NCBI GenBank assembly: GCA_029860345.1
Contig: JAOUBJ010000016.1
Span: forward strand, 62,001-126,000
Origin: Candidatus Zixiibacteriota bacterium
GTDB taxonomy: Bacteria; Zixibacteria; MSB-5A5; GN15; FEB-12
Length of the DNA: 64,000 nucleotides
Reading direction: 5' to 3'
A program made the position numbers and the translations under genes. The notes beneath the pieces are model-generated. The model did not search any database. It saw nothing but the letters and a program-made list of their open reading frames with translations, and had not been told where the DNA came from. This document shows, one piece after another, positions 1 through 64,000 of this stretch; the stretch's first letter is position 1; every line of letters starts with the position of its first letter.

Positions 1-264
1 CGATATCAGGATCATATCTATGGCGAGAACGAAGTGGGCGGAACCAGTTGGCTCTACTTAGCCGGTGTCGATTTCGCAAACCTCGGATTCGATACGAACT
101 TGGGTAACACAGAGTACCCACTTCTGACACGAGGCTTCCTCAGCGCCGTACCCCTGGTGTTGACCATCTGGCCGGTGCTACTGGTTGGGCTTTACCGCGC
201 GACAAAAGAACGAGGCAATCCGGCCGGTCAAGATGGCGACACCAATGAAGAAAGGGCAGCATGA
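1..264 (+). CDS. HybA/HmcB-like Fe-S subunit, C-terminal end only
   Basis: The frame is open from the first base, so this is the tail of a gene that starts outside the window; the first visible GTG (34) is internal. The residues GGTSWLYLAG followed by one hydrophobic segment (LSAVPLVLTIWPVLLVGLY) match the C-terminal anchor of HybA/HmcB-type periplasmic ferredoxin-like subunits, which carry four [4Fe-4S] clusters upstream and hand electrons to an NrfD-type quinone module. No Cys cluster is visible in this piece. Its TGA overlaps the ATG of the next gene (ATGA), which argues for translational coupling and one complex. The assignment rests mainly on the C-terminal motif and the neighbour. Confidence 0.7.
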   Translation, partial: RYQDHIYGENEVGGTSWLYLAGVDFANLGFDTNLGNTEYPLLTRGFLSAVPLVLTIWPVLLVGLYRATKERGNPAGQDGDTNEERAA

Positions 265-1493
265 TGGCGCGCACTTTGGATCAAACTCCCTCAACTCATC
301 AGTTCGACAGTGACCTCCTGTTGGGGCATACATGGAAGTCGTATCTCAAGGGTCTGATCACGCCGTTCAATGTGATTGCGGCAATGATAATGGCCGTCGG
401 CATCCCGTTGACGATCATCCGATTCACTCAAGGGATAGGTGCTGTCAGCAATTTGAACGACACGAATCCGTGGGGTTTGTGGATCGGTGTCGATGTACTC
501 TCCGGTGTAGCCTTGGCCGCGGGTGGGTTTACAATCGGAACGGCCGTCTACCTGTTTGGAATGAAGAAGTACCATCCGGTTGTCAGACCAGCTATACTGA
601 CGGGCTTTCTCGGATACTTTTTTGTAATCGTCGGACTTTGTTTCGACCTGGGGCGACCATGGCGACTGCCGTACCCGATGTTCGTCTCCTATGGCGTAAC
701 CTCGGTCATGTTCCTGGTCGGCTGGCATGTGGCTACGTATTTAACTGTGCAATTCATGGAGTTCTCTCCGGCCGTTTTTGAAGCGCTCGGTTGGCGCAAT
801 ATCCGAAAGTGGGCTGTCCGTTTGACCATTGGCGCCACCATTGCTGGAGTCATTCTGTCGACGCTGCATCAGTCGGCCCTCGGTGCTCTTTTCCTGATGG
901 CGCCGTCGAAACTGCATCCGCTTTGGTATACACCCTACCTGCCCATTTTCTTTTTTATCTCAGCCATCGCGGCCGGATTGACGATGGTGATATTCGAAGG
1001 GATGCTTTCCCATCGGGTTTTCAGCCATCAGATCGATGCCAACGATCACCACAATTTTGATGACATCACCGTAGGGTTGGGCAAAGGAGCCGCCGCCGTG
1101 TTGTTCACCTATTTCTGTCTCAAGTGGGTAGGTGTGGCCCACCACCATACTTGGTCTCTGCTCGGAACGCCACTGGGCTATTGGTTCCTGCTGGAGGTGG
1201 TCGGATTTGTGCTGGGTCCCTGCCTGTTACTTACGTGGGCGGTAAGGAGGAGCAGTGCCAGAGCGGTCAGGGTGGGTGCAACCTGGGCGGTGCTGGGTAT
1301 CCTCTTCAACCGGATCAATGTCTCCATGGTGGCCATGAACTGGCAGTCTTCCGACCGTTATGTCCCAAGCTGGATGGAAATTGCAATTACAGTCACGGTA
1401 ATCACGGCCGGTCTGCTCGTGTTCAGATTCATAGTCAATCGAACACCCACATTGTATCGGCACCCGGCTTTTGTCAACGAACCCGATCACTGA
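261..1493 (+). CDS. hybB: NrfD/HybB-family quinone-interacting membrane subunit
   Basis: A 410-residue polytopic membrane protein with about ten hydrophobic segments and short charged loops, the pattern of the NrfD/PsrC/HybB family. In known complexes this subunit exchanges electrons and protons with menaquinone, taking electrons from or giving them to the periplasmic Fe-S partner encoded just upstream. The length is typical of HybB or HmcC. Two consecutive ATG codons start the gene inside the upstream stop. His-rich loops (HHNF near residue 263, AHHH near 291) lie at membrane boundaries; their role is unknown. No hydrogenase large or small subunit is in view, so 'hydrogenase' is only a family label; the cytochrome downstream points to an Hmc-like complex. 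Confidence 0.85.
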   Translation: MMARTLDQTPSTHQFDSDLLLGHTWKSYLKGLITPFNVIAAMIMAVGIPLTIIRFTQGIGAVSNLNDTNPWGLWIGVDVLSGVALAAGGFTIGTAVYLFGMKKYHPVVRPAILTGFLGYFFVIVGLCFDLGRPWRLPYPMFVSYGVTSVMFLVGWHVATYLTVQFMEFSPAVFEALGWRNIRKWAVRLTIGATIAGVILSTLHQSALGALFLMAPSKLHPLWYTPYLPIFFFISAIAAGLTMVIFEGMLSHRVFSHQIDANDHHNFDDITVGLGKGAAAVLFTYFCLKWVGVAHHHTWSLLGTPLGYWFLLEVVGFVLGPCLLLTWAVRRSSARAVRVGATWAVLGILFNRINVSMVAMNWQSSDRYVPSWMEIAITVTVITAGLLVFRFIVNRTPTLYRHPAFVNEPDH

Positions 1494-1503
1494 GGACGAT
1501 GGT

Positions 1504-1647
1504 ATGTATACACTGCAAGATTTTCTGACGATGACCAAGGGCCAGGAGTACCTGATGGCGATAGGCGCCATGGTGCTGTTTACCCTGTTCTGGCTTCTAT
1601 TAAGTGGGAAAGCGAGCAAGAAACAAGGCACGGAGCAATCGAAATGA
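1504..1647 (+). CDS. HmcD-like 47-residue single-span membrane peptide
   Basis: The 47-aa frame starts MYTLQDFL, has one transmembrane helix (about residues 18-35) and a basic C-terminus (GKASKKQG). It sits between the NrfD-type gene and the multihaem cytochrome and overlaps the latter by ATGA, with AGGA about 8 bases before the ATG. Hmc operons of sulfate reducers carry a small membrane subunit, HmcD, of very similar length at the corresponding place after HmcC. The identification therefore rests on size, topology and position. It is probably an accessory subunit stabilising the membrane part of the complex. Confidence 0.65.
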   Translation: MYTLQDFLTMTKGQEYLMAIGAMVLFTLFWLLLSGKASKKQGTEQSK

Positions 1648-2813
1648 GATTAGAAACACAAAGATCCTTACTGGTGACCTTTCATATAGCCCTGGCCGTT
1701 GCCGTCATTTTCGCCGCCGTGGCCAAGTCGGCCACGATGGGAGAAATCTCACGACCACCCTGTAGTGACTGTCACCTGTGCGCCAATCCGACCATGGACA
1801 ATCCATGTCTCAAGAGCTGTATGCGTTCCTCGCACCGAACCGTATCGACGCACAAGCCGACCGAAGGACCGGGGTTAATCGTTCTCGGCACGCGTGGTAA
1901 CCTATACGAGCCGGTCCGGTTTGATCACAGTATCCATGCCAACATGGGCGACATGAATGGTGGTTGCTCCAACTGCCATCATTATTCACCGAAGGGGAAG
2001 TTCCCGCCGTGTCGCGATTGTCACTCGCAGCCGCAGACAATGGGCCAGCCTGGCCTGAAGGGTGCCTATCACCGGCAGTGCATGGGCTGTCACCGTGACT
2101 GGAGTCACAGCACCGCTTGTGCCAATTGCCATGCACCGCTCGGTTCGGTGTCAAGCGGCTTGTCGCAAGCCGGAGCGAGAATGTCGGACATCGATCAACA
2201 CACTATCATCAAACCAGCCAAACGGGTCTATCACACACCATACACCGAAGGCGCGACGGTGACTTTCTATCACAATGAACACGTGGACCTATTTGGCCTG
2301 GAGTGTACCAGTTGTCATCAAAGAGAGTCATGCGGCTATTGTCACGACCGTGCCGCGACTACCGCTGCGAAAAAGACCGAAGAAGAGATTCATGCCATTT
2401 GCAATGATTGCCACCAAGGGGATAGTTGTGACAAGTGTCACGGTGACAAAGAAAAGCCACCGTTTCAGCACGACCCGGCCCACTGGCGACTGGGAGAGTA
2501 TCACCGCCAGCTGGACTGCGCCTCCTGCCACCCAACCGGGAAGCGGATTTCACAGATGAATGCTGATTGCAACAGCTGTCACGAAGGGTGGGATTCGGAA
2601 AACTTCGTGCACGCTGTTACCGGGTTGAAACTCGACGAAAACCATGTCGATCTGGACTGTGGCGACTGCCATGTCGATCGACGGTTTCATGATATTCCGG
2701 ACTGCACCGGCTGTCACGATGATGATCGGGCAGCCAAAACCAATCCACCAGGGACACGATTAAACCTGACTGCGTCCAGTGGATTTACCAACGATGCAAA
2801 GGAGGTATTCTAA
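1644..2813 (+). CDS. Periplasmic 13-haem c-type cytochrome
   Basis: The 389-aa protein opens with a signal/anchor segment (about residues 9-30) and carries thirteen CXXCH haem-attachment motifs: CSDCH, CSNCH, CRDCH, CMGCH, CANCH, CTSCH, CGYCH, CNDCH, CDKCH, CASCH, CNSCH, CGDCH and CTGCH. Many isolated His residues (for example HSIH, HNEH, YHRQ) can supply distal ligands, as in class III cytochromes and HmcA. It overlaps the HmcD-like gene by 4 bases and touches the next mini-gene (TAATG). The likely role is to carry electrons in the periplasm to or from the membrane complex. It has fewer haems than the 16 of Desulfovibrio HmcA, so it is a relative and not an orthologue by strict measure. Confidence 0.9.
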   Translation: MRLETQRSLLVTFHIALAVAVIFAAVAKSATMGEISRPPCSDCHLCANPTMDNPCLKSCMRSSHRTVSTHKPTEGPGLIVLGTRGNLYEPVRFDHSIHANMGDMNGGCSNCHHYSPKGKFPPCRDCHSQPQTMGQPGLKGAYHRQCMGCHRDWSHSTACANCHAPLGSVSSGLSQAGARMSDIDQHTIIKPAKRVYHTPYTEGATVTFYHNEHVDLFGLECTSCHQRESCGYCHDRAATTAAKKTEEEIHAICNDCHQGDSCDKCHGDKEKPPFQHDPAHWRLGEYHRQLDCASCHPTGKRISQMNADCNSCHEGWDSENFVHAVTGLKLDENHVDLDCGDCHVDRRFHDIPDCTGCHDDDRAAKTNPPGTRLNLTASSGFTNDAKEVF

Positions 2814-2896
2814 TGTGTATCCTGCTTATGTTCTTGACGTTCATGGGCGCCGCTCTGTTCATCCCGGAATCAAATGGGAAGCATAGCGAGGCATAG
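2813..2896 (+). CDS. Possible 27-residue membrane peptide in the cytochrome operon
   Basis: An ATG overlapping the TAA of the cytochrome gene (TAATG) is preceded at 2799-2806 by a near-perfect ribosome-binding site (aaggaggt) and opens a 27-codon frame, MCILLMFLTFMGAALF then a short polar tail. Nearly all of it is one hydrophobic helix, and it ends two bases before the next start. The strong site could instead serve only re-initiation for the GcvH-like gene, but spacing and hydrophobicity favour a real mini-subunit. I recognise no family. Confidence 0.4.
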   Translation: MCILLMFLTFMGAALFIPESNGKHSEA

Positions 2897-2898
2897 CG

Positions 2899-3576
2899 AT
2901 GGTACTCTTATTGGTACTGGCCTTCATTGTGGCGCTGGTCGGTCTATCCTTGTTGGGAAGGCTCCTGAAGAGGATGAAAAAACCAGCGACAGTCCCTGGG
3001 TCGGTCAGAGTGCCCGCCACTGTTTTCCCGGAGGACTATCTGTTCAGTCCCGGTCACCTGTGGCTGGATAGAGAGTCTCCGGGAAGAACAAGAATCGGGG
3101 TGGATGAGTTGGTTGCAAGTTTCTTCTATCAGCCTGACAATATCCACCTGATGAAACCGGGTGATACTATTACCATAGGCGATACCATGGCAATTCTTCG
3201 CAAAGGTGACAAGGAATTGTATTTAACGTCGCCGGTTTCCGGAACTGTGGTTCAGACACATTCAGTGTTTGCGGATGCTCCGGAGACGCTCACGATCGAC
3301 CCGTACAAGCTCGGATGGATCTACGTGGTGAAACCACAGAGGCTGGACAGAGCGGGTGAAGGTCTCAGGAAAGGAAAGGCGGCTCGCCAATGGATGACCG
3401 CCGAGATGGCTCGGTTAAGGGAGTTTGTGCTGAGATGCCGACCACAACCGGTGCTGCAATCTAATACCCTCTCTGATGGAGGGAGGTTGATTGAGGGATA
3501 CATCGATCAGATGGATCAAGCCGCAATCGAGATGTTTGAACGAGAGTTTCTTTCGATCTCACGGCGGACAGGTTAG
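2899..3576 (+). CDS. Membrane-anchored GcvH-like (lipoyl-fold) protein
   Basis: An N-terminal helix (LLLVLAFIVALVGLSLLG) is followed, from about residue 40, by a glycine-cleavage H-protein-like fold: YLFSPGHLW, then IGVDELVASFF, MKPGD, and a SPVSGTVV turn. In true GcvH the lipoylated Lys lies eight residues before the Pro of this turn. Here that place is Asp and the nearest Lys is seven residues before, so lipoylation is doubtful. No glycine cleavage genes (gcvT, gcvP) are nearby. H-like proteins next to membrane redox operons are known but their role is unclear. The C-terminal 100 residues are helical and charged. It probably belongs to the upstream complex. Confidence 0.75.
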   Translation: MVLLLVLAFIVALVGLSLLGRLLKRMKKPATVPGSVRVPATVFPEDYLFSPGHLWLDRESPGRTRIGVDELVASFFYQPDNIHLMKPGDTITIGDTMAILRKGDKELYLTSPVSGTVVQTHSVFADAPETLTIDPYKLGWIYVVKPQRLDRAGEGLRKGKAARQWMTAEMARLREFVLRCRPQPVLQSNTLSDGGRLIEGYIDQMDQAAIEMFEREFLSISRRTG

Positions 3577-3702
3577 CATCGGATCAATGCGGGTCCTCAG
3601 GTCTTTCAATCGGATAGCATGCCGATCGCCAGTCGCCAAGGTTGACGGAGTCAAATGAGTAGTTGGGTCGCTCCAAACCCACAAGCTCGGAGGTTCGGAT
3701 AA

Positions 3703-3894
3703 ATGAAACAGAGCACATCAACAGGTGGCAATCGGCCACCAGAGAAAAAGGAGAAACGGTGTATCTGGATGACTGCCGGCGTGATCTCGTTCAAGCTCTG
3801 TCCCCTGGAGTATGATTGTGAGCTTTGCGAGTTTGACATCGTAATGCGCAAGCAGCAAAGTGAAAGCAATCCGCAAGGTCCACCACCGCCATGA
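3703..3894 (+). CDS. Small Cys-rich protein (CIWM...CELC module)
   Basis: A 63-aa frame with the ordered motif CIWMTAGVISFKLC, then YDCELCEFD. I recall this Cys-rich module as an N-terminal extension of GcvH-domain proteins and of some regulators in Deltaproteobacteria, where it reads like a CIWMxAGVxxxKxCxxxxxCxxCxFD signature. Here it is a separate gene just after the GcvH-like gene, with GGAGG about 12 bases before the ATG. The four Cys suggest metal or Fe-S binding or a redox switch; this is inference. The tail (NPQGPPPP) is low-complexity. Confidence 0.55.
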   Translation: MKQSTSTGGNRPPEKKEKRCIWMTAGVISFKLCPLEYDCELCEFDIVMRKQQSESNPQGPPPP

Positions 3895-4146
3895 CATCCA
3901 TCGCACGATCCTGCTGTTCTCGTCTTCATGCTTATCGTGCCGAAGGAGGTCTCCATGCCCGATACCATCATCGAACGATCGTCGTTCATGCCCACCGGAA
4001 GCAGCCCTCGAAGGTCGCCTAACTCCATGTCGCCCTTATGGATAATTATGGTTTGTTTTATCCGCATTAGGTCCGGTTGCGCTTGTTTATTTTGATTTCA
4101 TAGTTATCTTGCAACTACCTGAACGGACTGTTGGGTCTGAGTAAAT

Positions 4147-5787
4147 ATGTCGCTGGGACTGAAATTATACATCTCGCTGTTCTTGGTGATGTTCATCGGC
4201 CTGAGTGTCTTCACCGTCCTCACCATCACTGATCAAAAGCAAGACATGTTGCAACTGGTTCGGCAAAGCGCAATTCGCACCACCGAACTCATCGAGAGTT
4301 CTATCCACTACAGTATGTTGATAAATCGAAAAGAAGATATTGATCAAATCTTCAAGAATTTCGAGACGATGTCCGGGTTTGAAGTGATTCGGATCTACGA
4401 CAAAACGGGCAGGATCATCTTTACTACTCGACCGGACGAAAAGGATGGTCAAGTAGCCATTACATCAAGGGCGTGTCAGGTTTGTCATCAGGCGACGAAG
4501 CCGTTGAAATCGGTGGGGACAACGCAACGCCAACGTATTGTCAGGGCCGCCGAGGGCGGTCACGATGTTCTCGCTCTGACGCAACCGATCAATAACGAAC
4601 CGTCCTGCGCAATCGTTGGGTGCCATGTTTCACTTGAGGAGCGAACCGTGCTCGGGGTCCTTGATGTACAGATGTCACTGGAAACAGTTTACGCCAATCT
4701 GGCCAGGAACCAGCGTCAGACAGTAATCGTATCGGTCATCCTGGTCCTAATCGTTCTTACCGTTGTTGGTGTACTCATCTACAGTTTGATACTTGTTCCC
4801 GTGCGTACTCTCAGCCAGGGGACCAAGGCTATTGCGAAAGGTGATCTGAGTTACAAGATACCCATAAGGTCTGCCGATGAGATCGGTGAACTGGCCAGCT
4901 CGTTCAACAGAATGACCGAGGAACTCAGGAAAGCCCACGACGAAATTACCGAATGGTCGGCGACGCTTCAGGAGAAGGTCGATCAGAAAACCGAGGAACT
5001 GCAGCAAATCCAGACTCATCTGGCCCAGGTGGAGAAAATGGCCTCGCTGGGCAAACTGGCGGCGACAGTGGCCCACGAACTGAACAACCCGTTGGAGGGT
5101 ATTCTGACATATACGCGTCTGACACGGAAACGTCTGGCTGAGAGAAGAATCACGCCGGAGTTGCTTTCGTCGATCGAAGGGGATTTGTCAATAGTCTGTG
5201 AAGAGACACTGCGCAGCGGCAGTATTGTCAAGAACCTCCTTCTGTTTTCCAAAAGGGAGATGCGAGAGTTTGCATCGCGGGACGTGAAACACATTGTTGA
5301 ACACGGCCTTCAGTTAGTGCAGCATCATCTGGAGTTGAATGAGATCACGCTGGTCACGGTGTTCTCTGACGAGCCGATCGAGGCAGTCTGCGATCGAAAT
5401 CAACTTCAACAGGCGCTGCTGGCCCTCTTTATGAACGCCGTCGAGGCTATGCCCCAGGGAGGACACCTTACAGTTGGCGTGCTCGAACTGAAAGACTCAG
5501 TTAGGATTTCGATTCAGGATACCGGGTGCGGGATTCCAACGGAGTTTCTTGCTCACATATTCGAACCATTCTACAGCGGCAAAAAGGGAGGCAGGGGTGT
5601 TGGGTTGGGGTTGTCGGTCGCATATGGTATTATTGAAGCACATAGCGGCCGTATCGAGGTAGAGTCCACTGTGAACCAGGGCAGCACCTTTACCGTCGAG
5701 ATACCAAAACGGCTCCCCGCCGACAATAGCGCGGCCGAGTCAATATCGGCATCAGGACAAATAGAAGGAGACAGACGTGGGTCATAA
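4147..5787 (+). CDS. Sensor histidine kinase with periplasmic haem-type motifs
   Basis: Order of domains: TM1 (about 7-27), a sensor region (28-190) with one CXXCH (CQVCH, 110-114) and one CX4CH (CAIVGCH, 154-160), TM2 (about 193-217), HAMP (to 270), a short coiled coil, HisKA with the phospho-acceptor H310 in VAHELNNP, and an ATPase domain with DTGCGIP and GVGLGLS glycine boxes. The two Cys-His motifs suggest covalent c-type haem in the sensor, as in haem-bearing redox or gas sensors. It overlaps the response regulator by 11 bases. Placed after the cytochrome operon, it likely reports electron-carrier or redox state to that operon. The CX4CH spacing is unusual but used by some cytochromes. 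Confidence 0.9.
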   Translation: MSLGLKLYISLFLVMFIGLSVFTVLTITDQKQDMLQLVRQSAIRTTELIESSIHYSMLINRKEDIDQIFKNFETMSGFEVIRIYDKTGRIIFTTRPDEKDGQVAITSRACQVCHQATKPLKSVGTTQRQRIVRAAEGGHDVLALTQPINNEPSCAIVGCHVSLEERTVLGVLDVQMSLETVYANLARNQRQTVIVSVILVLIVLTVVGVLIYSLILVPVRTLSQGTKAIAKGDLSYKIPIRSADEIGELASSFNRMTEELRKAHDEITEWSATLQEKVDQKTEELQQIQTHLAQVEKMASLGKLAATVAHELNNPLEGILTYTRLTRKRLAERRITPELLSSIEGDLSIVCEETLRSGSIVKNLLLFSKREMREFASRDVKHIVEHGLQLVQHHLELNEITLVTVFSDEPIEAVCDRNQLQQALLALFMNAVEAMPQGGHLTVGVLELKDSVRISIQDTGCGIPTEFLAHIFEPFYSGKKGGRGVGLGLSVAYGIIEAHSGRIEVESTVNQGSTFTVEIPKRLPADNSAAESISASGQIEGDRRGS

Positions 5788-7129
5788 TAAGAACGGCCAG
5801 TCGTTGAGTATCTTGATAGTAGATGACGAACATAGTGTTCGCGATTCTCTCACCAAGTGGTTCAAGGAATTCGGCTACACTGTCGAGGCGGCGTCTGATG
5901 CTACGAAGACGCTGCAGAAACTGAGGCGGGGGCGATGGGACATCGCGCTTTTGGACGTCAAACTTCCCGGCATGGATGGCATAGAGCTGAACCGCAAGCT
6001 AAAGGAGATTGATCCGGACCTCACCACTATTATGATAACCGCCTATGCCTCGGTGGACACCGCCGTCAAGTCGCTCAAAGATGGTGCAGATGACTACGTG
6101 ACAAAGCCGATAGACCCCGATTACCTGGTTCATCTGGTCAGCCGAATAGGTGATCGCAAGCGGCTCCAGACAGAAAACGTGCAACTCAAGGAACGCATCC
6201 AGGAGTTGTATGAGTACGACCAGATCATAGGTGATAGCCCGGCCATCCATCGTGTCCACGAATTGGTCCGAGCGGTGGCGCCTACCGACACGACGGTGAT
6301 GATCAGGGGAGAAAGCGGTACCGGCAAAGAACTAATTGCCCGATCAATTCACTCGGCCTCGCCGCGAAGGTTCTTCCCTATCATCACGATAAACTGTGGA
6401 GGGCTGACACCCGGTCTCACCGAGAGTGAGTTTTTTGGACATGAGAAAGGGGCATTCACCGGCGCCGTTTATCGTCGTAAGGGGAAACTGGAAATGGCCA
6501 ATACCGGTACGGTCTTCCTTGACGAGATCGGTAACATTGACGCCAAGACGCAGTCGGATCTGCTCCGTGTTATTGAGACTAAACAGTTTACCCGGGTCGG
6601 CGGTAACGAGATTATCAATGTAGACTTCCGCCTGATCTGTGCCACCAATAGCAATCTTGAGCACGCTGTGGAGAAGGGAGAGTTTAGAGAAGATCTGTAC
6701 TATCGTTTGAATGTCTTTTCTGTTCAGGTGCCGCCGCTCAGAGAGAGACGATCGGACATCCCGATACTGGCCAATCACTTTCTCAAGAAACTGGCCTCCA
6801 GCATGAACAAAGCGGTCAGCGGTTTCTCTGAGGATGCCCTTACCTTACTTACTAATCATGATTGGCCGGGGAATGTCAGGGAACTTCACAACGCTATCGA
6901 GCGTGCAGTCGTGGTGGCCGAAGGACCTAAAGTCGCAGGCGCATGCCTGCCGATTCTCAATGGGAAATCAGACACGCGGCAGGGCATGAGCATGGAATCG
7001 GTAGAGAGAATCCACATACAAAAAGTGTTGGATCAATCTGCGGGAAACGTCACTCATGCAGCGGACATTCTTCAGATAGATAGGACGACACTGTACCATA
7101 AGATCGAAAAATACGGACTGCGCAGATAA
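5777..7129 (+). CDS. NtrC-family sigma-54 response regulator
   Basis: 450 aa with GTG start inside the kinase gene. Receiver domain (LLDVKLPGMDG, phospho-acceptor D60), sigma-54 AAA+ domain with Walker A GESGTGKE, the sigma-54 contact loop GAFTGA and Walker B VFLDEIG, and a C-terminal Fis-type helix-turn-helix (HAADILQIDRTTLYHKIEKYG). It is complete and should activate sigma-54 promoters when phosphorylated by the upstream kinase. I saw no convincing GG-N10-GC promoter directly before 4147 or 3703; its targets, perhaps the cytochrome operon, may lie outside the window. Confidence 0.95.
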   Translation: MGHNKNGQSLSILIVDDEHSVRDSLTKWFKEFGYTVEAASDATKTLQKLRRGRWDIALLDVKLPGMDGIELNRKLKEIDPDLTTIMITAYASVDTAVKSLKDGADDYVTKPIDPDYLVHLVSRIGDRKRLQTENVQLKERIQELYEYDQIIGDSPAIHRVHELVRAVAPTDTTVMIRGESGTGKELIARSIHSASPRRFFPIITINCGGLTPGLTESEFFGHEKGAFTGAVYRRKGKLEMANTGTVFLDEIGNIDAKTQSDLLRVIETKQFTRVGGNEIINVDFRLICATNSNLEHAVEKGEFREDLYYRLNVFSVQVPPLRERRSDIPILANHFLKKLASSMNKAVSGFSEDALTLLTNHDWPGNVRELHNAIERAVVVAEGPKVAGACLPILNGKSDTRQGMSMESVERIHIQKVLDQSAGNVTHAADILQIDRTTLYHKIEKYGLRR

Positions 7130-7131
7130 GA

Positions 7132-7662
7132 GTGACAATTCAAATTGTTCCATTACGATTCGAGGATGCATCCCTACTGGAGGCAGTTTCTGCGGCCTTG
7201 AAGGAAGTTCTGGGAGCGAAGGTGGCGATTGCCCAAAACGGTTTTTCCTTGGAAGAGGGGCGGGATCGATTTAGAAACCAGGTCGATTCCACTTGGGTTC
7301 TCTCGCACCTTTTGGAAACATATCCGAAGTGTATCGACAAGGTCTTAGGGATCACCGAGCAGGATCTCTTTATACCGGTTCTGACATACGTGTTCGGTGA
7401 AGCTGAGCTTGGCGGCCGAGTAGCGGTTGTATCGTCGCACCGTTTTCGAGACGAATTGTATGGGCTACCGGCTGAACCACAGAAGATGCGTGACAGACTC
7501 ATAACGGAATCATTGCACGAACTGGGCCACACCTTCGGCCTGACCCACTGTCATAGCACCGAGTGCGTAATGCGCACCAGCTGTTGTGCTGAGGAAATCG
7601 ACTTCAAACCCGCCAGGTTCTGCTCACCCTGCTCAGAACGCCTGCGAAGGGCAAGCACATAG
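7132..7662 (+). CDS. amzA: Archaemetzincin-type zinc metalloprotease
   Basis: 176 aa. The family signature is complete: HELGHTFGLTHC (H129, E130, H133, H139, C140), then C145 and the Met-turn CVM (M147), and CSPC (C164, C167) about 16 residues on, matching HEXXHXXGXXHCX4CXMX17CXXC of archaemetzincins. One catalytic Zn sits on the three His and a structural Zn on four Cys. The GTG start lies two bases after the regulator stop, so it is probably co-transcribed with the two-component pair. There is no signal peptide, so it acts in the cytoplasm. Archaemetzincins are common in archaea and patchy in bacteria; bacterial substrates are unknown. Confidence 0.88.
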   Translation: MTIQIVPLRFEDASLLEAVSAALKEVLGAKVAIAQNGFSLEEGRDRFRNQVDSTWVLSHLLETYPKCIDKVLGITEQDLFIPVLTYVFGEAELGGRVAVVSSHRFRDELYGLPAEPQKMRDRLITESLHELGHTFGLTHCHSTECVMRTSCCAEEIDFKPARFCSPCSERLRRAST

Positions 7663-8077
7663 TCTCTCTGTAGTGAGACACGATCCCGACCAGCCATAAT
7701 AATCCTAAGATGTAACCATTGTCTGTGATACATCTAACTTATGGATAAACCAGAAGATATGGAAAACGCGGGGTTGGTTACACGAATTTCGCAACTTTGT
7801 GATGTATGAGCAAGTAACCTCCTATGGTAGCCTCCTGGCAATTCTGTGAAGCGGAAAGCCCGGCCTCCCCTGGAGCCTTCAGATACCTAAGGCTGGCCGC
7901 GACCGACAGAGCCCTTGAACAGACAACCTCGCGAGAAGAGATATTGGTCCGGTTAAAGGCAAAGTCCTCAGGGCGAGTGGCCTGGTGAATGAACAATCTT
8001 CATTTGGAGGGCTCCAAGCTTTACAGTCTTTCCCGCGTTAAGATAAACATCGAGTTCACCCAACATCACGGTAAGAC
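7663..8077. other. Intergenic stretch, possible 54-codon frame at 7824-7988 (+)
   Basis: About 415 bases without a gene I can support. A 54-aa frame on the plus strand (7824-7988, MVASWQFCEA...) has a plausible amino-acid make-up but no ribosome-binding site and no family I know. An overlapping 72-aa minus frame (7778-7996) is no better. There is no clear terminator hairpin. Confidence 0.3.
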
Positions 8078-8530
8078 TTAGCCAGGCGCCTGTCTATGCT
8101 TACGGCTCCGTGAGGCCAGTATCGCAAGGGTGCCGTTGAGGATAAACACATAGGCAACGAAAGCGGTATTCTCAAAGTTGTAGGTTTGAACCGACAGAAA
8201 GCACATTCCGAAGCCGAATGTGCTGATGGCATAGGCAATCCAACTCTCGGAATGAGGAAGGCGATACGACTTGATAAGCGTCGGTATGCCCGCCAGCATA
8301 TCGGCCAGTAGCGAGAACAGTAGGGCCAAGTTCGGATTGCCGGTAATTGCCCAGAGGATGATGCCGATGATAGCCGCTGCCATCAGGTAGTAATCGCGCG
8401 CTTCACTCTTCCAATAGGCTTTCCTGTTGAAGAAAGATGCAGTGACGATAAGCAACGGCGTGAAGCCGGCGACAAACGATGTCCACGATAAACTCTCGAC
8501 GCCCTGCGCCCTTTGCGCCACAAATATGAC
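8078..8530 (-). pseudogene. Multi-span membrane protein, 5' end removed by an IS
   Basis: From about 8525 down the minus strand the frame reads VESLSWTSFVAGF then four or five hydrophobic segments (for example AAIIGIILWAI, YAISTFGFGMCFLS, FVAYVFILNGTLAILA) and a basic tail. The pattern SLLADMLAGIPTLIKSYR resembles the PQ-loop-like half of small uncharacterised membrane proteins related to PnuC/SWEET architectures. The apparent start codon at 8533 lies inside transposase sequence (frame-shifted PAYGH), so the native N-terminus is missing. The rest is intact, which suggests a fairly recent event. Function unknown. Confidence 0.6.
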
Positions 8531-8786
8531 CATAGGCCGGATACTCCAAAGCCATTTGTAACACCGCTTGCTCAGTCACCGGTGCTACTCGATTCTTCAC
8601 ACACGGTTTGCGGCGAGTCTTCTCTTTCAGCCCCTCTAAACCTTGACTCTCGTAGGCCTTCTTGATATCGTAAAAGTGCTGGCGGGAACAGCCGCTAATA
8701 CGGCAAGCTTCGGATACGTTCTGAAGGTATTCCCCCAGCTCCAGAAGGGTAAGTTTCTTCTGGACGAGCTTCTGTTGAGTGGTCAT
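8526..8786 (-). pseudogene. IS481-like transposase, N-terminal HTH fragment
   Basis: The first 87 codons (MTTQQKLVQKK ... EYPAYGH) match the helix-turn-helix N-terminus of IS481-type transposases: NVSEACRISGCSRQHFYDIKKAYE is the DNA-binding core. Homology stops after PAYGH, where a full protein would continue into the rve/DDE catalytic domain. From there the sequence is that of the membrane gene in another frame. No DDE residues are present, so it is inactive. A purine-rich site (aaggagata) precedes the ATG. Confidence 0.8.
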
Positions 8787-8870
8787 AATTATCTCCTTGT
8801 TTGGTTAACTCAGAGATAAATGACCACTCACTTTATTATGCAAGTGTCAATTCAAGTTCGTCCCGGTACA
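8526..8870 (-). mobile_element. IS481-like element, left-end remnant
   Basis: The stretch holds the transposase start plus about 84 bases of upstream sequence. Read on the minus strand it begins at 8870 with TGTACCGGGACGAACTTGAA, a plausible IS left terminal repeat (IS481 ends commonly begin TG). The right end and most of the transposase are absent, so a deletion followed or accompanied insertion. The exact left boundary is inferred. Confidence 0.5.
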
Positions 8871-9083
8871 ATTATAGCTTCTCTTTAGGAATGCCCTTCG
8901 GCTGTTTATCCTGTTTCTCTCGCGCTTTCTGCGCGTCTTTGCTTTCCTTTTGCTTCCTACTTTTGCATCTGTCTTTTCTTCCACCTTTGTCACCCTAGAG
9001 CGACCCCTTTCGGAAAGGTTCATTGCACATTACGTACATCTTGTTACACCGATTTAGAGGAAAGATCCTTCCATACATTACAT

Positions 9084-10229
9084 CTAATTGACAGGTTCGT
9101 GGGGGTAGATCGACTGGCGCTTCTGAAAGGACAGTATGTCGGGTTTTTGAATTACACCCGCGTCGATATTTATTGCCCGTCGTATGGTCTCAATCTCCTG
9201 CCACCTCTCACGTCCCGCGACCACATCCGGCAGATGCACGATGAGAGCGGCGGAAATAGATCGAGAGGCGCTTTCCCAGAGATAGCTTGGTGTATGATCC
9301 ACCGCATAGTAATCTGCCTGTCCTATCTTAAACATTGGGTCCCTAAACGTAGTTGGCTTGGCAAAATAGAATCCCATCCCCTCATCGCAACTGACATCAA
9401 TGATCAAGCAACCTGGCTTGAGGCAGGATTTCTCATCTTCAGACACAAATAGGGTGGGATGATCGGGATCCTGCATAGTTCCGTTCACAATAATATCCGA
9501 TCGGCTGATCAGATCAAGTAACGGCCTCTCACTACCATTGTGCTCAATGACCAAAATACGCGCTTCCCCTCCTCTCCCTCTTCTAATCCGGACATAATGG
9601 CAATCGAGCACCTCCTCCCGTACTTCGTGATCTGGGCGTAGAATGCAGATTGTGATGTCTCTAAACCCACGTGCCTTTAGAGCGTATATCGCACCACGGC
9701 TTACGGCGCCGAAACTAAAAATGATCGTTTTGCGTTGGTTTCCGTAGTGCCCGTCAATGCCTCTTAATTGCAGGGCATGTAATACCGCAGCGTAGCCAGC
9801 GATTTCGTTGTTCTTATAAAATGTGTGACGGCCAACCTGTCCGTTTGGCCCCCAAACAAACATATCCTCAAAGGCGATGAGTGTTTGTTTACGATCGATC
9901 GCAGTCTGAGTGATATCCGACTGTTGAACGCAATGTGGCCAGCCCCAAAGAACTCCGCCCTCGCGAAGTTCCTGCAAATCGGATAACACTGGCTTGGGAA
10001 TGATAACTCTTCCAATGTCGGCCAACAATTTCCGACGTGTAGCAATGCCACCTGCCAGAGCCGCTATCTCCGAATCACCGATACCGAGCGGCTCCCCATA
10101 CCCCTCCTCAAATATCAATTGACGGCGCACATGTTCGGGTAAGCGCAATAGATGCTCAGGGTGGATTGGGAGTCGTCGCTCATTTTCTTTTTTAGAGATG
10201 CCAACGACTCCAAACGTACAGTTTCTCAT
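9084..10229 (-). CDS. Alanine dehydrogenase/PNT-family oxidoreductase (carboxyethylornithine synthase-like)
   Basis: 381 aa with the AlaDH/PNT architecture: KKENERRLPIHPEH at the N-terminus (the substrate-binding start of the family), a central Rossmann region with SFGAVSRGA in place of the usual GxGxxG, then LIIDVSCDEGMGF. The overall pattern is closest to N5-(carboxyethyl)ornithine synthase-like members, which reductively couple an amino acid to pyruvate with NADPH. Alanine dehydrogenase or saccharopine dehydrogenase-like activity is possible. It is flanked by AT-rich non-coding DNA on both sides and has no operon partner. Confidence 0.7.
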   Translation of the reverse strand: MRNCTFGVVGISKKENERRLPIHPEHLLRLPEHVRRQLIFEEGYGEPLGIGDSEIAALAGGIATRRKLLADIGRVIIPKPVLSDLQELREGGVLWGWPHCVQQSDITQTAIDRKQTLIAFEDMFVWGPNGQVGRHTFYKNNEIAGYAAVLHALQLRGIDGHYGNQRKTIIFSFGAVSRGAIYALKARGFRDITICILRPDHEVREEVLDCHYVRIRRGRGGEARILVIEHNGSERPLLDLISRSDIIVNGTMQDPDHPTLFVSEDEKSCLKPGCLIIDVSCDEGMGFYFAKPTTFRDPMFKIGQADYYAVDHTPSYLWESASRSISAALIVHLPDVVAGRERWQEIETIRRAINIDAGVIQKPDILSFQKRQSIYPHEPVN

Positions 10230-10496
10230 TTCATTTCTCTTTCGCTTAAGTAGACAGGGCGTCTAATCCAGTGGTACAGTCAACCATTTACCGGCAGTCA
10301 CTCGGCCAGCCTTACTTAGTAAGACAACCTCTATTTGCTGCAGTACAGTTCGGCTTTCCACGTTTGCAACTATGTCATTTTAGGTGCAGATGTAAATCGG
10401 CCAAAGGAGTGGTTTTGGATCTAGCTCCTTTGACGTAGGCGTCGAGATCACGGCGAATCAGCGCACGTGGATCGCAGTCGGACTAGTTCTTCAGGT

Positions 10497-10742
10497 TCAG
10501 ACATTCACGCCGCTTTCTTTGACATTTAGAGCATAGCCGCCAAGCTTCTCGCCGTTCAGTTGCGTGATCGCCCGCGAAGCCTGACTGTCGAACGGCATTT
10601 CAACAAAGCAGAAGCCAAATGGATCGCCCTCAGGTGGTTGCTTGCCCATACTGATCTTGCTGACTTTGCCGTGCCGCGCGAACGCCTTGCGAAGTTGCCA
10701 TTCCGTTGTCTTTGGCGATAAATTACCGACGTATAGATTCAT
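10497..10742 (-). CDS. Small RRM RNA-binding protein (first of four)
   Basis: 81 aa, a single RNA-recognition motif. RNP2 is LYVGNL at residues 3-8 and RNP1 is FGFCFVEM near residue 45. Beta1-alpha1-beta2-beta3-alpha2-beta4 can be followed across the whole chain, with nothing outside the fold. Bacterial single-RRM proteins of this size bind RNA, often in cold or stress response. The segment between beta2 and beta3 (GKQPPEGDP) differs from the DRDSGKSKG type seen in the copies at 11871 and 16150, so this is a divergent paralogue. Confidence 0.9.
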   Translation of the reverse strand: MNLYVGNLSPKTTEWQLRKAFARHGKVSKISMGKQPPEGDPFGFCFVEMPFDSQASRAITQLNGEKLGGYALNVKESGVNV

Positions 10743-10823
10743 ATCTGTCTCGGTTCATCTTTTTAGGGTTTAACATATCGACACCAGCCGTACTCGTATT
10801 CCTGCACATGGAACAGTTCTACG

Positions 10824-11177
10824 TCATCTTGCCGCCAGACAATAGCTGTTGGTGCCATATCTCACCGAATTCAATTGCAGTATGTGCTTGTGAAGATCAA
10901 GTTCGGGGGAGAGCAAGCTTGGGATGAACTTCATCGCATTCCGAGTTGAATCGGTGCCGAAGTGAGCAGTGTGCGCTCCCTCGTCCGACCATTCCTCAAG
11001 GAGTGTAAACTCGGTTGAGTCGCACCCGTTTTCCATGATTTCGCATGATATACATCCCTGCTCATGTCGAGTCAGCCTGGCCAAATTAAGTAGGCGCTGA
11101 CGAAGTTCGTTAGCCTTCTCAGGAAGACCCCGGATATGTGCAACAACACCATAACTGCGCCTCTCTTTTCTTAACAA
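10824..11177 (-). CDS. ABM-domain (putative quinol monooxygenase) protein
   Basis: An antibiotic-biosynthesis-monooxygenase fold: GVVAHIRGLPEKANELRQRL, HEQGCISCEIMEN, FTLLEEWSDEGAHTAHF. These dimeric ferredoxin-like proteins oxidise quinols or act on reactive small molecules without a cofactor, or serve as stress proteins. The His in AHTAHF is conserved in the family. The start is uncertain: TTG at 11177 gives 117 aa and no ATG or GTG lies before the domain. The gene lies between two RRM genes on the same strand, with no clear functional link. Confidence 0.75.
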   Translation of the reverse strand: MLRKERRSYGVVAHIRGLPEKANELRQRLLNLARLTRHEQGCISCEIMENGCDSTEFTLLEEWSDEGAHTAHFGTDSTRNAMKFIPSLLSPELDLHKHILQLNSVRYGTNSYCLAAR

Positions 11178-11440
11178 AATGTCCTCTGTAATCGTTTCTG
11201 CTTTGCGTTACCGGCTCTCGCGCGAATTGCTCTTCTACGAAGCACAATCACAGCACCGCCGAAAAAGCCGGGGATGGATGCAAGGATCATCCATGCTAAT
11301 AGTGACATACTTGTTTCCTTTCCAAGAGGCGATAGGGATTCCGAGTACTGTCGTTGAGTGGTGAAGGTGACCGGGCTTTGGTCTGGAACCTTTCGTAGCC
11401 AGGTTGGCTGAGGTTAGCTTTGACCAAAAGCCACGCTCCT

Positions 11441-11674
11441 TTATCCTCCTTGTATTTGCAGCAGACTTCCACTAAGCTCCTTGCCCTGCAAGCTAACAAT
11501 AGCTGCCAAACCCTGTTTTCTGGACAACATTTCGACGAACCCCGAGGCTCGGGGCCGTCCTTCAACAGTGTATGTGCTGATCGTGACATCTTTCACCTCA
11601 CCGAATTCCTCAAAACATCCAAGGAGTTCTGAGCAAAGAGTTTCAGGCGACAGATTCCGGATATAAATGTTCAT
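11441..11674 (-). CDS. Small RRM RNA-binding protein (second of four)
   Basis: 77 aa, one RRM. RNP2 is IYIRNL and RNP1 is degenerate, RASGFVEM, lacking the usual first aromatic residue. It starts MNIYIRNLSPETL. The C-terminus is short. It is the most divergent of the four RRM proteins in this part of the window and may have altered or weak RNA binding. Confidence 0.8.
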   Translation of the reverse strand: MNIYIRNLSPETLCSELLGCFEEFGEVKDVTISTYTVEGRPRASGFVEMLSRKQGLAAIVSLQGKELSGSLLQIQGG

Positions 11675-11870
11675 AGCACACCTATCCTTTCATTCGTATT
11701 AGCAACTTGCTCGTGAACGGCTCTAGTCGGGGCTTTTCTATAGCGTTGCGGCCCTATTGATCACACAGGTTTAGTCCGGTTCGATTGGCTCGACACTGCC
11801 GTACATCTCACAAGATATCGGGGGAGCCCGGTATAAACCGGACTCCTTCGATTCGGAACGACCGTTCTGT

Positions 11871-12128
11871 CTAGTTACTGGAGGACGAGTTGTCCCTGGC
11901 CGCATTCACCTTCAACGGGTTCCCGGCCAGATCCTTGCCGTGCAGACCAGTGATGGCCTTCTGTGCATGGTCGTCTGAGGACATCTCAACGAAAGCGAAT
12001 CCCTTCGACTTGCCGCTGTCCTTGTCCATTACGATGCTCGTCGAGTCCACTGTTCCGAATGCTTCGAATGACTCACGAAGCTGCGGCTCGGTTGTCTCAT
12101 GAGCGAGGTTTCCTACATAGATCTTCAT
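11871..12128 (-). CDS. Small RRM RNA-binding protein (third of four)
   Basis: 85 aa with canonical RNP2 (IYVGNL) and RNP1 (KGFAFVEM) and the linker DKDSGKSKG, closely following the glycine-rich/cold-type RNA-binding proteins of cyanobacteria and other bacteria. It ends in a Ser/Asn tail (RDNSSSSN). AAGGAG lies about 8 bases before the ATG, and an AT-rich 370-base region upstream probably holds its promoter and a long 5' leader, as is common for cold-shock RNA-binding genes. Confidence 0.95.
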   Translation of the reverse strand: MKIYVGNLAHETTEPQLRESFEAFGTVDSTSIVMDKDSGKSKGFAFVEMSSDDHAQKAITGLHGKDLAGNPLKVNAARDNSSSSN

Positions 12129-12499
12129 TACAAACTCCTTTTGTGTCTATCTGTTCGCATTTGCAAATGCGCCACAGACAACGTTCATTTGGCGCGTAAT
12201 AGCGCCATAGTTATCTTTTCAAAAGTTCGTCAAGGATTGAGGTGCCAGAACAAGGCTTGAAAAACGGTCAATTGGATAACACCAATTCTATAACAGTATA
12301 CGCAGATAAACGCAAAACGCCTAAACTATTTTGGCATATGCCGAACTAGACACAGAACTGTTCTTACGGATATCAGCGAAACGTCTGTGGCGCATGCTCT
12401 TCTGGAGCATTTTTTCGGGCCCTTTGTGCTTGACGTTTTGCCATTGTCTTTATATTTTTTTGGTGAGTTTGAGCTATAAATCACTTCGGAGATCAGACA
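12129..12499. other. Divergent intergenic region between RRM gene and NarL-type regulator
   Basis: About 370 bases separating divergently transcribed genes. AT-rich runs (for example tctttatatttttttggtgag, 12444-12464, and ataactatgg-type boxes near 12200) could hold promoters for both. A plus-strand 67-codon frame (12331-12534) overlaps the regulator start and has poor composition. I see no gene. Confidence 0.4.
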
Positions 12500-13189
12500 G
12501 TGGCCAAGATTCGAGTGCTCTTGATAGAAGATAATCGCCTTCTGCGTGAAGGCATTACTGCCATGCTCAATGAACAGCCGGATATAAAGGCCGTTTCAGC
12601 GACGGGCAATGGTGATGCCTTGGAAAAAGCCAAGAAGATCAAGCCCCAGGTTGTACTGCTTGATCTGGGCCTGAGGAGCCAGAACAGTATTCGAGTCGCG
12701 GAGGCGATCAAGAGAAAACATCCGAAGGCCGAGATCGTGGTGATGGATCTTATGCCGGTGCAGTCTGAAGTCGTCGAATTCGTCAAAGCGGGAGTGTCCG
12801 GTTTCATCCTCAAGGATGCCACCATCGATGACTTTCTGCACACCATACGGTCGGTGGCTGAAGGCAAAAAGGTACTTCCACCGTCGCTGACAGGATCACT
12901 GTTCTCTCACATTGTGGAGTACGCCGTTCAAAGCGGCAAAGCAGACCGTTTTATGAAGGCGGTCAAGCTGACCAAGCGGGAGCATGAGGTTGTGGACCTT
13001 ATCGCAAGGGGAATGAGTAACAAGGAAATCGCCAGAGAGCTGAATATTGCAGTACATACCGTTAAGAGCCATGTTCACAACACTCTGGAGAAACTGGCTC
13101 TTCACACCCGTTTGGAATTGGCCAGCTTTGCCCTCACTGAGGGAATGGTGAGATCTTCAGGCAGACGTCCCTCCAAAGACTCCGATTAG
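12500..13189 (+). CDS. NarL/FixJ-type response regulator
   Basis: 229 aa with GTG start. Receiver domain with acidic pocket IEDNRLL and phospho-acceptor D55 (VVLLDLGLRS), a short linker, then a LuxR-type HTH (LTKREHEVVDLIARGMSNKEIARELN, HTVKSHVHN). Complete. No histidine kinase is adjacent, so it is an orphan regulator here. Confidence 0.93.
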   Translation: MAKIRVLLIEDNRLLREGITAMLNEQPDIKAVSATGNGDALEKAKKIKPQVVLLDLGLRSQNSIRVAEAIKRKHPKAEIVVMDLMPVQSEVVEFVKAGVSGFILKDATIDDFLHTIRSVAEGKKVLPPSLTGSLFSHIVEYAVQSGKADRFMKAVKLTKREHEVVDLIARGMSNKEIARELNIAVHTVKSHVHNTLEKLALHTRLELASFALTEGMVRSSGRRPSKDSD

Positions 13190-13283
13190 TTAATCAATCC
13201 AAGGGACTAATCCTCTTTTCAATCCTTCGGCCGATTGTACAGTTTCATAAACAAGCTATACTGTAACTGAGACTTTATCGCGT

Positions 13284-13313
13284 GGATCGGCGCATGGAGG
13301 GGAGCGCCGATCC
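13284..13313. repeat. Perfect 10-bp hairpin with SD-like loop
   Basis: The arms GGATCGGCGC and GCGCCGATCC enclose a 10-base loop (atggagggga). No T-run follows on either strand, so this is not a standard intrinsic terminator. It lies in a 295-base gap between the regulator and the ATP-cone gene and may be a 5'-leader structure or a protein-binding site. Confidence 0.6.
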
Positions 13314-13484
13314 AGGCGATATATCTGACCTGTAGCCGGATGTCTCAGGATAGTATGTGCCCTCGGGTCGCAAAACACTGTCTGCACTGTAATCAACGAG
13401 GAGAGGACAGAGTTTCGATAGGCTGCGCGGCAGCGTGACCCGGAGGTTGAGTATAAGCAAAAACAACTGGGAAAGAGTGGATTC

Positions 13485-13727
13485 ATGGACACCATAACAA
13501 AGCGATCAGGACTCAAAGAGGAGTTTCGTTCGGCCAAGATCGAGAACTCGATGAGGAACGCCGGCATCACTGAGGAAACGGCTCAAAAAGTGGCCGGTAA
13601 CATCAGTCATCACGAAGGCATAAGCACGTCGGAGGTTCGGAATCGCGTTATCGGCGGCATTAAGAACCACGAGCCGCAGGCCGCCAAACAGTACGAATCG
13701 CACCCGAAAAAGACTCACAAGATTTGA
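13485..13727 (+). CDS. Stand-alone ATP-cone domain protein
   Basis: 80 aa. TKRSGLKEEF, KIENSMRNAGI, and EGISTSEVRNRV follow the ATP-cone pattern found at the N-terminus of NrdR and of class I and III ribonucleotide reductases, where it binds ATP/dATP as an allosteric switch. No NrdR zinc ribbon and no reductase domain is attached or adjacent. It lies 22 bases upstream of an ECF sigma factor. A nucleotide-sensing partner is possible but unproven. Confidence 0.75.
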   Translation: MDTITKRSGLKEEFRSAKIENSMRNAGITEETAQKVAGNISHHEGISTSEVRNRVIGGIKNHEPQAAKQYESHPKKTHKI

Positions 13728-13749
13728 AGCGGCGCCCCTATAGGGCAGA

Positions 13750-14505
13750 ATGAGCTGGGTCATGCTGACAGTGAAATCGGCACAACGAAAACGGTTTGAA
13801 GAGGATACCTTTCCTCACCTTGAGGCAGTGTGGAGAAGCGCCAAGTGGCTTACTATGCGCCGAAGCTACGCTGAGGATCTGGTGTTCAAGACGATGACAA
13901 GGGCCTATCACTCGTGGAGCGGCCCCGGTGACATAGTCGGCAGCAAAGCGCGGTTATTCCGATCCCTGGTTAGGGAGTTCCGCAAAGGTGGCAATCGAAA
14001 GCACACAATCTTCCGGTTTCTTGATGAGAACGGCAGGGCCACGCAGGGTACCGACGACCGCGGTCAGCAATACAGAGTTCCATCAATCGACCGCGAGGGA
14101 CTTTCGCTGTTAGCCAGGATCTCCGACAGATCTGTAAAAGGAGCAATAGCCCGTCTCAGACCGGAGTCCCGGCTGATTATGATTCTGTTGTTTCGTGAAC
14201 GGTTCTCGCATGCGGAAATTGCATACATAACCGATCTCCGGGTGGAATCGGTCAAATCGAAACTCGGCCGGCTTCGCCGACTGATTCCGCAATACATATT
14301 ACACTCGCTGCAGCGTGGCCACATTTCCGCAGCCGAAACAGACAACAATCCAATGTTCCAACTGCAAACGGGCTCAGTTGACTCAGAGCATAAGTTCAGC
14401 TCCTGGGGTCTTCCCGACTCGAACTCTTCTGACCATATCACCAGGGCCGCTGCCGATAGTTGGGAGAACGAGGGCGGAGCGCTTATTGGTCGGCTCGGAG
14501 GATGA
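13750..14505 (+). CDS. ECF-type RNA polymerase sigma factor
   Basis: 251 aa. An N-terminal sigma-2-like region (FPHLEAVWRSAKWL, AEDLVFKTMTRAYHSW) and a sigma-4-like region (LRPESRLIMILLFRERFSHAEIAYITD, VKSKLGRLRRLI) are separated by a linker. The C-terminal 70 residues after the sigma-4 helices are polar and of unknown role; extra tails occur in ECF classes that are not controlled by a classical anti-sigma factor. It ends six bases before the radical SAM gene, so the two are likely co-transcribed. Confidence 0.85.
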   Translation: MSWVMLTVKSAQRKRFEEDTFPHLEAVWRSAKWLTMRRSYAEDLVFKTMTRAYHSWSGPGDIVGSKARLFRSLVREFRKGGNRKHTIFRFLDENGRATQGTDDRGQQYRVPSIDREGLSLLARISDRSVKGAIARLRPESRLIMILLFRERFSHAEIAYITDLRVESVKSKLGRLRRLIPQYILHSLQRGHISAAETDNNPMFQLQTGSVDSEHKFSSWGLPDSNSSDHITRAAADSWENEGGALIGRLGG

Positions 14506-14510
14506 CATTC

Positions 14511-16076
14511 ATGCGCAAGCTCTCCATTGGCATAATTGATCTCGTGGCCAAAGCTCCGACAAAAACCTTGTGGATGCGCGTAATGGGAGCGAACCTGGCC
14601 AGTATTATGCCGCAGGCTGTAGCGATCTGGTGTGAAGAGCAGGGCCATGAAGTTACGCTGGTCACATATACTGGCCGAGAAGACCTCCTCAATGAACTGC
14701 CGGGCAAAGTGGATATGGTTTTCATCGGATCTTTCACCGAATCGGCGCTGCTTGCGTACGCTCTCAGTAGCCTGTTCAGGGCTAAAGGCACAGTTACTGT
14801 ACTTGGCGGGCCTCATGCACGGTGCTACCCGCAGGACGCTCAGAAGTACTTCGATTATGTCTTGGGATTCACCGACAGGACACTGATCCAGGAAATCACA
14901 GGAGATTGTTCCCCGCATCGCCCTCACGGTTTACACCTGTCAGCAAGCGGGCATCCTGTACAAATGCCCAGTGTAAGAGCGCGCTGGAAGTACATTGAAC
15001 AGACGTTGAGGAAAGCACCGTTTATCAAGTTGATCCCACTCTTGAGCAGTTTGGGTTGTCCGTATGCCTGTGACTTCTGTATTGACTCATCAGTTCCATA
15101 CCAACCGTTGGACGTTGAAACGATGAAGGAAGATCTGCGTTTTTTACTCGGCAAGTTCAAGCGACCTCGGGTGGCGTGGCACGATCCAAGTTTTGGCGTT
15201 CAGTTTGACAACTGTCTGGATGCGATTGAAGAGGCTGTTCCGCCTGGGAGCGTTGATTTCATTGCTGAGTCCACATTGTCGTTGCTTTCGGAGAAGCACA
15301 TTCTGCGCCTCAAACACAACGGATTCAAGGCACTCTTGCCCGGCATAGAGTCGTGGTTTGATCTCGGCAATAAATCCAGGGCGGGCAAAACCATGGGATC
15401 GGACAGGGTTCTGAGAATATCTGAACAAATCAACATGATTCTGAGACATGTTCCTTATGTGCAAACCAACCATATTGTGGGTCTTGACGGTGATGAGGGA
15501 CCGGAGCCCTTCGAACTGACCAAGCGTTTCCTGGATATTACGCCCGGGGCGTTCCCCGCCTACTCTTTACTGTCAGCATTCGGGCAGGCGGCACCGCTTA
15601 ATCTGACTTTTCAGCGGGACAATAGAGTCCTCCCATTTCCCTTTCATCTACTCAGTAACAGTCAGATGAATGTAAGGCCCCGGCATTACTCTTGGCCGGA
15701 GTTTTACGATCGTCTGATTGATCTGACTAAGTACTCGTTTTCTCCTCGCATGATACTCAAGCGTCTCTTGGCCAATAGGGAGATGATTCCGAAGTGGTTA
15801 AACGTTGTGCGAGCAGTTTCATCGGAAGGCGCCGGTCGGATCCGATACTTCACCGAAATACGTCGGCTATTAGATACGGACCGATCGCTCCGACGGTTCT
15901 TCGAGCAGGAGACGACTGATGTTCCTCAGTACTTCATTGAGAAGATTCGTCGCGACCTCGGACACTTCTGGGAATGGTTACCGGAAGGGGCCATCACTCA
16001 CGACCCCAATGCCTATCTTGTGTCACAGCAGAAGAAGTGTTCCTTCTGCATCACTTCAGATACCGGAGCAGCCTGA
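14511..16076 (+). CDS. B12-binding radical SAM protein
   Basis: I take the ATG at 14511 (521 aa) because it follows GGAGG at 14496-14500; the longer frame from 14460 lacks a site. Residues 1-140 form a cobalamin-binding Rossmann-like domain (VWCEEQGHEVTLVTYTG, MVFIGSFTESALL, VTVLGGPHA) and the radical SAM core has CPYACDFC with C183, C187 and C190 ligating a [4Fe-4S] cluster. The B12 motif DxHxxG is not evident, as in other class B relatives, so base-off binding is likely. Class B enzymes perform methylations or ring rearrangements. The substrate is unknown; no typical natural-product partners are adjacent. Confidence 0.85.
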   Translation: MRKLSIGIIDLVAKAPTKTLWMRVMGANLASIMPQAVAIWCEEQGHEVTLVTYTGREDLLNELPGKVDMVFIGSFTESALLAYALSSLFRAKGTVTVLGGPHARCYPQDAQKYFDYVLGFTDRTLIQEITGDCSPHRPHGLHLSASGHPVQMPSVRARWKYIEQTLRKAPFIKLIPLLSSLGCPYACDFCIDSSVPYQPLDVETMKEDLRFLLGKFKRPRVAWHDPSFGVQFDNCLDAIEEAVPPGSVDFIAESTLSLLSEKHILRLKHNGFKALLPGIESWFDLGNKSRAGKTMGSDRVLRISEQINMILRHVPYVQTNHIVGLDGDEGPEPFELTKRFLDITPGAFPAYSLLSAFGQAAPLNLTFQRDNRVLPFPFHLLSNSQMNVRPRHYSWPEFYDRLIDLTKYSFSPRMILKRLLANREMIPKWLNVVRAVSSEGAGRIRYFTEIRRLLDTDRSLRRFFEQETTDVPQYFIEKIRRDLGHFWEWLPEGAITHDPNAYLVSQQKKCSFCITSDTGAA

Positions 16077-16149
16077 AACTAACTACATCCTCCAGAGTAT
16101 CGTCCACGTCGCAACCTTCCAGATAAAAGGCACTGAGACAAACCGGAGG

Positions 16150-16512
16150 TTACTCTCCTCTGAAACCGTCCCGGTCCCGTGCAGTACGCGGGTGGGTAGC
16201 TGGCTTTTGGTACACCTTGCGGTAGTGGTTGCCACCTTCGCGATTGCCGGTCAGGACGTTGTTGCTTTCGGCGCGTGGTTTCGCTTCGTCGACAGTCAGT
16301 GTGCGTCCATTAAGCTCATGACCTTTGAGGCCGGCCACGGCAGCTTTAGCTTCGTCCGTGCCAGGCATCTCGACAAAAGCAAACCCCTTCGCTTTACCGC
16401 TGTCACGGTCTGTAATCATCCTGACAGATGAGACCTCCCCGAATCCCTCGAAGGCTTGGCGTAACTGATCTTCTGTCGTATCAAACGCCATGTTTCCGAT
16501 GTAGATGTTCAT
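16150..16512 (-). CDS. RRM RNA-binding protein with basic tail (fourth of four)
   Basis: 120 aa. Canonical RRM in residues 1-80 (IYIGNM; KGFAFVEM; linker DRDSGKAKG), then a 40-residue tail rich in Arg, Asn and His (NREGGNHYRKV, RTARDRDGFRGE) resembling the disordered RNA-binding tails of bacterial Rbp proteins. Closest in the window to the copy at 11871. AAGGAG precedes the ATG. It lies convergent to the B12-radical SAM gene with a 73-base gap. Confidence 0.93.
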   Translation of the reverse strand: MNIYIGNMAFDTTEDQLRQAFEGFGEVSSVRMITDRDSGKAKGFAFVEMPGTDEAKAAVAGLKGHELNGRTLTVDEAKPRAESNNVLTGNREGGNHYRKVYQKPATHPRTARDRDGFRGE

Positions 16513-16923
16513 TCTACACTCCTTTGTAGCTCATTCCAAAGATCTGAGTTCCACAGAAGACAGACGCTTCAAAACAAAGACATATTGCGCAGGATTGCGC
16601 GATCAATTCGAGATAATCTCTAGCGGGGTGTTGTGGTTTAAGACAAGACTACGAAAAAGGTCGAACTCAAATCAATACTAACTACTCATTATAACCTATC
16701 TCTCGACAGAAGTCTCCAATTATATTGTCAAATAGGTTACTCAATTCCGTGTGTTTGTACAATATTCCGATGATTGCGCCAGTCAGACGCCCGCTTCAAT
16801 AGGGCGCAAGTCAATGTCCGACAGCGTGCGGCAAGACATTAATCGGATCGAGAGCAGTGGTGGTGATTTGCAGCAAGACAGGCGAGCCGAAGGAAGTTGA
16901 GTTCTAAGCCTCACTATTCCACA
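16513..16923. other. AT-rich leader/promoter region of the fourth RRM gene
   Basis: About 410 bases without a gene. AT-rich stretches around 16660-16760 probably hold the promoter of the RRM gene (minus strand), leaving a 5' leader of 100 bases or more. Downstream of NDH-2 (also minus strand) no strong terminator hairpin is visible. Confidence 0.35.
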
Positions 16924-18270
16924 TTATTTGTCTGCACGTGTCGAATCATCATCCAATTGACGGTTTGAGCTCTGGGTGTCATAAGTTATCAGACGGGCAC
17001 CACGATTACGAGTGAAGAAGTTCCACGCCCATTGAATGAAGACCACGAGCCGATTGTCGTATTCAACGAGGTACATCAAGTGGACAAAAAGCCAGAGCAG
17101 CCAGGCAGGGTAACCAGAGAAGCGTGCCCACCCGAGATCGGCGATCGCCGCCGCCCGCCCGATTACAGCCATCTGACCTGCGTTTCTATACCGATATGGT
17201 CTGACTGTTTGGCCATTGAGCTTGCGCGTTATCTGTGAGGCCACATAGCGACCCTGCGACATGGCGACTGGTGCCGTGCCGGGAAGGGGAGACTCGGTAT
17301 CATCTTCTACGTGGGCGAGATCACCGATAACGTATACGTTTTCATGGTTGGGGAGGCTCAAGTCGGGATTTACGAGCACTCGGCCTGTCTTGTCCAACAT
17401 GTTTTCATTAGAAACCAACAGTTCCCCGACTGGTGAGGGCTTGATACCTGCTGCCCACAATACATTGCGGGAATCAATACAGTAAGTTCGCCCGGCCTCA
17501 CTGACCGTCACACCTTCTTCATCTATTGCCTTCGCAAAGACTCCTGTGCGAACGCTCACACCCAATTTGCTAAGGGACTTTACAGCCGCAGCTTGCAGTT
17601 TCTCATCATAACCGGCAAGGATACCTTCGCCGGCCTCCAAGATAATAACCTGTGTATCAGCAGCATTGATGGATCGGAAATTGTCTTTGAGAGTGATTTG
17701 GGCGATTTCACCAAGGGCACCGGCTAACTCAACACCGGTAGACCCACCGCCAATAATTACAAAGGTGGTCAGTCGTGTCCGTTCATCAGAATCGGCTTCG
17801 TTCTCGGCTTTCTCAAACGCCGAGTAAATGCGGTTCCGAATCCGAAGAGCATCCTCAATAGTCTTGAGTCCGGGCGCAACTCCTCTCCATTGATCGTTGC
17901 CATAGTAGTGGTTTTCCGAACCTGTGGCTACAATGACGCTGTCGTAATTCAACTGGCCGTCCCGCAATAGGACACGCTGCCCCTCGAAATCGATCCCGAT
18001 CATTTCTCCAAGTTTCACAGACACGTTTCGTTGATGCGCCAAGACACCCCGCAAGGGCGATGCAATATCTGCCGGAGACAATCCGCCGGTAGCTACTTGA
18101 TAGAGCAATGGCTGGAACAAGTGGAAGGTGCGTTTATCAACCAGTGTGATCTCCACATCGGACCGCCGGAGAGAACGGGTAGCCCACAGACCGCCAAAAC
18201 CACCCCCAACTACTACCACACGATGTTTGCTTCGATTCTTCGGCAATTCAATCTCCTCGGCACTCATCAA
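16924..18270 (-). CDS. ndh: Type II NADH dehydrogenase (NDH-2)
   Basis: 448 aa. FAD-binding GGGFGGLWATR near residue 22, NAD-binding GGGSTGVELAG near residue 173, the quinone-site-like AMSQGRYVA segment and a late FAD contact in VYVIGDLAHV. C-terminal hydrophobic helices (AWLLWLFVHLMYLVEY) anchor it at the membrane. It oxidises NADH and reduces quinone without proton pumping. Length and motifs are those of the family and all key glycines are kept. It stands alone. Confidence 0.93.
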   Translation of the reverse strand: MMSAEEIELPKNRSKHRVVVVGGGFGGLWATRSLRRSDVEITLVDKRTFHLFQPLLYQVATGGLSPADIASPLRGVLAHQRNVSVKLGEMIGIDFEGQRVLLRDGQLNYDSVIVATGSENHYYGNDQWRGVAPGLKTIEDALRIRNRIYSAFEKAENEADSDERTRLTTFVIIGGGSTGVELAGALGEIAQITLKDNFRSINAADTQVIILEAGEGILAGYDEKLQAAAVKSLSKLGVSVRTGVFAKAIDEEGVTVSEAGRTYCIDSRNVLWAAGIKPSPVGELLVSNENMLDKTGRVLVNPDLSLPNHENVYVIGDLAHVEDDTESPLPGTAPVAMSQGRYVASQITRKLNGQTVRPYRYRNAGQMAVIGRAAAIADLGWARFSGYPAWLLWLFVHLMYLVEYDNRLVVFIQWAWNFFTRNRGARLITYDTQSSNRQLDDDSTRADK

Positions 18271-18800
18271 CTGATTCAGTCAATGACATCTACTAAGAAA
18301 GCCCATAACGTTTAAGATTCCACTACAATTGTAAACAGCTTCGTTCCGAGGCATGTTTCCAACTGGCCATGAATCGCAGGCTATTGAATAACCAACTCAT
18401 CTCGATGAGACTCGAATTCAGCGTGCATCATGCAAAGTTTGGTTCTGTCCCTGAGGTTCAGGTCGACCTACGCGGTCCGCGGTTAGTCTCCGTACGTTAG
18501 GTCTTTCTGATGAGCTTGCGAGAGCCTGTCTCACATCCCGCGAAGCTGATTCCGCGTCATTATGAGAGAGTCAGGATTCTGTTTCTTGCTGTAAGGCCTG
18601 GTGGATCAGGGATCTGAATTCTCCATTCTGGGAAGGAACGCGAGATTATCTCGCTGACCACCGACAGGACTAACTCGTTGTTCAGCAACAACTGCTACGT
18701 AGTCTACGAGACGAGTTCCGCGGCTGGGTGATCGAGAATTCGGCGACGTAACTCGCTACAAGACCGTGGCGGAGGGGCCACGCGACCACGGCTCAGTGGT
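18271..18800. other. 530-base intergenic region
   Basis: No gene supported. The minus strand just above 18270 must hold the NDH-2 promoter. The stretch 18370-18790 contains several short dyads (for example around 18520-18560) but no open frame with a ribosome-binding site, and I saw no RNA family I recognise. Confidence 0.35.
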
Positions 18801-19523
18801 TTACCAGGCAATGTTCTCCAATGCAATACGTAACTGACCGGCAGTCTTGAATCTCTTCCGGATCAGAGTGTGTTTGCGCCCCATCACGATCCTCCGTATT
18901 TCATCCCCCGCCCTGGTGTAGCCGGACTGTCCGCCGATCAGTTCGTACAGTAATGACACGAGGTCAATAACATCATACTGCATCTTCTCACGAGTGGGCC
19001 GTCCCAGATCGAAGAAATCCAGCAGACGTACCTGGAAGGTCAGCCCGACCCGCTTAACCAGAATGTTGTCTGAATGGATATCGCCGTGATACTCTCCAAG
19101 GAAATGAATCGGCTCCATACCGACAGCCATTGAGTGGAGTAGATGAAGCGCCTCAAAGGGTGCCAGACGCTTACGAGGTTGCCGTTCAAGGAATGCCGAA
19201 AGCATCTCGCCACCGCCGAGATCGGAAACCAGAATCTCGACCTGCTCACGTCCTACCCTGGCCATGTCTCGATGATGGTATTGGGTAATGATGGGACAGT
19301 GTCTTAACTTGTGGAGCTTCTTCGCATACCGCTTGAGTTGCCTGTCGGTCAGCCGTCGACCTTCGTAGAAGACCTTGGCGGCACGCAGAATGCCGGTGCG
19401 ACGTTCTTCGACTTTGTACACCTCGCCCTCCCAGCCACTGCCGAGAAACTCCACTACAAAGTAATTCCGACCGAGGGTCATTCCGGGGCGCAGATCGAAA
19501 TACGGCTCAGGCTTGTTAGTCAT
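18801..19523 (-). CDS. Ser/Thr protein kinase-like protein, last gene of the peptide-ligase operon
   Basis: 240 aa. Gly-loop FLGSGWEGEVY, the ATP-anchoring Lys in RAAKVF, catalytic HGDIHSDN (loop Asp and Asn kept, Arg absent) and a metal-binding DFFD in place of DFG. It is short for a Hanks-type kinase and lacks an evident activation segment; the C-lobe is compact. No transmembrane segment or sensor domain. It overlaps the preceding gene by four bases (19520-19523), the last of three such overlaps, so it belongs to that operon. It may phosphorylate a protein partner or, like small kinases of this fold, a metabolite. Confidence 0.8.
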   Translation of the reverse strand: MTNKPEPYFDLRPGMTLGRNYFVVEFLGSGWEGEVYKVEERRTGILRAAKVFYEGRRLTDRQLKRYAKKLHKLRHCPIITQYHHRDMARVGREQVEILVSDLGGGEMLSAFLERQPRKRLAPFEALHLLHSMAVGMEPIHFLGEYHGDIHSDNILVKRVGLTFQVRLLDFFDLGRPTREKMQYDVIDLVSLLYELIGGQSGYTRAGDEIRRIVMGRKHTLIRKRFKTAGQLRIALENIAW

Positions 19524-20206
19524 GTTACGCTCCTACACCACTGCTGGAAGGCACTCAGCACACAATGCCTCTTGTCCTCATCGGGCATGAACGACGCCCG
19601 CGACAACTCCAACTGCATCCACGGCAGCTCCGCAGCGTGTGAACGAATGATATGTCCCCCTTTGAACGGGTCGTTGATAGATACGTCGCATTGTAATGAT
19701 TCCCTCAGACAGTCAACCATAGACTCCAACCACTCCTGTGAACAGGTGCCGTCACCATTGCTGAGGCAGATCGGAGGACGCTGGACTCCAGCGTCGGTGC
19801 AGATCGGCGGCGCCTCTGCGGCCATAGTATGACAATCGATGCCGAGAATGACATCACTACTGAGGCGGTTAAGTTCTTGGTGGTATGGTCGGTAGTAATG
19901 ATCAAGGAGGAAAGCGATCTGTTCTTCTGCCAGAGGCTCCCGGTAGATAGGAACCTTGTAGATGGTTTCCGTCTTAACTATACCATCACTGGCCCGGTCA
20001 TTTTCCGGGCGATTCATATCAACAAAGGCACGGGCGATTTCGGTCGTCACCAGGGACGTGACCTCATCGGCAATCGCGAAAATCTCTCCGGCACCTTCAT
20101 CACCATCCTCTACTATCTGTTCCGGTGTCAGCAGGTTGATCTCTTTCAGCTCGGCCGGAATATCCAGTCCGGCATGGGGAACGGATATGAGCAGCGGCAG
20201 ACTCAC
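19520..20206 (-). CDS. N-formylglutamate amidohydrolase family protein
   Basis: 228 aa. SVPHAGLDIP at the N-terminus, DMNRPENDR, YRPYHQELNRL, and GIDCHTM follow the family in order; the His and Asp/Glu residues within them are the expected Zn ligands. The classic enzyme (HutG) removes formate from N-formylglutamate in histidine breakdown, but no hut genes are near. Family members also sit beside ATP-grasp ligases in peptide-modification clusters, which fits this operon better. Four-base overlaps on both sides. Likely substrate is an N-acyl or gamma-linked glutamate-type amide; this is inference. Confidence 0.85.
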   Translation of the reverse strand: MSLPLLISVPHAGLDIPAELKEINLLTPEQIVEDGDEGAGEIFAIADEVTSLVTTEIARAFVDMNRPENDRASDGIVKTETIYKVPIYREPLAEEQIAFLLDHYYRPYHQELNRLSSDVILGIDCHTMAAEAPPICTDAGVQRPPICLSNGDGTCSQEWLESMVDCLRESLQCDVSINDPFKGGHIIRSHAAELPWMQLELSRASFMPDEDKRHCVLSAFQQWCRSVT

Positions 20207-21804
20207 GGTCGGGGTCCTCCTGCGGCACCGTCGCGGCGGGGATCGGCAACGCCGATATAGTCGCTTCCCTCACGCAGTATGAGTTGCACGCAACCCATGT
20301 AGAACGAGTAGGGGTCCCGAATGTCGATCTCGAAGCCGTGGTCTTCCAGGTATTCCGGGATGTCACTACGCATGCGGGAGGCTTCCAGGGAGATTTTACC
20401 GCCGATGGAGCAGTAAAGGCGCGGGGCATTCACCGCTTCCAGCGGCGACTGATTTCGCAGCCTGAGAAGCACCTGGAGAATCGACGCCGTGATGCGCTCG
20501 CTGCCGGGTGATCCGATTACGAGCCAGGGAACGCGCCCCTGAAACACTATTGTGGGGGCGACGCTGGCCCATGGCACGGCGGCGGGGCGAAGGTGGTAAG
20601 GATGCGACATATCTTCGTGGTCGAAAGCCATTAGGTAGTTGTTATACAAGAACCCAAGGTCCTCAGCGGCGCAGCACGAGCCGAATACACGTTCAATAGA
20701 CTGCGTCAGACTCACCGCATTGCCGAATCTGTCCATGACCGACAGATGCGTGGTCTCTCCGGCCGTGCGAATCCGTTTGGCTATTCGCTTACCGTAGTCC
20801 GGGCTGAGCATCTTATGGTCCGATACTTGCGCGTAGTAGTTCGGATCGTAAGGCCGATCACGGCGATCTCTATAGGCCTGACGCATGACTCTGGCCACCG
20901 CCAATACGGACCGCGGTGTGTCGAGCCGCAGCATCTTTTTGGGCAATTGGCTGACGATATTGAGCATCTCAATCAGAGTGCGGCCGGCGCCTGGGGGAGG
21001 CATAGTCATTACTCTTTTGCCCTCCCACCAACAGGCGACCGGCCGTCTTTCAATCGGCGGCTGAACCTGCGCCAGGTCATCGCGCCTGATCAGCCCTTTG
21101 TTATTGACCATATCCCGGTGGATCGCTCTGGCAATCTTGCCCGTGTAGAAGTCATCGACACCTCGCCGGGCTAACCTCTTGAGGCAGTCAGCCAATGCCG
21201 GTTGCTTGAATCGCTCACCGACACGATAGGGATCGCGTCCTTTCTTGAGAAAATGTCGGGACGCTGTTCCTTGCCTGAGAAACTTCAGTTCACGCCTGGT
21301 CAAGGCATTCAGCAGCGCAGAGACTTCAAAGCCGTCTTCAGCAAGCTTGATAGCCGGTTCGATGACCCGAGGCCAGGGAAGGGTTCCGTACCGGTCAAGA
21401 GCATAAGCCAAAACGCGAGGCGTGGTCGGCACTGTCGCGGCTTTGTACCCTCTTCGTCGTTCCTCTTTCGGTATAGAACCAGGTATGGCCCGATGAGGAG
21501 CGAATGACGAACCATCGAAGACGAACGTTTTCTTGGTTTTGGCCCGGTGCACTATGAGGGCGGTCTGTCCGCCAAGTCCGCACGCCGCAGGTTCGCAGAC
21601 ACACAGTGCAAGCGCAGCCGCCACAGCGGCATCCACGGCGTTGCCATTCTCGGCCAGCATCTGCACACCAGCCTCGGTGGCCAGGTAGTGTTGCGTGGAG
21701 ACCATCCCGTACTTCGACAAGGCGTACCTCTGCGGCTTCCTGATTCTCGGAGATGAAAGCTCCAACGTATCCGAATCAACGTCTGTTCGTGACCTGGGCG
21801 TCAT
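20203..21804 (-). CDS. Cytoplasmic gamma-glutamyltransferase-like protein
   Basis: 533 aa. The N-terminus reads GMVSTQHYLATEAGVQML, GNAVDAAVAAA, CEPAACGLGG, all standard GGT landmarks. The autoprocessing/catalytic Thr is T351 in TTHLSVMD, followed by GNAVSLTQSIERVFGS. Unlike classic GGT there is no signal peptide, so it should act in the cytoplasm. Family members cleave or transfer gamma-glutamyl groups or hydrolyse related amides (for example cephalosporin acylases). It overlaps both neighbours by four bases and probably acts on the same product as the upstream ligase. Confidence 0.88.
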   Translation of the reverse strand: MTPRSRTDVDSDTLELSSPRIRKPQRYALSKYGMVSTQHYLATEAGVQMLAENGNAVDAAVAAALALCVCEPAACGLGGQTALIVHRAKTKKTFVFDGSSFAPHRAIPGSIPKEERRRGYKAATVPTTPRVLAYALDRYGTLPWPRVIEPAIKLAEDGFEVSALLNALTRRELKFLRQGTASRHFLKKGRDPYRVGERFKQPALADCLKRLARRGVDDFYTGKIARAIHRDMVNNKGLIRRDDLAQVQPPIERRPVACWWEGKRVMTMPPPGAGRTLIEMLNIVSQLPKKMLRLDTPRSVLAVARVMRQAYRDRRDRPYDPNYYAQVSDHKMLSPDYGKRIAKRIRTAGETTHLSVMDRFGNAVSLTQSIERVFGSCCAAEDLGFLYNNYLMAFDHEDMSHPYHLRPAAVPWASVAPTIVFQGRVPWLVIGSPGSERITASILQVLLRLRNQSPLEAVNAPRLYCSIGGKISLEASRMRSDIPEYLEDHGFEIDIRDPYSFYMGCVQLILREGSDYIGVADPRRDGAAGGPRP

Positions 21805-23960
21805 TTCCCTTTGTTCCTTACTTGGCCCGACAGGTACTGCGCCAGCAGCAGTGTTCGCTGCATCAGACTGAGTCTGAGCACGGCTTCCTGCGGCGTATCA
21901 ACATCTCGCGCCACCGGTCCGAGGCCGCAGACTACGGCTTTCGATGACGGAACCAATCCGGCCACTGACGGGGAGAGTGACGACTCACGCTCCAACGGAA
22001 TCTCCCACTCGTCGGCCACAGCTTGCAGCTCACTAAAGAGCTGACGGTTTCTCTTGGTCCGCTTCATGGCTGGTCGATCTGAGAGCAGTTCCAGACTGCA
22101 CTGAAACTCCTTCGTCTTTATTATCTCGCGCATTTGCGTTTCGACCGCATCAGCTTTAGTAATGTCAAGAAAACTGACCAGTATGGTTGAGGTCGTTCGA
22201 TGAGGCAGAGACTCAGGGTATGACTCCGTACCCAGATCGCCGGTCGCCACGGCCACCCTACTTTCCTTGGAGGTTAGCTTGGCGAATTCGTCGAGGCAGA
22301 AAGTGGTCCACCTTAACACGCCGCGTTTCCGGTAGACTTTTCCCAGTCGGCGCGGTTCACCCACGACGGTGAATCGGTACTTCCTCCGTCCGCGGCGTTG
22401 CGTAACAACGCTGCTTTCGAGATTACCCGGACGCAGAACGAGGACCTTCGCGGCACGGGCAACGGCGTTCTCTACTATCTTGTGGCTGTAGCGGTAATCG
22501 CGGCCTTCATCGGTATAGTAAAGAAGGGCCATCGGCACGTTCTGAAGTCGTCTTATGCTTCGCAGGGCGCGCAAGGCGAACTGCATACACACCAGTGGGG
22601 CCCTTGAGGACGCGATACCTTCGCCGTAGAGCCACTCGGGATCGCGGCGAAACATGACTGCAGGCGCACTCAGGGGTGTCGGAACATCCAGATGCCCAAC
22701 CAAAAGTATACCCTTGTCAAGTCCGGCTTTTGACTGCCATGTCCAGACCGCTCGCTCATCGGTGAGGTCTGGATCAGGTGTCAGAGCCATTTCCTCACAG
22801 AATTTCGACAGTCGGCGCACCGAATCCGCCAGGCCCGTAGGATCGGAGGTCCGGCTGGACACTTGCGTCCATGCTTGAAGACGCTTCTCGATTTGGTCAC
22901 GCCGCTGTACCAGGTAGGAAGTAAGTCTCTGACCGATGTTCTTAGTCGGCTTGACCATGGTCGGTGGACTGGGTGTACCGAAGTACCTGGCCGAAGCCAC
23001 ATCAACCAGCCGACACACGAGAGCACCAAAATCCAGCCCGGCTTCTGCCGCCGCTATCGTGTAGGAGCCATGCTCTCCCATGCTTGGCAGGCTGTTTATC
23101 TCCAGCACATAGAGGTTACCCTCACCATCAAGACGCATGTCGACCCGAGCGCAGTCATAACAGCCGAGAGCAGAGAAGGCCTTCTGTGCAATCTCCTTAG
23201 CAGTTTCAAGCACATCGGGATCAAGTTTCGGAGGACATTCCCAACTTATTTCTCTGCCCGACTCGCGCATCTTGTCTTCCATTGTATAGATGGCGGGGCC
23301 AGTATCGCCGAATAATAACTCAACCGGCGGCAGGGTTTCCGGCGGGTTGTTTCCCAGTAGACCGATGTTGATCTCACGCCCCTCAACGTACTGCTCAACC
23401 AGCACCGACTGTCTGAACTCGTCGAAGATGGCTGTAACGCCTTCGCGCAGCTCAGCTTCATTCTTAACCACTCTAAGACCGAACGAAACCGCTTCATTCT
23501 TCGGTTTCACTATCATTGGGAACGGCAACTCAGGCAAATCCGAGTCGGGAGTCTGCATAACATTATACTCGGGTGTGGGGACGCCATTCTGCTGGAAGAT
23601 CATTTTGGCTACAACCTTGTCCAGTGCCAGAGAGTGCGCCAGCGGGCCAGACCCGACGTAAGGAACACCGACCATCTCCAGAATACTTGGCACGTGCGTG
23701 TAGCGCGCCTGACCCTGAATGCCGTAGGATACATTGAAGACGAGGCCGGGCAACTCCCCTTTGACGACGCGCGGCATGAACTGCTCCAGGTTGTCCACGA
23801 GGTCCTTATCTCCCTCGATAGCTCGAACTTGGTGGCCACCTTTGCGAAGACCGGCGGCGATGCGGTCGATGGTCTTCATGCCGATCTTCTCCTGATTCGG
23901 CATTCCGAACAGATTGATCACACGTTTGCTGTCACGGTTGTAGACGATGGCTACTTTCAT
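21801..23960 (-). CDS. ATP-grasp (Ddl-like) ligase fused to a degenerate M20 peptidase domain
   Basis: 719 aa. Residues 1-330 are a D-Ala-D-Ala ligase-type ATP-grasp: MKVAIVYNRD, GVPYVGSG, FPMIVKPKNEAVS, LVEQYVEGREIN, and a Mg/ATP loop ending EINSLPSMGEHGSY. From about 340 a helical linker leads to an M20/ArgE-like domain (400-719) with GILLVGHLDVP (H423, D425) and YYTDEG. The bridging Asp of M20 enzymes appears as Ser in GEGIASSRAPL, the usual Glu pair is reduced to EG, and the final His of AHTPDE is Asp (VDTPQE). The peptidase half is probably not a standard di-zinc hydrolase. First gene of a four-gene overlapping operon. Ddl itself is normally about 300-360 aa without such a tail. Confidence 0.85.
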   Translation of the reverse strand: MKVAIVYNRDSKRVINLFGMPNQEKIGMKTIDRIAAGLRKGGHQVRAIEGDKDLVDNLEQFMPRVVKGELPGLVFNVSYGIQGQARYTHVPSILEMVGVPYVGSGPLAHSLALDKVVAKMIFQQNGVPTPEYNVMQTPDSDLPELPFPMIVKPKNEAVSFGLRVVKNEAELREGVTAIFDEFRQSVLVEQYVEGREINIGLLGNNPPETLPPVELLFGDTGPAIYTMEDKMRESGREISWECPPKLDPDVLETAKEIAQKAFSALGCYDCARVDMRLDGEGNLYVLEINSLPSMGEHGSYTIAAAEAGLDFGALVCRLVDVASARYFGTPSPPTMVKPTKNIGQRLTSYLVQRRDQIEKRLQAWTQVSSRTSDPTGLADSVRRLSKFCEEMALTPDPDLTDERAVWTWQSKAGLDKGILLVGHLDVPTPLSAPAVMFRRDPEWLYGEGIASSRAPLVCMQFALRALRSIRRLQNVPMALLYYTDEGRDYRYSHKIVENAVARAAKVLVLRPGNLESSVVTQRRGRRKYRFTVVGEPRRLGKVYRKRGVLRWTTFCLDEFAKLTSKESRVAVATGDLGTESYPESLPHRTTSTILVSFLDITKADAVETQMREIIKTKEFQCSLELLSDRPAMKRTKRNRQLFSELQAVADEWEIPLERESSLSPSVAGLVPSSKAVVCGLGPVARDVDTPQEAVLRLSLMQRTLLLAQYLSGQVRNKGK

Positions 23961-24172
23961 TCACTGTGCCTTCCAACAGAACGGTTTCCCGGGGCTCAAA
24001 CTGTCCAACCTCACTATACAACTGAGATAAATATACAGGAGCGTGCCTGTTATTTGAAAGCGAAATCGCCCTCCCTACGCGGCCTGGAAGCTCAAGACCT
24101 TTGCCTTGACTCCGGTTCTCGTTCACGCTAATATTCGGACTGTAGCACTGATGAACGGCATCGTGGGAGTTT

Positions 24173-24763
24173 TTGTGGCGAAAAAAGGGAAAATACCTTT
24201 ACTACCATTGCACTGGTATGAAGCCCGGTGGATGTGATCTCGTGTTTGTCAAAGACGCAACTGTTGTCGAACAGTTTGCGGACAGGTTGGGACCGTTAGT
24301 TCTCACCAATTCACAGGCCGACAGAATCCTTAGTGGATTAGCCAAGAGACAGAACAAAAGTCTAACGACGGTAGCCGAAGAAGAAAAGCGAATAGATCTG
24401 CGGCTCGGACAAATCAACAAGTGGTCGGAGCAAGCGTACTATGACAAGCTTGATGGAACGATCTCAGCCGAACATTGGGCTACTCTACCGCATAAGTGGG
24501 ATACTGAACGCATTCAACTTCAGGCTCAATTGAACACGCTACAAAGCGACAATGCGAACATCCTACCGACAGCCCAGAGAATCTTGGAACTTGCGCAAGA
24601 GCTTCCGGCCCTATGGGATAGGCAGAGTCCGTTCGAAAAACGAAAACTGGTTGATTTGCTATATTCGAACTGCCAGCTGGACGGTGCAAGTCTAAGTGCC
24701 ACATACAGAAAACCCTTCAGTTTCATCGCTGAAGGGGCTCAATCTCAACAAAAGCGGGGTTGA
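24173..24763 (+). pseudogene. Large serine recombinase, C-terminal remnant
   Basis: 196 codons: half a zinc ribbon (YLYYHCTGMKPGGCD), then a coiled-coil region (EEEKRIDLRLGQINKW, LQAQLNTLQSDN) and a C-terminal FEKRKLVDLLYSNC pattern typical of large serine recombinases of phages and integrative elements. The resolvase catalytic domain, with the Ser nucleophile, and the first CXXC of the ribbon are missing, with no frame continuing upstream. The stop codon falls inside the tRNA-like 3' end (24754 on), as expected for an integrase lying at the junction of an element. Not active. Confidence 0.8.
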
Positions 24764-24835
24764 CGAGACTCGAACTCGCGGCCTTCCCGACCAAGGTCGG
24801 GACGTTTTAACCACCTGAACTACTATTTACCACAG
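24754..24835 (-). pseudogene. tRNA-Asp-like copy, broken anticodon arm and acceptor
   Basis: Read on the minus strand: D-arm TAGTTCAGGTGG, then a perfect hairpin TCCCGACC-TT-GGTCGGGA (24785-24802) where the anticodon arm should be, then the T-arm and acceptor 3' strand of tRNA-Asp. The last 31 bases (24754-24784) equal 27378-27408 of the true tRNA-Asp exactly. The 5' acceptor half (TAAATAG) cannot pair with CAACCCC and CCA is absent, so it is not a functional tRNA. It lies about 45 bases downstream of the GIY-YIG gene, in the same orientation. See findings. Confidence 0.75.
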
Positions 24836-24880
24836 TTGTCCGTCGCCAGTCCATGGCGTACACAATCCCTTGTAGGCCAC

Positions 24881-25144
24881 CTATTCAGAAGTGCTGGCCC
24901 CGAGCTTGATCAACTGTTTCAGTCTATCCTTGTTCTTCCACTTCTTCAGTTGACTTTCTCGCATCATCGCCTCTGAACGCGTATTGAATTCCTCGGTATG
25001 GACCACCTTCCATGGCCGGGCTGACTTTGTCGACAGTGAGCGACCCTGGTTGTGTCGCTTGATCCGATTCTTCAGGTCGCCTGTTACTCCTATGTAGAGT
25101 CTGTCGATTGCTTCGCTTTGCAGGATGTAAAGATAGTAACTCAT
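24881..25144 (-). CDS. Small GIY-YIG nuclease-like protein
   Basis: 87 aa: YYLYILQS (GIY strand), LYIGVTGDLKNRIKRHNQG (YIG strand and catalytic Arg region), and a late Glu in EAMMRESQLKKWK (metal-binding). These are the core motifs of the UvrC/homing-endonuclease fold with nothing else attached. It belongs to the family of about 80-100-aa 'GIY-YIG nuclease' proteins often found in many copies per genome. It is co-directional with tRNA-Asp upstream and with the tRNA-like fragment downstream. The second GIY-YIG gene (35884) has the same placement at tRNA-fMet. Confidence 0.9.
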   Translation of the reverse strand: MSYYLYILQSEAIDRLYIGVTGDLKNRIKRHNQGRSLSTKSARPWKVVHTEEFNTRSEAMMRESQLKKWKNKDRLKQLIKLGASTSE

Positions 25145-25234
25145 TTGACCGATTGGTTGGGCACATTCCTTTGGGACTTACCACAGCCTGCATCACTCAT
25201 TTCGTAACAACCTCATTTGCTGATACAAAAACAT

Positions 25235-25250
25235 CCCGGTAATTACCGGG
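25235..25250 (-). terminator. Probable terminator of the phosphoesterase gene
   Basis: CCCGGT-AATT-ACCGGG is a perfect palindrome; on the minus strand it is followed by ATGTTTTTG. It lies 140 bases past the stop of the phosphoesterase gene and just before the GIY-YIG gene. Confidence 0.55.
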
Positions 25251-25390
25251 GCAGTATAAAATGGCGGGGTGTAACTGACAGGATTGGGACCTTTCTGTTA
25301 TGGTATACCCTCTGTTAGTTTTGTCATATTCAGACAGGTACTATAGGGAAATGACTCCAAGGACAGCAATCTACAGAGTCATCAACTAGA

Positions 25391-26878
25391 CTATTCTACA
25401 ACTCCGAATTTGTGATGATCCGAAATAACCCAATGGTCCTCTCTCGGTGGACTCGTGAATTCGCCTAACGATATGTCCCAATTATATCTGCTGCACTTGA
25501 TACTATATTCTCCACTCTTGGCTTGAATGTGATACGTATTGAAACTACGTTGTTTCTTTGTGGGACCTGCGGTTTTGGATGCAGCTCCAGCCATTACGTG
25601 GTAAAACGGTCGAGTACTGAGATTCTGCCCGGTTTTTTCAATGCTCTTTGCTATTTCTATTAATCTTTCTCTTTCATCACGGCTGAACGCGGCGTCAAGC
25701 CTCTGCTGAATATCTTCAAGTTCGTTCTTTCCCAAACTGTCCTCCCTATCAATCCCGTGTTGAGTAAGGAGCTTGAAGACGTTTTTCTCAAATCTACTTG
25801 GATCAGCTAAACCGTTCTTGAATTCCTCAATCAGATCGTGAACAAAGCTACCGTCATCTACCCCAGATGCCCGATTGCGTTTCAATACTGTGGCAGTTAT
25901 GATATTATAAAGGGAAGTGAGTGATCTCTTTCTGAAGATTCCGCGTTTACTTCTGATTTGTTTTGGATACATTTGAATGCCTAAGATTCTTCTGAAGATA
26001 TTCAATAAGTGCCGATTCTTGCCGTTTTTTGACAATTTCTCACCATATGTCGTTGGCGTAATGTCCGAATGATGCTTGTGCCCGCATAGAAACATGTCAA
26101 TGTCACAGGAGAAAAGATCCGTAAATGCTGCCTCAGAATGGCCCAGGTGTAACAGTCTCTCTTTTTTCGCACCGGCTGGCTCAAACAGGTAATGATGTGC
26201 TGCTACTATTTTCAGGCTAGTCGCAAATACTCTGGATGGGATAAACTCCCCGGCGTGGTTTGGAACCTCTAGCTTTCCCTTCATTCCCAACTCAAACCAG
26301 GCCATTATTTGTTTTGATTGTTTACGGTTGAACTCGCCGCGAGCGACTTTGGAGATTGCTCTCTGAGCATTTAGTTTTACTCCGTGTTTTTCCTCTTTTG
26401 GATCTCCAATGTAGCACGTGTCCACATAGACTATGAATAGTGCCCTGTCGCCTTTTTGGATCCAATCATAGCGGCACGAGTTGTCGGGTGTAAACTGGTG
26501 GTGGTCAAAAACATCGTTATATTTTTCTAGGCCCCTTTGCCAGATCGATTTAGCCTTGCCTGTATCTGTAGTGTTGCAGAAGGCGTCATGATTCCCTGGG
26601 ACGATTCCCAATTTATCAGGAGACAACCTGAGGCCAGTTGAAGTGCCATCACCAACTTCGAAATCGTCGAAGAGCCAACTGTGTGCTCTCAAAAGGCTTT
26701 CTTCATCACCCCAATTGGTGAGATCACCGGTTACTATCATTTTATCTAAGTTCGTCTTCTCAACAATTCTCTGGATGTTCTTGAGCTGTTCAATTGAGTG
26801 TGTGTGTTTCCCCCTATAGTGGGCTCCGTGAGAAAAGTGTAAATCTGAAATGTGTCCTAAGATGAACTCTTCTGACAT
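25391..26878 (-). CDS. Calcineurin-like metallophosphoesterase, island cargo
   Basis: 495 aa. All five family motifs are present in order: SDLHF (D12, H14), GDLTNWGDE, GNHDAF, AAHHYLF and GHKHHSD. The first 290 residues form the catalytic domain with two metal ions. The C-terminal 200 residues have a helical stretch (RNRASGVDDGSFVHDLIEEF, and a charged segment with ERERLIEIAKSIEKT) and a final beta-rich part that I do not recognise. By eye it is AT-richer than its neighbours. It lies 19 bases after an HNH nuclease gene inside the tRNA-Asp-bounded segment, a usual site for defence or conflict genes. A nucleotide or nucleic-acid phosphoesterase role in defence is a guess. Confidence 0.85.
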   Translation of the reverse strand: MSEEFILGHISDLHFSHGAHYRGKHTHSIEQLKNIQRIVEKTNLDKMIVTGDLTNWGDEESLLRAHSWLFDDFEVGDGTSTGLRLSPDKLGIVPGNHDAFCNTTDTGKAKSIWQRGLEKYNDVFDHHQFTPDNSCRYDWIQKGDRALFIVYVDTCYIGDPKEEKHGVKLNAQRAISKVARGEFNRKQSKQIMAWFELGMKGKLEVPNHAGEFIPSRVFATSLKIVAAHHYLFEPAGAKKERLLHLGHSEAAFTDLFSCDIDMFLCGHKHHSDITPTTYGEKLSKNGKNRHLLNIFRRILGIQMYPKQIRSKRGIFRKRSLTSLYNIITATVLKRNRASGVDDGSFVHDLIEEFKNGLADPSRFEKNVFKLLTQHGIDREDSLGKNELEDIQQRLDAAFSRDERERLIEIAKSIEKTGQNLSTRPFYHVMAGAASKTAGPTKKQRSFNTYHIQAKSGEYSIKCSRYNWDISLGEFTSPPREDHWVISDHHKFGVVE

Positions 26879-26897
26879 TGAATTCTCCCTTATAGAA

Positions 26898-27260
26898 TCA
26901 CTGTGATTGTAAGTCGAACAGTCTGAAGTGGTATGTTAAGTAATCGACAAACAGATAGCTCAGAGAATACTCTGGGGTCTTGCCATGACTCAAATTGTTA
27001 CCATCATAATGAGTTACGCTAAGATTCTCAGGATTTATGGCTATTGATCCGTTATCAAATTCAGCATGATGGCTTGGGCACAGTATGATGTTCTCTTCGG
27101 TTCCTTCATGTCCTCCACCTAGAGGGCGAATGTGATGCGCCTCAGCATAGTACTCCCCGTTCGGAAGCAGTATACATTTGCCACAAATCGCATATTTCCA
27201 ATCGAAACGCCGCTTCATCCTTCGAGTGAGGTTCGTGTCGCGAATTTTGCGAGTAATCAC
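26898..27260 (-). CDS. HNH endonuclease, island cargo
   Basis: 120 aa. CGKC early in the chain, EAHHIRPLGGGHEGTEENIILCPSHHAEFD is the HNH beta-beta-alpha-metal core (catalytic His in HHIRPL, zinc Cys pairs CGKC and CPSHH). The N-terminus is basic (MITRKIRDTNLTRRMKRRFDW). The next gene begins 19 bases on, so both are probably co-transcribed. As cargo of a tRNA-flanked segment it could be a nuclease effector with the phosphoesterase, or a solitary nicking enzyme. No methyltransferase is adjacent. Confidence 0.88.
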   Translation of the reverse strand: MITRKIRDTNLTRRMKRRFDWKYAICGKCILLPNGEYYAEAHHIRPLGGGHEGTEENIILCPSHHAEFDNGSIAINPENLSVTHYDGNNLSHGKTPEYSLSYLFVDYLTYHFRLFDLQSQ

Positions 27261-27375
27261 TGTCTATACGGTTCCCCGGGGGAGAGGTGGGTTTCTCCAA
27301 AGCAAGATGTGCCCATTCGCGGTTCAGCCTGATTGCAGTTTAAAGTTAACCCCGGCGCTAACAGGGGACAAAAAA

Positions 27376-27452
27376 TGGCGGGGTTGACGAGACTCGAACT
27401 CGCGGCCTCCTGCGTGACAGGCAGGCGTTCTAACCAACTGAACTACAACCCC
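27376..27452 (-). tRNA. tRNA-Asp (GTC)
   Basis: Acceptor GGGGTTG/CAACCCC with discriminator G and encoded CCA (77 bases). Anticodon arm CCTGC-CTGTCAC-GCAGG gives GTC. T-arm CGCGAGTTCGAGTCTCG. D-arm and variable loop are standard. Its 3' 31 bases recur exactly at 24754-24784, making it the intact copy of the pair. Confidence 0.96.
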
Positions 27453-27586
27453 GATCGTATCGGTAAGTATCGGCACGATTCTCTCAAGCAATTAACACAG
27501 AGCACACAGAAGAGTGTTAGGTCCGAATGGTGCAGGAAAGCAGTACCAAACACACAACGGTCACCCGGTTCCAGTTGCCCAATATA

Positions 27587-27660
27587 TGGGCGGTACAAGA
27601 TTCGAACTTGTGACCCCCTGCGTGTAAGGCAGGTGCTCTAACCAGCTGAGCTAACCGCCC
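27587..27660 (-). tRNA. tRNA-Val (TAC)
   Basis: Acceptor GGGCGGT/ACCGCCC with discriminator A; anticodon arm CCTGC-CTTACAC-GCAGG reads TAC; T-arm ACAAGTTCGAATCTTGT. CCA is not encoded. Lies 135 bases upstream of tRNA-Asp on the same strand, so the two may be one transcript. Confidence 0.95.
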
Positions 27661-27861
27661 AAATCATGCCGATCAATCTTGTCAAAGAACCCAGCCGCAC
27701 TAAAAGCAACTGAATCACCACCGGAACCTACCCGGCTCCGAAGGCGTGATAGTATAATCAAATATCGTGAAAAAGCAAGAACTGTGATTTCAATTATCGA
27801 CCAATGTGTAGCCGACAGAACAGCCTGTCCAATAGGTCCCGGATGGGGCGGGCCAGTGCCA

Positions 27862-28365
27862 TCAGCCCTGCCGCCGCCTGGTCAGTGCCACAGCCACGGC
27901 CAGGAGGCCCGTCGCCACTATCGCCACCAGAATCCAAATACGGCTGGGATCAGTGACTTCTACGTCAAAACCAATTGCAAAAAAAGCAACCAAGCCACCA
28001 AGCAGCAAGACCAGACCGAGGATTATCAGTCCCAGGCGACCATCAAGCGAACTCACTGAGGACCGGTATGGATCGACCTCAAGATATTGATCTTGTGCAC
28101 GTTTCTCCACCCGTCGCTTGAATCGGATACGGCAGTTATCGAATTTCTCAAGCAATTCCCAGCCCGCCTTGGCCTCCTGAGCACACAAGGTGCGAACAGC
28201 TTCCGGCTTTTTGAACTTACCGGTGCTGGAACGCACGATTTTGAATTCCCACTTGTCGAGATCGTCGGATTTATAGGTGGTCATCTTTTCCTCCTCGGCT
28301 CTGTCTTTGGCAGCTTTGGCCGCCGCCGCGGCGATGATTGCTGCATTGATCGGAACATAGGACAT
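27862..28365 (-). CDS. Small membrane protein with Ala-rich N-terminus
   Basis: About 167 aa from the ATG preceded by aggagaagg (a TTG further up is less likely). After an Ala/Lys helix (INAAIIAAAAAKAAKDRAEEEK) comes a soluble region (WEFKIVRSSTGKFKKPE, EAKAGWELLEKFDNCRIRFKR) that looks like the DUF4177-like fold of small proteins which read 'EGWELV...R'. Two transmembrane helices close the chain (LIILGLVLLLGGLVAFF, WILVAIVATGLLAVAVAL). The function is unknown. Confidence 0.65.
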   Translation of the reverse strand: MSYVPINAAIIAAAAAKAAKDRAEEEKMTTYKSDDLDKWEFKIVRSSTGKFKKPEAVRTLCAQEAKAGWELLEKFDNCRIRFKRRVEKRAQDQYLEVDPYRSSVSSLDGRLGLIILGLVLLLGGLVAFFAIGFDVEVTDPSRIWILVAIVATGLLAVAVALTRRRQG

Positions 28366-28801
28366 ACCTTCTCCTCTGTTTGTTCTATATACGACCGAAA
28401 TGGCCTGAGTATTCAAAAAGATGGGGTCATGCCGTGCCGGTGTTGATCCGGCATCCAGTCCCGGGTGCTGTTATGCGATTCGCATGACAGCCGGTCGGTT
28501 TGTGGGCTGGCGTCGGGCGGGGTCGCCACGAGACCACATGAGCGATGGCGGGTTCACGCCGCGGCGCGCAGGCGAAGACGGACCCGCCCTACTTCATGCT
28601 TCGACTGCGCTCAGCATGACACGGTCAAGCCGTGTTTCTCACCCTACGGGTCAGGGGTCTCGGCGGGTGGCCGTCTCAAGCCTTGCTTGGGACGGGAAAC
28701 AATCAGAAAGTAACTACCCCCAACGCGGTTGAGGGTCCTACATGTCGAAACCTGCCTACGGCAGTCCTTCGGACCAGGGATTTCGACCTACAAGAACTGG
28801 C
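28366..28801. repeat. Non-coding repeat-rich region with dispersed hairpin
   Basis: GC-rich sequence with short inverted repeats and the phrase cttcgactgcgctcagcat (28603-28621), a kind of intergenic repeat core that also appears in related form near 29680. At 28671-28695 the stem CCGTCTCAAGC-CTT-GCTTGGGACGG forms; the same design with compensating changes lies at 63316-63340. Plus-strand frames here (28421-28732 and others) are products of the repeats, not genes. Confidence 0.5.
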
Positions 28802-29590
28802 TCAGCGCCGACCGTTCGGCCTTTGCACAACGCCACAGACCCGATAGGCTTTAGCCGTCGGCTTACGGAAGGTGTGGCACTTGTAGAATCCTTTGACGTC
28901 GAATCCGACTTGTTCGAGCATCTCAATGATGCGTGCGTTGTCGTAAGCTCGTTCGACGTGCATTTCATCGAACCGGTCCCACATCTTTCCGACTTTGATA
29001 AAGCAAGTGGTCTCACACTCGGCGGCGTTCTTTTTTTCAAGGAAGTTGTTCCGCCATATCCAGGCAATGTCGTCCTGAGCACCGGCGTAGATTTGGCCAC
29101 CCCACAAGATTCGAAGAGATGCTTCGGTGTTCATGTCAAAAATAAACCAGCCACCCGGTTCCAGATGCTCAAAGACTGAGCGGAAAGCAACTTTCAATTC
29201 GCGTGCATTCTTCAGGTAGTTCAACGAATCGTAGAAACAGGTCACCAGGTCAAAGCGACAAGTCGCTTTCCCGCGGCTATCGAGCAGCTTGAACTTTGGC
29301 AGGCTTTTTTGGTACAGTTTGATCTTGCGGCCTTTGAGTTTCTTCGCCGCCACGGCTAACATAGCCGCCGACTGATCCAGCCCCGATACGGTATACCCCC
29401 GGTCTGCGAATATCTCAAGGGCCGTACCGGTACCGCAACAGAGGTCCAGAATGTTTTTGGGTCGAATCTTGAATCGTTGGAATATCTTTTGGCAATACTC
29501 GGTCATCATGACCGAATGTTCATCGGCGCCCATCAGATCATAGACGCGGGCCAGTTGGCTGTATGGTTTGGAATTAGTGGACGGTTTCAT
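28802..29590 (-). CDS. Class I SAM-dependent methyltransferase
   Basis: Starts at MKPSTNSKPYSQLARVYDLM (ATG at 29590; the frame could begin at 29614). Motif I is LDLCCGTGTALEIFADRG, followed by GLDQSAAMLAVA (motif II acidic residue), DLVTCFYDSLNYL (motif IV) and LEPGGWFIFDMNT (motif VI). Chain length and the Y-x-x-A-x-x-Y-D start resemble the small-molecule methyltransferases such as those acting on glycine or on lipid intermediates, but the acceptor cannot be told. No operon partner. Confidence 0.85.
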   Translation of the reverse strand: MKPSTNSKPYSQLARVYDLMGADEHSVMMTEYCQKIFQRFKIRPKNILDLCCGTGTALEIFADRGYTVSGLDQSAAMLAVAAKKLKGRKIKLYQKSLPKFKLLDSRGKATCRFDLVTCFYDSLNYLKNARELKVAFRSVFEHLEPGGWFIFDMNTEASLRILWGGQIYAGAQDDIAWIWRNNFLEKKNAAECETTCFIKVGKMWDRFDEMHVERAYDNARIIEMLEQVGFDVKGFYKCHTFRKPTAKAYRVCGVVQRPNGRR

Positions 29591-29618
29591 GTACCCTTTC
29601 TTGACTATCAGCATTTTA

Positions 29619-29773
29619 CGTCATTGCGAGCGAATCCGCGTTTCGCGGATGAGCGCGGCAATCTCATGCCTCGACTCCGCTCGCCCCTCGACTCCGCTCG
29701 GGGTGACACATGTGCAACAAATCGAGATTGCCGCGTCGCCCCCGCCTGTAGCGGGAGACTCCTCGCAATGACG
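29619..29773. repeat. 155-bp palindromic MITE-like repeat
   Basis: Outer arms CGTCATTGCGAG (29619-29630) and CTCGCAATGACG (29762-29773) are perfect inverted repeats; inner arms CGCGGCAATCTC (29654-29665) and GAGATTGCCGCG (29724-29735) also pair. Short internal repeats (ctcgactccgctcg twice) fill the middle. Such 'CATTGCGAG...CTCGCAATG' elements are widespread in bacterial genomes as non-autonomous repeats. It carries no gene. Confidence 0.8.
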
Positions 29774-29883
29774 CAGCCGAGGGTTAACGGACAAACCCTG
29801 CTGTGTATTGCTCTTCGACAAATTATGCACGATCACAGGAAAGGGCAAGGTGGAGTTGGCGTATTTTTGTGGTGGCAACAGAA

Positions 29884-29913
29884 AAGGGACAACACCTTTC
29901 GGTGCTGTCCCTT
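29884..29913 (-). terminator. Terminator of the large secreted protein gene
   Basis: AAGGGACA-A-CACC-tttc-GGTG-C-TGTCCCTT is a near-perfect stem; on the minus strand it is followed by TTTTC. It lies just past the stop at 29956. The core GGGACAGCA also builds the terminator at 37647-37676. Confidence 0.8.
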
Positions 29914-29955
29914 GTTGTTTCTGGTGAGGAGAATCTACTGTGCTTATAGGCCGGA

Positions 29956-32181
29956 TCAGTTGGTGTCCGAGTCAAGGTCGGCAGCGCGATCCTCCGGTGG
30001 CCTTTTCATGTTATAGTTGCTGTGTTTCTCAAGCGGTTGACCATGGGCTATCGGATGTAGATACGTACCGATCTCTGCAGCCGGTTTGTCAATCTCATTA
30101 TCCATTCGGTTTGCGTTGGCAAAGGCGTCATGTCGGACGCCGGTCACCTGCCAGGATACTTCGATATTTGGCTTGTTTGTTCGAATGGTAAATTGGTTAT
30201 CCTGTATCTTGTCGGCAATGATTGCCTGAGCAAACTCACCAATCACAGTCAATTGGTATCGATAGTCCATGTTAAGCGCTTCGAAATAAACGGGCATAGT
30301 TACCGTTGCGAATCCGTCGGCGTCGGTTGTCACATTGCCATCATAGATGTTCTTCATTTCAGGCGACTCAACAACACTGTGCATGAGGTACCTGTTCTCA
30401 GGATCCAGCGGGTGGTCGATTCGGCTTTTTCCACCTCCCCATAAGATTGACGACTGAACGAAAATATCTCCATCGAAGTAACCCGCAGCGTCCCAAATGC
30501 TGCCGCCGAAGACGGTCGCGTAGATTCCCCACGCCCGGGGAGTTGTACTTGAATAACCATGGGCGTAAAAATACCCCCCAATGGTAGTGTCCGCAGCTGA
30601 GGCAAATCCATAGACTCCATGGGCCCTATCTCTATCGTCGTTTCCATTCGCGAGAAAGTATCCTCCATAAGTGCTGTCTGTATCGTATGCGTACCCCTTG
30701 ACTCCATAAGCTGTTTGTGAAGCTTCGCCGGCAGCGCCAGAGAGGCCATACGCCCTCGATCCTCCTAGCGCTTGGGCCCTCACTGCGTAGCAATTAGAAC
30801 CAGAAACAGTTCCCGTCGACACGGCATCGAAGAAACCGGCCGTTCCTGCTCCAGCGGTATAGAGTTCACCCCGGATGGCCTGGACCTCTGGTCTCCAGTC
30901 CGTGAATGTTGACCTTGCCACTGCCTTGACCGCTGTGGGCACGCCATAGTTACTGTTTTCTACATAGCTGTATAACCCCGTTACGTCCTCTGTGCTGTTA
31001 GTGTTCCGTTCCAGATGCATGAGCGAGATCGGCGTGCTTGTCCCTATACCGATGTTACCGTTTGATTGGAGAAAACGCATACGCGCGATTCCATCGCCGG
31101 TAGAAATGAAAACGTTGCTGGAGTCAGCATGTAAGTTTCCGACGCCGTAAGCATCACCGAAACGAATCTGCGCGTCCCCAGGAGGGGTGCGAACATCCAG
31201 TTTGGCCGTTGGGCTTGAAATCCCTATTCCTACGGCGTCTGTGGTCGTCGCCAGACTAACGGTTGAGCCACCATCGATCCAGCCGCTGCCACCGCCGGAC
31301 GGCGCCTGCCAGCTTCCCAAGCCAGTGGCATCCGAGGTCCACACAGCACCCCCCGACGCCCCGGTTGGAATCTTCAGGCCGGTGGCTTGTAACGTGCCTG
31401 CGACATCAAGTTTCTCAGCAGGCGAGCTTGTTCCAATCCCGACGTTTCCATCGGATTGGCTAATAGTAAGACGCGGGAGTCCGTCACCGGTGGCGATACT
31501 TATGCTACTACTCCCGGCAATCAGGTTTGCAACGCCGAAGCCGTCACCAAAACGAATGATGGGCTGACTCGATCCGGAACTGCGAACTTCCAGTTTCGCA
31601 TCACCGGACCCAACTGTTCCGACACCGACCCATTCTTCTTCCATATTCACATGTAGCGGCCAGGCATCGAAAGCAGACCCTTCACTAAAACTGCTTTGCA
31701 ATGTAAGATTGCTTGGAAACGTCAACCTGAAATCGTCAGCAGTGGAGCCAAGGTTGCTGGTCGTTGTCAGATCACCGGTAACCAGGCCGCCGGCGGCACC
31801 GTCGACAGATTCGGTCTGTAGGGCATAAGCAACGGATACTAGTCGGACGCGAGGCGCATACTCCGGATCGGATTCCACTTTGATTCCCAGCCAGCGCTCG
31901 GGGCCATCAAGCACGGCGGGTGTTATTGGTGAGACGCTTCCCAGCTTGACGGCGAAAAGACCATCGATCACGGGCACCGTCTGAGTTTCGGACCATTCGA
32001 CAGTTCCGCTGGACTCTGCATCGTATATTGTGAACAAAACCGAATAGTCGCCGTCGGCAATCGGATCGCCCGCAGTATCGATCAGGCGTCCCTGGTAGCT
32101 GATCATGTTTGGCACGGCCGCCACCACGGACAGAGGCAACAGGACAAGCATGGACAAGAGTAGGAGTCTTCGCAAACACAT
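29956..32181 (-). CDS. Large secreted protein with tail-fibre-like repeats
   Basis: 741 aa with a signal peptide (LLLLSMLVLLPLSVVAA, cleaved before VPNMISYQG). The N-terminal ~110 residues (ISYQGRLID, GDYSVLFTIYD, PRVRLVSVAYALQ) are the conserved head of a secreted family in this lineage. The centre holds units such as GNVGIGTSSPAEKLDV and GIGISSPTAKLDV, as in bacterial and phage tail-fibre beta-structures. The C-terminus (ENRYLMHSVVESPEM, then beta-strands) matches the body of related proteins. Probably surface-exposed. No clear enzymatic residues. The similar protein at 47613-49400 shares the head. Confidence 0.75.
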   Translation of the reverse strand: MCLRRLLLLSMLVLLPLSVVAAVPNMISYQGRLIDTAGDPIADGDYSVLFTIYDAESSGTVEWSETQTVPVIDGLFAVKLGSVSPITPAVLDGPERWLGIKVESDPEYAPRVRLVSVAYALQTESVDGAAGGLVTGDLTTTSNLGSTADDFRLTFPSNLTLQSSFSEGSAFDAWPLHVNMEEEWVGVGTVGSGDAKLEVRSSGSSQPIIRFGDGFGVANLIAGSSSISIATGDGLPRLTISQSDGNVGIGTSSPAEKLDVAGTLQATGLKIPTGASGGAVWTSDATGLGSWQAPSGGGSGWIDGGSTVSLATTTDAVGIGISSPTAKLDVRTPPGDAQIRFGDAYGVGNLHADSSNVFISTGDGIARMRFLQSNGNIGIGTSTPISLMHLERNTNSTEDVTGLYSYVENSNYGVPTAVKAVARSTFTDWRPEVQAIRGELYTAGAGTAGFFDAVSTGTVSGSNCYAVRAQALGGSRAYGLSGAAGEASQTAYGVKGYAYDTDSTYGGYFLANGNDDRDRAHGVYGFASAADTTIGGYFYAHGYSSTTPRAWGIYATVFGGSIWDAAGYFDGDIFVQSSILWGGGKSRIDHPLDPENRYLMHSVVESPEMKNIYDGNVTTDADGFATVTMPVYFEALNMDYRYQLTVIGEFAQAIIADKIQDNQFTIRTNKPNIEVSWQVTGVRHDAFANANRMDNEIDKPAAEIGTYLHPIAHGQPLEKHSNYNMKRPPEDRAADLDSDTN

Positions 32182-32571
32182 AGGATTCCTCCGGGAAGAA
32201 TTGGGTTTTCAAGCGGTACTTGATAAGGATACCAAATTTGTCCTATTCTGTCCAGTATTTTCTTGGTCAATTTTGTCCTCTTTTGTAGAGATGATGGGTC
32301 TTTGATGGGTGTGAGAGTGTACCGGTAAACTGAACCAGTGCGAAACGGTTCTCAAGAGGGACTTTATTGGAGTAATCATGCGCACGAGGAACGACAAAAC
32401 TGCCTGCCCGACATTTATGTTGACTCGGTAGGACGGTGGAGGTTTCCTCATTAATATAGAATTAGCAATCCGCCTTCGGTCCGACACGCGTGCTTCTGTA
32501 TCCGATTTGCCTGAATAATGCGCGCCTCGCCTGGTAATACTACCGAAGGTTGAAACTGAAAAGGAGTACCG
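32182..32571. other. Intergenic region between divergent genes
   Basis: About 390 bases. The part at 32220-32310 is T/C-rich (tttgtcctattctgtccag and similar runs) and may hold promoter or leader of the secreted-protein gene; the rest precedes nfeD. Minus frame 32209-32487 has no site and looks random. AAGGAG at about 32560 is the nfeD ribosome-binding site. Confidence 0.35.
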
Positions 32572-33012
32572 ATGTCCACAATGTTTTGGGTTTGGCTGAC
32601 GGCGGCAGTTGTCTTTCTGATTCTGGAGCTGATGACGCCAACCTTTGTATTCGCCTGCTTTGTGGTCGGCTCGGTTGTCGCCGGAGCCTTTGGTTATTTC
32701 TATCCGGAGAGCTACTACTGGCAGGTCGGCATTTTCGTATTGCTGACCACGGTGTTGCTACCCTTGACCAGAACGCTGGCCAAAAAGATTACCAAAGAGT
32801 CGCCGGAGAAATCCAATATTGACGCCCTGATCGGCAAGGTTGCCCTGGTCACCAAAGCAATCGATCCCGACCTGGGTGGACAGGTGAAGATCGAAGGTGA
32901 AGTCTGGGCGGCGCGCGCGGACGAACAGATATCGGAAAATGAAAAAGTCAGAGTGGTCAGTATCTCCGGGACAAAAGCCCACGTGGAGAGACTGTCTGAT
33001 ACAAAGGAGTAA
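32572..33012 (+). CDS. nfeD: NfeD-family membrane protein
   Basis: 146 aa with three hydrophobic segments (FWVWLTAAVVFLILELM, FVFACFVVGSVVAGAFGYF, WQVGIFVLLTTVLLPL) and a C-terminal OB-fold (NIDALIGKVALVTKAIDP, VKIEGEVWAAR) of the NfeD-short type. It lacks the ClpP-like protease domain of long NfeD. Such proteins pair with SPFH proteins, as here with only a 3-base gap. The pair organises membrane microdomains. Confidence 0.92.
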   Translation: MSTMFWVWLTAAVVFLILELMTPTFVFACFVVGSVVAGAFGYFYPESYYWQVGIFVLLTTVLLPLTRTLAKKITKESPEKSNIDALIGKVALVTKAIDPDLGGQVKIEGEVWAARADEQISENEKVRVVSISGTKAHVERLSDTKE

Positions 33013-33015
33013 AAC

Positions 33016-33984
33016 ATGAATCCCGCATTAGCAGTAGCTCTGGGCGTGGCGGTCTTATTCGTCATCATCCTGGTGTCGATGTCGATACGCATCATTCGCC
33101 CGTTTGAAAAAGGTCTAATTGAACGACTGGGCAAGTATCAACGGTTGCTCGATCCCGGGTTGAACATGATCGTACCGTTTTTTGATACGGTCATCAAGGT
33201 CGACATGCGTGAGGTGGTGCTCGATGTACCACCACAGATGGTGATAACGAAAGACAACGTCAATGTCGAAGTCGATGCCATCATCTATTGTCAGGTCACC
33301 GACCCGGTTCGGTCACGGTATGAGATCGCCAATTACATCGTTGCCGCCACCAAGCTGGCCCAGACGAATCTGCGTAACGTTATCGGTGAGATGGACCTGG
33401 ATGCCTGTCTCTCCTCCCGTGACACGGTCAACGCCCAGCTTCGTGACGTTCTCGATGAAGCTACCGACAAGTGGGGGGTGCGAGTCAATCGCGTCGAGAT
33501 GCAACGGATCGACCCGCCGCGAGATATTACCGATGCGATGAGTCGCCAAATGAAAGCCGAACGTGATAAGCGGGCGACTATCCTCGATGCTGAAGCTGTT
33601 CGACAGTCTGATATCACCAAGGCCGAGGGATACAAACAAGCGAAGATTCTCGAAGCCGAGGGTAACGCCGAGGCGGTGAAAAAGAGAGCCGATGCCGAGA
33701 TGTACCGTCAGGAAACTGTGGCCAAAGGTGAGGCTCAAGCGATTCTCAATGTATTCAACGCCATTCACGCCGGAAAGCCGGACGAGAACCTGATCACTTT
33801 GAAGTATCTCGAGATGTTACCGAAACTGGCCGAAGGTGAAGCCAACAAGATTTTCCTGCCGTATGAAGCGTCCGGGATCATTTCATCTCTGGCCGCCATG
33901 GTGGAAGGTATCAAAGGCAAGGCTGACGGCCCGGCCAAGACAGATGCGGCCGTGGCGCCCGCCCAAAACGTGGAAGCAGATTGA
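33016..33984 (+). CDS. SPFH/stomatin-family membrane protein (slipin/QmcA-like)
   Basis: 322 aa: an N-terminal membrane hairpin, then [29 protein letters not shown], and the band-7 core to about residue 175. A long coiled coil follows ([32 protein letters not shown]) and a hydrophobic C-terminus ([13 protein letters not shown]). Oligomerises on membranes and works with the upstream NfeD. Function in this organism unknown; relatives control protease access and membrane stress. Confidence 0.93.
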
Positions 33985-34013
33985 TCCGAACCTTGGGGAG
34001 GGGTTTTAGGAGG

Positions 34014-34043
34014 CCGGGTGGTTTAGGCCACCCGGACTTTTTG
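34014..34043 (+). terminator. Terminator of the nfeD-SPFH operon
   Basis: CCGGGTGG-tttagg-CCACCCGG followed by actttttg, 30 bases after the SPFH stop. The next 300 bases before the glycosyltransferase hold no gene that I can support. Confidence 0.9.
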
Positions 34044-34339
34044 TTATCAAAGTACCTTGTCTTTGTGCATCGACCATGCGATCGAGCAATGGTCGCATCG
34101 CATTCGCAGGTCACATTCGACCTCAAGGCCAAACCGTGATCAGCCGATACCTATACAATGTCGGTCATCGGATATACCGGCAGTAGTTTAGACAGTGTAA
34201 AGAACATAGGAGCTGATTCTGCAACCTATCCCCAAATTGACAAATCGGTCCGGCACGATGCTTCCGATCTCGACCAGGCGGACTTCTGATACCGGAGCAA
34301 ATCAGCCAAACTACGAGTACCCACGGGAGCCCTGACCTT

Positions 34340-35623
34340 ATGCAAACGCAGGAAATGATCCAGCAAGGCGAAGCCTTGTTCGCCGAAGGTAGGCACGACG
34401 AGGCCGAAAAGCGGTTTCTGGAAATACTCAAGAGCGATAGCAGCCGGAAAGAAGTCCACAACAACCTTGGTGTGATCGCATTCGAGAAAAACGACATGGC
34501 CCAGGCCGCGGCCTACTTTGAAGCTGCGCTACAAATCGATCCGAGCTATCAGGACTCGCTGGACAATCTGGAAGCTGTGAAAGATGCCGCCACAGCGGGA
34601 CCGTTTTCGGGGCATAAGGCTGCTGCGGGAAAACTTTTGACCGATGCGCGGCTGGCGATTGTCAACACCCTTGGCAACAAGTTCAATGATATCTACCGGA
34701 ACTACTTCTCCGAAGACAATGATGTCAGAGTGATTACTCCGCGGACCGTGCAGGACTTGGCAGAGGTGGCTGAGTGGGCGGATATCATCTGGTCTACCTG
34801 GTGCAACGAGGCTACGGTGCACCTGTCGCGCCTGGCCAATTGCCCGCCACTGGCAACCAACATCCGGAGCTATGAGATTCTGACGCCGAACCTCATGACC
34901 GGTGTCAATTGGACAAAGGTCGACGGGGCCATATTCGTGGCCGATCACATACGAGAGATGGCCAACGAGATGTGGTCAAAACAACTCTCCGCCGTTCCTC
35001 AAACCACTGTCCACAACTGTGTGGAACTTCACCGCTATCCCTTCTACGAAAACGGACCCGGCCGCGATGTATGTTACATCGGCTATCTGAATCACAAAAA
35101 GGGCATCGGGCTGCTCCTGCAATGCATCCGGGAGGCAGTAAAGATCGACAAAGCCTATCGGTTTCACATTGCCGGGTCTTTTCAGGAAAAGAGATTCGAG
35201 GTGTACATGAAACACCTTGTTTCGGAAATGGGACTTTCAAGCCATGTGGACTTCTGCGGATGGGTGAAGGATGTGCCTGCTTTTCTGAAAGAGATGAACT
35301 ACGTCATATCGACCAGCCCATGGGAAGGTTGTCCGAACAACATTATAGAGTCCATGGCCTGCGGCATCAAGCCTCTCATCCACAACTGGCGCGGGGCGAA
35401 AGACATCTTCCCCGAGCACCTGGTCTTCAATTGCCTTGATGATTTTGCGCGGCTGCTCACTTGCTCGGACTACGAGTCGCAAGCCTACCGTCGATATGTG
35501 GAGGTGAATTTCAATGTGGCTATCAACCTCCCGCGGATTAACGCTTTTCTGGCCACAGCGTTAGAACGCAGCGCGAGTACGCCAAAGACGGTTGGCGTTT
35601 CGCCGGTGAAGTCGACTTCGTAG
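34340..35623 (+). CDS. TPR repeat and family-4-type glycosyltransferase fusion
   Basis: 427 aa. Residues 1-80 are two or three TPRs (GEALFAEGRHDEAEKRFLEIL, NNLGVIAFEKNDMAQAAAYFEAALQIDP). After a spacer, a GT-B glycosyltransferase begins near residue 90 (AIVNTLGN); donor-site signatures are YHIAGS-like FHIAGSFQ, VDFCGWVKDVPAFL and the late E-rich ISTSPWEGCPNNIIESMACG, where the Glu of the last segment contacts the donor phosphate. Starts ATG; GGAG-like site is weak. The product may be a surface glycan or glycoprotein. No sugar cluster around it. Confidence 0.88.
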   Translation: MQTQEMIQQGEALFAEGRHDEAEKRFLEILKSDSSRKEVHNNLGVIAFEKNDMAQAAAYFEAALQIDPSYQDSLDNLEAVKDAATAGPFSGHKAAAGKLLTDARLAIVNTLGNKFNDIYRNYFSEDNDVRVITPRTVQDLAEVAEWADIIWSTWCNEATVHLSRLANCPPLATNIRSYEILTPNLMTGVNWTKVDGAIFVADHIREMANEMWSKQLSAVPQTTVHNCVELHRYPFYENGPGRDVCYIGYLNHKKGIGLLLQCIREAVKIDKAYRFHIAGSFQEKRFEVYMKHLVSEMGLSSHVDFCGWVKDVPAFLKEMNYVISTSPWEGCPNNIIESMACGIKPLIHNWRGAKDIFPEHLVFNCLDDFARLLTCSDYESQAYRRYVEVNFNVAINLPRINAFLATALERSASTPKTVGVSPVKSTS

Positions 35624-35741
35624 AATCGTAGAATCACATTGGGCGCAGGAGGCGTGTCTAAGGGGGCGTATTTGCTTTGGGCTGGTTGGCATTATCGAGC
35701 TTGACAACGGTTGTTTGTTTTCTATATTGATGGCCTTGTAC

Positions 35742-35818
<77 letters not shown>

Positions 35819-35883
35819 AATTCGAGTCCCTGAGGCATGACAGCTTCGGGGGTTTTGTGTGTTTGCCTTGGTGGGGGATTTGC

Positions 35884-36126
35884 ATGTTCATCGTGTATGT
35901 CATTGAGTCCCGTGAGGGTTATAGATATACCGGTTATACTCGTGATTTACAGAAGCGGCTTGATCAACACAATTCGGGTGTGTCTCGCTGGACGAAACGT
36001 GGTTCGGATTGGAGATTGGTGTATTCGGAGAAGTTCCCCGACAAGACGGATGCATTGAAAAGGGAGCTCTACCTGAAAAGCGGACACGGTCGCGAATACA
36101 TCAGGTTGAAACTGAGTGGCTCATAG
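35884..36126 (+). CDS. Small GIY-YIG nuclease-like protein at tRNA-fMet
   Basis: 80 aa from the ATG at 35884. FIVYVIES (GIY-type first strand), YRYTGYTRDLQKRLDQHN (YIG appears as YTG, catalytic Arg kept), and the metal Glu in ALKRELYLKSG. Its stop codon (TAG, 36124-36126) lies inside a duplicated stretch (ggctcata) of the tRNA-fMet anticodon loop and is followed at once by a perfect hairpin. So the gene sits between the intact tRNA and its 3' half, same strand as both. The first strand lacks the Gly of GIY, as in many small members. Confidence 0.9.
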   Translation: MFIVYVIESREGYRYTGYTRDLQKRLDQHNSGVSRWTKRGSDWRLVYSEKFPDKTDALKRELYLKSGHGREYIRLKLSGS

Positions 36127-36180
36127 TCCGCCCAGGCGGATCAGAGGTTCAAATCCTCTCCCCGCCACCAAATTTGAGTC
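36118..36180 (+). pseudogene. tRNA-fMet 3'-half copy with hairpin
   Basis: ggctcata (36118-36125; also 35772-35779), then TCCGCC-CA-GGCGGA, a perfect 6-bp hairpin (36127-36140) in place of the variable region, then 34 bases identical to 35789-35822 of the tRNA (T-arm, acceptor, CCA, aaatt), and with one mismatch up to 36180. It lacks a D-arm, so it is not a tRNA. Note the same build as the tRNA-Asp copy at 24754. Confidence 0.85.
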
Positions 36181-36451
36181 TTATAGGCACTTACGCGAGG
36201 AACCAAGGGCCGATGACCGTAGGGTCGCAAGCCCGAAGGTCAGATTGGTGTTGGCTGTTGGTGTCTGGTATTGTCTGCTACTTGGGCTATTGCTCGCCAG
36301 TATGTCCAGGAGATACCATCTAAACCCCCCCTGGATTCAAAGTGCTCCGAAAAACCTGCTTGAAGGGCTGGTATAATTCGCGTGATGGTGTTATGTTACG
36401 GTTGAATATACACAGATTTCAAATCTACAATACTACTGAAAGGAGTCTTGG
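36181..36451. other. Non-coding gap with further tRNA-fMet-like words
   Basis: Holds 'gtagggtcgcaagcccgaaggtcag' around 36220-36244, again resembling a tRNA-fMet anticodon/variable region but out of context; it may be another eroded copy. A ribosome-binding site (aaaggag) at 36438-36444 belongs to the next gene. Confidence 0.35.
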
Positions 36452-36970
36452 ATGGTACGCCAAATCATTGCTTTAAAAGCGGCAATTCTCCTACTCATGG
36501 TTTTTGCCCCACTAGCTTTCGCCCAAGATATAGTGGAACCGCAGCTCCCTGGACACATCGAACATGGTGATGCACTTGGTGCAACAGACGAATCTAAGAC
36601 GGACTCCGATGCGAAAGCAAGCCCATCTTCCAGGAAAGTCTTTCTGCCTCTAACGGAAAGCGAGTTATGGGATTTCATATGGCGTCAAAGTCACATGCAG
36701 GGAAAGGACTTAACTACCGCCGAAAGGAAGAGCGAGTTTAGGAAGGCCGTTGAGAAAATGAAGAAGTATATCGATATCAATGCCAACGGAAGCATCTGTG
36801 TTGGCGGTGTCTACAAGGTCTGTAGTCAAGTGGACTTGAACAATCTCGTTTTTGGTAAAGAGGAGACGACTGGATTCGGGGGCGGGATAATGATCAAAAT
36901 AGGAGATTTTTCCGTCGACATCTCAGAGAAGTTCGACCGTGGACATCTCGGACCTCCTGGCGCAGATTGA
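36452..36970 (+). CDS. Secreted protein of unknown function, possibly interrupted by TGA
   Basis: 172 aa. Signal peptide (AAILLLMVFAPLAFA, cut before QDIVEP), a negatively charged N-terminus, a helical middle (ELWDFIWRQSHMQGKDLTTAERKSEFRKAVEKMKKYID) and GSICVGGVYKVCSQVDL. The frame runs on past the TGA at 36968 with no stop until 37256 (about 95 codons: AEADYLSNALNVC-like reading, CxxxxC patterns, VRGNHGKH). With no start codon at the beginning of that second part, the two may be one broken gene. I recognise no family. Confidence 0.55.
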   Translation: MVRQIIALKAAILLLMVFAPLAFAQDIVEPQLPGHIEHGDALGATDESKTDSDAKASPSSRKVFLPLTESELWDFIWRQSHMQGKDLTTAERKSEFRKAVEKMKKYIDINANGSICVGGVYKVCSQVDLNNLVFGKEETTGFGGGIMIKIGDFSVDISEKFDRGHLGPPGAD

Positions 36971-37258
36971 GTAGAAGCCGACTACTTAAGTAACGCACTG
37001 AATGTCTGTTCACCAAAGGTTTGTAGGGATGAGAAAGGAACTATCCTCGGAGAGTTCTGTGCTGTCCGCGGCAACCACGGCAAACACACCCTTCGTCTGT
37101 TCAGCCAAACAAAGAACGGACTCACAGAACGCCCCGGGGGTGAGGCTCTCTATCACTTGCCAGAGTCAATCAAAGCTCCCAGAAGGATCTGGCTGGCTCC
37201 TGACCAAATGTGTTCCAGAACGCTGGTCGCGGCCATTCCCCTTTGGCTGCCTTTCTAG
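36971..37258 (+). pseudogene. In-frame continuation after the TGA of the secreted protein gene
   Basis: The same frame stays open for about 95 codons after TGA (36968-36970), ending TAG at 37256-37258. The text (NALNVCSPKVCRDEKG, RGNHGKHTLRLFSQ) looks like coding sequence rather than random reading, but has no usable start and no family I know. Interpretation as a nonsense-interrupted C-terminus is inference; the competing 115-aa frame at 37002-37349 has poorer composition. Confidence 0.3.
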
Positions 37259-37348
37259 GATGCACGCTATGAAACACCGCCCGACAGCAGCGAGTATCAC
37301 CACAATCTATGGCATAGCTAGACCGAGTTTAACATACACCCCCTTCTA

Positions 37349-37454
37349 ACACTTCTCTAACAAAACGAGCTAGAACAACAGATAATAAGAGAAAACACCA
37401 GACAACGTGATTCCCGTAAGTCTTTGCTAGTATTACAGGATAGTGTCTGGTGCC
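37349..37454 (+). repeat. Structured intergenic repeat, copy A
   Basis: Starts at cttctaacacttctctaac. It has the shared words gagaaaacaccagaca and acaggatagtgtctggtg. The outer stem CACCAGACA (37396-37404) pairs perfectly with TGTCTGGTG (37444-37452), enclosing an inner stem TCC-GTAA/TTAC-GGA. Copies B (41349) and C (42380) share order and stems. It directly precedes the third tRNA-like end. Confidence 0.8.
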
Positions 37455-37460
37455 TTCTGT

Positions 37461-37541
37461 TGCTCGGACAAGTGAGCAAGCTCAAAACCCGAAGCACATA
37501 TTATGTGGTTGTCGAAGGTTCAAATCCTTCCCCCGCCACCA
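37461..37541 (+). pseudogene. Third tRNA-like 3' end
   Basis: CTCAAAACCCGAAG resembles an anticodon loop/stem, then a small hairpin CACAT-ATT-ATGTG (37495-37507), then T-stem GAAGG-TTCAAAT-CCTTC and acceptor 3' strand CCCCGCC A CCA (to 37541). No matching 5' acceptor strand is present. The T-stem differs from tRNA-fMet (both sides changed), so it comes from another tRNA or has drifted with compensation. Not functional. No GIY-YIG gene is next to it. Confidence 0.65.
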
Positions 37542-37646
37542 AATTACTACACCACAATAGGTTGCCGGTCTATTGTGGTATTTTCTTGTCCATGAATAAT
37601 TGGCTTTCTAACAAAACTCATTCTTGCAGTTCCGGTGGCTATACAA

Positions 37647-37676
37647 AAAGGGACAGCAGGTGAGTGCTGTCCCTTT
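37647..37676 (-). terminator. Terminator of the 1134-aa protein gene
   Basis: AAAGGGACAGCA-ggtgag-TGCTGTCCCTTT, a 12-bp perfect stem, followed on the minus strand by TTGTATAG. 32 bases past the stop at 37709. Confidence 0.85.
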
Positions 37677-37708
37677 GGAGTTTATGCCGCTGTAATCCCG
37701 GTTGCTTA

Positions 37709-40700
37709 CTAGCACCCTCCCGGAGCGGGGCCGCCGGTGAACATGTAATCAACCAGATAGACCAGGTCACTGATATCCGGGTCACCGCCGGAGCTATCAA
37801 TATCAACCTCTTCGGCGCAGGGCGCCGCCGGACCACTGTTGAACATGTAATCGACGATATAGACCAGATCGGCTATGTCGATTCCGTTACCGGCATGGTC
37901 GATATCACCCCGCACTGCGCAACAGCCTTCGACAATTACATACGGCGTCACTGCCATGTCGTTGAAAACCACAGAATCGATATTGATAATTAGAATACTG
38001 GCAGAGGCGGCCGTGTCATACACTACGCTTGGACTTTCCGGCAGAAGCTCTAAGACGTCTCCGCTTATTGCTGATCCTCCGGTGAGTGTTACCATGGCTG
38101 AAGCACCCCACTCAAATCGCTGCACCCACATATCAACAGCTACGTTTTTCTTTACGTCAACCGTCTCATATCCGCTGTGATAAGCTGAGGGTGAACTATT
38201 TGCTAAGGCCGCTGCTAGAGACAGTCCTCCGGCGGTTCCTACTAACAAACTATCATTGTAGAGATTGGCTGTAAATGTCGATGCACCCATTGCGGTAACA
38301 TCAGATTCAATGTCCCAACCGGATGCTGTTTTTGTAAATGATGACGATACTGTCAAATCATTTGGGGATGTTGTTGAGAAGACCATTCCTGCATCTTCTT
38401 GTAACGTGGAAGAGGGATCAATATTCTCCCATGTCACACCGAAGTAATCTTTACCCGACACTACCGATTTTACTGGAGGTACATAAACCGGACCGGTAAG
38501 CGATACAAACACTCCTCCGGTTTCAGTGGTAAAGTCATCATCATCACGACCCATCAATCCAGCTGTCAAGTCGTTATCAGCAGCTATGATGTCATCATCA
38601 TCATGACCCATCAGGCTGGTCGCATCAATAGCCCCTATAGTAAGATCGTCAAACATCCCGATCTGTGCATTGGTAACATAGAGAGGGCTGAAATAAGCCG
38701 CTGTTACTTGAATTGACTCAGTCGGTGTAAGACCCGGGTCGTATGTAATCGGACCCTCGGCAACTATAGAGATTCGATCGGCAGTTACAGGCGAACCACC
38801 TGAGAGTGTAACAGTATGAGGAGCATCAAAAACGATAATCATCGCAGGAATATCACCTGTCAAGTCATCATCATCTCTACCCATCAGTCCGGCAACAATA
38901 AGCTCATTTACCGATTCACCGATAAGCAATGCCGGTTCACCGGTCTGTCCAACTTGTTGATCAGCTTGAACGCTACCATTATAGGCTGTTACCTTGTATG
39001 ACAATGCGCCAAGTGGAGATAAATCTACATTGATTTGAACTGTGTCACCCCAAATAGGTCCAGTTATGGACATCGAGCCAAGAAGGGCATCAAGTTCACC
39101 CATCACCTCAACACTAATGATTGCACTATCGGGGAAAGAAGTTGGGTCTATCGGTCCTAAGGCTACAACACCAAAATCGGCGGCTCCAATATCAAGCTTA
39201 ACACCGTCCTCACCGCTTGACCCAATATTGGAAATCACTAATCCGGCATTTTCCAAATCACCGGCATCAAGTGAAGCGGTTCCAAGTGCACTATGGAAAA
39301 TACCAAATGCATTTACATTATCTAAATCACAAACATCACCAACGCCATCATTATCAGAATCAATCTGTAAGGGGTTGTAATCTTCGGGGCAATTATCACA
39401 AAGTAAACCGAATCCATCGTCGTCATAATCATTACCGAAGCCCCAAGTATTCGGACAATCATCACAAGCATCACCTGCACTATCACCATCTGTATCAATT
39501 TGATCAGGGTTAGCAACATTGTCACAATTATCGCAATGATCGCCTATAGCATCACTATCAGCATCTTCCTGACCAGGATTACCAGCGTTTTGACAGTTAT
39601 CACAAGCATCACCTACACCGTCCCCTTCTGCATCTTCCTGACCCGGGTTGTAATCAAATGTACAATTGTCTTGTGAATCAGCAATCCCATCTCCATCTGC
39701 ATCCGATATATAAGTGCCATCACCAAGAAAGACAGCGATACGATCGGGCGACTTCAAGGAAGTCAGAAAATCACCAATACCGTCATTGTTCACATCACCT
39801 CCCCGAGAAATATCAAGACCCATACGAGCCTGCGCCGCGTCACCAACAATTGTCAGCATGACAGAGCCATCATAGCCGGAGTAAATCCAGATTTTACCGA
39901 GGCTGCCGGCACCGCTGTGTTTGGATATGGCAAAATCATCATAGCCATCGTCATTAAAATCCCCTATTGCCTCAAAATCGGTAGGGAAAGTGGAACTATT
40001 GGGAAAGAGTGGTGGAATGTCGAGGTATGGAGTAGCAGGAGGGTCGTTGAAAAAATCTGCCTTGCCCAACCAGAGTCTGGTATTCCCATTTCCTCCCTTG
40101 CTGGTATAGAGGACATCATTATATCCGTCTCCATTAGCATCAATCGGTCCCGCAACCCACGTATTAGGTTGTGGAACCGGGGCACCATTCGCGTATCCCC
40201 AAGTGAGTAAATCGCTCTCACCGGAAGTTGTAAGGAGGTACATATTATCACCAAATCCGTAGTCTGAGCTACCACCTGCGTCAATGTCACCATAGTTGCA
40301 CATGTAGCTAAATCTGTAGCCTGCACCCCCACCGTACTGGCGATCAACCGAAAATGGCCACGGCGTTATCTCTCCGCCTCCAGGTAGTAGTGCTTCCAGG
40401 TCCAATTCAACACCCCGATAAAGTTCAGCATACGTTCCGGCTATAAAGTTAGTGGAGCGCGTGACAATAAAATCATTCAACACCGGGGAGGCGCCCGGAT
40501 CAATATCCCCGGCCGAGGTGGCGGATTTGCCGTATCCACGGTGCTGACCAAGGGCCACTCCGTCTATCCGTGACCAATGGGTCTCTGTCCTAGTTCCACG
40601 ACCATAGATTATATAGAAACGACCTTCCCATGTACCCTCATTCGGCTTATACTTGCAGACGTTCGGGGCACATGCGGCCAGGTCATCGACACCATCACCG

Positions 40701-41113
40701 TTAACATCACCAATGTTGTCAATATCCATCCCAATTCGATCCCCACCTGATATAGGAGTCCCGTAGACATCTGTGCAGTTCCAGTCAAAACCTTCGAATG
40801 TGTAGAGAGTATCCGCCATAGTAACATTCATAGGATCAACAGGATTTCCGGTAAAGAAATAAATCCTTCCCCTATCATTCGCACCCAGACCGGGTGCTGC
40901 TATAGCAATGTCATCGTAGCCATCTAAGTTGACATCGCCTGCGTTGCAGACTCTTCCAACATTTTCGGCACTAAAACCGGCCGGTGCTGGTATCACCATG
41001 TAGGCTTCGGGGATGCTGATCTGCGGCTGTGCCTGTGCAGACAAAGCCACCACACACAGAATGGCAATTGTCGTGAGTAAGCTGTTACGGATTGTTCGCA
41101 TAGTCGTCTCCAT
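37709..41113 (-). CDS. Secreted FG-GAP / thrombospondin type 3 / dockerin-like protein
   Basis: 1134 aa, signal peptide SLLTTIAILCVVALSAQAQP. Residues about 30-460 are FG-GAP (VCBS-like) repeats with Ca-binding loops (NVDLDGYDDIAIAAPG-type units, e.g. DINGDGVDDLAACAP). From about 470 to 620 thrombospondin type 3 repeats follow (DNCTFDYNPGQEDAEGDG, DNCQNAG). A Ser/Thr-rich middle contains three copies of LMG[RH]DDDD. The last 80 residues, after GCCAVRGDIDHAG, hold two dockerin-like Ca-binding units (DIADLVYIVDYMF, DISDLVYLVDYMF). Probably exported and surface-linked, with adhesive or cell-envelope function. AGCA-free strand; a minus-strand signal before 41113 is not obvious. Confidence 0.85.
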   Translation of the reverse strand: METTMRTIRNSLLTTIAILCVVALSAQAQPQISIPEAYMVIPAPAGFSAENVGRVCNAGDVNLDGYDDIAIAAPGLGANDRGRIYFFTGNPVDPMNVTMADTLYTFEGFDWNCTDVYGTPISGGDRIGMDIDNIGDVNGDGVDDLAACAPNVCKYKPNEGTWEGRFYIIYGRGTRTETHWSRIDGVALGQHRGYGKSATSAGDIDPGASPVLNDFIVTRSTNFIAGTYAELYRGVELDLEALLPGGGEITPWPFSVDRQYGGGAGYRFSYMCNYGDIDAGGSSDYGFGDNMYLLTTSGESDLLTWGYANGAPVPQPNTWVAGPIDANGDGYNDVLYTSKGGNGNTRLWLGKADFFNDPPATPYLDIPPLFPNSSTFPTDFEAIGDFNDDGYDDFAISKHSGAGSLGKIWIYSGYDGSVMLTIVGDAAQARMGLDISRGGDVNNDGIGDFLTSLKSPDRIAVFLGDGTYISDADGDGIADSQDNCTFDYNPGQEDAEGDGVGDACDNCQNAGNPGQEDADSDAIGDHCDNCDNVANPDQIDTDGDSAGDACDDCPNTWGFGNDYDDDGFGLLCDNCPEDYNPLQIDSDNDGVGDVCDLDNVNAFGIFHSALGTASLDAGDLENAGLVISNIGSSGEDGVKLDIGAADFGVVALGPIDPTSFPDSAIISVEVMGELDALLGSMSITGPIWGDTVQINVDLSPLGALSYKVTAYNGSVQADQQVGQTGEPALLIGESVNELIVAGLMGRDDDDLTGDIPAMIIVFDAPHTVTLSGGSPVTADRISIVAEGPITYDPGLTPTESIQVTAAYFSPLYVTNAQIGMFDDLTIGAIDATSLMGHDDDDIIAADNDLTAGLMGRDDDDFTTETGGVFVSLTGPVYVPPVKSVVSGKDYFGVTWENIDPSSTLQEDAGMVFSTTSPNDLTVSSSFTKTASGWDIESDVTAMGASTFTANLYNDSLLVGTAGGLSLAAALANSSPSAYHSGYETVDVKKNVAVDMWVQRFEWGASAMVTLTGGSAISGDVLELLPESPSVVYDTAASASILIINIDSVVFNDMAVTPYVIVEGCCAVRGDIDHAGNGIDIADLVYIVDYMFNSGPAAPCAEEVDIDSSGGDPDISDLVYLVDYMFTGGPAPGGC

Positions 41114-41348
41114 TTCCGTTAGGGTAGTTTCTTTGCGGGACCAATAGGGGAGCTTCAGGGGTTGAAGCGTCTACGGGGGGCATGTGTCATGAATCGGATG
41201 TAATCTCCTGTTGTAATTGGACCAAACATATCCCTTTTATCCTAAATGTCAAGGACTTTCCCGGACGCAGCCCGACGCGTGAAACGGCCCAGGTATCGAC
41301 ATGTCGACTGTATTTTCCATTTTATTCGCATTTCCCTCTGCCAAGCAG

Positions 41349-41449
41349 TCTTCTAACAGAACGAGCAGGAACAACAGGTCGTAAGAGAAAACACCAGACA
41401 AAGTGTTTCCTGTAAGTATCTGCTGATACTACAGGATAGTGTCTTGTGA
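41349..41449 (+). repeat. Structured intergenic repeat, copy B
   Basis: Outer stem CACCAGACA (41392-41400) with TGTCTTGTG (41440-41448, one mismatch); inner stems TCCTGT (41408-41413) with ACAGGA (41431-41436) and AGTATC (41415-41420) with GATACT (41425-41430), loop tgct. The double inner stem is perfect. The rest of 41114-41753 (about 640 bases) holds no gene I can support; the short frames there are random. Confidence 0.8.
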
Positions 41450-41753
41450 TTTTTCTTGTCGGGGCATCTGAGCAGGCGCAGAGTCGTACGCCAAGGCAGG
41501 CATGCCACAGTCGTAGTCTCAAACCAAATCCCCAATACCAAACATGGTTCCATTGGCTGTTGCAGACTGCTCATACTTGGCGAAATCAAAGTCAATCTGG
41601 AGAACAACAGATCCTTTTTTTCAAATGAACCGAGCACTCGGTGCGTTTTGTTTTGGTATAAAGTCAATCAGTTTAGCAACGATACGAGGCGTGATTACAC
41701 AGATGGCTTCAAACGGTCGATACAACTAATCTTCAAACTCCAAGGAGGGTAAA

Positions 41754-42236
41754 ATGCCCACTATCAAGAAAAGCCATGTTGGCTTATCACTGGTTACGTT
41801 AGCGACAGCGCTAATCGTATTCTTCTCCTTGTCCTTCGGCGATGAAGGCAACAAGGAGTATAGCGATGATGCTAAAAACATTATGAATCTTGAGAAGCAG
41901 TGGTCTGCCAAGTTCTCAGAAGGTGCTTTGGACTGGATTGTAAGTTTGCACACTGAAGACGCAATTCAGTTCCCGCCTGGTGCTGATTTGATTCAGGGCA
42001 AGGAAGCATTGAGGAAAGCTTGGGCTGGAATGATCAATACGGAAGGCTTCGAAGCTTCATGGGAATCAGCTGAAGTGTTTGTGTCGAAATCAGGTGACTT
42101 GGCATACGACTATGGGTCATTAAAAATCACAAATCCGGATGGCTCAAAAGCGAATGCCAAGTATGTTGTTGTTTGGTCGAAAGTCAATGGAGAGTGGAAA
42201 GTTGCTGCAGACATGTTCAACATGAATGGTAACTAA
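41754..42236 (+). CDS. Secreted SnoaL/DUF4440-type protein
   Basis: 160 aa. An N-terminal hydrophobic segment (LVTLATALIVFFSLSFG) indicates secretion or an anchor. The remainder follows the NTF2-like DUF4440 fold: IMNLEKQWSAKFSEGALDWIVSLHTEDAIQFPPGADLIQGKEALRKAW, then SGDLAYDYGSLKI and VWSKVNGEWKVAADMFNMN. AAGGAGG is 8 bases before the ATG. Members hold small hydrophobic ligands or act as isomerases; the ligand here is unknown. Confidence 0.85.
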   Translation: MPTIKKSHVGLSLVTLATALIVFFSLSFGDEGNKEYSDDAKNIMNLEKQWSAKFSEGALDWIVSLHTEDAIQFPPGADLIQGKEALRKAWAGMINTEGFEASWESAEVFVSKSGDLAYDYGSLKITNPDGSKANAKYVVVWSKVNGEWKVAADMFNMNGN

Positions 42237-42379
42237 AGGAAGTAGTTCATACATAGATATCATCAGCTATTAGCTTGCGAGTAGCCGAACATAGGTATTC
42301 TCGTGTCGGTTAGTTTTGACGATCTGGATAATCCCAGAAGCTATTTCAGCGTTGAACCACTTACCAATAACACGCACTC

Positions 42380-42490
42380 CCTTCTAACAGTCTCCAACAA
42401 TAGGAGCAGGAGCAACAGATAATAAGAGAAATCACCAGACACTGTGTCTCCGATATGTAATTGCTGTTACTGCGGGATTGAGCCTTCGAT
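42380..42490 (+). repeat. Structured intergenic repeat, copy C
   Basis: Shares cttctaacag, gagcaggagcaacagataataagagaaatcaccagaca with copies A and B. The inner part reads TCCGATATGTAA-ttgct-GTTACTGCGGGA, keeping a stem by different bases. The outer 3' arm is degenerate (gattgagcc). The most diverged copy. The rest of 42237-42709 has no gene. Confidence 0.7.
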
Positions 42491-42709
42491 CTCGGGTGTC
42501 GATCCCCCCATCCAAATCTCTGTCATTGGAGCCTGACAGCAAGACATCTGTCAAAGAAATAACAAAAATGGCTCCATTTAGGCCATATTCTTCTCGCGAT
42601 AGTGCGTATATCTAACAAGGTGTAACAAGGTCGTACTGGTCATTTGTCGCCCCGAACCAAACCGGGATCGGCTGTTTGAACGACCAAAAGAGCGAAAGGA
42701 AGTTTCGTT

Positions 42710-42988
42710 ATGCAGAGATTCATGATTGAAGTGCCCCACGAGGCCGAGAAAGTTGCCTGTCTTCGTGCTATTAAAATCCTTCAGGAAACTGGCTCTCATT
42801 ATTTGACCAACGCCGACTTCGGGTGCGAAGATGGAGTCCACAAAGCCTGGATAGTCGTCGAAGTCGATGACAAAGAGCAAGCCAGAAACATACTGCCCGG
42901 TGTCTATCGACCCACGGCCAATATTGTAGCTCTAAGCAAATTCTCACGGGAGGAAATTGAAGAAATGCTGCAGCATCATGACGACTGA
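42710..42988 (+). CDS. Small conserved protein of unknown function
   Basis: 92 aa. MQRFMIEVPHEAEKVACLRAIKIL, SHYLTNADFGCEDGVHKAWIVVEVDDKEQARNIL, PTANIVALSKFSREEIEEML. I recall this as a widespread small family with a ferredoxin-like alpha-beta fold; the Cys in DFGCEDGVHK is conserved. No function known. GAAAGGAAG precedes ATG. Confidence 0.75.
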   Translation: MQRFMIEVPHEAEKVACLRAIKILQETGSHYLTNADFGCEDGVHKAWIVVEVDDKEQARNILPGVYRPTANIVALSKFSREEIEEMLQHHDD

Positions 42989-43186
42989 CCATTCCCATCG
43001 GTAGCCGGTGTCTCGGCGCCTGGGTGACGAGACGGAGTGAACAACAGAGAGTCGAAGTCGGACAGAAATCAAATCGAAAAACGAGCCAATCTGTTCCGCC
43101 ACAAAAGCAGGTGCCGATCTTCGTGCTCGAAAACAGATTTGAAAACAGAGCAGCCTATCAACGCTGGATAATGAGGAGAACAGAAA

Positions 43187-44626
43187 ATGTCGGCGAACAC
43201 ATTTTCCACGAAAGTAAAGCGTCTGGATGATACATCGGTCGAACTGACACGACAGACATTGGATGAACTCCAGGCACGATTGCAGGGGGATTTGATTACA
43301 CCAGGCGAGCCGGGCTACGATGAATCGCGCACGATCTGGAACGGTATGATTGATCGCAGCCCGGGGCTGGTTTCCCGCTGTTTGGGGGCTGCCGATGTAG
43401 TCGCGTCGGTACACTTCGCACGAGAACACAACCTGCTTCTTTCCGTTCGCGGTGGGGGTCACAACATCTCGGGGCTGGCCCTTTGTGATGGCGGCATGAC
43501 TATCGACATGTCCGGCATGCGCGGTGTGTGGGTAGATTCCAACGCAGAAAGCGCACGGGTGCAAGGCGGCTGTATACTGGGCGACGTTGATCGAGAGACA
43601 CAGCTCCACGGCCGGGCGGCTGTGATTGGCTTTGTATCAAAAACCGGCGTCACAGGACTCACGCTCGGTGGTGGCTTTGGATACCTATCTCGGAAATACG
43701 GTTGGACCAGCGACAATGTGGTTTCGATGGAGCTGGTAACGGCTGAGGGAAAGTTGGTGCGAGCCAGCGAGGAAGAAAACAGTGATCTCTTCTGGGCCCT
43801 CCGGGGTGGTGGCGGCAATTTCGGCGTGGTGACTTCGACTGAGCACAAGCTCTACCCGGTCGGTCCTGAGGTGATGGCCGGCGCAATCGCCTGGCCGGCT
43901 GAAGATGCCCGGGAGGTGCTTGAGATGTACGGCACGTTGATGGAGAAGGCGCCACCCGAGTTCAACTGCGCGGCAGCTCTACGCCTGGCGCCGCCGGCGC
44001 CCTGGCTGCCCAAAGATGTTCACGGAAAACTGATTGTGGCTCTCTTTGTGATTCATGCCGGTTCGGTTAAGGAGGGAGAAAAAGTGGTGGCTTCGATAAA
44101 GTCGTTCGGCACGCCGGTTGGCGATATCGTTCAGCCTCGCTCGTACATCTCGCAGCAGAGTATTCTCGATGCGACCCAGCCCAACGGTCGTCGCTATTAC
44201 TGGAAGTCCGAGTATATGCCCGGTTTTCAGCCCGGTTTGTTTGACAAGGTGATCGAGCATGCAAAACGAATCGTCTCGCCGCATTCGGCCGTGATCCTGT
44301 TCCCTCTCGATGGAGCGTTGAATAATCTCCCGCAGGACCATTCGGCGGTGGGCAACCGTGACGCCAGGTTGGTTTTGAATATCACGGCCTCATGGGAAAA
44401 GCCTGTCGACGACCAGGCCAACATTGATTGGGCGCGTTCGGCCTGGAGCGATATGCGAAGTTTCTCGACCGGCGGCACATATATTAATTTTCTCACCGAG
44501 GAAGAGATCGGTGATCGCATTAACGACGCTTATGGGGAAAACTACCAGCGTCTGGTTGAAATCAAAACAAAGTGGGACCCAGACAACTTCTTCAGAATGA
44601 ACAAAAACATCGCACCAAACGGCTAG
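43187..44626 (+). CDS. FAD-linked oxidase with BBE domain
   Basis: 479 aa. FAD-binding 4 domain with RGGGHNISGLA, in which the His is the usual covalent flavin attachment in this family; a second Gly loop LGGGFGYLSRKYG; C-terminal BBE segment YGENYQRLVEIKTKWDPDNFFRMNKNI. The family (berberine bridge/6-hydroxynicotine-like oxidases) oxidises alcohols, sugars or amines with O2. The second covalent-site Cys seen in some members (for example GxxGxC) is absent, so the flavin is probably linked once. Isolated gene. Confidence 0.93.
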   Translation: MSANTFSTKVKRLDDTSVELTRQTLDELQARLQGDLITPGEPGYDESRTIWNGMIDRSPGLVSRCLGAADVVASVHFAREHNLLLSVRGGGHNISGLALCDGGMTIDMSGMRGVWVDSNAESARVQGGCILGDVDRETQLHGRAAVIGFVSKTGVTGLTLGGGFGYLSRKYGWTSDNVVSMELVTAEGKLVRASEEENSDLFWALRGGGGNFGVVTSTEHKLYPVGPEVMAGAIAWPAEDAREVLEMYGTLMEKAPPEFNCAAALRLAPPAPWLPKDVHGKLIVALFVIHAGSVKEGEKVVASIKSFGTPVGDIVQPRSYISQQSILDATQPNGRRYYWKSEYMPGFQPGLFDKVIEHAKRIVSPHSAVILFPLDGALNNLPQDHSAVGNRDARLVLNITASWEKPVDDQANIDWARSAWSDMRSFSTGGTYINFLTEEEIGDRINDAYGENYQRLVEIKTKWDPDNFFRMNKNIAPNG

Positions 44627-44753
44627 CACCCATAACGACTCTTGACAGGGAGTGGAACCCAAGTAGACAGTTCGCAAAGAGCGTCCAGTGCCAAGCTGTC
44701 TCGGCAGCTAACCCAACCAGAAACTGCCACACGTCACAACCATACAAGCAGGC

Positions 44754-45560
44754 TCAGGGTTGACCAATGCCGTACTTCTTAATCCGGTACCTGAGGACGT
44801 CACGAGTTACGCCGAGCATGGCCGCCGCTCTCGTTTGGTTACCATCAGAAGCATCCATGGCCCGGCGAATCATGTCTGCCTCGACTTCATCCATGGACAT
44901 CCCGTTGTTCACCAACTGCGGATCGTGGGCGTCGGTCATGGGTCCGGAGCTGGTTTCGGAGCCGAGTACCAGGTGGCCGCGTTCCAAATCGTGACCGGAT
45001 TCCAGGAGCACGGCACGTTCGATAGCATTGCGAAGTTCACGCACATTGCCCGGCCAGCTATAGCGCATCAAGAGCTCCCGGGCGCCGGCTGTAATAGATC
45101 GAAAGTTCTTGCCGAACTGTTGATTGAACCGTTTGAGAAAAAACTCGGCCAGCAAAACAACATCGGAGCCTCGATCGCGCAGTGGTGGTATCTGGATGGG
45201 GATGACGTTGAGGCGATAGTAGAGATCACGACGAAACCGTTTTTCATCGACCGCTCGATCAAGTTGCATATTAGTGGCGGCAATGATCCGGGCGTTGGTT
45301 TGGATGTCGACAACGCCCCCAACCCGTTTGAACCGCTGTTCCTCAATGACCCGCAGGAGCTTGGCTTGCATGGCCAGGGGACGATCACCGATTTCATCGA
45401 CCAGCACGGTGCCGGAGTCGGCCAACTCGAACAATCCGCGTTTGACGCTACGCGCATCCGTAAAGGCGCCCTTCTCATGGCCGAACAGTTCGGACTCCAT
45501 GAGATTGTGCGGTATCGTGGTGCATTCAATGGTCACAAACGGCTTGTCGGCACGGCGGCT
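44754..45560 (-). pseudogene. Sigma-54 activator, 5' part lost
   Basis: 260 codons from GTG 45536, with related sequence (RRADKPF) up to 45560 and then an in-frame TGA (45561-45563). Present: [10 protein letters not shown] (a variant of GAFTGA), VDEIGD Walker [13 protein letters not shown] and the C-terminal Fis-type HTH ([25 protein letters not shown]). Missing: regulatory domain and Walker A. GAFTDA in place of GAFTGA would already weaken sigma-54 contact. It faces the cysK remnant head to head at about 45560, so one rearrangement cut both. Confidence 0.85.
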
Positions 45561-45938
45561 TCATCGCGTGGCGTGGCAACCGTGCTAAAGCAGCGTAATC
45601 CCAATGTTAAGATAGTGGTCGTTGAACCGGGCGAATCCTCTGTCTTGTTGGGAGGTCAGGCAGGACCTCACAAGATCGAAGGGGTGGGCATTGGATATAC
45701 TCCGCCACTCTGGAATCCCAGTCTGGTGGATGAGATTATCGCGGTCAAGACCGATGACGCCAAAGCTATGGCCAGGAGACTGGCCCGGGAAGAGGGACTC
45801 TTTGCGGGAACGTCGTCGGGAGCAAATGTCATTGCTGCCATTCGAGTAGCAGAGAGGCTGGGACCGGATGCTACGGTAGTTACTTTAATGGTGGATTCCG
45901 GTCTCAAGTACCTCAGTACGGATGTTCACAGAGGATAG
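45561..45938 (+). pseudogene. Cysteine synthase, C-terminal remnant
   Basis: About 120 codons of an O-acetylserine sulfhydrylase: GVATVLKQRNPNVKIVVVEP, HKIEGVGIGYTPPLWN, EGLFAGTSSGANVIAA and DSGLKYLSTDVHRG. The PLP-binding Lys, the Asn and the phosphate-binding loop (GNTG) lie in the absent N-terminus. A longer plus frame back to 44760 exists only because it is antisense to the sigma-54 gene. Not functional. Confidence 0.85.
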
Positions 45939-46028
45939 AGGTTTCATCTCTCCAGACATCCGGTGCCGGTTACAAGAAAGGCCAGGAGCACGAGGCTCCT
46001 GACCTGCTCAAAACTCACCGCTATAAGC

Positions 46029-47600
46029 CTACTTTCCGATCACGACGGTATCACATCCTTCGGTGGTGATTGTCACCGGTGTATCCCAAAACCACGATCC
46101 AGAGTAGGTTCCTGGTTTGACCAGCACCAGCTTGGCATCACTAAGGGTAGCGTTGGCCGTGACGATCGCATGATCCAAGGTTCCCTTTGGCTCTTCTTTG
46201 GTGCCTTCATCGGTGTCAGAGCCGCTCCCTTCATCGATATAGATGGCATAGCCGTTCTCGCGGATACCGCAATTCGGCAGACAGTCCGGAAGGTCGTCTT
46301 CATCACAGGCGCCTTCACAACTGTTGCAACCCTCACCGTCCCACAGCCCGTAGCATTTGTTCCGCTGTTCGATCCGGCCCGGAATATCGAAGTAAGTAAA
46401 GTACTGATCCCGCCCGGTCGAAACCCAGTTGGACCACCAGGCGATACCGGAATCATTGACGCTCGCCGATGAAGAAGTCCCGAATTGGCCGGTCCGCTGC
46501 ATTATTCGCACTGCCACCAGTTCCTCGCACCAAAAGCACATGTGTCGCTTGTCGCGCAGGTCAATTTCAGGTTCACCGGCTTCATCGTTGCAGACATAAT
46601 TCACATGTCCGCCGTTCATGAGGCACTTGTATTCGGAGTGCCAGACACTATCCTCGTTCACACCTCCCTTGAAAAGATTTCCGACGAGGGAAAAGACATC
46701 GGGATTGTACTGACTTCCGGGGGCGAGATGCTGCCACAACTGTTCGTTGCGCCTCTTGCTGTAGGCGTAGTTGGATAGGTTGAAGATCGACAGGCTGTCA
46801 TCGTGGGGATTACTCCCGGTAGATGCGGCGTCGCGATTGTCAATGTACTCATCCCTCAGATAGCCAAAGGTGTGTCCAAATTCATGTATCTCGTTGGTGC
46901 CCATACCGATTTTGATATACTTATCGGTCGTCAGATCCTTTACCCGAAAAGCTCGTCCGCTAACCGTACTGTCCGTACCGTCGCCTTTTCGTAAGAACAT
47001 GCAGATATACAGATTCTCGTAAGTGCTGGCCATGGCGCTGATCAGGTTACTGCCGTCGACTGAGTTGTCCAGGGTCGAGGGATGCCGTGTGGTCACCTTT
47101 GGCGCCGGCAAGTCATCGATGGACTGATACAATCTCGCCCGAAAGACACTATCCTTACCCGTGCTACCTGAAGTCCAGCCGCTCGATGAAGTCTTACGGT
47201 CAGAGTCCAGTTTTACCGCATAGTAAGAATTCCTAAGGGAGTCCTCCGGACCGTCACACCGAGCCGTCGATTCCTCAAACAGAGCCCGGACGCGGAACGC
47301 CTGTTTGTAATAAGTGTAGGGTCTGACAACCATAATATTGTTGTACAATGTGGTACATCGAGCGAAGAAGGAATCAGCGTCGGCGGCCAGGTATCCATCG
47401 CACAACATCAGGATGTCTATTATCTCATCGGTGCCAAGGGTAATGGAATCACCCGGGTTGCCTGTAAAGTCGGGTACTTTACGCGTACCGTCCAGGGGGT
47501 AAGGATCAATCTGCTCGAGCGTGAAGGCCATCAGTTCCGGCCCGAAGATCAAGACTAATCCCAGGATCACAATAAGAAATCGAAGCGTTTTCATTTTCAT
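46029..47600 (-). CDS. Secreted M64-family metallopeptidase
   Basis: 523 aa, signal peptide (FLIVILGLVLIFGPELMA). An N-terminal region, then the IgA-peptidase M64 pattern IDILMLCDGYLAAD, NEIHEFGHTFGYLRDEY with Zn ligands H239 and H243, catalytic E240 and the DEY segment beyond. LMNGGHVNYVCNDEAGEP and KRHMCFWCEELVAVRIM lie further on, Cys-rich. The last 120 residues after CEGACDEDDLPDCLPNC carry an extended segment that begins like a beta-helix repeat (YAIYIDEGSGSD, GTLDHAIVTANATLSDAKLVLVKPGTY). Twelve bases upstream lies its partner gene. Probably degrades or processes surface proteins. Confidence 0.82.
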   Translation of the reverse strand: MKMKTLRFLIVILGLVLIFGPELMAFTLEQIDPYPLDGTRKVPDFTGNPGDSITLGTDEIIDILMLCDGYLAADADSFFARCTTLYNNIMVVRPYTYYKQAFRVRALFEESTARCDGPEDSLRNSYYAVKLDSDRKTSSSGWTSGSTGKDSVFRARLYQSIDDLPAPKVTTRHPSTLDNSVDGSNLISAMASTYENLYICMFLRKGDGTDSTVSGRAFRVKDLTTDKYIKIGMGTNEIHEFGHTFGYLRDEYIDNRDAASTGSNPHDDSLSIFNLSNYAYSKRRNEQLWQHLAPGSQYNPDVFSLVGNLFKGGVNEDSVWHSEYKCLMNGGHVNYVCNDEAGEPEIDLRDKRHMCFWCEELVAVRIMQRTGQFGTSSSASVNDSGIAWWSNWVSTGRDQYFTYFDIPGRIEQRNKCYGLWDGEGCNSCEGACDEDDLPDCLPNCGIRENGYAIYIDEGSGSDTDEGTKEEPKGTLDHAIVTANATLSDAKLVLVKPGTYSGSWFWDTPVTITTEGCDTVVIGK

Positions 47601-47612
47601 GTCTCCCGCATC

Positions 47613-49400
47613 CTACTGAAGTGTCACCAGGACCAGGACATAGCCCTGCCCGGATTCGAGGGACGACATTGCTTTTCCAATGATCGTGCCGGGTGCTCGC
47701 CTGAGGTCCGAGGCAAGCATAGCGTGACCGACGGTAGAAGATGTGGTCAGCATGTCACCCGGTTGGACCGCGCCGAAAGATGCATCGACCAGACAATAGA
47801 CGCGACCGGTCAGAGCAACAGCGTAATCACCGTCGGTGATAGTACCGCTCTGGCCCATCATCATGCCCGGCTTGATACCGTTGGCGCCACTGATGATTCC
47901 GGCTACGGCCGGATCGTATGCGCGTCGGCTGACTTTGAGCTGTCCGATCTGTTCTGAATCGATAGAAACAACCATCCCCGGTAAGGGGGCGATTCCGTCA
48001 ACTGTTTTCCTAATATTGAACTGCTCCGACAGGTCGGAGCCACCGGTTATTTCGAGCACCTCGGTAGTCACGCGACCGTCGCCGCCGGCATCGGAGGTTT
48101 CCAACTTAATGGCCGATTCGCCAGAGGCGTTGCGCAAAATGATCTTGGCTGCATTGTTGTCGTCGGCATCCACGAGTACGGTATGATTTCCAATATCATT
48201 GTACATTGATAGCATTCCACCGCCGGAAGAGGAGGCGACCTGCAGGCTGACAATCTGAGTGTTGCCGTACTGATTGCGCATATAAATGCCGGGCAGATCG
48301 GATTGGTCCGCCTCAAGCCACATGGTAACAGCGTTATTGCTGTTGTAAAACCAGGCTACTCCACCACCGCCCGCTTCCTCTTCGCCGTCAAAACGAAGTC
48401 CGTCTCGTTCGCCCGACTGGCCCAGAGACAGGAAACCGCCATCAGAGCCGCTTTCGCTAGCTTTCAGCTCGGCCGTCTGGAATCCATTGGGCCCGTGGGC
48501 TGTCAACGAGCCGCCGAACAGTGCACCGGTGTTCAGGTGGACCGAACCGGCCGTGCCTTTATCATAAACACCTACATGTTGGGAAGAACCATCCACGTCA
48601 ATTGCGGGTGTGCCCGCATCATTACTTACAGTGAGATATCCCGCGCCAAGCAAATCACCAACGAGCTTAATCCGTTCTGCTCCGGCTGCGTCGTGAACGG
48701 AAAGATACCCACCACCATCCGGGGGGCCGACCGGATTGAGCGTTAGTTTGGTATTAAAGACGTTGTCCTGGACTTCGACATTGCCGCCTCTGAAAATACC
48801 GGCGGGTCCACCGCCGTCATTAAATGCAGTGAAGGCTGGACCAGTACCATTTGTTGTTGTTATGAGAGCAGACTCTGTGTTAGCGACGTTGCCAATCTGA
48901 AAATAGCCTGCTCTCCCAAGACCACTATTCAATACTTCAAAAGCGTTTCCTCCGGCTGTACTTTGCAGGGAGATGTCACCGGTCACCGTTCCACCGGTCG
49001 TCTTGTCAATACTGGCCACGCGGTAAGCATAGGGATAAGCGGCCAGTTTGGTGCGTGGTTCTATTGATTCACCATCGACCATTACTTCCATCCAAAGGGT
49101 GTCCTGATTAAAGAAGACTGAGTCGGGAATACCACAGGCCGGGCAGGACGAACCCAGATAGTGGTTAAGCTGACCGTCCACAATATCAATTGAGGTTACT
49201 TCGGCCCACAGAAAAGAACCGCCGGTCGAATCGGCATAAAGAAAATAACGAACGCTCAGACCGTTCTGGGTGAGTGGATCACCCATATCGTCGGTTAATA
49301 CGGCCTGATAGCTCATCTGCCGGGGAAAGTCACCGGCTGTCACAATTGCGGCGCAAACCATCACATAAAAGAAGACCACCGCTCGGGAAAATACCATCAT
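47613..49400 (-). CDS. Secreted tail-fibre-like protein paired with the M64 peptidase
   Basis: About 595 aa from the ATG at 49400, chosen because AGGAGG lies 9 bases upstream; the in-frame start at 49451 would put the signal peptide far inside. Signal peptide FSRAVVFFYVMVCAAIVTAG. The head (RQMSYQAVLTDDMGDPLTQ, YFLYADSTGG) resembles the protein at 29956. Many short beta-repeats follow (GFLSLGQSGERDG, GGGMLSMYN, and others). The C-terminus (VVSIDSEQIGQLKVSRRAYDPAVAGIISGANG, TGRVYCLVDA) resembles an ending in which the sugar-like or tail-spike pattern closes. Function unknown. Confidence 0.7.
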   Translation of the reverse strand: MMVFSRAVVFFYVMVCAAIVTAGDFPRQMSYQAVLTDDMGDPLTQNGLSVRYFLYADSTGGSFLWAEVTSIDIVDGQLNHYLGSSCPACGIPDSVFFNQDTLWMEVMVDGESIEPRTKLAAYPYAYRVASIDKTTGGTVTGDISLQSTAGGNAFEVLNSGLGRAGYFQIGNVANTESALITTTNGTGPAFTAFNDGGGPAGIFRGGNVEVQDNVFNTKLTLNPVGPPDGGGYLSVHDAAGAERIKLVGDLLGAGYLTVSNDAGTPAIDVDGSSQHVGVYDKGTAGSVHLNTGALFGGSLTAHGPNGFQTAELKASESGSDGGFLSLGQSGERDGLRFDGEEEAGGGGVAWFYNSNNAVTMWLEADQSDLPGIYMRNQYGNTQIVSLQVASSSGGGMLSMYNDIGNHTVLVDADDNNAAKIILRNASGESAIKLETSDAGGDGRVTTEVLEITGGSDLSEQFNIRKTVDGIAPLPGMVVSIDSEQIGQLKVSRRAYDPAVAGIISGANGIKPGMMMGQSGTITDGDYAVALTGRVYCLVDASFGAVQPGDMLTTSSTVGHAMLASDLRRAPGTIIGKAMSSLESGQGYVLVLVTLQ

Positions 49401-49824
49401 CTTGTCCTCCTGAGACAGATTATTTAGATGATTAGTCGTTCCATCGATCAAAAGGTTCTGTTGGAACGATAAAAAATCGACTAAATGGGTAGATTATCTT
49501 GTTAACTCCATATTTTGACCTGATGTTCGAGTTGCCGCACCGAAAAGCCCCCTGCAGTATACTCCGCCGGTTCGACGCCATCGGTAGTGACATAACATAC
49601 GTAACATGGATGCATTTTATCGATAACAGAATCATGATGTGGCAAAAAGACGGCGATTCCGGGGCTCTTGGGGCTTTCCGATATCTGATAGAGGCGGCGA
49701 TGGTGGCATTGGTCGTGGTTTCCGGTGACCAGTTGGTCCGGACAGGACGACTTGCCGGTATTGCCAGACAGTTACAATGTCGTTATATTCACGGCCAACT
49801 AAGAGACCCGGATTACTATTTCAG
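49401..49824. other. Intergenic region, divergent promoters expected
   Basis: 424 bases between divergent genes. The plus-strand frame 49499-49828 (109 codons) runs into the kinase-aminotransferase start and has no site. T-rich start around 49480-49520 could hold the promoter of the secreted protein (minus). Nothing else seen. Confidence 0.3.
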
Positions 49825-52233
49825 ATGATACCAATTCGACCAAGGCGTCCCCAATTCGACTCTGAAGCAGCCGAAAAATTGCTCAGTGAGTTGTATGGAC
49901 TCTCAGGCGTCGTAGAGGAATTGCCCAGCGAGCGAGATCGAAACTACCGGATAACCACCCAGACCGGCGTGGGTTATGTACTCAAGATCGCGAACGTCAA
50001 CGAGGCCGGAACCAACCTGGAATTCCAGAATGAAATGCTCGATCGGATAGCAAAGAGTGATATATCTTCCTATTTCCCAACCGTTGTTCACTCGCAATCC
50101 GGCCAGATGATGCAAACGACAGAGGGGCGCGACCAAGAACAGCACTGGGTGCGTCTTCTCACCTTTCTTGATGGTCAGCCGTTGTCACAGATAAAGAACC
50201 GTGCTCCCGAACTCATTAGTTCGGTCGGTGATTTGTTGGGACGAATGGATAGTGTCCTGACAGGTTTTTCTCACCCTGCGGCCAGGCGAGAATTCTATTG
50301 GGATTTGGCCGGAGCGGTCGAGACGATCAAGTCGCTTCAATCGAATTTGCAGAGTCCCAGGAAAAAGGAACTGATTGATTACTATCTTTCATTGTACTCA
50401 GAGGTTGTGCGCCCACATCTGTCCCATCTTCGAAAAAGCGTCATTCACAACGACGCCAACGACAACAATATACTGACCGGGCTGGTAGAGGATAAAGCTA
50501 CCGGTCTCAGCTTCAGGAGAACAACGGGCCTGATCGATTTTGGAGATGCCGTCTTCTCTCACACCATCAACAATCTGGCCGTGGCCGTTGCCTATGCTAT
50601 GCTCGATGTTGATGACCCGCTTCATGATGCCGGCTTTCTGGTGGCCGGATACCATCAACGGATGCCGCTTGACGATTCGGAGTTCGCAGTTCTGTTCGTT
50701 TTGGCGTGTGTGCGTTTATGTCTCAGTGTTTCCATTTGTGCCTATCAGCAAAAACTGGAACCGGAGAATGAATATCTCAAAGTCAGCGAACAACCTGGCT
50801 GGGCTCTGCTTGAACGAGCTTGCAGGATAGGTCCCCACTTCGCAGGCTGCTATCTGCGTAATGCATGCGACTATCCACCCTGTCTCGAATCGGACGGGGC
50901 TGTAGGCTGGTTGAAACCATACTCCCGTCGTCGGGATGACAAATCGCACGATCGGATATTGAGTGAGCGAGAGAGTCTGATAGGTTCTTCGTTGAGTGTT
51001 GCTTACCGGGAGCCTTTGAAGATCGTGCGGGGATACCTTCAGTACCTCTGTGACGACAAGGGTCTCAGATACCTGGATGCCGTGAACAACGTACCGCATG
51101 TCGGTCACTGTCACCCTAAGGTCGTGGCGGCCGGACAAAAGCAGATGGCGCTGCTCAATACCAACACTCGTTACCTGCACGCTTACTTGACCGAGTACGC
51201 CGCTCGCTTGACGGCAACTTTGCCGGGTGACCTGTCGGTCTGTTACTTTGTTTGTTCCGGGTCGGAGGCTAACGAGTTGGCCATTCGCCTGGCCCAGGCT
51301 CACACCGGAGGGAGTGAGTTTGTAGTTATCGACGGCGCCTATCACGGCAACACCGGTCTCTTGGTCAACTTGAGTCCGTACAAGTTCGATGGACCCGGCG
51401 GCAGCGGTGCGCCCGGCTTTGTGCATAAGGTGCCAACACCTGACTGTTTTCGAGGAGAGTATCGTGGCCATGGAATCGATCTGGCCCGCAAGTATGCCGA
51501 CCACATCAAAGATGAAGTAGCTGAGATTGTATCCGGTGGTAAAAAGACTGCAGCCATGCTGGCCGAGTCGGTGATGGGCTGCGCCGGCCAGATCGTCTTC
51601 CCCGATGGCTATCTAAAGGAGGCTTACGAACAGGTGAGAGCGGCCGGAGGTGTGTGCATTGCCGACGAAGTGCAGATTGGTTTTGGCCGAATCGGCTCAC
51701 ATTTCTGGGCCTTCGAAACTCAGGATGTAATTCCCGATATCGTTACTTTGGGAAAACCTATCGGCAATGGGCACCCGCTCGGCGCCGTTGTCACCACGCC
51801 CGAAATTGCGGCCTCGTTCGATAACGGCATGGAATACTTCAATACTTTCGGAGGTAACCCGGTGTCGTGCGCAATCGGCATGGCCGTCCTGGACGTCATC
51901 GAACAAGAACGCCTACAGGAAAACGCCCAGAAAGTCGGCAGCTATCTCAAGGAAAGATTGGCCGAACTCATGGATCGGTTCGAGGTCGTTGGTGATGTGC
52001 GTGGCCTGGGGTTGTTCATCGGCGTTGAATTGGTCGTTGATCGAGAGACCCTGAAACCGGCCACGTCACTGGCTGCGTTGGTGATTGAAAAAATGAAAGA
52101 TGCGGGTGTTCTGCTCAGCAGCGACGGGCCGGATGAAAACGTGATAAAGATCAAACCTCCGATACTGTTCAACTATGACAACGCCGACCGCCTGGTTGAT
52201 AGCCTGGCGAAAACCCTCGACGGCGCCTGCTGA
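49825..52233 (+). CDS. Phosphotransferase-aminotransferase fusion enzyme
   Basis: 802 aa from ATG 49825. Residues 1-360: a choline/APH-type kinase fold with [15 protein letters not shown] (Lys anchor), the catalytic [12 protein letters not shown] and [11 protein letters not shown]. From about 380 to the end a class III PLP aminotransferase: [48 protein letters not shown], and the PLP Lys in [19 protein letters not shown]. In the GNTG-type family some members phospho-lyase ethanolamine phosphate or 5-phosphohydroxylysine; fusion to a kinase of this type suggests one protein phosphorylates a hydroxylated amine and then removes phosphate. Longer homologues carry an M23 peptidase between the parts; that is absent here. 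Confidence 0.88.
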
Positions 52234-52299
52234 GAATATAGCTCCGGGGTCGCGCCGTTGTGGCCGGCCGGCTCACCCGAACCTAACGGTGCGAACCGC

Positions 52300-53034
52300 T
52301 TACTGAAAAGTCACCACGACCGAGTCGCGCACGGAGACGTCATCCTCGGCGAATACAACCACCTCGTATGTTCCGGCCGTACCTATAAAGATCTCTGCCC
52401 AGGCGATGCCGAAGCTGTCAGATTGCACTTCACGCCGCAAGGCCGATACCTCGGAGCCATCAGCCAGGTTGCGTGTCAGGTAGGTAATCCGATTGCCCTC
52501 CGATGGCGTTCCGATGCCGGAGAAAAACTCAAGTTCGGCCGTAAGCAGTATCCGGTCGACACCGTTGGCGGTGGCCGTGAAGCGATCGGGGATCAACTGG
52601 ATGCGCTCAGGTAGCGCCCTGGTAAAAGTAATCTCCTTTGTTTGAACGAAGCCGTCCATCTTCACTGCAATCGTGTTGACGCCGAATCGGGTGGTCGAAA
52701 CCAGACTTACATCATCGCAGGAACCGGCGACACTAATAGACACCTGTCGACCTTGCTGATTGTCGTCGCTCTCCCCGCCACTGATGCGATAGAGTCCGAA
52801 CTCGGTCGTCAGGGTCGCCGTGGAGCCTTCGGGCGTTTCGTCACCCAAACATATATGCACCACCGCATCGGAGACGCCGTCGGCAGGGATGCTGGTTGGT
52901 GTCACGTCGAAACTAAAAATCTCCGTCTCTGAAAGGGACTTGGGGTCTCTCAATGAACAGGAGGCAAGCGTTGCGGCGATGACGCACAAAACTGCGGTCA
53001 TCCGCCATCGGTGTATTGATAGAGTGGTTTTCAT
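52300..53034 (-). CDS. Lipoprotein with Ig-like domains
   Basis: 244 aa from ATG 53034. Signal with lipobox LASC (about residues 24-27) gives a lipoprotein. Sequence afterwards resembles invasin/BIG-type Ig-like folds: FDVTPTSIPADGVSDAVVHI and a second unit RFTATANGVDRILLTAELEF. Third gene of a minus-strand set with the two upstream genes (53039-54695). Surface or periplasmic structural role. Confidence 0.7.
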   Translation of the reverse strand: MKTTLSIHRWRMTAVLCVIAATLASCSLRDPKSLSETEIFSFDVTPTSIPADGVSDAVVHICLGDETPEGSTATLTTEFGLYRISGGESDDNQQGRQVSISVAGSCDDVSLVSTTRFGVNTIAVKMDGFVQTKEITFTRALPERIQLIPDRFTATANGVDRILLTAELEFFSGIGTPSEGNRITYLTRNLADGSEVSALRREVQSDSFGIAWAEIFIGTAGTYEVVVFAEDDVSVRDSVVVTFQ

Positions 53035-53038
53035 AACT

Positions 53039-53419
53039 TTAGCAATCAATTGTTACCGCAATTCCGCTGACGTGGTTACAGCCCGACCGGGTTTGGCCCT
53101 GCACCATTACTTGCTCGAAATAGGTGTCCCCGGCCGGTTGACAGGCAATCGTTGCTTTCACGGCAAACGGGACAGCGACGTTCTCCGGTAGATCAAACCA
53201 GTCTGAGCACTTGCTGTCATTGGAGTTCGCGTCGCTAATCCGACATGCGTTGGTATTCGTGAGCGACGCGCAGACTTTACCCTCTGTTGCGTGATTCGCT
53301 TCCAGCGTACCGGTAATTGTGAAGCTAACTCCGCACGAGGTATTGTACTCCACTGGATTGACGGTCAGAGTCACTATCTTCTCTATAGCCGCGCCGTTTT
53401 GTCCATTAGGGGCCGTCAC
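53039..53419 (-). CDS. Small exported-type protein of unknown function
   Basis: 126 aa from GTG 53419, with GGAGGTGA 8 bases upstream and inside the end of the upstream gene. Cys residues (CGVSFTI, CASLTNTNACRI, CSDWFDL, CQPAGD, CNHVSGI, final C) suggest disulfides and extracytoplasmic folding, but no clear signal peptide is present. The beta-rich pattern is unassigned. The overlap and shared strand indicate a common operon with 52300 and 53406. Confidence 0.55.
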   Translation of the reverse strand: MTAPNGQNGAAIEKIVTLTVNPVEYNTSCGVSFTITGTLEANHATEGKVCASLTNTNACRISDANSNDSKCSDWFDLPENVAVPFAVKATIACQPAGDTYFEQVMVQGQTRSGCNHVSGIAVTIDC

Positions 53420-54695
53420 TTGTCACCTCCTTGAGTTTATTTAACAGGTCCGCATCAAAGTCAAGACTCAGCCACAGCGCTGCTTTCTCGGAGTCCCTGT
53501 TGCTGGCCAGCGGGTTGAGGCTGGGTTGCTTGAAGAACACAGCGCCAATGGTGATACCGAAGTTGGGGTTTATGTCATATCCAAGTCCGATTACGGGGAA
53601 AAAGCTGCCGAATGATTCGAGCTGCTGTCCGCGATAACGGAACTCGTTGGAGAGCAGTCCTCCCACCACCAGAGATATTCTCGAACGACCCGTGGGATAA
53701 GGGTCGGGGAGGGACCGGTCCACCAGTTCAAAAAGACGGAATTTCAGTGCGGTGTAGGTAGTCCCTTCGATCTCAGCGCTGCCGTGACCAGTCGAATTGA
53801 GTACGGCAAAACCGCCCCCGATTACGGTGCTGATGCGAAGTTTGTCGATCTCGGCCTTGGCTGCCGATGGGTCGGAGGTGACCAGTATCTTCGCCTCGGG
53901 GAGGTAATAGTCGTCCAAGAGACTTTGCAACTCAGTCCTAATCCCCGCCCGCTTCTGTTCGATGAGTTTCTCATAGTTTTCGATAGTCGTTTGATTTGGA
54001 CGGGTTTGCTGCAGCTCAAGCTTCAGGTTATCCAACGTAAGCTTCAATGGCCCGTACAGTTTACCAATCCTTTTCAACTCGGTGTTTGTTGCCTGCAACG
54101 GCTGGCTCCCAAGCTGAACATCACCGTTCGCAGCCACCTCAGCACCGGTGAAGCTTCCGTATTGAATAGCTGATGCCGGAACGGCGCCAACAAGCTGCTC
54201 GGTCAATGCTAGCTCGATATTTGGCAACAAAGTTACAAGGGTGAACTTGAAATCATTCGTCTTGCCAAGTTCGGTTAGGCGATTCTCTACGGCCGAAGAG
54301 ATGCGAACGAGGCTTCTGGGGTCTGTAGGCACTTTGATCAAGAACTGAAATGTGAACTCGAAATCGGCGTGGATCGGCGTCAGGGGACCTACGGCGATCT
54401 TGAATTCACTGTCCTTTTCGCTGCTTCGAATCCAATAGCCGCCGGGCGGCGTCTTGCCTGAGCCGCCAGCCTTCGACTTCCGCTCGATCTTCAGCACCAC
54501 CGCATCCACCGGCCCGGCATACAAAGGGAGAACTCCCGTAATCTGGAACGGCTTGTTGTAAGGCACCGACGTTTTCGAAAAAGTGTGGCCGATCAACTTG
54601 ATGGTCTGTAATTCATCCGCCCGTGGACGTTCAGACGGTAAGACAGAATAAAACAGCAGCGCTACCATAAGACTGCCGGCAAACCTTAGGTTCAT
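53406..54695 (-). CDS. Exported protein with C-terminal outer-membrane-like strands
   Basis: 429 aa. Signal peptide (FAGSLMVALLFYSVLP). A beta-rich N-terminal domain (to about 170), a charged helical middle (LKRIGKLYGPLKLTLDNLKLELQQ, TIENYEKLIEQKRAGIRTELQSLL) with coiled-coil character, then strands (ISLVVGGLLSNEFRYR, FFPVIGLGYDINPNFGITIGAVFF) ending LWLSLDFDADLLNKL that look like outer-membrane beta-strands. Possibly an outer-membrane anchored scaffold. No family recognised. Confidence 0.6.
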   Translation of the reverse strand: MNLRFAGSLMVALLFYSVLPSERPRADELQTIKLIGHTFSKTSVPYNKPFQITGVLPLYAGPVDAVVLKIERKSKAGGSGKTPPGGYWIRSSEKDSEFKIAVGPLTPIHADFEFTFQFLIKVPTDPRSLVRISSAVENRLTELGKTNDFKFTLVTLLPNIELALTEQLVGAVPASAIQYGSFTGAEVAANGDVQLGSQPLQATNTELKRIGKLYGPLKLTLDNLKLELQQTRPNQTTIENYEKLIEQKRAGIRTELQSLLDDYYLPEAKILVTSDPSAAKAEIDKLRISTVIGGGFAVLNSTGHGSAEIEGTTYTALKFRLFELVDRSLPDPYPTGRSRISLVVGGLLSNEFRYRGQQLESFGSFFPVIGLGYDINPNFGITIGAVFFKQPSLNPLASNRDSEKAALWLSLDFDADLLNKLKEVTSDGP

Positions 54696-55201
54696 AGTAT
54701 TCTCCCATGATAGTGTTCAGTCGCATCCAGTGATTGCGTCCAGATCGCGTTCTTCTCAATCCTGCGGAGCACGGACGCTCTCGATACGAGCACGCTGCTG
54801 CGCTCAGACCTCAAAGTATAGAAATCGCCACCTGTTTGTCAATACTCTTTAGGGGACGAGAATCACGTCTATGTGAAGTGTCAGTGAAGACCCTGTTCCG
54901 TCCTTTATATCAGCTATTAGCTCCGCTACTCTGAGCCTTATACGAAACGATTGGATGATCCATTTGAAAGTGGATATAACAAGTACGTGGTCTGTCCACA
55001 TTAGCACGCACTCCTTCCGGGCATACTCCCGACAGAACTCGCCGCTACCGTCGTCAACAAGATGCACAACACCACCAGAGGCATCAACAGCCGCGATCCG
55101 TACACCTTATGCAGAAATATACTAAGACATTCACGTTGGAGCTTTAGGGAAGGCTGGCTATATTCATAGTAGAACCTGATTCCCCGAGGCCACCGCCGTT
55201 T
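54696..55201. other. Long non-coding stretch before the ECF operon
   Basis: About 500 bases. Minus-strand frame 54849-55067 (72 codons) reads weakly and has no site. I see no RNA family and no clear terminator for the minus-strand gene ending near 54695. Confidence 0.3.
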
Positions 55202-55261
55202 AATAACGGTCTGTCGCGCTTATTGACGTCCTGTCGCGTTCAATAACAGTCTGTCGTGTGC
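55202..55261. promoter_or_regulatory. Three tandem 20-bp repeats upstream of the ECF operon
   Basis: AATAACGGTCTGTCGCGCTT (55202-55221), ATTGACGTCCTGTCGCGTTC (55222-55241) and AATAACAGTCTGTCGTGTGC (55242-55261). The period is exactly 20 bases, about two helical turns, so the three sites lie on one face of the DNA. They end 50 bases before the ECF start. Shape and place suit binding sites of a regulator, possibly the sigma/anti-sigma set itself. Confidence 0.6.
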
Positions 55262-55311
55262 GAAACCAGGACACCATTCGGGGGCCGACTCGGGGAGGTT
55301 GAGCCAGATGA

Positions 55312-55860
55312 ATGAATAAAACCAACCGCCAACTCTTTGAACAAGTAAAACTCGGGCACCAACCGGCCTGGAAAGAGTTGGTGGCACGATATGAACAGGC
55401 CGTGATGGGCGTGGCCATGCGGTGCGGTCTGGACAGAACCGACGCAGAAGATTGTGCGCAGATGAGCTGGCTGGCTCTCTACAGGAATCTCAACTCCATC
55501 CGTGACCCCGACAAGTTGGGTGGCTGGCTTATAAGAACCACCCGCCGAAACGGTGTGCGCATGGCCAAACGACTGGCCTTGACAAGCAAGTACGCAGAGT
55601 CGGACGGTGTGATGGAGATGGATCAGTATTCCAATGAAGAGGTGACCAAACTCGAACTACAGGTGCATCTTCAGTACGCTATCAACCAATTGGACGATCG
55701 TTGTCAGAAACTACTGCGAGCGCTATTCTTCTCACCCAAGGGAGATTCCTACAGCGAAATCGCACGCCGGTTGGACATATCGCTTAACAGCATCGGCCCA
55801 TTCAGATATCGATGTCTTGAAAAACTGCGTCGCATTCTGAAAGAATGTGGTTTTTTGTAG
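55312..55860 (+). CDS. ECF-type sigma factor of the CHAT operon
   Basis: 182 aa. Sigma-2 region (FEQVKLGHQPAWKELVARYEQAV, DAEDCAQMSWLALYRNL, GWLIRTTRRNGVRM) and sigma-4 region (LEDRCQKLLRALFF-type, YSEIARRLDISLNSIGPFRYRCLEKLRRIL). The GWLIRTTRR start of region 2.4 is common in ECF groups whose genes are followed by zinc-finger and TPR-CHAT genes. ATG is used. Three tandem repeats lie upstream. It probably controls its own operon. Confidence 0.92.
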   Translation: MNKTNRQLFEQVKLGHQPAWKELVARYEQAVMGVAMRCGLDRTDAEDCAQMSWLALYRNLNSIRDPDKLGGWLIRTTRRNGVRMAKRLALTSKYAESDGVMEMDQYSNEEVTKLELQVHLQYAINQLDDRCQKLLRALFFSPKGDSYSEIARRLDISLNSIGPFRYRCLEKLRRILKECGFL

Positions 55861-55983
55861 TACGGATTTACTCATCCGGCGCCTCTTCAGGTTGGATCGG
55901 GTAAAGTCGCATTGGAGCGGCATCATAAAGACACAGCAAGTCTCATGACCTGATCCGGCCGATGACCATAGGAAAGGTATTCA

Positions 55984-56547
55984 ATGGAACGCAAGACTCG
56001 TCACCCGTCCAGACAACGCATGATAGAGGCCGCTGAAACGGGCGTGGTTGGCTTTCGTTCACACTTGGTCGAATGCGACTCGTGCCGTACCCTGTTTGAC
56101 CTGCTCTCGAAATTCCCATCAAAAGGTGTCCGGGAGCTACACCATTCATCACCGAGTCTTCTGAAACGGATCGAAGCCATTCCATCCAACTACAAAGCAA
56201 AACCCGACATACCAATTGTGGCCGGATGCATTATCTCCGACTCATGGAGCCAGGTGGCCTCCGCCCAGCTTAGAGACGTAGCCACCGACGTTACCCGACG
56301 ACTGGTGCTGCGGGCAGGGCAGATTGATCTGGAGTTGTCGGCCGAACGTCATCTGGGCAAATGGGAATTCGCCGCCCGAGTGTATGACCACCGGAAAGCT
56401 ACCGCTAAGTTCGTGATCAAAGCGGGCGCCCGCAAAGTACAGGCGGGAGAATTAGGTTTCTATTGTTGGTCGTCCAAACGTCCGCCCGGAAAGATCGGGC
56501 TACTGCAAAACTCGCATCTTATTGAGTTTGAGGGCCTGTCATGGTGA
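55984..56547 (+). CDS. Zinc-finger anti-sigma-like protein
   Basis: 187 aa. N-terminal FRSHLVECDSCRTLFDLL is an HC2-type zinc finger (H-x3-C-x2-C), with an extra upstream charged stretch. Residues 60-187 form a beta-rich domain (RLVLRAGQIDLELSAERHLGKWEFAARVYD, LQNSHLIEFEGLSW) that I do not recognise, without membrane segment, so this would be a soluble anti-sigma factor. It overlaps the CHAT gene by 7 bases. A soluble anti-sigma followed by a protease is consistent with cleavage-controlled release of the sigma factor; this is inference. Confidence 0.65.
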   Translation: MERKTRHPSRQRMIEAAETGVVGFRSHLVECDSCRTLFDLLSKFPSKGVRELHHSSPSLLKRIEAIPSNYKAKPDIPIVAGCIISDSWSQVASAQLRDVATDVTRRLVLRAGQIDLELSAERHLGKWEFAARVYDHRKATAKFVIKAGARKVQAGELGFYCWSSKRPPGKIGLLQNSHLIEFEGLSW

Positions 56548-59267
56548 GGTCGGATAAAAACACGGATGTTGTGATCCGCGTGTTCCTGTCCTCGGGTGAT
56601 ACTCGCGGCGTCGATCCGCAGGTCCTGGCCGACGGCATCGACCAGAAGATAAGGCTGCTCGCTCAAAGTTCGCTCAGATCAGCCTTGGTTATGGCGCGAG
56701 ATTTCGTGAAACAGTCGAAGGGCCGGCCGCCGGTTCTGCTGAGTACCGCCCTTAGATCGTTGGGAAGGGTTTCTCTTGCGGCCAGCGATTATTCCGGAGC
56801 ACGGAAGGCATACTTGCAGGCCCGGAAAATGTTGCAGCACGACTGGCTGGTGCGGGGACAGGTAGACAGAACGCTCATTGACATATATATGTATCTGGAC
56901 GATTACCGGTCGGCCAAGCGGCATGCCAAAGCGGCCATGGCGACCTTCCAACGCCACCGAGCGTTTCAGGAATTGGCCAAGACAAAAAACAACTACGGCA
57001 ATCTTTTCCACCGACAAGACCGTCACCGTGAAGCCAGTCGAATGTATGATCAGGCCTATCGGGTTCTTCGTAAGGGCAAAGACAAGCTGTCCACGGGGCT
57101 TTGTTGCTATAACCGGGCCAACACGCTGGTTCAACTTTTTGATTTCACCGCCGCCAGGTTGCTATATGAAGAGGCGGAGAGGCACTTTGAAAAACTGAGT
57201 TACCATCTGTATGCCAATGAAGCCAGGTACGGACTGGCCTGGCTCTCGATGCTGGAAGGTGACTATCATCTTGCCCTTCAGGCTTTGTCCGAATGCGAGC
57301 ACAGTTACAAAAAAGCAGGGCGCAAGAAAGGTGTGGTTCTTTGCCAGCTTGACCGGGCTGAAGCGTATCTGGGGCTTAATCTGTTCGGCGACGCGCGGGA
57401 TACCGCCCGCTTGGCCGAAAGGAACGCGCGCAAATTGGGTATCGAGTACGAGTCGGCCAAGGCGGCCTTTTTCTGCGGCAAGTCGATGGTTGGCCTGGGC
57501 AGAGGCCAGGCTGCCAGAAAAGCGCTCGAACGAGCTGAAAGCGGATTCACCAAAACGAGCAACGCAGGATTTCAAGCGGCTGTACATTTCCTGAAGGCTC
57601 AGTTGGAGTCTTCAGATAAAGAAGTTGTGGCCAAGCTCCGGTCGGTCAGTCGAAGATTCGCAAAGTCTGAGTTACCGCTTTGGGAGGCCATCTGTGATTT
57701 TCAATTGATGGATCACTGCCCCGACGATCTCACTATTACGCGCCGCGTTTCCAAAAACCCTGCCATCAAAGCGGTTCCACACCTTAAGGCCCATTGGCAG
57801 ACGCTCCTTGGAGATCGCGAGGCTGCTAACGGACATGCCGGTAAAGCGAGAAAACACTGGCGTGTTGCCGTCGATATACTGGATGCCGTGCGCGCGAAAC
57901 TTCCGCCGGTGGAAATGCGCAGTGGCTTTGTACGCCATCGGTGCGATCCTTACCTTAGGTTGATTGAGTCAGAACTCACTACGAGACCGGTCCGCGCGGC
58001 GGCCTGGTCTGAAAGATACAAAACGGCCGGTCTCTGGGCGGTGCCGCCGGAAAACCTCGAAAACGACCCGGTTCGACAAAAGGCCGAGCGAAGCCTGGTG
58101 GATCTGGCGGCCAGAGTGACCGCCGTCGCTGGTCGACCCGAGCCTTCTCCCAGCCGGAGTTTAGCAGGATCGGCCCAGGGTCAGGGAGCCTTGAGAGCTT
58201 TGCAGGCCAGGGTTCGTCACGACCTCAGCGCTATTGAACGACAGGCTCGCACCGATCATGTCGCCTTCGGCTCGTTGCTAAAACATATTGAAGAAGTATC
58301 TCTAAAAAAGACGCTGGTGCAATTTCTCTTCCAGGCCGATGAGTTGATCGCTTTTGTCCACCAGCGTGGACAGTCGAGAGTGTGCCGCTTTCCTCACGGT
58401 CGACGCATGGTCGAGGAGTTTGTGTCCTGCTGGAATTTTGTAGTGGCGCGTGAACAACTCAACCGGCGGGCCGGCAGTAAGGCGTCGCTTCAGGAAGAGC
58501 GGCAATTGCTTGAGCAGCTTGGCCAGAATCTATGGGCGCCCATGGAGATCGGCGCCCGAGAAAAATCGGTGGTGATTATCCCCGACGGCAGGTTGGCCAA
58601 TCTGCCCTGGCAGGCTTTTAGATGTGAAGGAGACCATTTGATCGCCCGCCACCGGTTGACCTTCAGCCCAAGTTTGCTTCACCATGTCCAGGCAAAAAAG
58701 AGACGTATCCGTTCAGACAGGATCGAACTATTCGTCGGTCGCACCGACGATCTCAGGAATGCCCGCGCCGAAGTCCGGGTGCTCAAGGAGATGGGCAACG
58801 GATCGGTGGTGGTGCGCGATCCATGTCGCCGCGCCGATTGGCCGGACAAAAGTGAGGCGCGCCTGTGGCATTATACAGGGCATGCTCAATGGAGACCGGA
58901 TAATCCGTTCTATTCATCGTTGACACTCGCAGATGGTCCCTTGTTTGCGGCCGACTTCAGGCTTAAGAGAAACAAAGTGGGCTTGGTCGTCCTGGCCGCC
59001 TGCCGCACCGGTCGCACCTCGGTGTTGCCCGGCGACGAGGCGGACGGTTTGGTGCGATCGCTCTTGGAGATGGGTGCGAAAAGTGTTTTGGCCAGCCATT
59101 GGGCGGTGTCCGATCGGTCTACCGCTTATTGGATGAGGCTCTTTTATAATAGATTACGGACTGGCGAGACGGCCGCGAACGCAGCCACCAAAGCCGCAAT
59201 AGAAGTCCGAGAGAAATACCCTTCAGCTTATGATTGGTCCGCCTTCTCAATTTCCGGTGCGGGCTAG
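56541..59267 (+). CDS. TPR-CHAT caspase-like protease
   Basis: 908 aa. Residues about 50-420 are TPR-like helical repeats (SDYSGARKAYLQARKML, YGNLFHRQDRHREASRMYDQA, GLAWLSMLEGDYHLALQALSECEHSY). After a helical spacer the CHAT domain occupies about 600-908: IPDGRLANLPWQAF, RHRLTFSPSL, catalytic H781 in YTGHA and C821 in LAACRTG, then GDEADGLVRSLLEMGAKSVLASHWAVSD. The His/Cys dyad is complete. CHAT proteases with TPR sensors cleave specific partners; here the zinc-finger and subtilase neighbours are natural candidates. Confidence 0.92.
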   Translation: MVRSDKNTDVVIRVFLSSGDTRGVDPQVLADGIDQKIRLLAQSSLRSALVMARDFVKQSKGRPPVLLSTALRSLGRVSLAASDYSGARKAYLQARKMLQHDWLVRGQVDRTLIDIYMYLDDYRSAKRHAKAAMATFQRHRAFQELAKTKNNYGNLFHRQDRHREASRMYDQAYRVLRKGKDKLSTGLCCYNRANTLVQLFDFTAARLLYEEAERHFEKLSYHLYANEARYGLAWLSMLEGDYHLALQALSECEHSYKKAGRKKGVVLCQLDRAEAYLGLNLFGDARDTARLAERNARKLGIEYESAKAAFFCGKSMVGLGRGQAARKALERAESGFTKTSNAGFQAAVHFLKAQLESSDKEVVAKLRSVSRRFAKSELPLWEAICDFQLMDHCPDDLTITRRVSKNPAIKAVPHLKAHWQTLLGDREAANGHAGKARKHWRVAVDILDAVRAKLPPVEMRSGFVRHRCDPYLRLIESELTTRPVRAAAWSERYKTAGLWAVPPENLENDPVRQKAERSLVDLAARVTAVAGRPEPSPSRSLAGSAQGQGALRALQARVRHDLSAIERQARTDHVAFGSLLKHIEEVSLKKTLVQFLFQADELIAFVHQRGQSRVCRFPHGRRMVEEFVSCWNFVVAREQLNRRAGSKASLQEERQLLEQLGQNLWAPMEIGAREKSVVIIPDGRLANLPWQAFRCEGDHLIARHRLTFSPSLLHHVQAKKRRIRSDRIELFVGRTDDLRNARAEVRVLKEMGNGSVVVRDPCRRADWPDKSEARLWHYTGHAQWRPDNPFYSSLTLADGPLFAADFRLKRNKVGLVVLAACRTGRTSVLPGDEADGLVRSLLEMGAKSVLASHWAVSDRSTAYWMRLFYNRLRTGETAANAATKAAIEVREKYPSAYDWSAFSISGAG

Positions 59268-59280
59268 GGAGAAAAATGAT

Positions 59281-62200
59281 ATGTGTTATCGGTTATACAA
59301 GAAACTCGTAAGTGTCATGCTGGTGCTGACCGTCGGAATGGCCTTGGCTGCGTCCGCCAACGCATTGCGATATGAACCGAACGAATTGGTCATCAAGCTT
59401 CAGGAGGGTCACTCCATTGAATCCATAAACCAACAATTCGGCACCGGCGTCAGCCAGCACCTGGCCCAACTGGACATCTATCTATTGTACTGTTTTGCGT
59501 CCGAGGGTTTGGATTCACTTTCCGCCGAGATAGCTGCGCTGCCGGAGGTGACTTTCTGCCACCCGAACTACCTGATAGACCCATTGCAACCGGTTCAGGG
59601 AAGTTTGCCCATTACCGACCTGGCCGGAGAAGGGGACTACTGGGGGCAGCCGGCCGTGGACTTGCTCAACCTCGAAGGTGCTCACACCATATCGACCGGA
59701 GCCGAAGTAACGGTTGCGATACTGGATGGAGGTATTAATTACAATCACCCTGAACTAGCCGGGTCGGTCAGTTCCGGATACGACTATGTCGACACCGACG
59801 CCGACGCCTTCGATGAACCGGGCGGTGCCAACAGCGGGCATGGCACTTTTGTGGCCGGCGTGATGCACCTGGTCGCACCGGACGCCGATATTCGCGCCTA
59901 TCGCGTGACCGATATCGAAGGTGAGAGCAACGGATATGTCGTCGCCGAGGCTATCTTACAAGCGGTCGACGACGGATGCCGCGTCATAAACCTCAGTATG
60001 GTGACAATGGACGAGCACGAGGCACTAAGGGACGCCGTTGAGTATGCCATGGACAACAATGTTGTCACGGTCGTGGCCGCCGGCAACCTGCAACTGGACT
60101 CTGCCTGTTATCCGGCCAGTGACGGCAACACCGTGGCCGTGGCCGCGGTTGATTCGCTGGGCGAATTGGCTGATTTCTCCAATTTCGGCGACTACGTAGA
60201 TGTCTGCGCTCCCGGCGTTGAGATTTACGCGCCCTATCAAGGTGATGCATACGCCTGGTGGGGGGGAACCAGTTTTGCCTCGCCGTTTGTAGCCGCCGAG
60301 GCGGCCTTGCTTATCTCGATGGCGCCGTCCCTCACCTGGAGCATGATCACCAACGCAATAATCGGCACCGCTGTCGATATCGATGAATATGGCAGCGGCG
60401 CCGGCCTGATCGACCCATGGACGTCGTTGCAGCAAACATCCGGCAGTTCGTGCGGAGAATTGACCGGCGATGGAGTAATAAACGTCCTGGATATGTTGGC
60501 CATCCTGACCTACCTACTTGACGGTGACCCTCCTCCGGATCCTTTGTGGGCAGCCGACATTGACAACGTGCCCGGTATCACCAACAACGACTTTCAGACG
60601 ATGGTGGTTTTCATACTCCAGGGCGGTGATCTGCCGACATGTACGCCGCCACCTGACACATCGTTTCCGGCCTCGGCCGATACCCTGGAGGTCAGAAACT
60701 ACACGGCTGACCCCTACCAGAGCAACCTGACAATGGAACTGTGGTTGGATGCTGCCGCTCCCTACGCCGGTCTGTCTTTCCCCTTTTACTTTTCCTGCAC
60801 TACGTCCGCTGTCACGCTGGACAGTATCACTGTTGAGGCGGAGGCTGAGGACAAACAGAGCCGGATAGACAATGTCTCCTCCGGAGCGGTGATCTTCCTC
60901 AACAACTTCTTCCTGGTATCACCCGCCGGTGAACAGAGGCTCGCGTTACTCCACTTCACTTTTTCTTCAAGCCTTCCGGTCGAGCAGACTGTGTTGATTC
61001 AGTCGGCTGCCTTTCCGCCGAGCAACGTAAGTGTGCTCTCCAGAGTCGACGGATATGGTCCCACTACCGGAGAGATACCGGTGTTCTTCAGTCCCGACGC
61101 CGATGGTGACGGCATTAATGCCGACACCGACAACTGTCCGTTCGTGTATAATCCCGGTCAGGAGGATGTCGATTTTGACGGGCTCGGCGATGTATGCGAC
61201 AACTGTCCAAGCAACGCCAATGCGGGGCAACAAGACGCCGACTCGGACGGTGCCGGTGATGTTTGTGATGTCTGTCCGAACGATTCGCTGAACGACGGCG
61301 ACGGAGATGGCTTCTGCGTCGATGAGGACAACTGCCCGATAGTCTATAACCCCGGTCAGGAAGATGCAGACGGCGACGGCCTAGGAGATGTTTGCGATGC
61401 CTGCCCGAACGATGCCGAAAACGACGCCGATGGCGATGGTTTCTGCGCCGATGTTGATATCTGTCCTGACGATGCCAACCCTGGACAGGAAGACGGCGAT
61501 GGTGACAACTATGGCGACGCCTGTGACAACTGCGCGACCATTGCCAACGCCGACCAACAAGATTCCGATTATGACGGCGCCGGTGACCCCTGTGATATCT
61601 GTGACGGGGCGGACGACTTTGCCGACTCCGACTCCGACGGTATTCCCAACGGTTGCGACAACTGCGTCAATGTCTACAACCCCGGCCAGGAAGACTCCGA
61701 CGGCGATGGTTACGGTGACGCTTGCACCGACGGTATCTGCGGTGATATCAACGGCGAATCAGGTTCGGGCGGGCCTATCGACATAATCGACCTGGTGCAT
61801 CTTTTGAACTATCTGTACCACGACGGCGCGCCGCCGGCCAGAATGTGGGCCGCCGACCTGGACGCAGTGCCGGGTATCACCAACAATGATGTCGCGACCT
61901 TTGTCGCCTGGTTCTTCAGCGGCACCCCGGCACCCTCCTGTGCGGTTGTTCCGGACAGCAGTTTCCCTCTCTCCGGTGACGTTCTGGAATTGATCGGCTA
62001 CCAGGTTCCGGCCTTTGACGGTTCCGCTGTAGTCGAACTGTGGTTGAACAGTTCTGATAGTACCGTGGGCATTGCCTTCCCGTTCTCGTTCAGTTGTGCA
62101 ACTTCCCCGGTCAATCTGGATAGTATTGTCGACCACACCGCCCTTGGAATTATCAACAGCAACCCCATCTCCAACAGTACCGGCCGCGCGCTGTATGGCG

Positions 62201-63195
62201 CTTCGGCAACCTTTGAGGGACTACCTCCCGGGCGGCAGAAGATTGCTTCGCTGCACTTTTCGGTGACGGCGTCGTCCGAAGCACAGGACATTATATTCGA
62301 CACAGTTCTGTACCCACCGTCCAACACCATTGTCCTCAGCAGGCCTGGTTCCGAAGCTGAAGCGGTCGGCGTCATTCCGACTCTCAGTTTCACCGCCGCC
62401 CATCCGGACGACGACGGCGACGGGTATGACAATTCGGTCGATAACTGCCTGGCCGTGCCCAACCCCGGTCAGGAAGATTATGACAGTGACGGGATCGGCG
62501 ATGTGTGCGACAACTGTCCCAGCATGGCCAACGCGACCCAGGCTGACACCGACGGCGATGGCATCGGCGACGCCTGTACTTTCATGACCGCCACGGCCTC
62601 CGGACAATCGGTCGAGATCAGTCTCCACAATGTCACTTTAACCTTCGATAATGTGACGGCGCCCGGCGAAACCGAAATGACTCTGACCTCAACGGGACCG
62701 GCTGCGGATTCCGGTTTTATGATCCTGCCATCGACCTTGGCCGAATACTGCAATCTTACAACCACCGCAGCCTACGACGGCATGGTCGAGATTTGCATCA
62801 CATACGACGACTTGATCCTTCAAAAGCTGAATGAGAATTCCATCGACCTGATGCAGTGGTCAGGCGCCGCCTGGTCAGACATCACGGTCTCTTTGGATGC
62901 GGGGAACAACACCATCTGCGGCACGGCCTCGTCTTTGTTGCTGGACGTGCTGGCTATTCCCCTTGGCGGGTGCTGTGTCGAGCGTGGTGACATAAACCAC
63001 GGTGATGGCGGCGTGGCCGTTGACATCGCCGACCTGGTCTACCTGGTCGACTTCATGTTCTCGGCCGGTCCTGCACCGCCTTGCACTGATGAAGGTGATG
63101 TAGACGGTAGTGCCGGGCCGATCGACATTGCCGACCTCGTTTATCTTGTCGACTTCATGTTCAATGGTGGCGCCGTGCCGCCGCCGTGTCCGTAG
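59281..63195 (+). CDS. Secreted subtilase with TSP3 and dockerin-like repeats
   Basis: About 1304 aa from ATG 59281 (GGGAG upstream; the 59230 start overlaps the CHAT gene). Signal peptide (VSVMLVLTVGMALAASANA), an inhibitor-like prodomain (YEPNELVIKLQEGHSIESIN), then S8 catalytic domain with D149 (AILDGG), H187 (NSGHGTFVAG) and S331 (GTSFASP). Then two dockerin-like units (GDGVINVLDMLAILTYLL and the GGPIDIIDLVHLLNYLY type), TSP3 Asp-rich repeats (DNCPFVYNPGQEDVDFDG), another dockerin-type pair at the end (DIADLVYLVDFMF twice). The same C-terminal design occurs in the 1134-aa protein. All catalytic residues are present. Confidence 0.93.
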   Translation: MCYRLYKKLVSVMLVLTVGMALAASANALRYEPNELVIKLQEGHSIESINQQFGTGVSQHLAQLDIYLLYCFASEGLDSLSAEIAALPEVTFCHPNYLIDPLQPVQGSLPITDLAGEGDYWGQPAVDLLNLEGAHTISTGAEVTVAILDGGINYNHPELAGSVSSGYDYVDTDADAFDEPGGANSGHGTFVAGVMHLVAPDADIRAYRVTDIEGESNGYVVAEAILQAVDDGCRVINLSMVTMDEHEALRDAVEYAMDNNVVTVVAAGNLQLDSACYPASDGNTVAVAAVDSLGELADFSNFGDYVDVCAPGVEIYAPYQGDAYAWWGGTSFASPFVAAEAALLISMAPSLTWSMITNAIIGTAVDIDEYGSGAGLIDPWTSLQQTSGSSCGELTGDGVINVLDMLAILTYLLDGDPPPDPLWAADIDNVPGITNNDFQTMVVFILQGGDLPTCTPPPDTSFPASADTLEVRNYTADPYQSNLTMELWLDAAAPYAGLSFPFYFSCTTSAVTLDSITVEAEAEDKQSRIDNVSSGAVIFLNNFFLVSPAGEQRLALLHFTFSSSLPVEQTVLIQSAAFPPSNVSVLSRVDGYGPTTGEIPVFFSPDADGDGINADTDNCPFVYNPGQEDVDFDGLGDVCDNCPSNANAGQQDADSDGAGDVCDVCPNDSLNDGDGDGFCVDEDNCPIVYNPGQEDADGDGLGDVCDACPNDAENDADGDGFCADVDICPDDANPGQEDGDGDNYGDACDNCATIANADQQDSDYDGAGDPCDICDGADDFADSDSDGIPNGCDNCVNVYNPGQEDSDGDGYGDACTDGICGDINGESGSGGPIDIIDLVHLLNYLYHDGAPPARMWAADLDAVPGITNNDVATFVAWFFSGTPAPSCAVVPDSSFPLSGDVLELIGYQVPAFDGSAVVELWLNSSDSTVGIAFPFSFSCATSPVNLDSIVDHTALGIINSNPISNSTGRALYGASATFEGLPPGRQKIASLHFSVTASSEAQDIIFDTVLYPPSNTIVLSRPGSEAEAVGVIPTLSFTAAHPDDDGDGYDNSVDNCLAVPNPGQEDYDSDGIGDVCDNCPSMANATQADTDGDGIGDACTFMTATASGQSVEISLHNVTLTFDNVTAPGETEMTLTSTGPAADSGFMILPSTLAEYCNLTTTAAYDGMVEICITYDDLILQKLNENSIDLMQWSGAAWSDITVSLDAGNNTICGTASSLLLDVLAIPLGGCCVERGDINHGDGGVAVDIADLVYLVDFMFSAGPAPPCTDEGDVDGSAGPIDIADLVYLVDFMFNGGAVPPPCP

Positions 63196-63225
63196 CTTGT
63201 GCGTGAAAGTGCGTAGAGGCACAGA

Positions 63226-63257
63226 AGCGGAGTAGGTTTTTCCTTCTCCGCTTTTTG
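63226..63257 (+). terminator. Terminator of the CHAT-subtilase operon
   Basis: AGCGGAG-(loop)-CTCCGCT followed by TTTTTG, 31 bases after the subtilase stop. Confidence 0.9.
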
Positions 63258-63310
63258 TGTGGGATTGACAGTGCGCATTTGTCCTCCCGGCGGGTCACAG
63301 TACAAAACGA

Positions 63311-63351
63311 GTAGGCCGCCTCAAACCTTGTTTGGGGCGGAAACCTCCTAC
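63311..63351. repeat. Dispersed hairpin, second copy, overlapping a gene end
   Basis: CCGCCTCAAAC-CTT-GTTTGGGGCGG (63316-63340), with an outer GTAGG/CCTAC pair. The copy at 28671-28695 keeps the CTT loop and a G-U pair at the same step, with compensating changes in the stem. Both copies lie on the downstream side of a minus-strand gene; here the gene's stop lies inside the element, so it may end transcription. Confidence 0.65.
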
Positions 63352-64000
63352 GCCTTCAATCGCTTGGCGATTTCAGTGTTCATCAGCCAGCCCAACATCG
63401 GCTCATCCGGCTTGCCGCTTTGAGTCACGAACACGTCCTGACAATTTGGAACGGCGTCCATCGCATTCTTGGCGTCATCGATTGTGTGGTCAATCGACAC
63501 AAAGGCCAGAGAATTCTCGACCATCGCCCGCATGTTATTGAACTCCAGGAAGTCCGTCAGTGACTTTTTGAGCACTTGGTCGGCGGTCGAAGCACCCTTG
63601 TCAACTCGTGAAATGAACTTGAACAAGAGGCTTTGATGCACAATGTACTTCACCGCATCGTTTTCGAGTATAGGGATCCGTGTCACCACCCCCGCAAACA
63701 AATCGTTCAGTTTTCTGAGCGGCAGAACATCTTCGTTCTCGTCTTGTGTGAGGTGCAGTGCCGTAATCGATTTTGTCGGCAGCATCAGGTCACTGACGTC
63801 TTGCACATCACCCAGTTTATTGGCTCTCTCAGCATCACCTTTGTCATCGGACGTTTTGAAGAGAGCTTCAAACACTTCGCGAAGTTTGTCCGCCGCCTTT
63901 TTGGAGAACATGCCCGCCAGTCCGGACAAGGCTCCGACACCATACGGGCTCATGTTGGGGTCGTCCGAACCCATGGTAGTTAAGAGTATTCCGCCACGCA
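63348..64000 (-). CDS. Hypothetical protein with CBS-like C-terminus, partial
   Basis: The frame is open to the right edge of the window: residues RGGILLTTMGSDDPNM precede the apparent ATG at 63974, so the start is outside. Then GALSGLAGMFSKKAADKLREVFEALFKT, a helical segment, and a C-terminal CBS-like region (SLAFVSIDHTIDDAKNAMDAVPNCQDVFVTQSG, GWLMNTEIAKRL). The GGxLLTTMGSDDPNM stretch may be the end of a hydrophobic or membrane part. No family named. The stop lies inside the hairpin repeat. Confidence 0.6.
   Translation of the reverse strand, partial: RGGILLTTMGSDDPNMSPYGVGALSGLAGMFSKKAADKLREVFEALFKTSDDKGDAERANKLGDVQDVSDLMLPTKSITALHLTQDENEDVLPLRKLNDLFAGVVTRIPILENDAVKYIVHQSLLFKFISRVDKGASTADQVLKKSLTDFLEFNNMRAMVENSLAFVSIDHTIDDAKNAMDAVPNCQDVFVTQSGKPDEPMLGWLMNTEIAKRLKA

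Follow-up and report, generated by a model that had tools for sequence, protein, structure and literature searches.

A pan-phylum operon of an ATP-grasp/pseudo-M20 fusion and two amide hydrolases with a possible role in osmotic or ionic balance

Which product would be made or broken by an operon whose genes routine annotation would call Ddl, GGT and HutG? Operons that pair ATP-grasp ligases with amide hydrolases are of a known kind. The gene set studied here is conserved over more than 10 phyla, and each of the three genes fails a test for the name it would be given, such that the routine annotation has to be corrected. The operon was found in a 64,000 nt stretch of a Candidatus Zixiibacteriota genome, i.e., the whole stretch of DNA that was analysed, in the following called the window.

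Layout and conservation of the operon

The operon consists of four minus-strand genes that are joined by three 4-base overlaps. This had already been claimed in a first-pass annotation of the window, and the ORF coordinates agree exactly at all three sites. Gene 1 (21801..23960, 719 aa) encodes an ATP-grasp/pseudo-M20 fusion with orthologues in many phyla. Its stop overlaps at 21801..21804 with the start of gene 2 (20203..21804), which encodes a GGT-family Ntn hydrolase of 533 aa with a non-canonical pocket. The stop of gene 2 in turn shares 20203..20206 with the GTG start of gene 3 (19520..20206), encoding an FGase-family (N-formylglutamate amidohydrolase-like) hydrolase of 228 aa, while the stop of gene 3 and the start of gene 4 overlap at 19520..19523. 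Gene 4 (18801..19523) encodes a short eukaryotic-type protein kinase of 240 aa. Promoter and terminator scans of the operon region returned signals at or near shuffle level.

Relatives of the fusion protein in the genome contigs were identified by alignment of the ATP-grasp halves; a single-sequence scan of the contigs found none. Many of the records with homologous loci are MAGs. The fusion-protein family covers at least 12 phyla and its sequences cluster by phylum. The gene order ligase-GGT-FGase is observed in 46/58 loci with enough flank, a recurrence far beyond chance. Carriers of this core belong to Zixibacteria, Planctomycetota, Acidobacteriota, Pseudomonadota, Actinomycetota, Nitrospinota and others, and include the cultured Thiohalocapsa halophila DSM 6210, Imhoffiella purpurea and Desulfoluna butyratoxydans. 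Within the window's phylum, the FGase subfamily is present in 5/129 genomes, and the ligase fusion adjoins it in all 5. At the locus of one genome (G003), ligase and kinase are present and both GGT and FGase are absent, which fits the ligase being the core of the operon.

The core shared by these loci consists of three genes and forms an amidoligase operon, to which the kinase is an occasional addition. The amidoligase-plus-hydrolase unit of the first-pass annotation is conserved, in nearly all cases as the three-gene core without the kinase. The set is also present in many other genomes; an occurrence only here would, according to the annotation, have refuted its proposal.

As a side observation, second GGT copies adjoin some of the operons (L056, L085, L099).

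A Ddl-type ligase fused to an M20 fold that has lost its metal ligands

The N-terminal half of the fusion (aa 1-329; 22974..23960) is an ATP-grasp ligase domain of the D-Ala-D-Ala ligase type, matched by Pfam Dala_Dala_lig_C (PF07478, 1.6e-37). We used an AlphaFold model of the fusion based on a 68-sequence alignment (pLDDT 89.7) and left an 8-sequence run (pLDDT 50) aside. Compared with Ddl structures, the ligase part of this model yields a Z of about 33. The ATP/Mg residues K115, K152, R272, D274 and N289 are invariant in 68 homologues, and E287 is kept in more than 90%. Fold and ATP/Mg residues are thus common to Ddl and the window's ligase, but the latter stays below all NCBIfam Ddl cut-offs shown (best NF002378 with 180.9 bits vs 243; TIGR01205 with 159.6 vs 245.65) and has altered substrate loops.

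A peptidoglycan role of the fusion ligase, i.e., D-Ala-D-Ala synthesis, is improbable. It is not needed from this enzyme because a separate canonical ddl of 356 aa (G000:C2, L010) is found elsewhere in the window's genome. The objection that the ligase makes only D-Ala-D-Ala and that another ddl is lacking, which had been raised along with the first reading, is thereby removed.

The C-terminal half (aa 340-716; 21813..22943) is an M20-like pseudo-peptidase domain with the fold of carboxypeptidase G2 (CPG2), an M20A glutamate carboxypeptidase. A Pfam search of the window's own gene 1 found no M20 domain, while PF01546 (M20) is found in 12/20 family members. The family profile matches CPG2 over residues 341-710 (2e-20), and the AlphaFold model of this half matches CPG2 (1cg2/6xj5) with a Z of 40. 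Since profile and modelled fold agree, the ATP-grasp/M20 fusion that had been read from the sequence is real.

The annotated trimming of a peptide by the M20 half has to be given up. Four of the five M20 metal ligands are replaced in 71/71 homologues, with the first His kept in 51/71, such that the M20 mechanism is impossible. With regard to CPG2, the ligands D141, E176, E200 and H385 (the position of this last metal His was set by eye on a shared motif) as well as the lid H229 are present there but replaced in the fusion family. Common to both are fold, profile and the substrate Arg324, which is retained as R629 in the fusion protein. Given this retained Arg, the CPG2-like half most likely binds an amino-acid carboxylate and would serve as a docking or product-sensing domain. 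If so, the fusion would clearly illustrate how a former hydrolase can come to serve a ligase as its binding domain.

Hydrolases, kinase and the gamma-glutamyl reading

Gene 2 is matched by Pfam G_glu_transpept (PF01019, 7.9e-114) and narrowly misses the cut-off of the NCBIfam GGT equivalog TIGR00066 (346.2 vs 357.85 bits). By eye, no signal peptide is visible at its N-terminus, as had been noted before. The catalytic residues T351 and H353 are each kept in 67/67 homologues. The gamma-glutamyl pocket (E. coli numbering) is replaced in most of the same 67 sequences: N411 by E (64/67), Q430 by Y (65/67), D433 by A (58/67) and S462 by A (57/67), while R114 is exchanged for S/T or similar and is never Arg. 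S463 is the sole pocket residue that is kept. Because this GGT is without the residues that hold the gamma-glutamyl group, the gamma-glutamyl product suggested by the first-pass annotation is not indicated.

Gene 3 is matched by Pfam FGase (PF05013, 2.6e-41) and has one PDB relative, 2q7s. H11, D34, D36, D63, N65, R66, H109, D124, H126, N178 and E200 are each conserved in 95% or more of 58 homologues. The gene does not reach the cut-off of NCBIfam HutG (TIGR02017, N-formylglutamate deformylase; 81.2 vs 278.75 bits).

For gene 4, Pfam Pkinase (PF00069) is found with 2.2e-11, and K50, HGD148, N153 and D169 are kept in five homologues (N153 and D169 being the residues aligned in all five), each of which adjoins the operon. 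Only a few lineages besides that of the window have kinase homologues next to the operon, and nearly all homologous operons are without it. Given the intact catalytic motifs, a role as a switch that is accessory to the core is possible, i.e., the appended kinase may tune the system in the window's lineage. A weak match to the defence kinase MAD6 (50 vs 460 bits) was rejected as membership.

We can now judge a gamma-glutamyl or N-acyl peptide pathway, in which ligase and M20 half would build and trim the peptide, respectively, GGT would cleave gamma-glutamyl bonds, the FGase would deacylate and the kinase would act as the switch. Its families are correctly named, all parts act on amino-acid amide bonds, and the best structural match, CPG2, is a glutamate carboxypeptidase. 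Nevertheless, the loss of the M20 metal ligands and of the GGT pocket as well as the rarity of the kinase speak against it, and we consider it very improbable.

Neighbouring genes and proposed function

According to a Poisson comparison that ignores kinship among loci, several families are over-represented beside the operon: MscS (PF00924) at 12 loci from 7 phyla vs 0.58 expected, CorA at 6 vs 0.12, MgtE at 6 vs 0.26 and retropepsin-like Zn_protease at 6 vs 0.06. Furthermore, RimK and AstE adjoin the retropepsin-like genes, and RimK/retropepsin/AstE sets are beside the operon in 5-6 loci. Overall, these neighbours reach about 20-100x the genome background across phyla. The RloB-type 7TM domain of a sister cluster (see below) also speaks for an osmotic role. 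None of the listed osmotic genes is found within about 8 kb in more than half of the loci, and no MscS, CorA or MgtE was recognised next to the operon in the window itself, i.e., the osmotic clue comes from homologues. Part of the osmotic link may be indirect because MscS and magnesium-transporter genes also cluster together.

We propose, with a probability of about one half, that the operon produces a small amino-acid amide for osmotic or ionic balance and also turns it over, with the dead peptidase as a binding or sensor module. The ATP-grasp half would join a free amino acid and a second amine-bearing partner while spending ATP; this would be Ddl chemistry, although the substrate loops are changed. 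Both hydrolases, the Ntn enzyme of the GGT family and the one of FGase type, would act on the amide bonds of this compound by cleavage or transfer and so recycle it. The compound itself is predicted to be dipeptide-like and plausibly acidic. The neighbouring genes lead to a testable prediction, namely that many uncultured bacteria use a small solute to keep their osmotic or ionic balance. More tentatively, and at less than even odds, this may amount to a new pan-phylum pathway for an osmotic or counter-ion solute, in which the metal-free M20 pseudo-peptidase senses the product and whose genes are linked to those of MscS release channels and of magnesium transporters.

The same gene context bears on two other explanations. 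First, the operon could be a module for catabolism or salvage: imported or cell-wall-derived acyl-amino acids would be broken by GGT and FGase, the ligase would re-form a storage dipeptide, and the proximity of ion transporters would be incidental. Hydrolases make up 2/3 of the core enzymes, and the second GGT copies are in line with such a module. On the other hand, neither an amino-acid transporter nor a catabolic gene is conserved in the flanks of the operon; what is strongly enriched there are ion channels and magnesium transporters. Both points render the module unlikely.

Second, the ligase could attach amino acids to proteins or peptides in a RimK/RimB-like manner, with the hydrolases removing them and the pseudo-M20 half recognising the target's C-terminus. 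The RimK, retropepsin and AstE sets would suit this, and RimK and RimB do target the C-terminus of RpsF (PMC12239564). However, ligases of the Ddl type, to which this one belongs, use free amino acids as the partners to be joined, and the recurrent-neighbour survey shows no conserved small target gene within the operon. To our knowledge, the substrates of characterised GGT and FGase enzymes are small molecules. A protein modification is thus distinctly unlikely.

Comparison with known systems

Among the closest known systems are operons for a known solute or for osmotic tolerance. The NAGGN (N-acetylglutaminylglutamine amide) operon asnO-ngg-aminopeptidase, PA3459-PA3461 (PMC8070244), resembles that of the window in that ligase and peptidase genes are together, with the peptide-cleaving partner adjoining the ligase; its product is a dipeptide osmolyte. 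In contrast, the window's operon is without the AsnO amidotransferase and the GNAT-type Ngg synthetase: no GNAT or asparagine-synthase domain is found by Pfam in the four genes or among the recurrent neighbour families. Instead, it combines a Ddl-type ligase carrying a dead M20 domain with GGT-type and FGase-type enzymes.

In the LysX/LysK pair of the LysW pathway, an ATP-grasp amidoligase likewise has an M20 protein as its partner, as in the window's fusion. There, the M20 deacylase is an active separate enzyme, and LysX is a member of the RimK-like branch. The recurrent neighbours of the operon include no LysW-like gene. A description of this gene set did not turn up in a literature search, but this counts for little as subscription journals were mostly outside its scope.

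Another parallel is rloABC of Pseudomonas aeruginosa, an operon of ATP-grasp and hydrolase genes that controls hypo-osmotic tolerance; RloC is described as RimK-like, and the operon further encodes a secreted retropepsin as well as a transglutaminase that is inactive (PMC12239564). According to Pfam, the window's four genes hold neither a retropepsin nor a 7TM or other membrane protein and thus differ from the rlo set of retropepsin, transglutaminase-7TM and ATP-grasp. Retropepsin-like genes adjoin some of the window-type operons, while the RloB-type 7TM domain is seen only in sister clusters. A KamA/lysine-2,3-aminomutase-like gene beside the cluster from Bradyrhizobium hinted at a beta-amino-acid product; we keep this as a lead only, as the gene is not recurrent beside M20-fusion operons. 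This sister cluster, located on Bradyrhizobium plasmids, comprises a LAM-type radical SAM protein, GGT, a 7TM protein and ATP-grasp, and its 7TM protein matches the NCBIfam RloB family 'osmotic stress tolerance membrane protein' (5e-12).

Operon layout and M20 fusion

The operon consists of four minus-strand genes, i.e., the ATP-grasp/M20 fusion (21801-23960; Pfam D-Ala-D-Ala ligase C-terminal domain), the GGT (20203-21804; Pfam G_glu_transpept), the FGase (19520-20206; Pfam FGase) and the kinase (18801-19523; Pfam Pkinase). Adjacent ORFs overlap by exactly 4 bases each, such that the gene overlaps described in the first-pass annotation are confirmed by the ORF coordinates.

In the window's fusion, Pfam does not detect an M20 domain. 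Nevertheless, the annotated fusion is real, because a profile of 68 homologues matches carboxypeptidase G2 (CPG2) over fusion residues 341-710 (2e-20) and because the AlphaFold model built from the 68-homologue alignment (pLDDT 89.7, pTM 0.82) provides a structural match. Here, residues 1-329 resemble Ddl structures (Z about 33), while residues 340-716 resemble CPG2 (Z 40; next best M20 at Z 35).

Conservation and gene order

Full-length or nearly full-length fusions were found in 7/132 genomes of the window's phylum; one is broken off by a contig end and one has an interrupted reading frame. Scanning the ATP-grasp alignment against one genome per species gave at least 526 relatives, of which the best 80 were kept. 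Nearly all of these kept loci encode the M20 fusion, with GGT and FGase following it on the same strand. Among the 58 kept loci with enough downstream flank, 46 show the order ligase-GGT-FGase, 5 ligase-GGT only and 7 the ligase alone. The amide-chemistry unit proposed earlier is real and widespread. In a phylogenetic tree of 68 fusions, sequences cluster mostly by phylum, and the window's fusion is placed with Candidatus Zixiibacteriota (98% SH-aLRT). Record titles are the submitters' own, and contamination of some bins is possible.

The operon-type FGase occurs in 5/129 genomes of the window's phylum, with the fusion adjoining in all five. In a congener (G003), fusion and kinase lie about 20 bases apart and both GGT and FGase are missing, suggesting an operon core formed by the fusion, from which the two hydrolases can be lost.

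The kinase, previously read as a switch within the unit, has intact Lys, HGD and Asp motifs. Homologues adjoin the operon in the window's genus and a related genus (L043/L049), or lie upstream of it in a Phycisphaerae bin (L060) and at locus L119. It is absent from the remaining homologous operons among the neighbourhoods compared. It is accessory, outside the core; a regulatory role is possible.

Active sites

Relative to CPG2, the fusion family carries S (or T/A/V) for D141, G for E176, R or N for E200 and R for the lid residue H229, while the H385 position, placed by eye via the shared GP...TP.E motif, is mostly D, E or N. The full M20 metal-ligand set is found in 0/71 homologues: the first His is kept in 51, the other four ligands in none. 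The HxD Asp (71/71) and the catalytic Glu (69/71) are retained. Conserved instead are the motifs PEWLYGEGIG.SRAPL, DEGRD, RRGQRKY, PSVAGLV and CG.GPVA. By its sequence, the M20 half is a predicted pseudo-peptidase, and the formerly assumed trimming by this half is not borne out. The Arg equivalent to CPG2 Arg324, the residue that holds the substrate carboxylate in CPG2, is kept in 70/71 homologues. Given the lost metal ligands and this retained Arg, the simplest reading is that the half would bind without hydrolysing.

For the GGT, nucleophile T351 and H353 are found in 67/67 homologues. In the majority of these, the positions of E. coli R114, N411, Q430, D433 and S462 hold S, E, Y, A and A, respectively, and Arg never occurs at the first. 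The score is narrowly under the NCBIfam equivalog cut-off (346 vs 358 bits). Judged by its pocket, the GGT would not be a gamma-glutamyl enzyme, and the gamma-glutamyl role first assumed for it is not supported. The FGase is clearly under the NCBIfam HutG cut-off (81 vs 279 bits), with a polar core kept across 58 homologues. The ligase half is under the NCBIfam Ddl cut-offs and retains the ATP and magnesium residues in the homologue alignment; a true ddl is encoded separately in the window's genome (L010).

Neighbouring channels and transporters

We clustered operon neighbours within about 8 kb and assigned families by Pfam. MscS channels (PF00924) are found at 12 loci from 7 phyla and a second MscS-like family (PF05552) at 8; MscS families are the most frequent among immediate neighbours. 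CorA is found at 6 loci, or 7 with L051 from the window's phylum, where it directly follows the FGase. MgtE is found at 6 loci, CNNM/CorC and Na/Ca exchangers at 3 each, and RimK, retropepsin-like Zn_protease and AstE/AspA at 6, 6 and 5. The neighbour matches come from several phyla and from either side of the operon.

For background counts, we took the whole genomes of 18 hosts (about 85.6 Mb in total; MscS 70, CorA 15, MgtE 31, Zn_protease 7). The expected counts in 0.71 Mb of flank are 0.58, 0.12, 0.26 and 0.06, respectively, with naive Poisson P of 2e-12, 5e-9, 3e-7 and 5e-11, which are only indicative since loci are not independent.

As a second amidoligase set, RimK, Zn_protease and AstE/AspA genes recur together adjoining the operon (L056, L058, L066, L086, L109, L128). 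Furthermore, a B12-binding radical SAM protein is encoded near the window's operon (14460-16076, plus strand), and a similar ORF adjoins the operon in a Latescibacterota locus (L067).

Sister clusters and proposed function

Bradyrhizobium plasmids encode an ATP-grasp without M20 half together with GGT, 7TM and a KamA-type radical SAM protein. On a conjugative plasmid of a B. barranii soybean isolate (L130, 4282-9047), KamA-family radical SAM (lysine-2,3-aminomutase-like), GGT, 7TM and ATP-grasp stand in line, and the product might be a beta-amino-acid conjugate. In Zixibacteria, GGT, an RloB-type 7TM membrane protein and an ATP-grasp without M20 are found at L048 (G032:C1:29000-44000, 4395-7859). 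This second, diverged cluster belongs to a different genome of the window's family, and its ATP-grasp shares about 40% identity with the window's ligase. Downstream of the NGR234 ATP-grasp relative, pNGR234a encodes a CapA-family protein (L129, 11698-13083) that resembles the lasso-peptide Trp epimerase model MslH below its cut-off (247 vs 700 bits).

The sister-cluster 7TM hits the NCBIfam model RloB ('osmotic stress tolerance membrane protein'; 5e-12), in the 7TM part only and far below the cut-off (45 vs 900 bits). The P. aeruginosa rlo operon encodes a retropepsin, an inactive transglutaminase-7TM and an ATP-grasp and controls hypo-osmotic tolerance (PMC12239564). The dipeptide osmolyte NAGGN is likewise made from an operon with ligase-type and peptidase genes (PMC8070244). 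Both are analogies rather than memberships.

The above comparisons show conservation, folds and the loss of active sites; activity, product and role of the operon we infer as follows. In the best supported reading, the amidoligase operon would make and turn over a small amino-acid amide that may serve osmotic or ionic balance, with the pseudo-M20 half as putative docking or product-sensing domain. In the window itself, we recognised neither a channel nor a magnesium transporter adjoining the operon, so the osmotic or ionic role is carried over from homologues. There is a fair chance that the operon represents a new solute pathway.

Putative integrated element

Upstream of the operon, a near-perfect (92%) direct repeat of 38 bases is found at 24747-24784 and 27371-27408, with the tRNA-Asp 3' end (27376-27452, minus strand) as its second copy. 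Between the two copies lie a metallophosphoesterase gene (25391-26878) and, at 26898-27260, a short ORF that is HNH-like by eye. ORF 24173-24763, recombinase-like by eye and without Pfam match, ends at the first copy. We interpret this region immediately upstream of the operon as a probable small element that integrated at tRNA-Asp.
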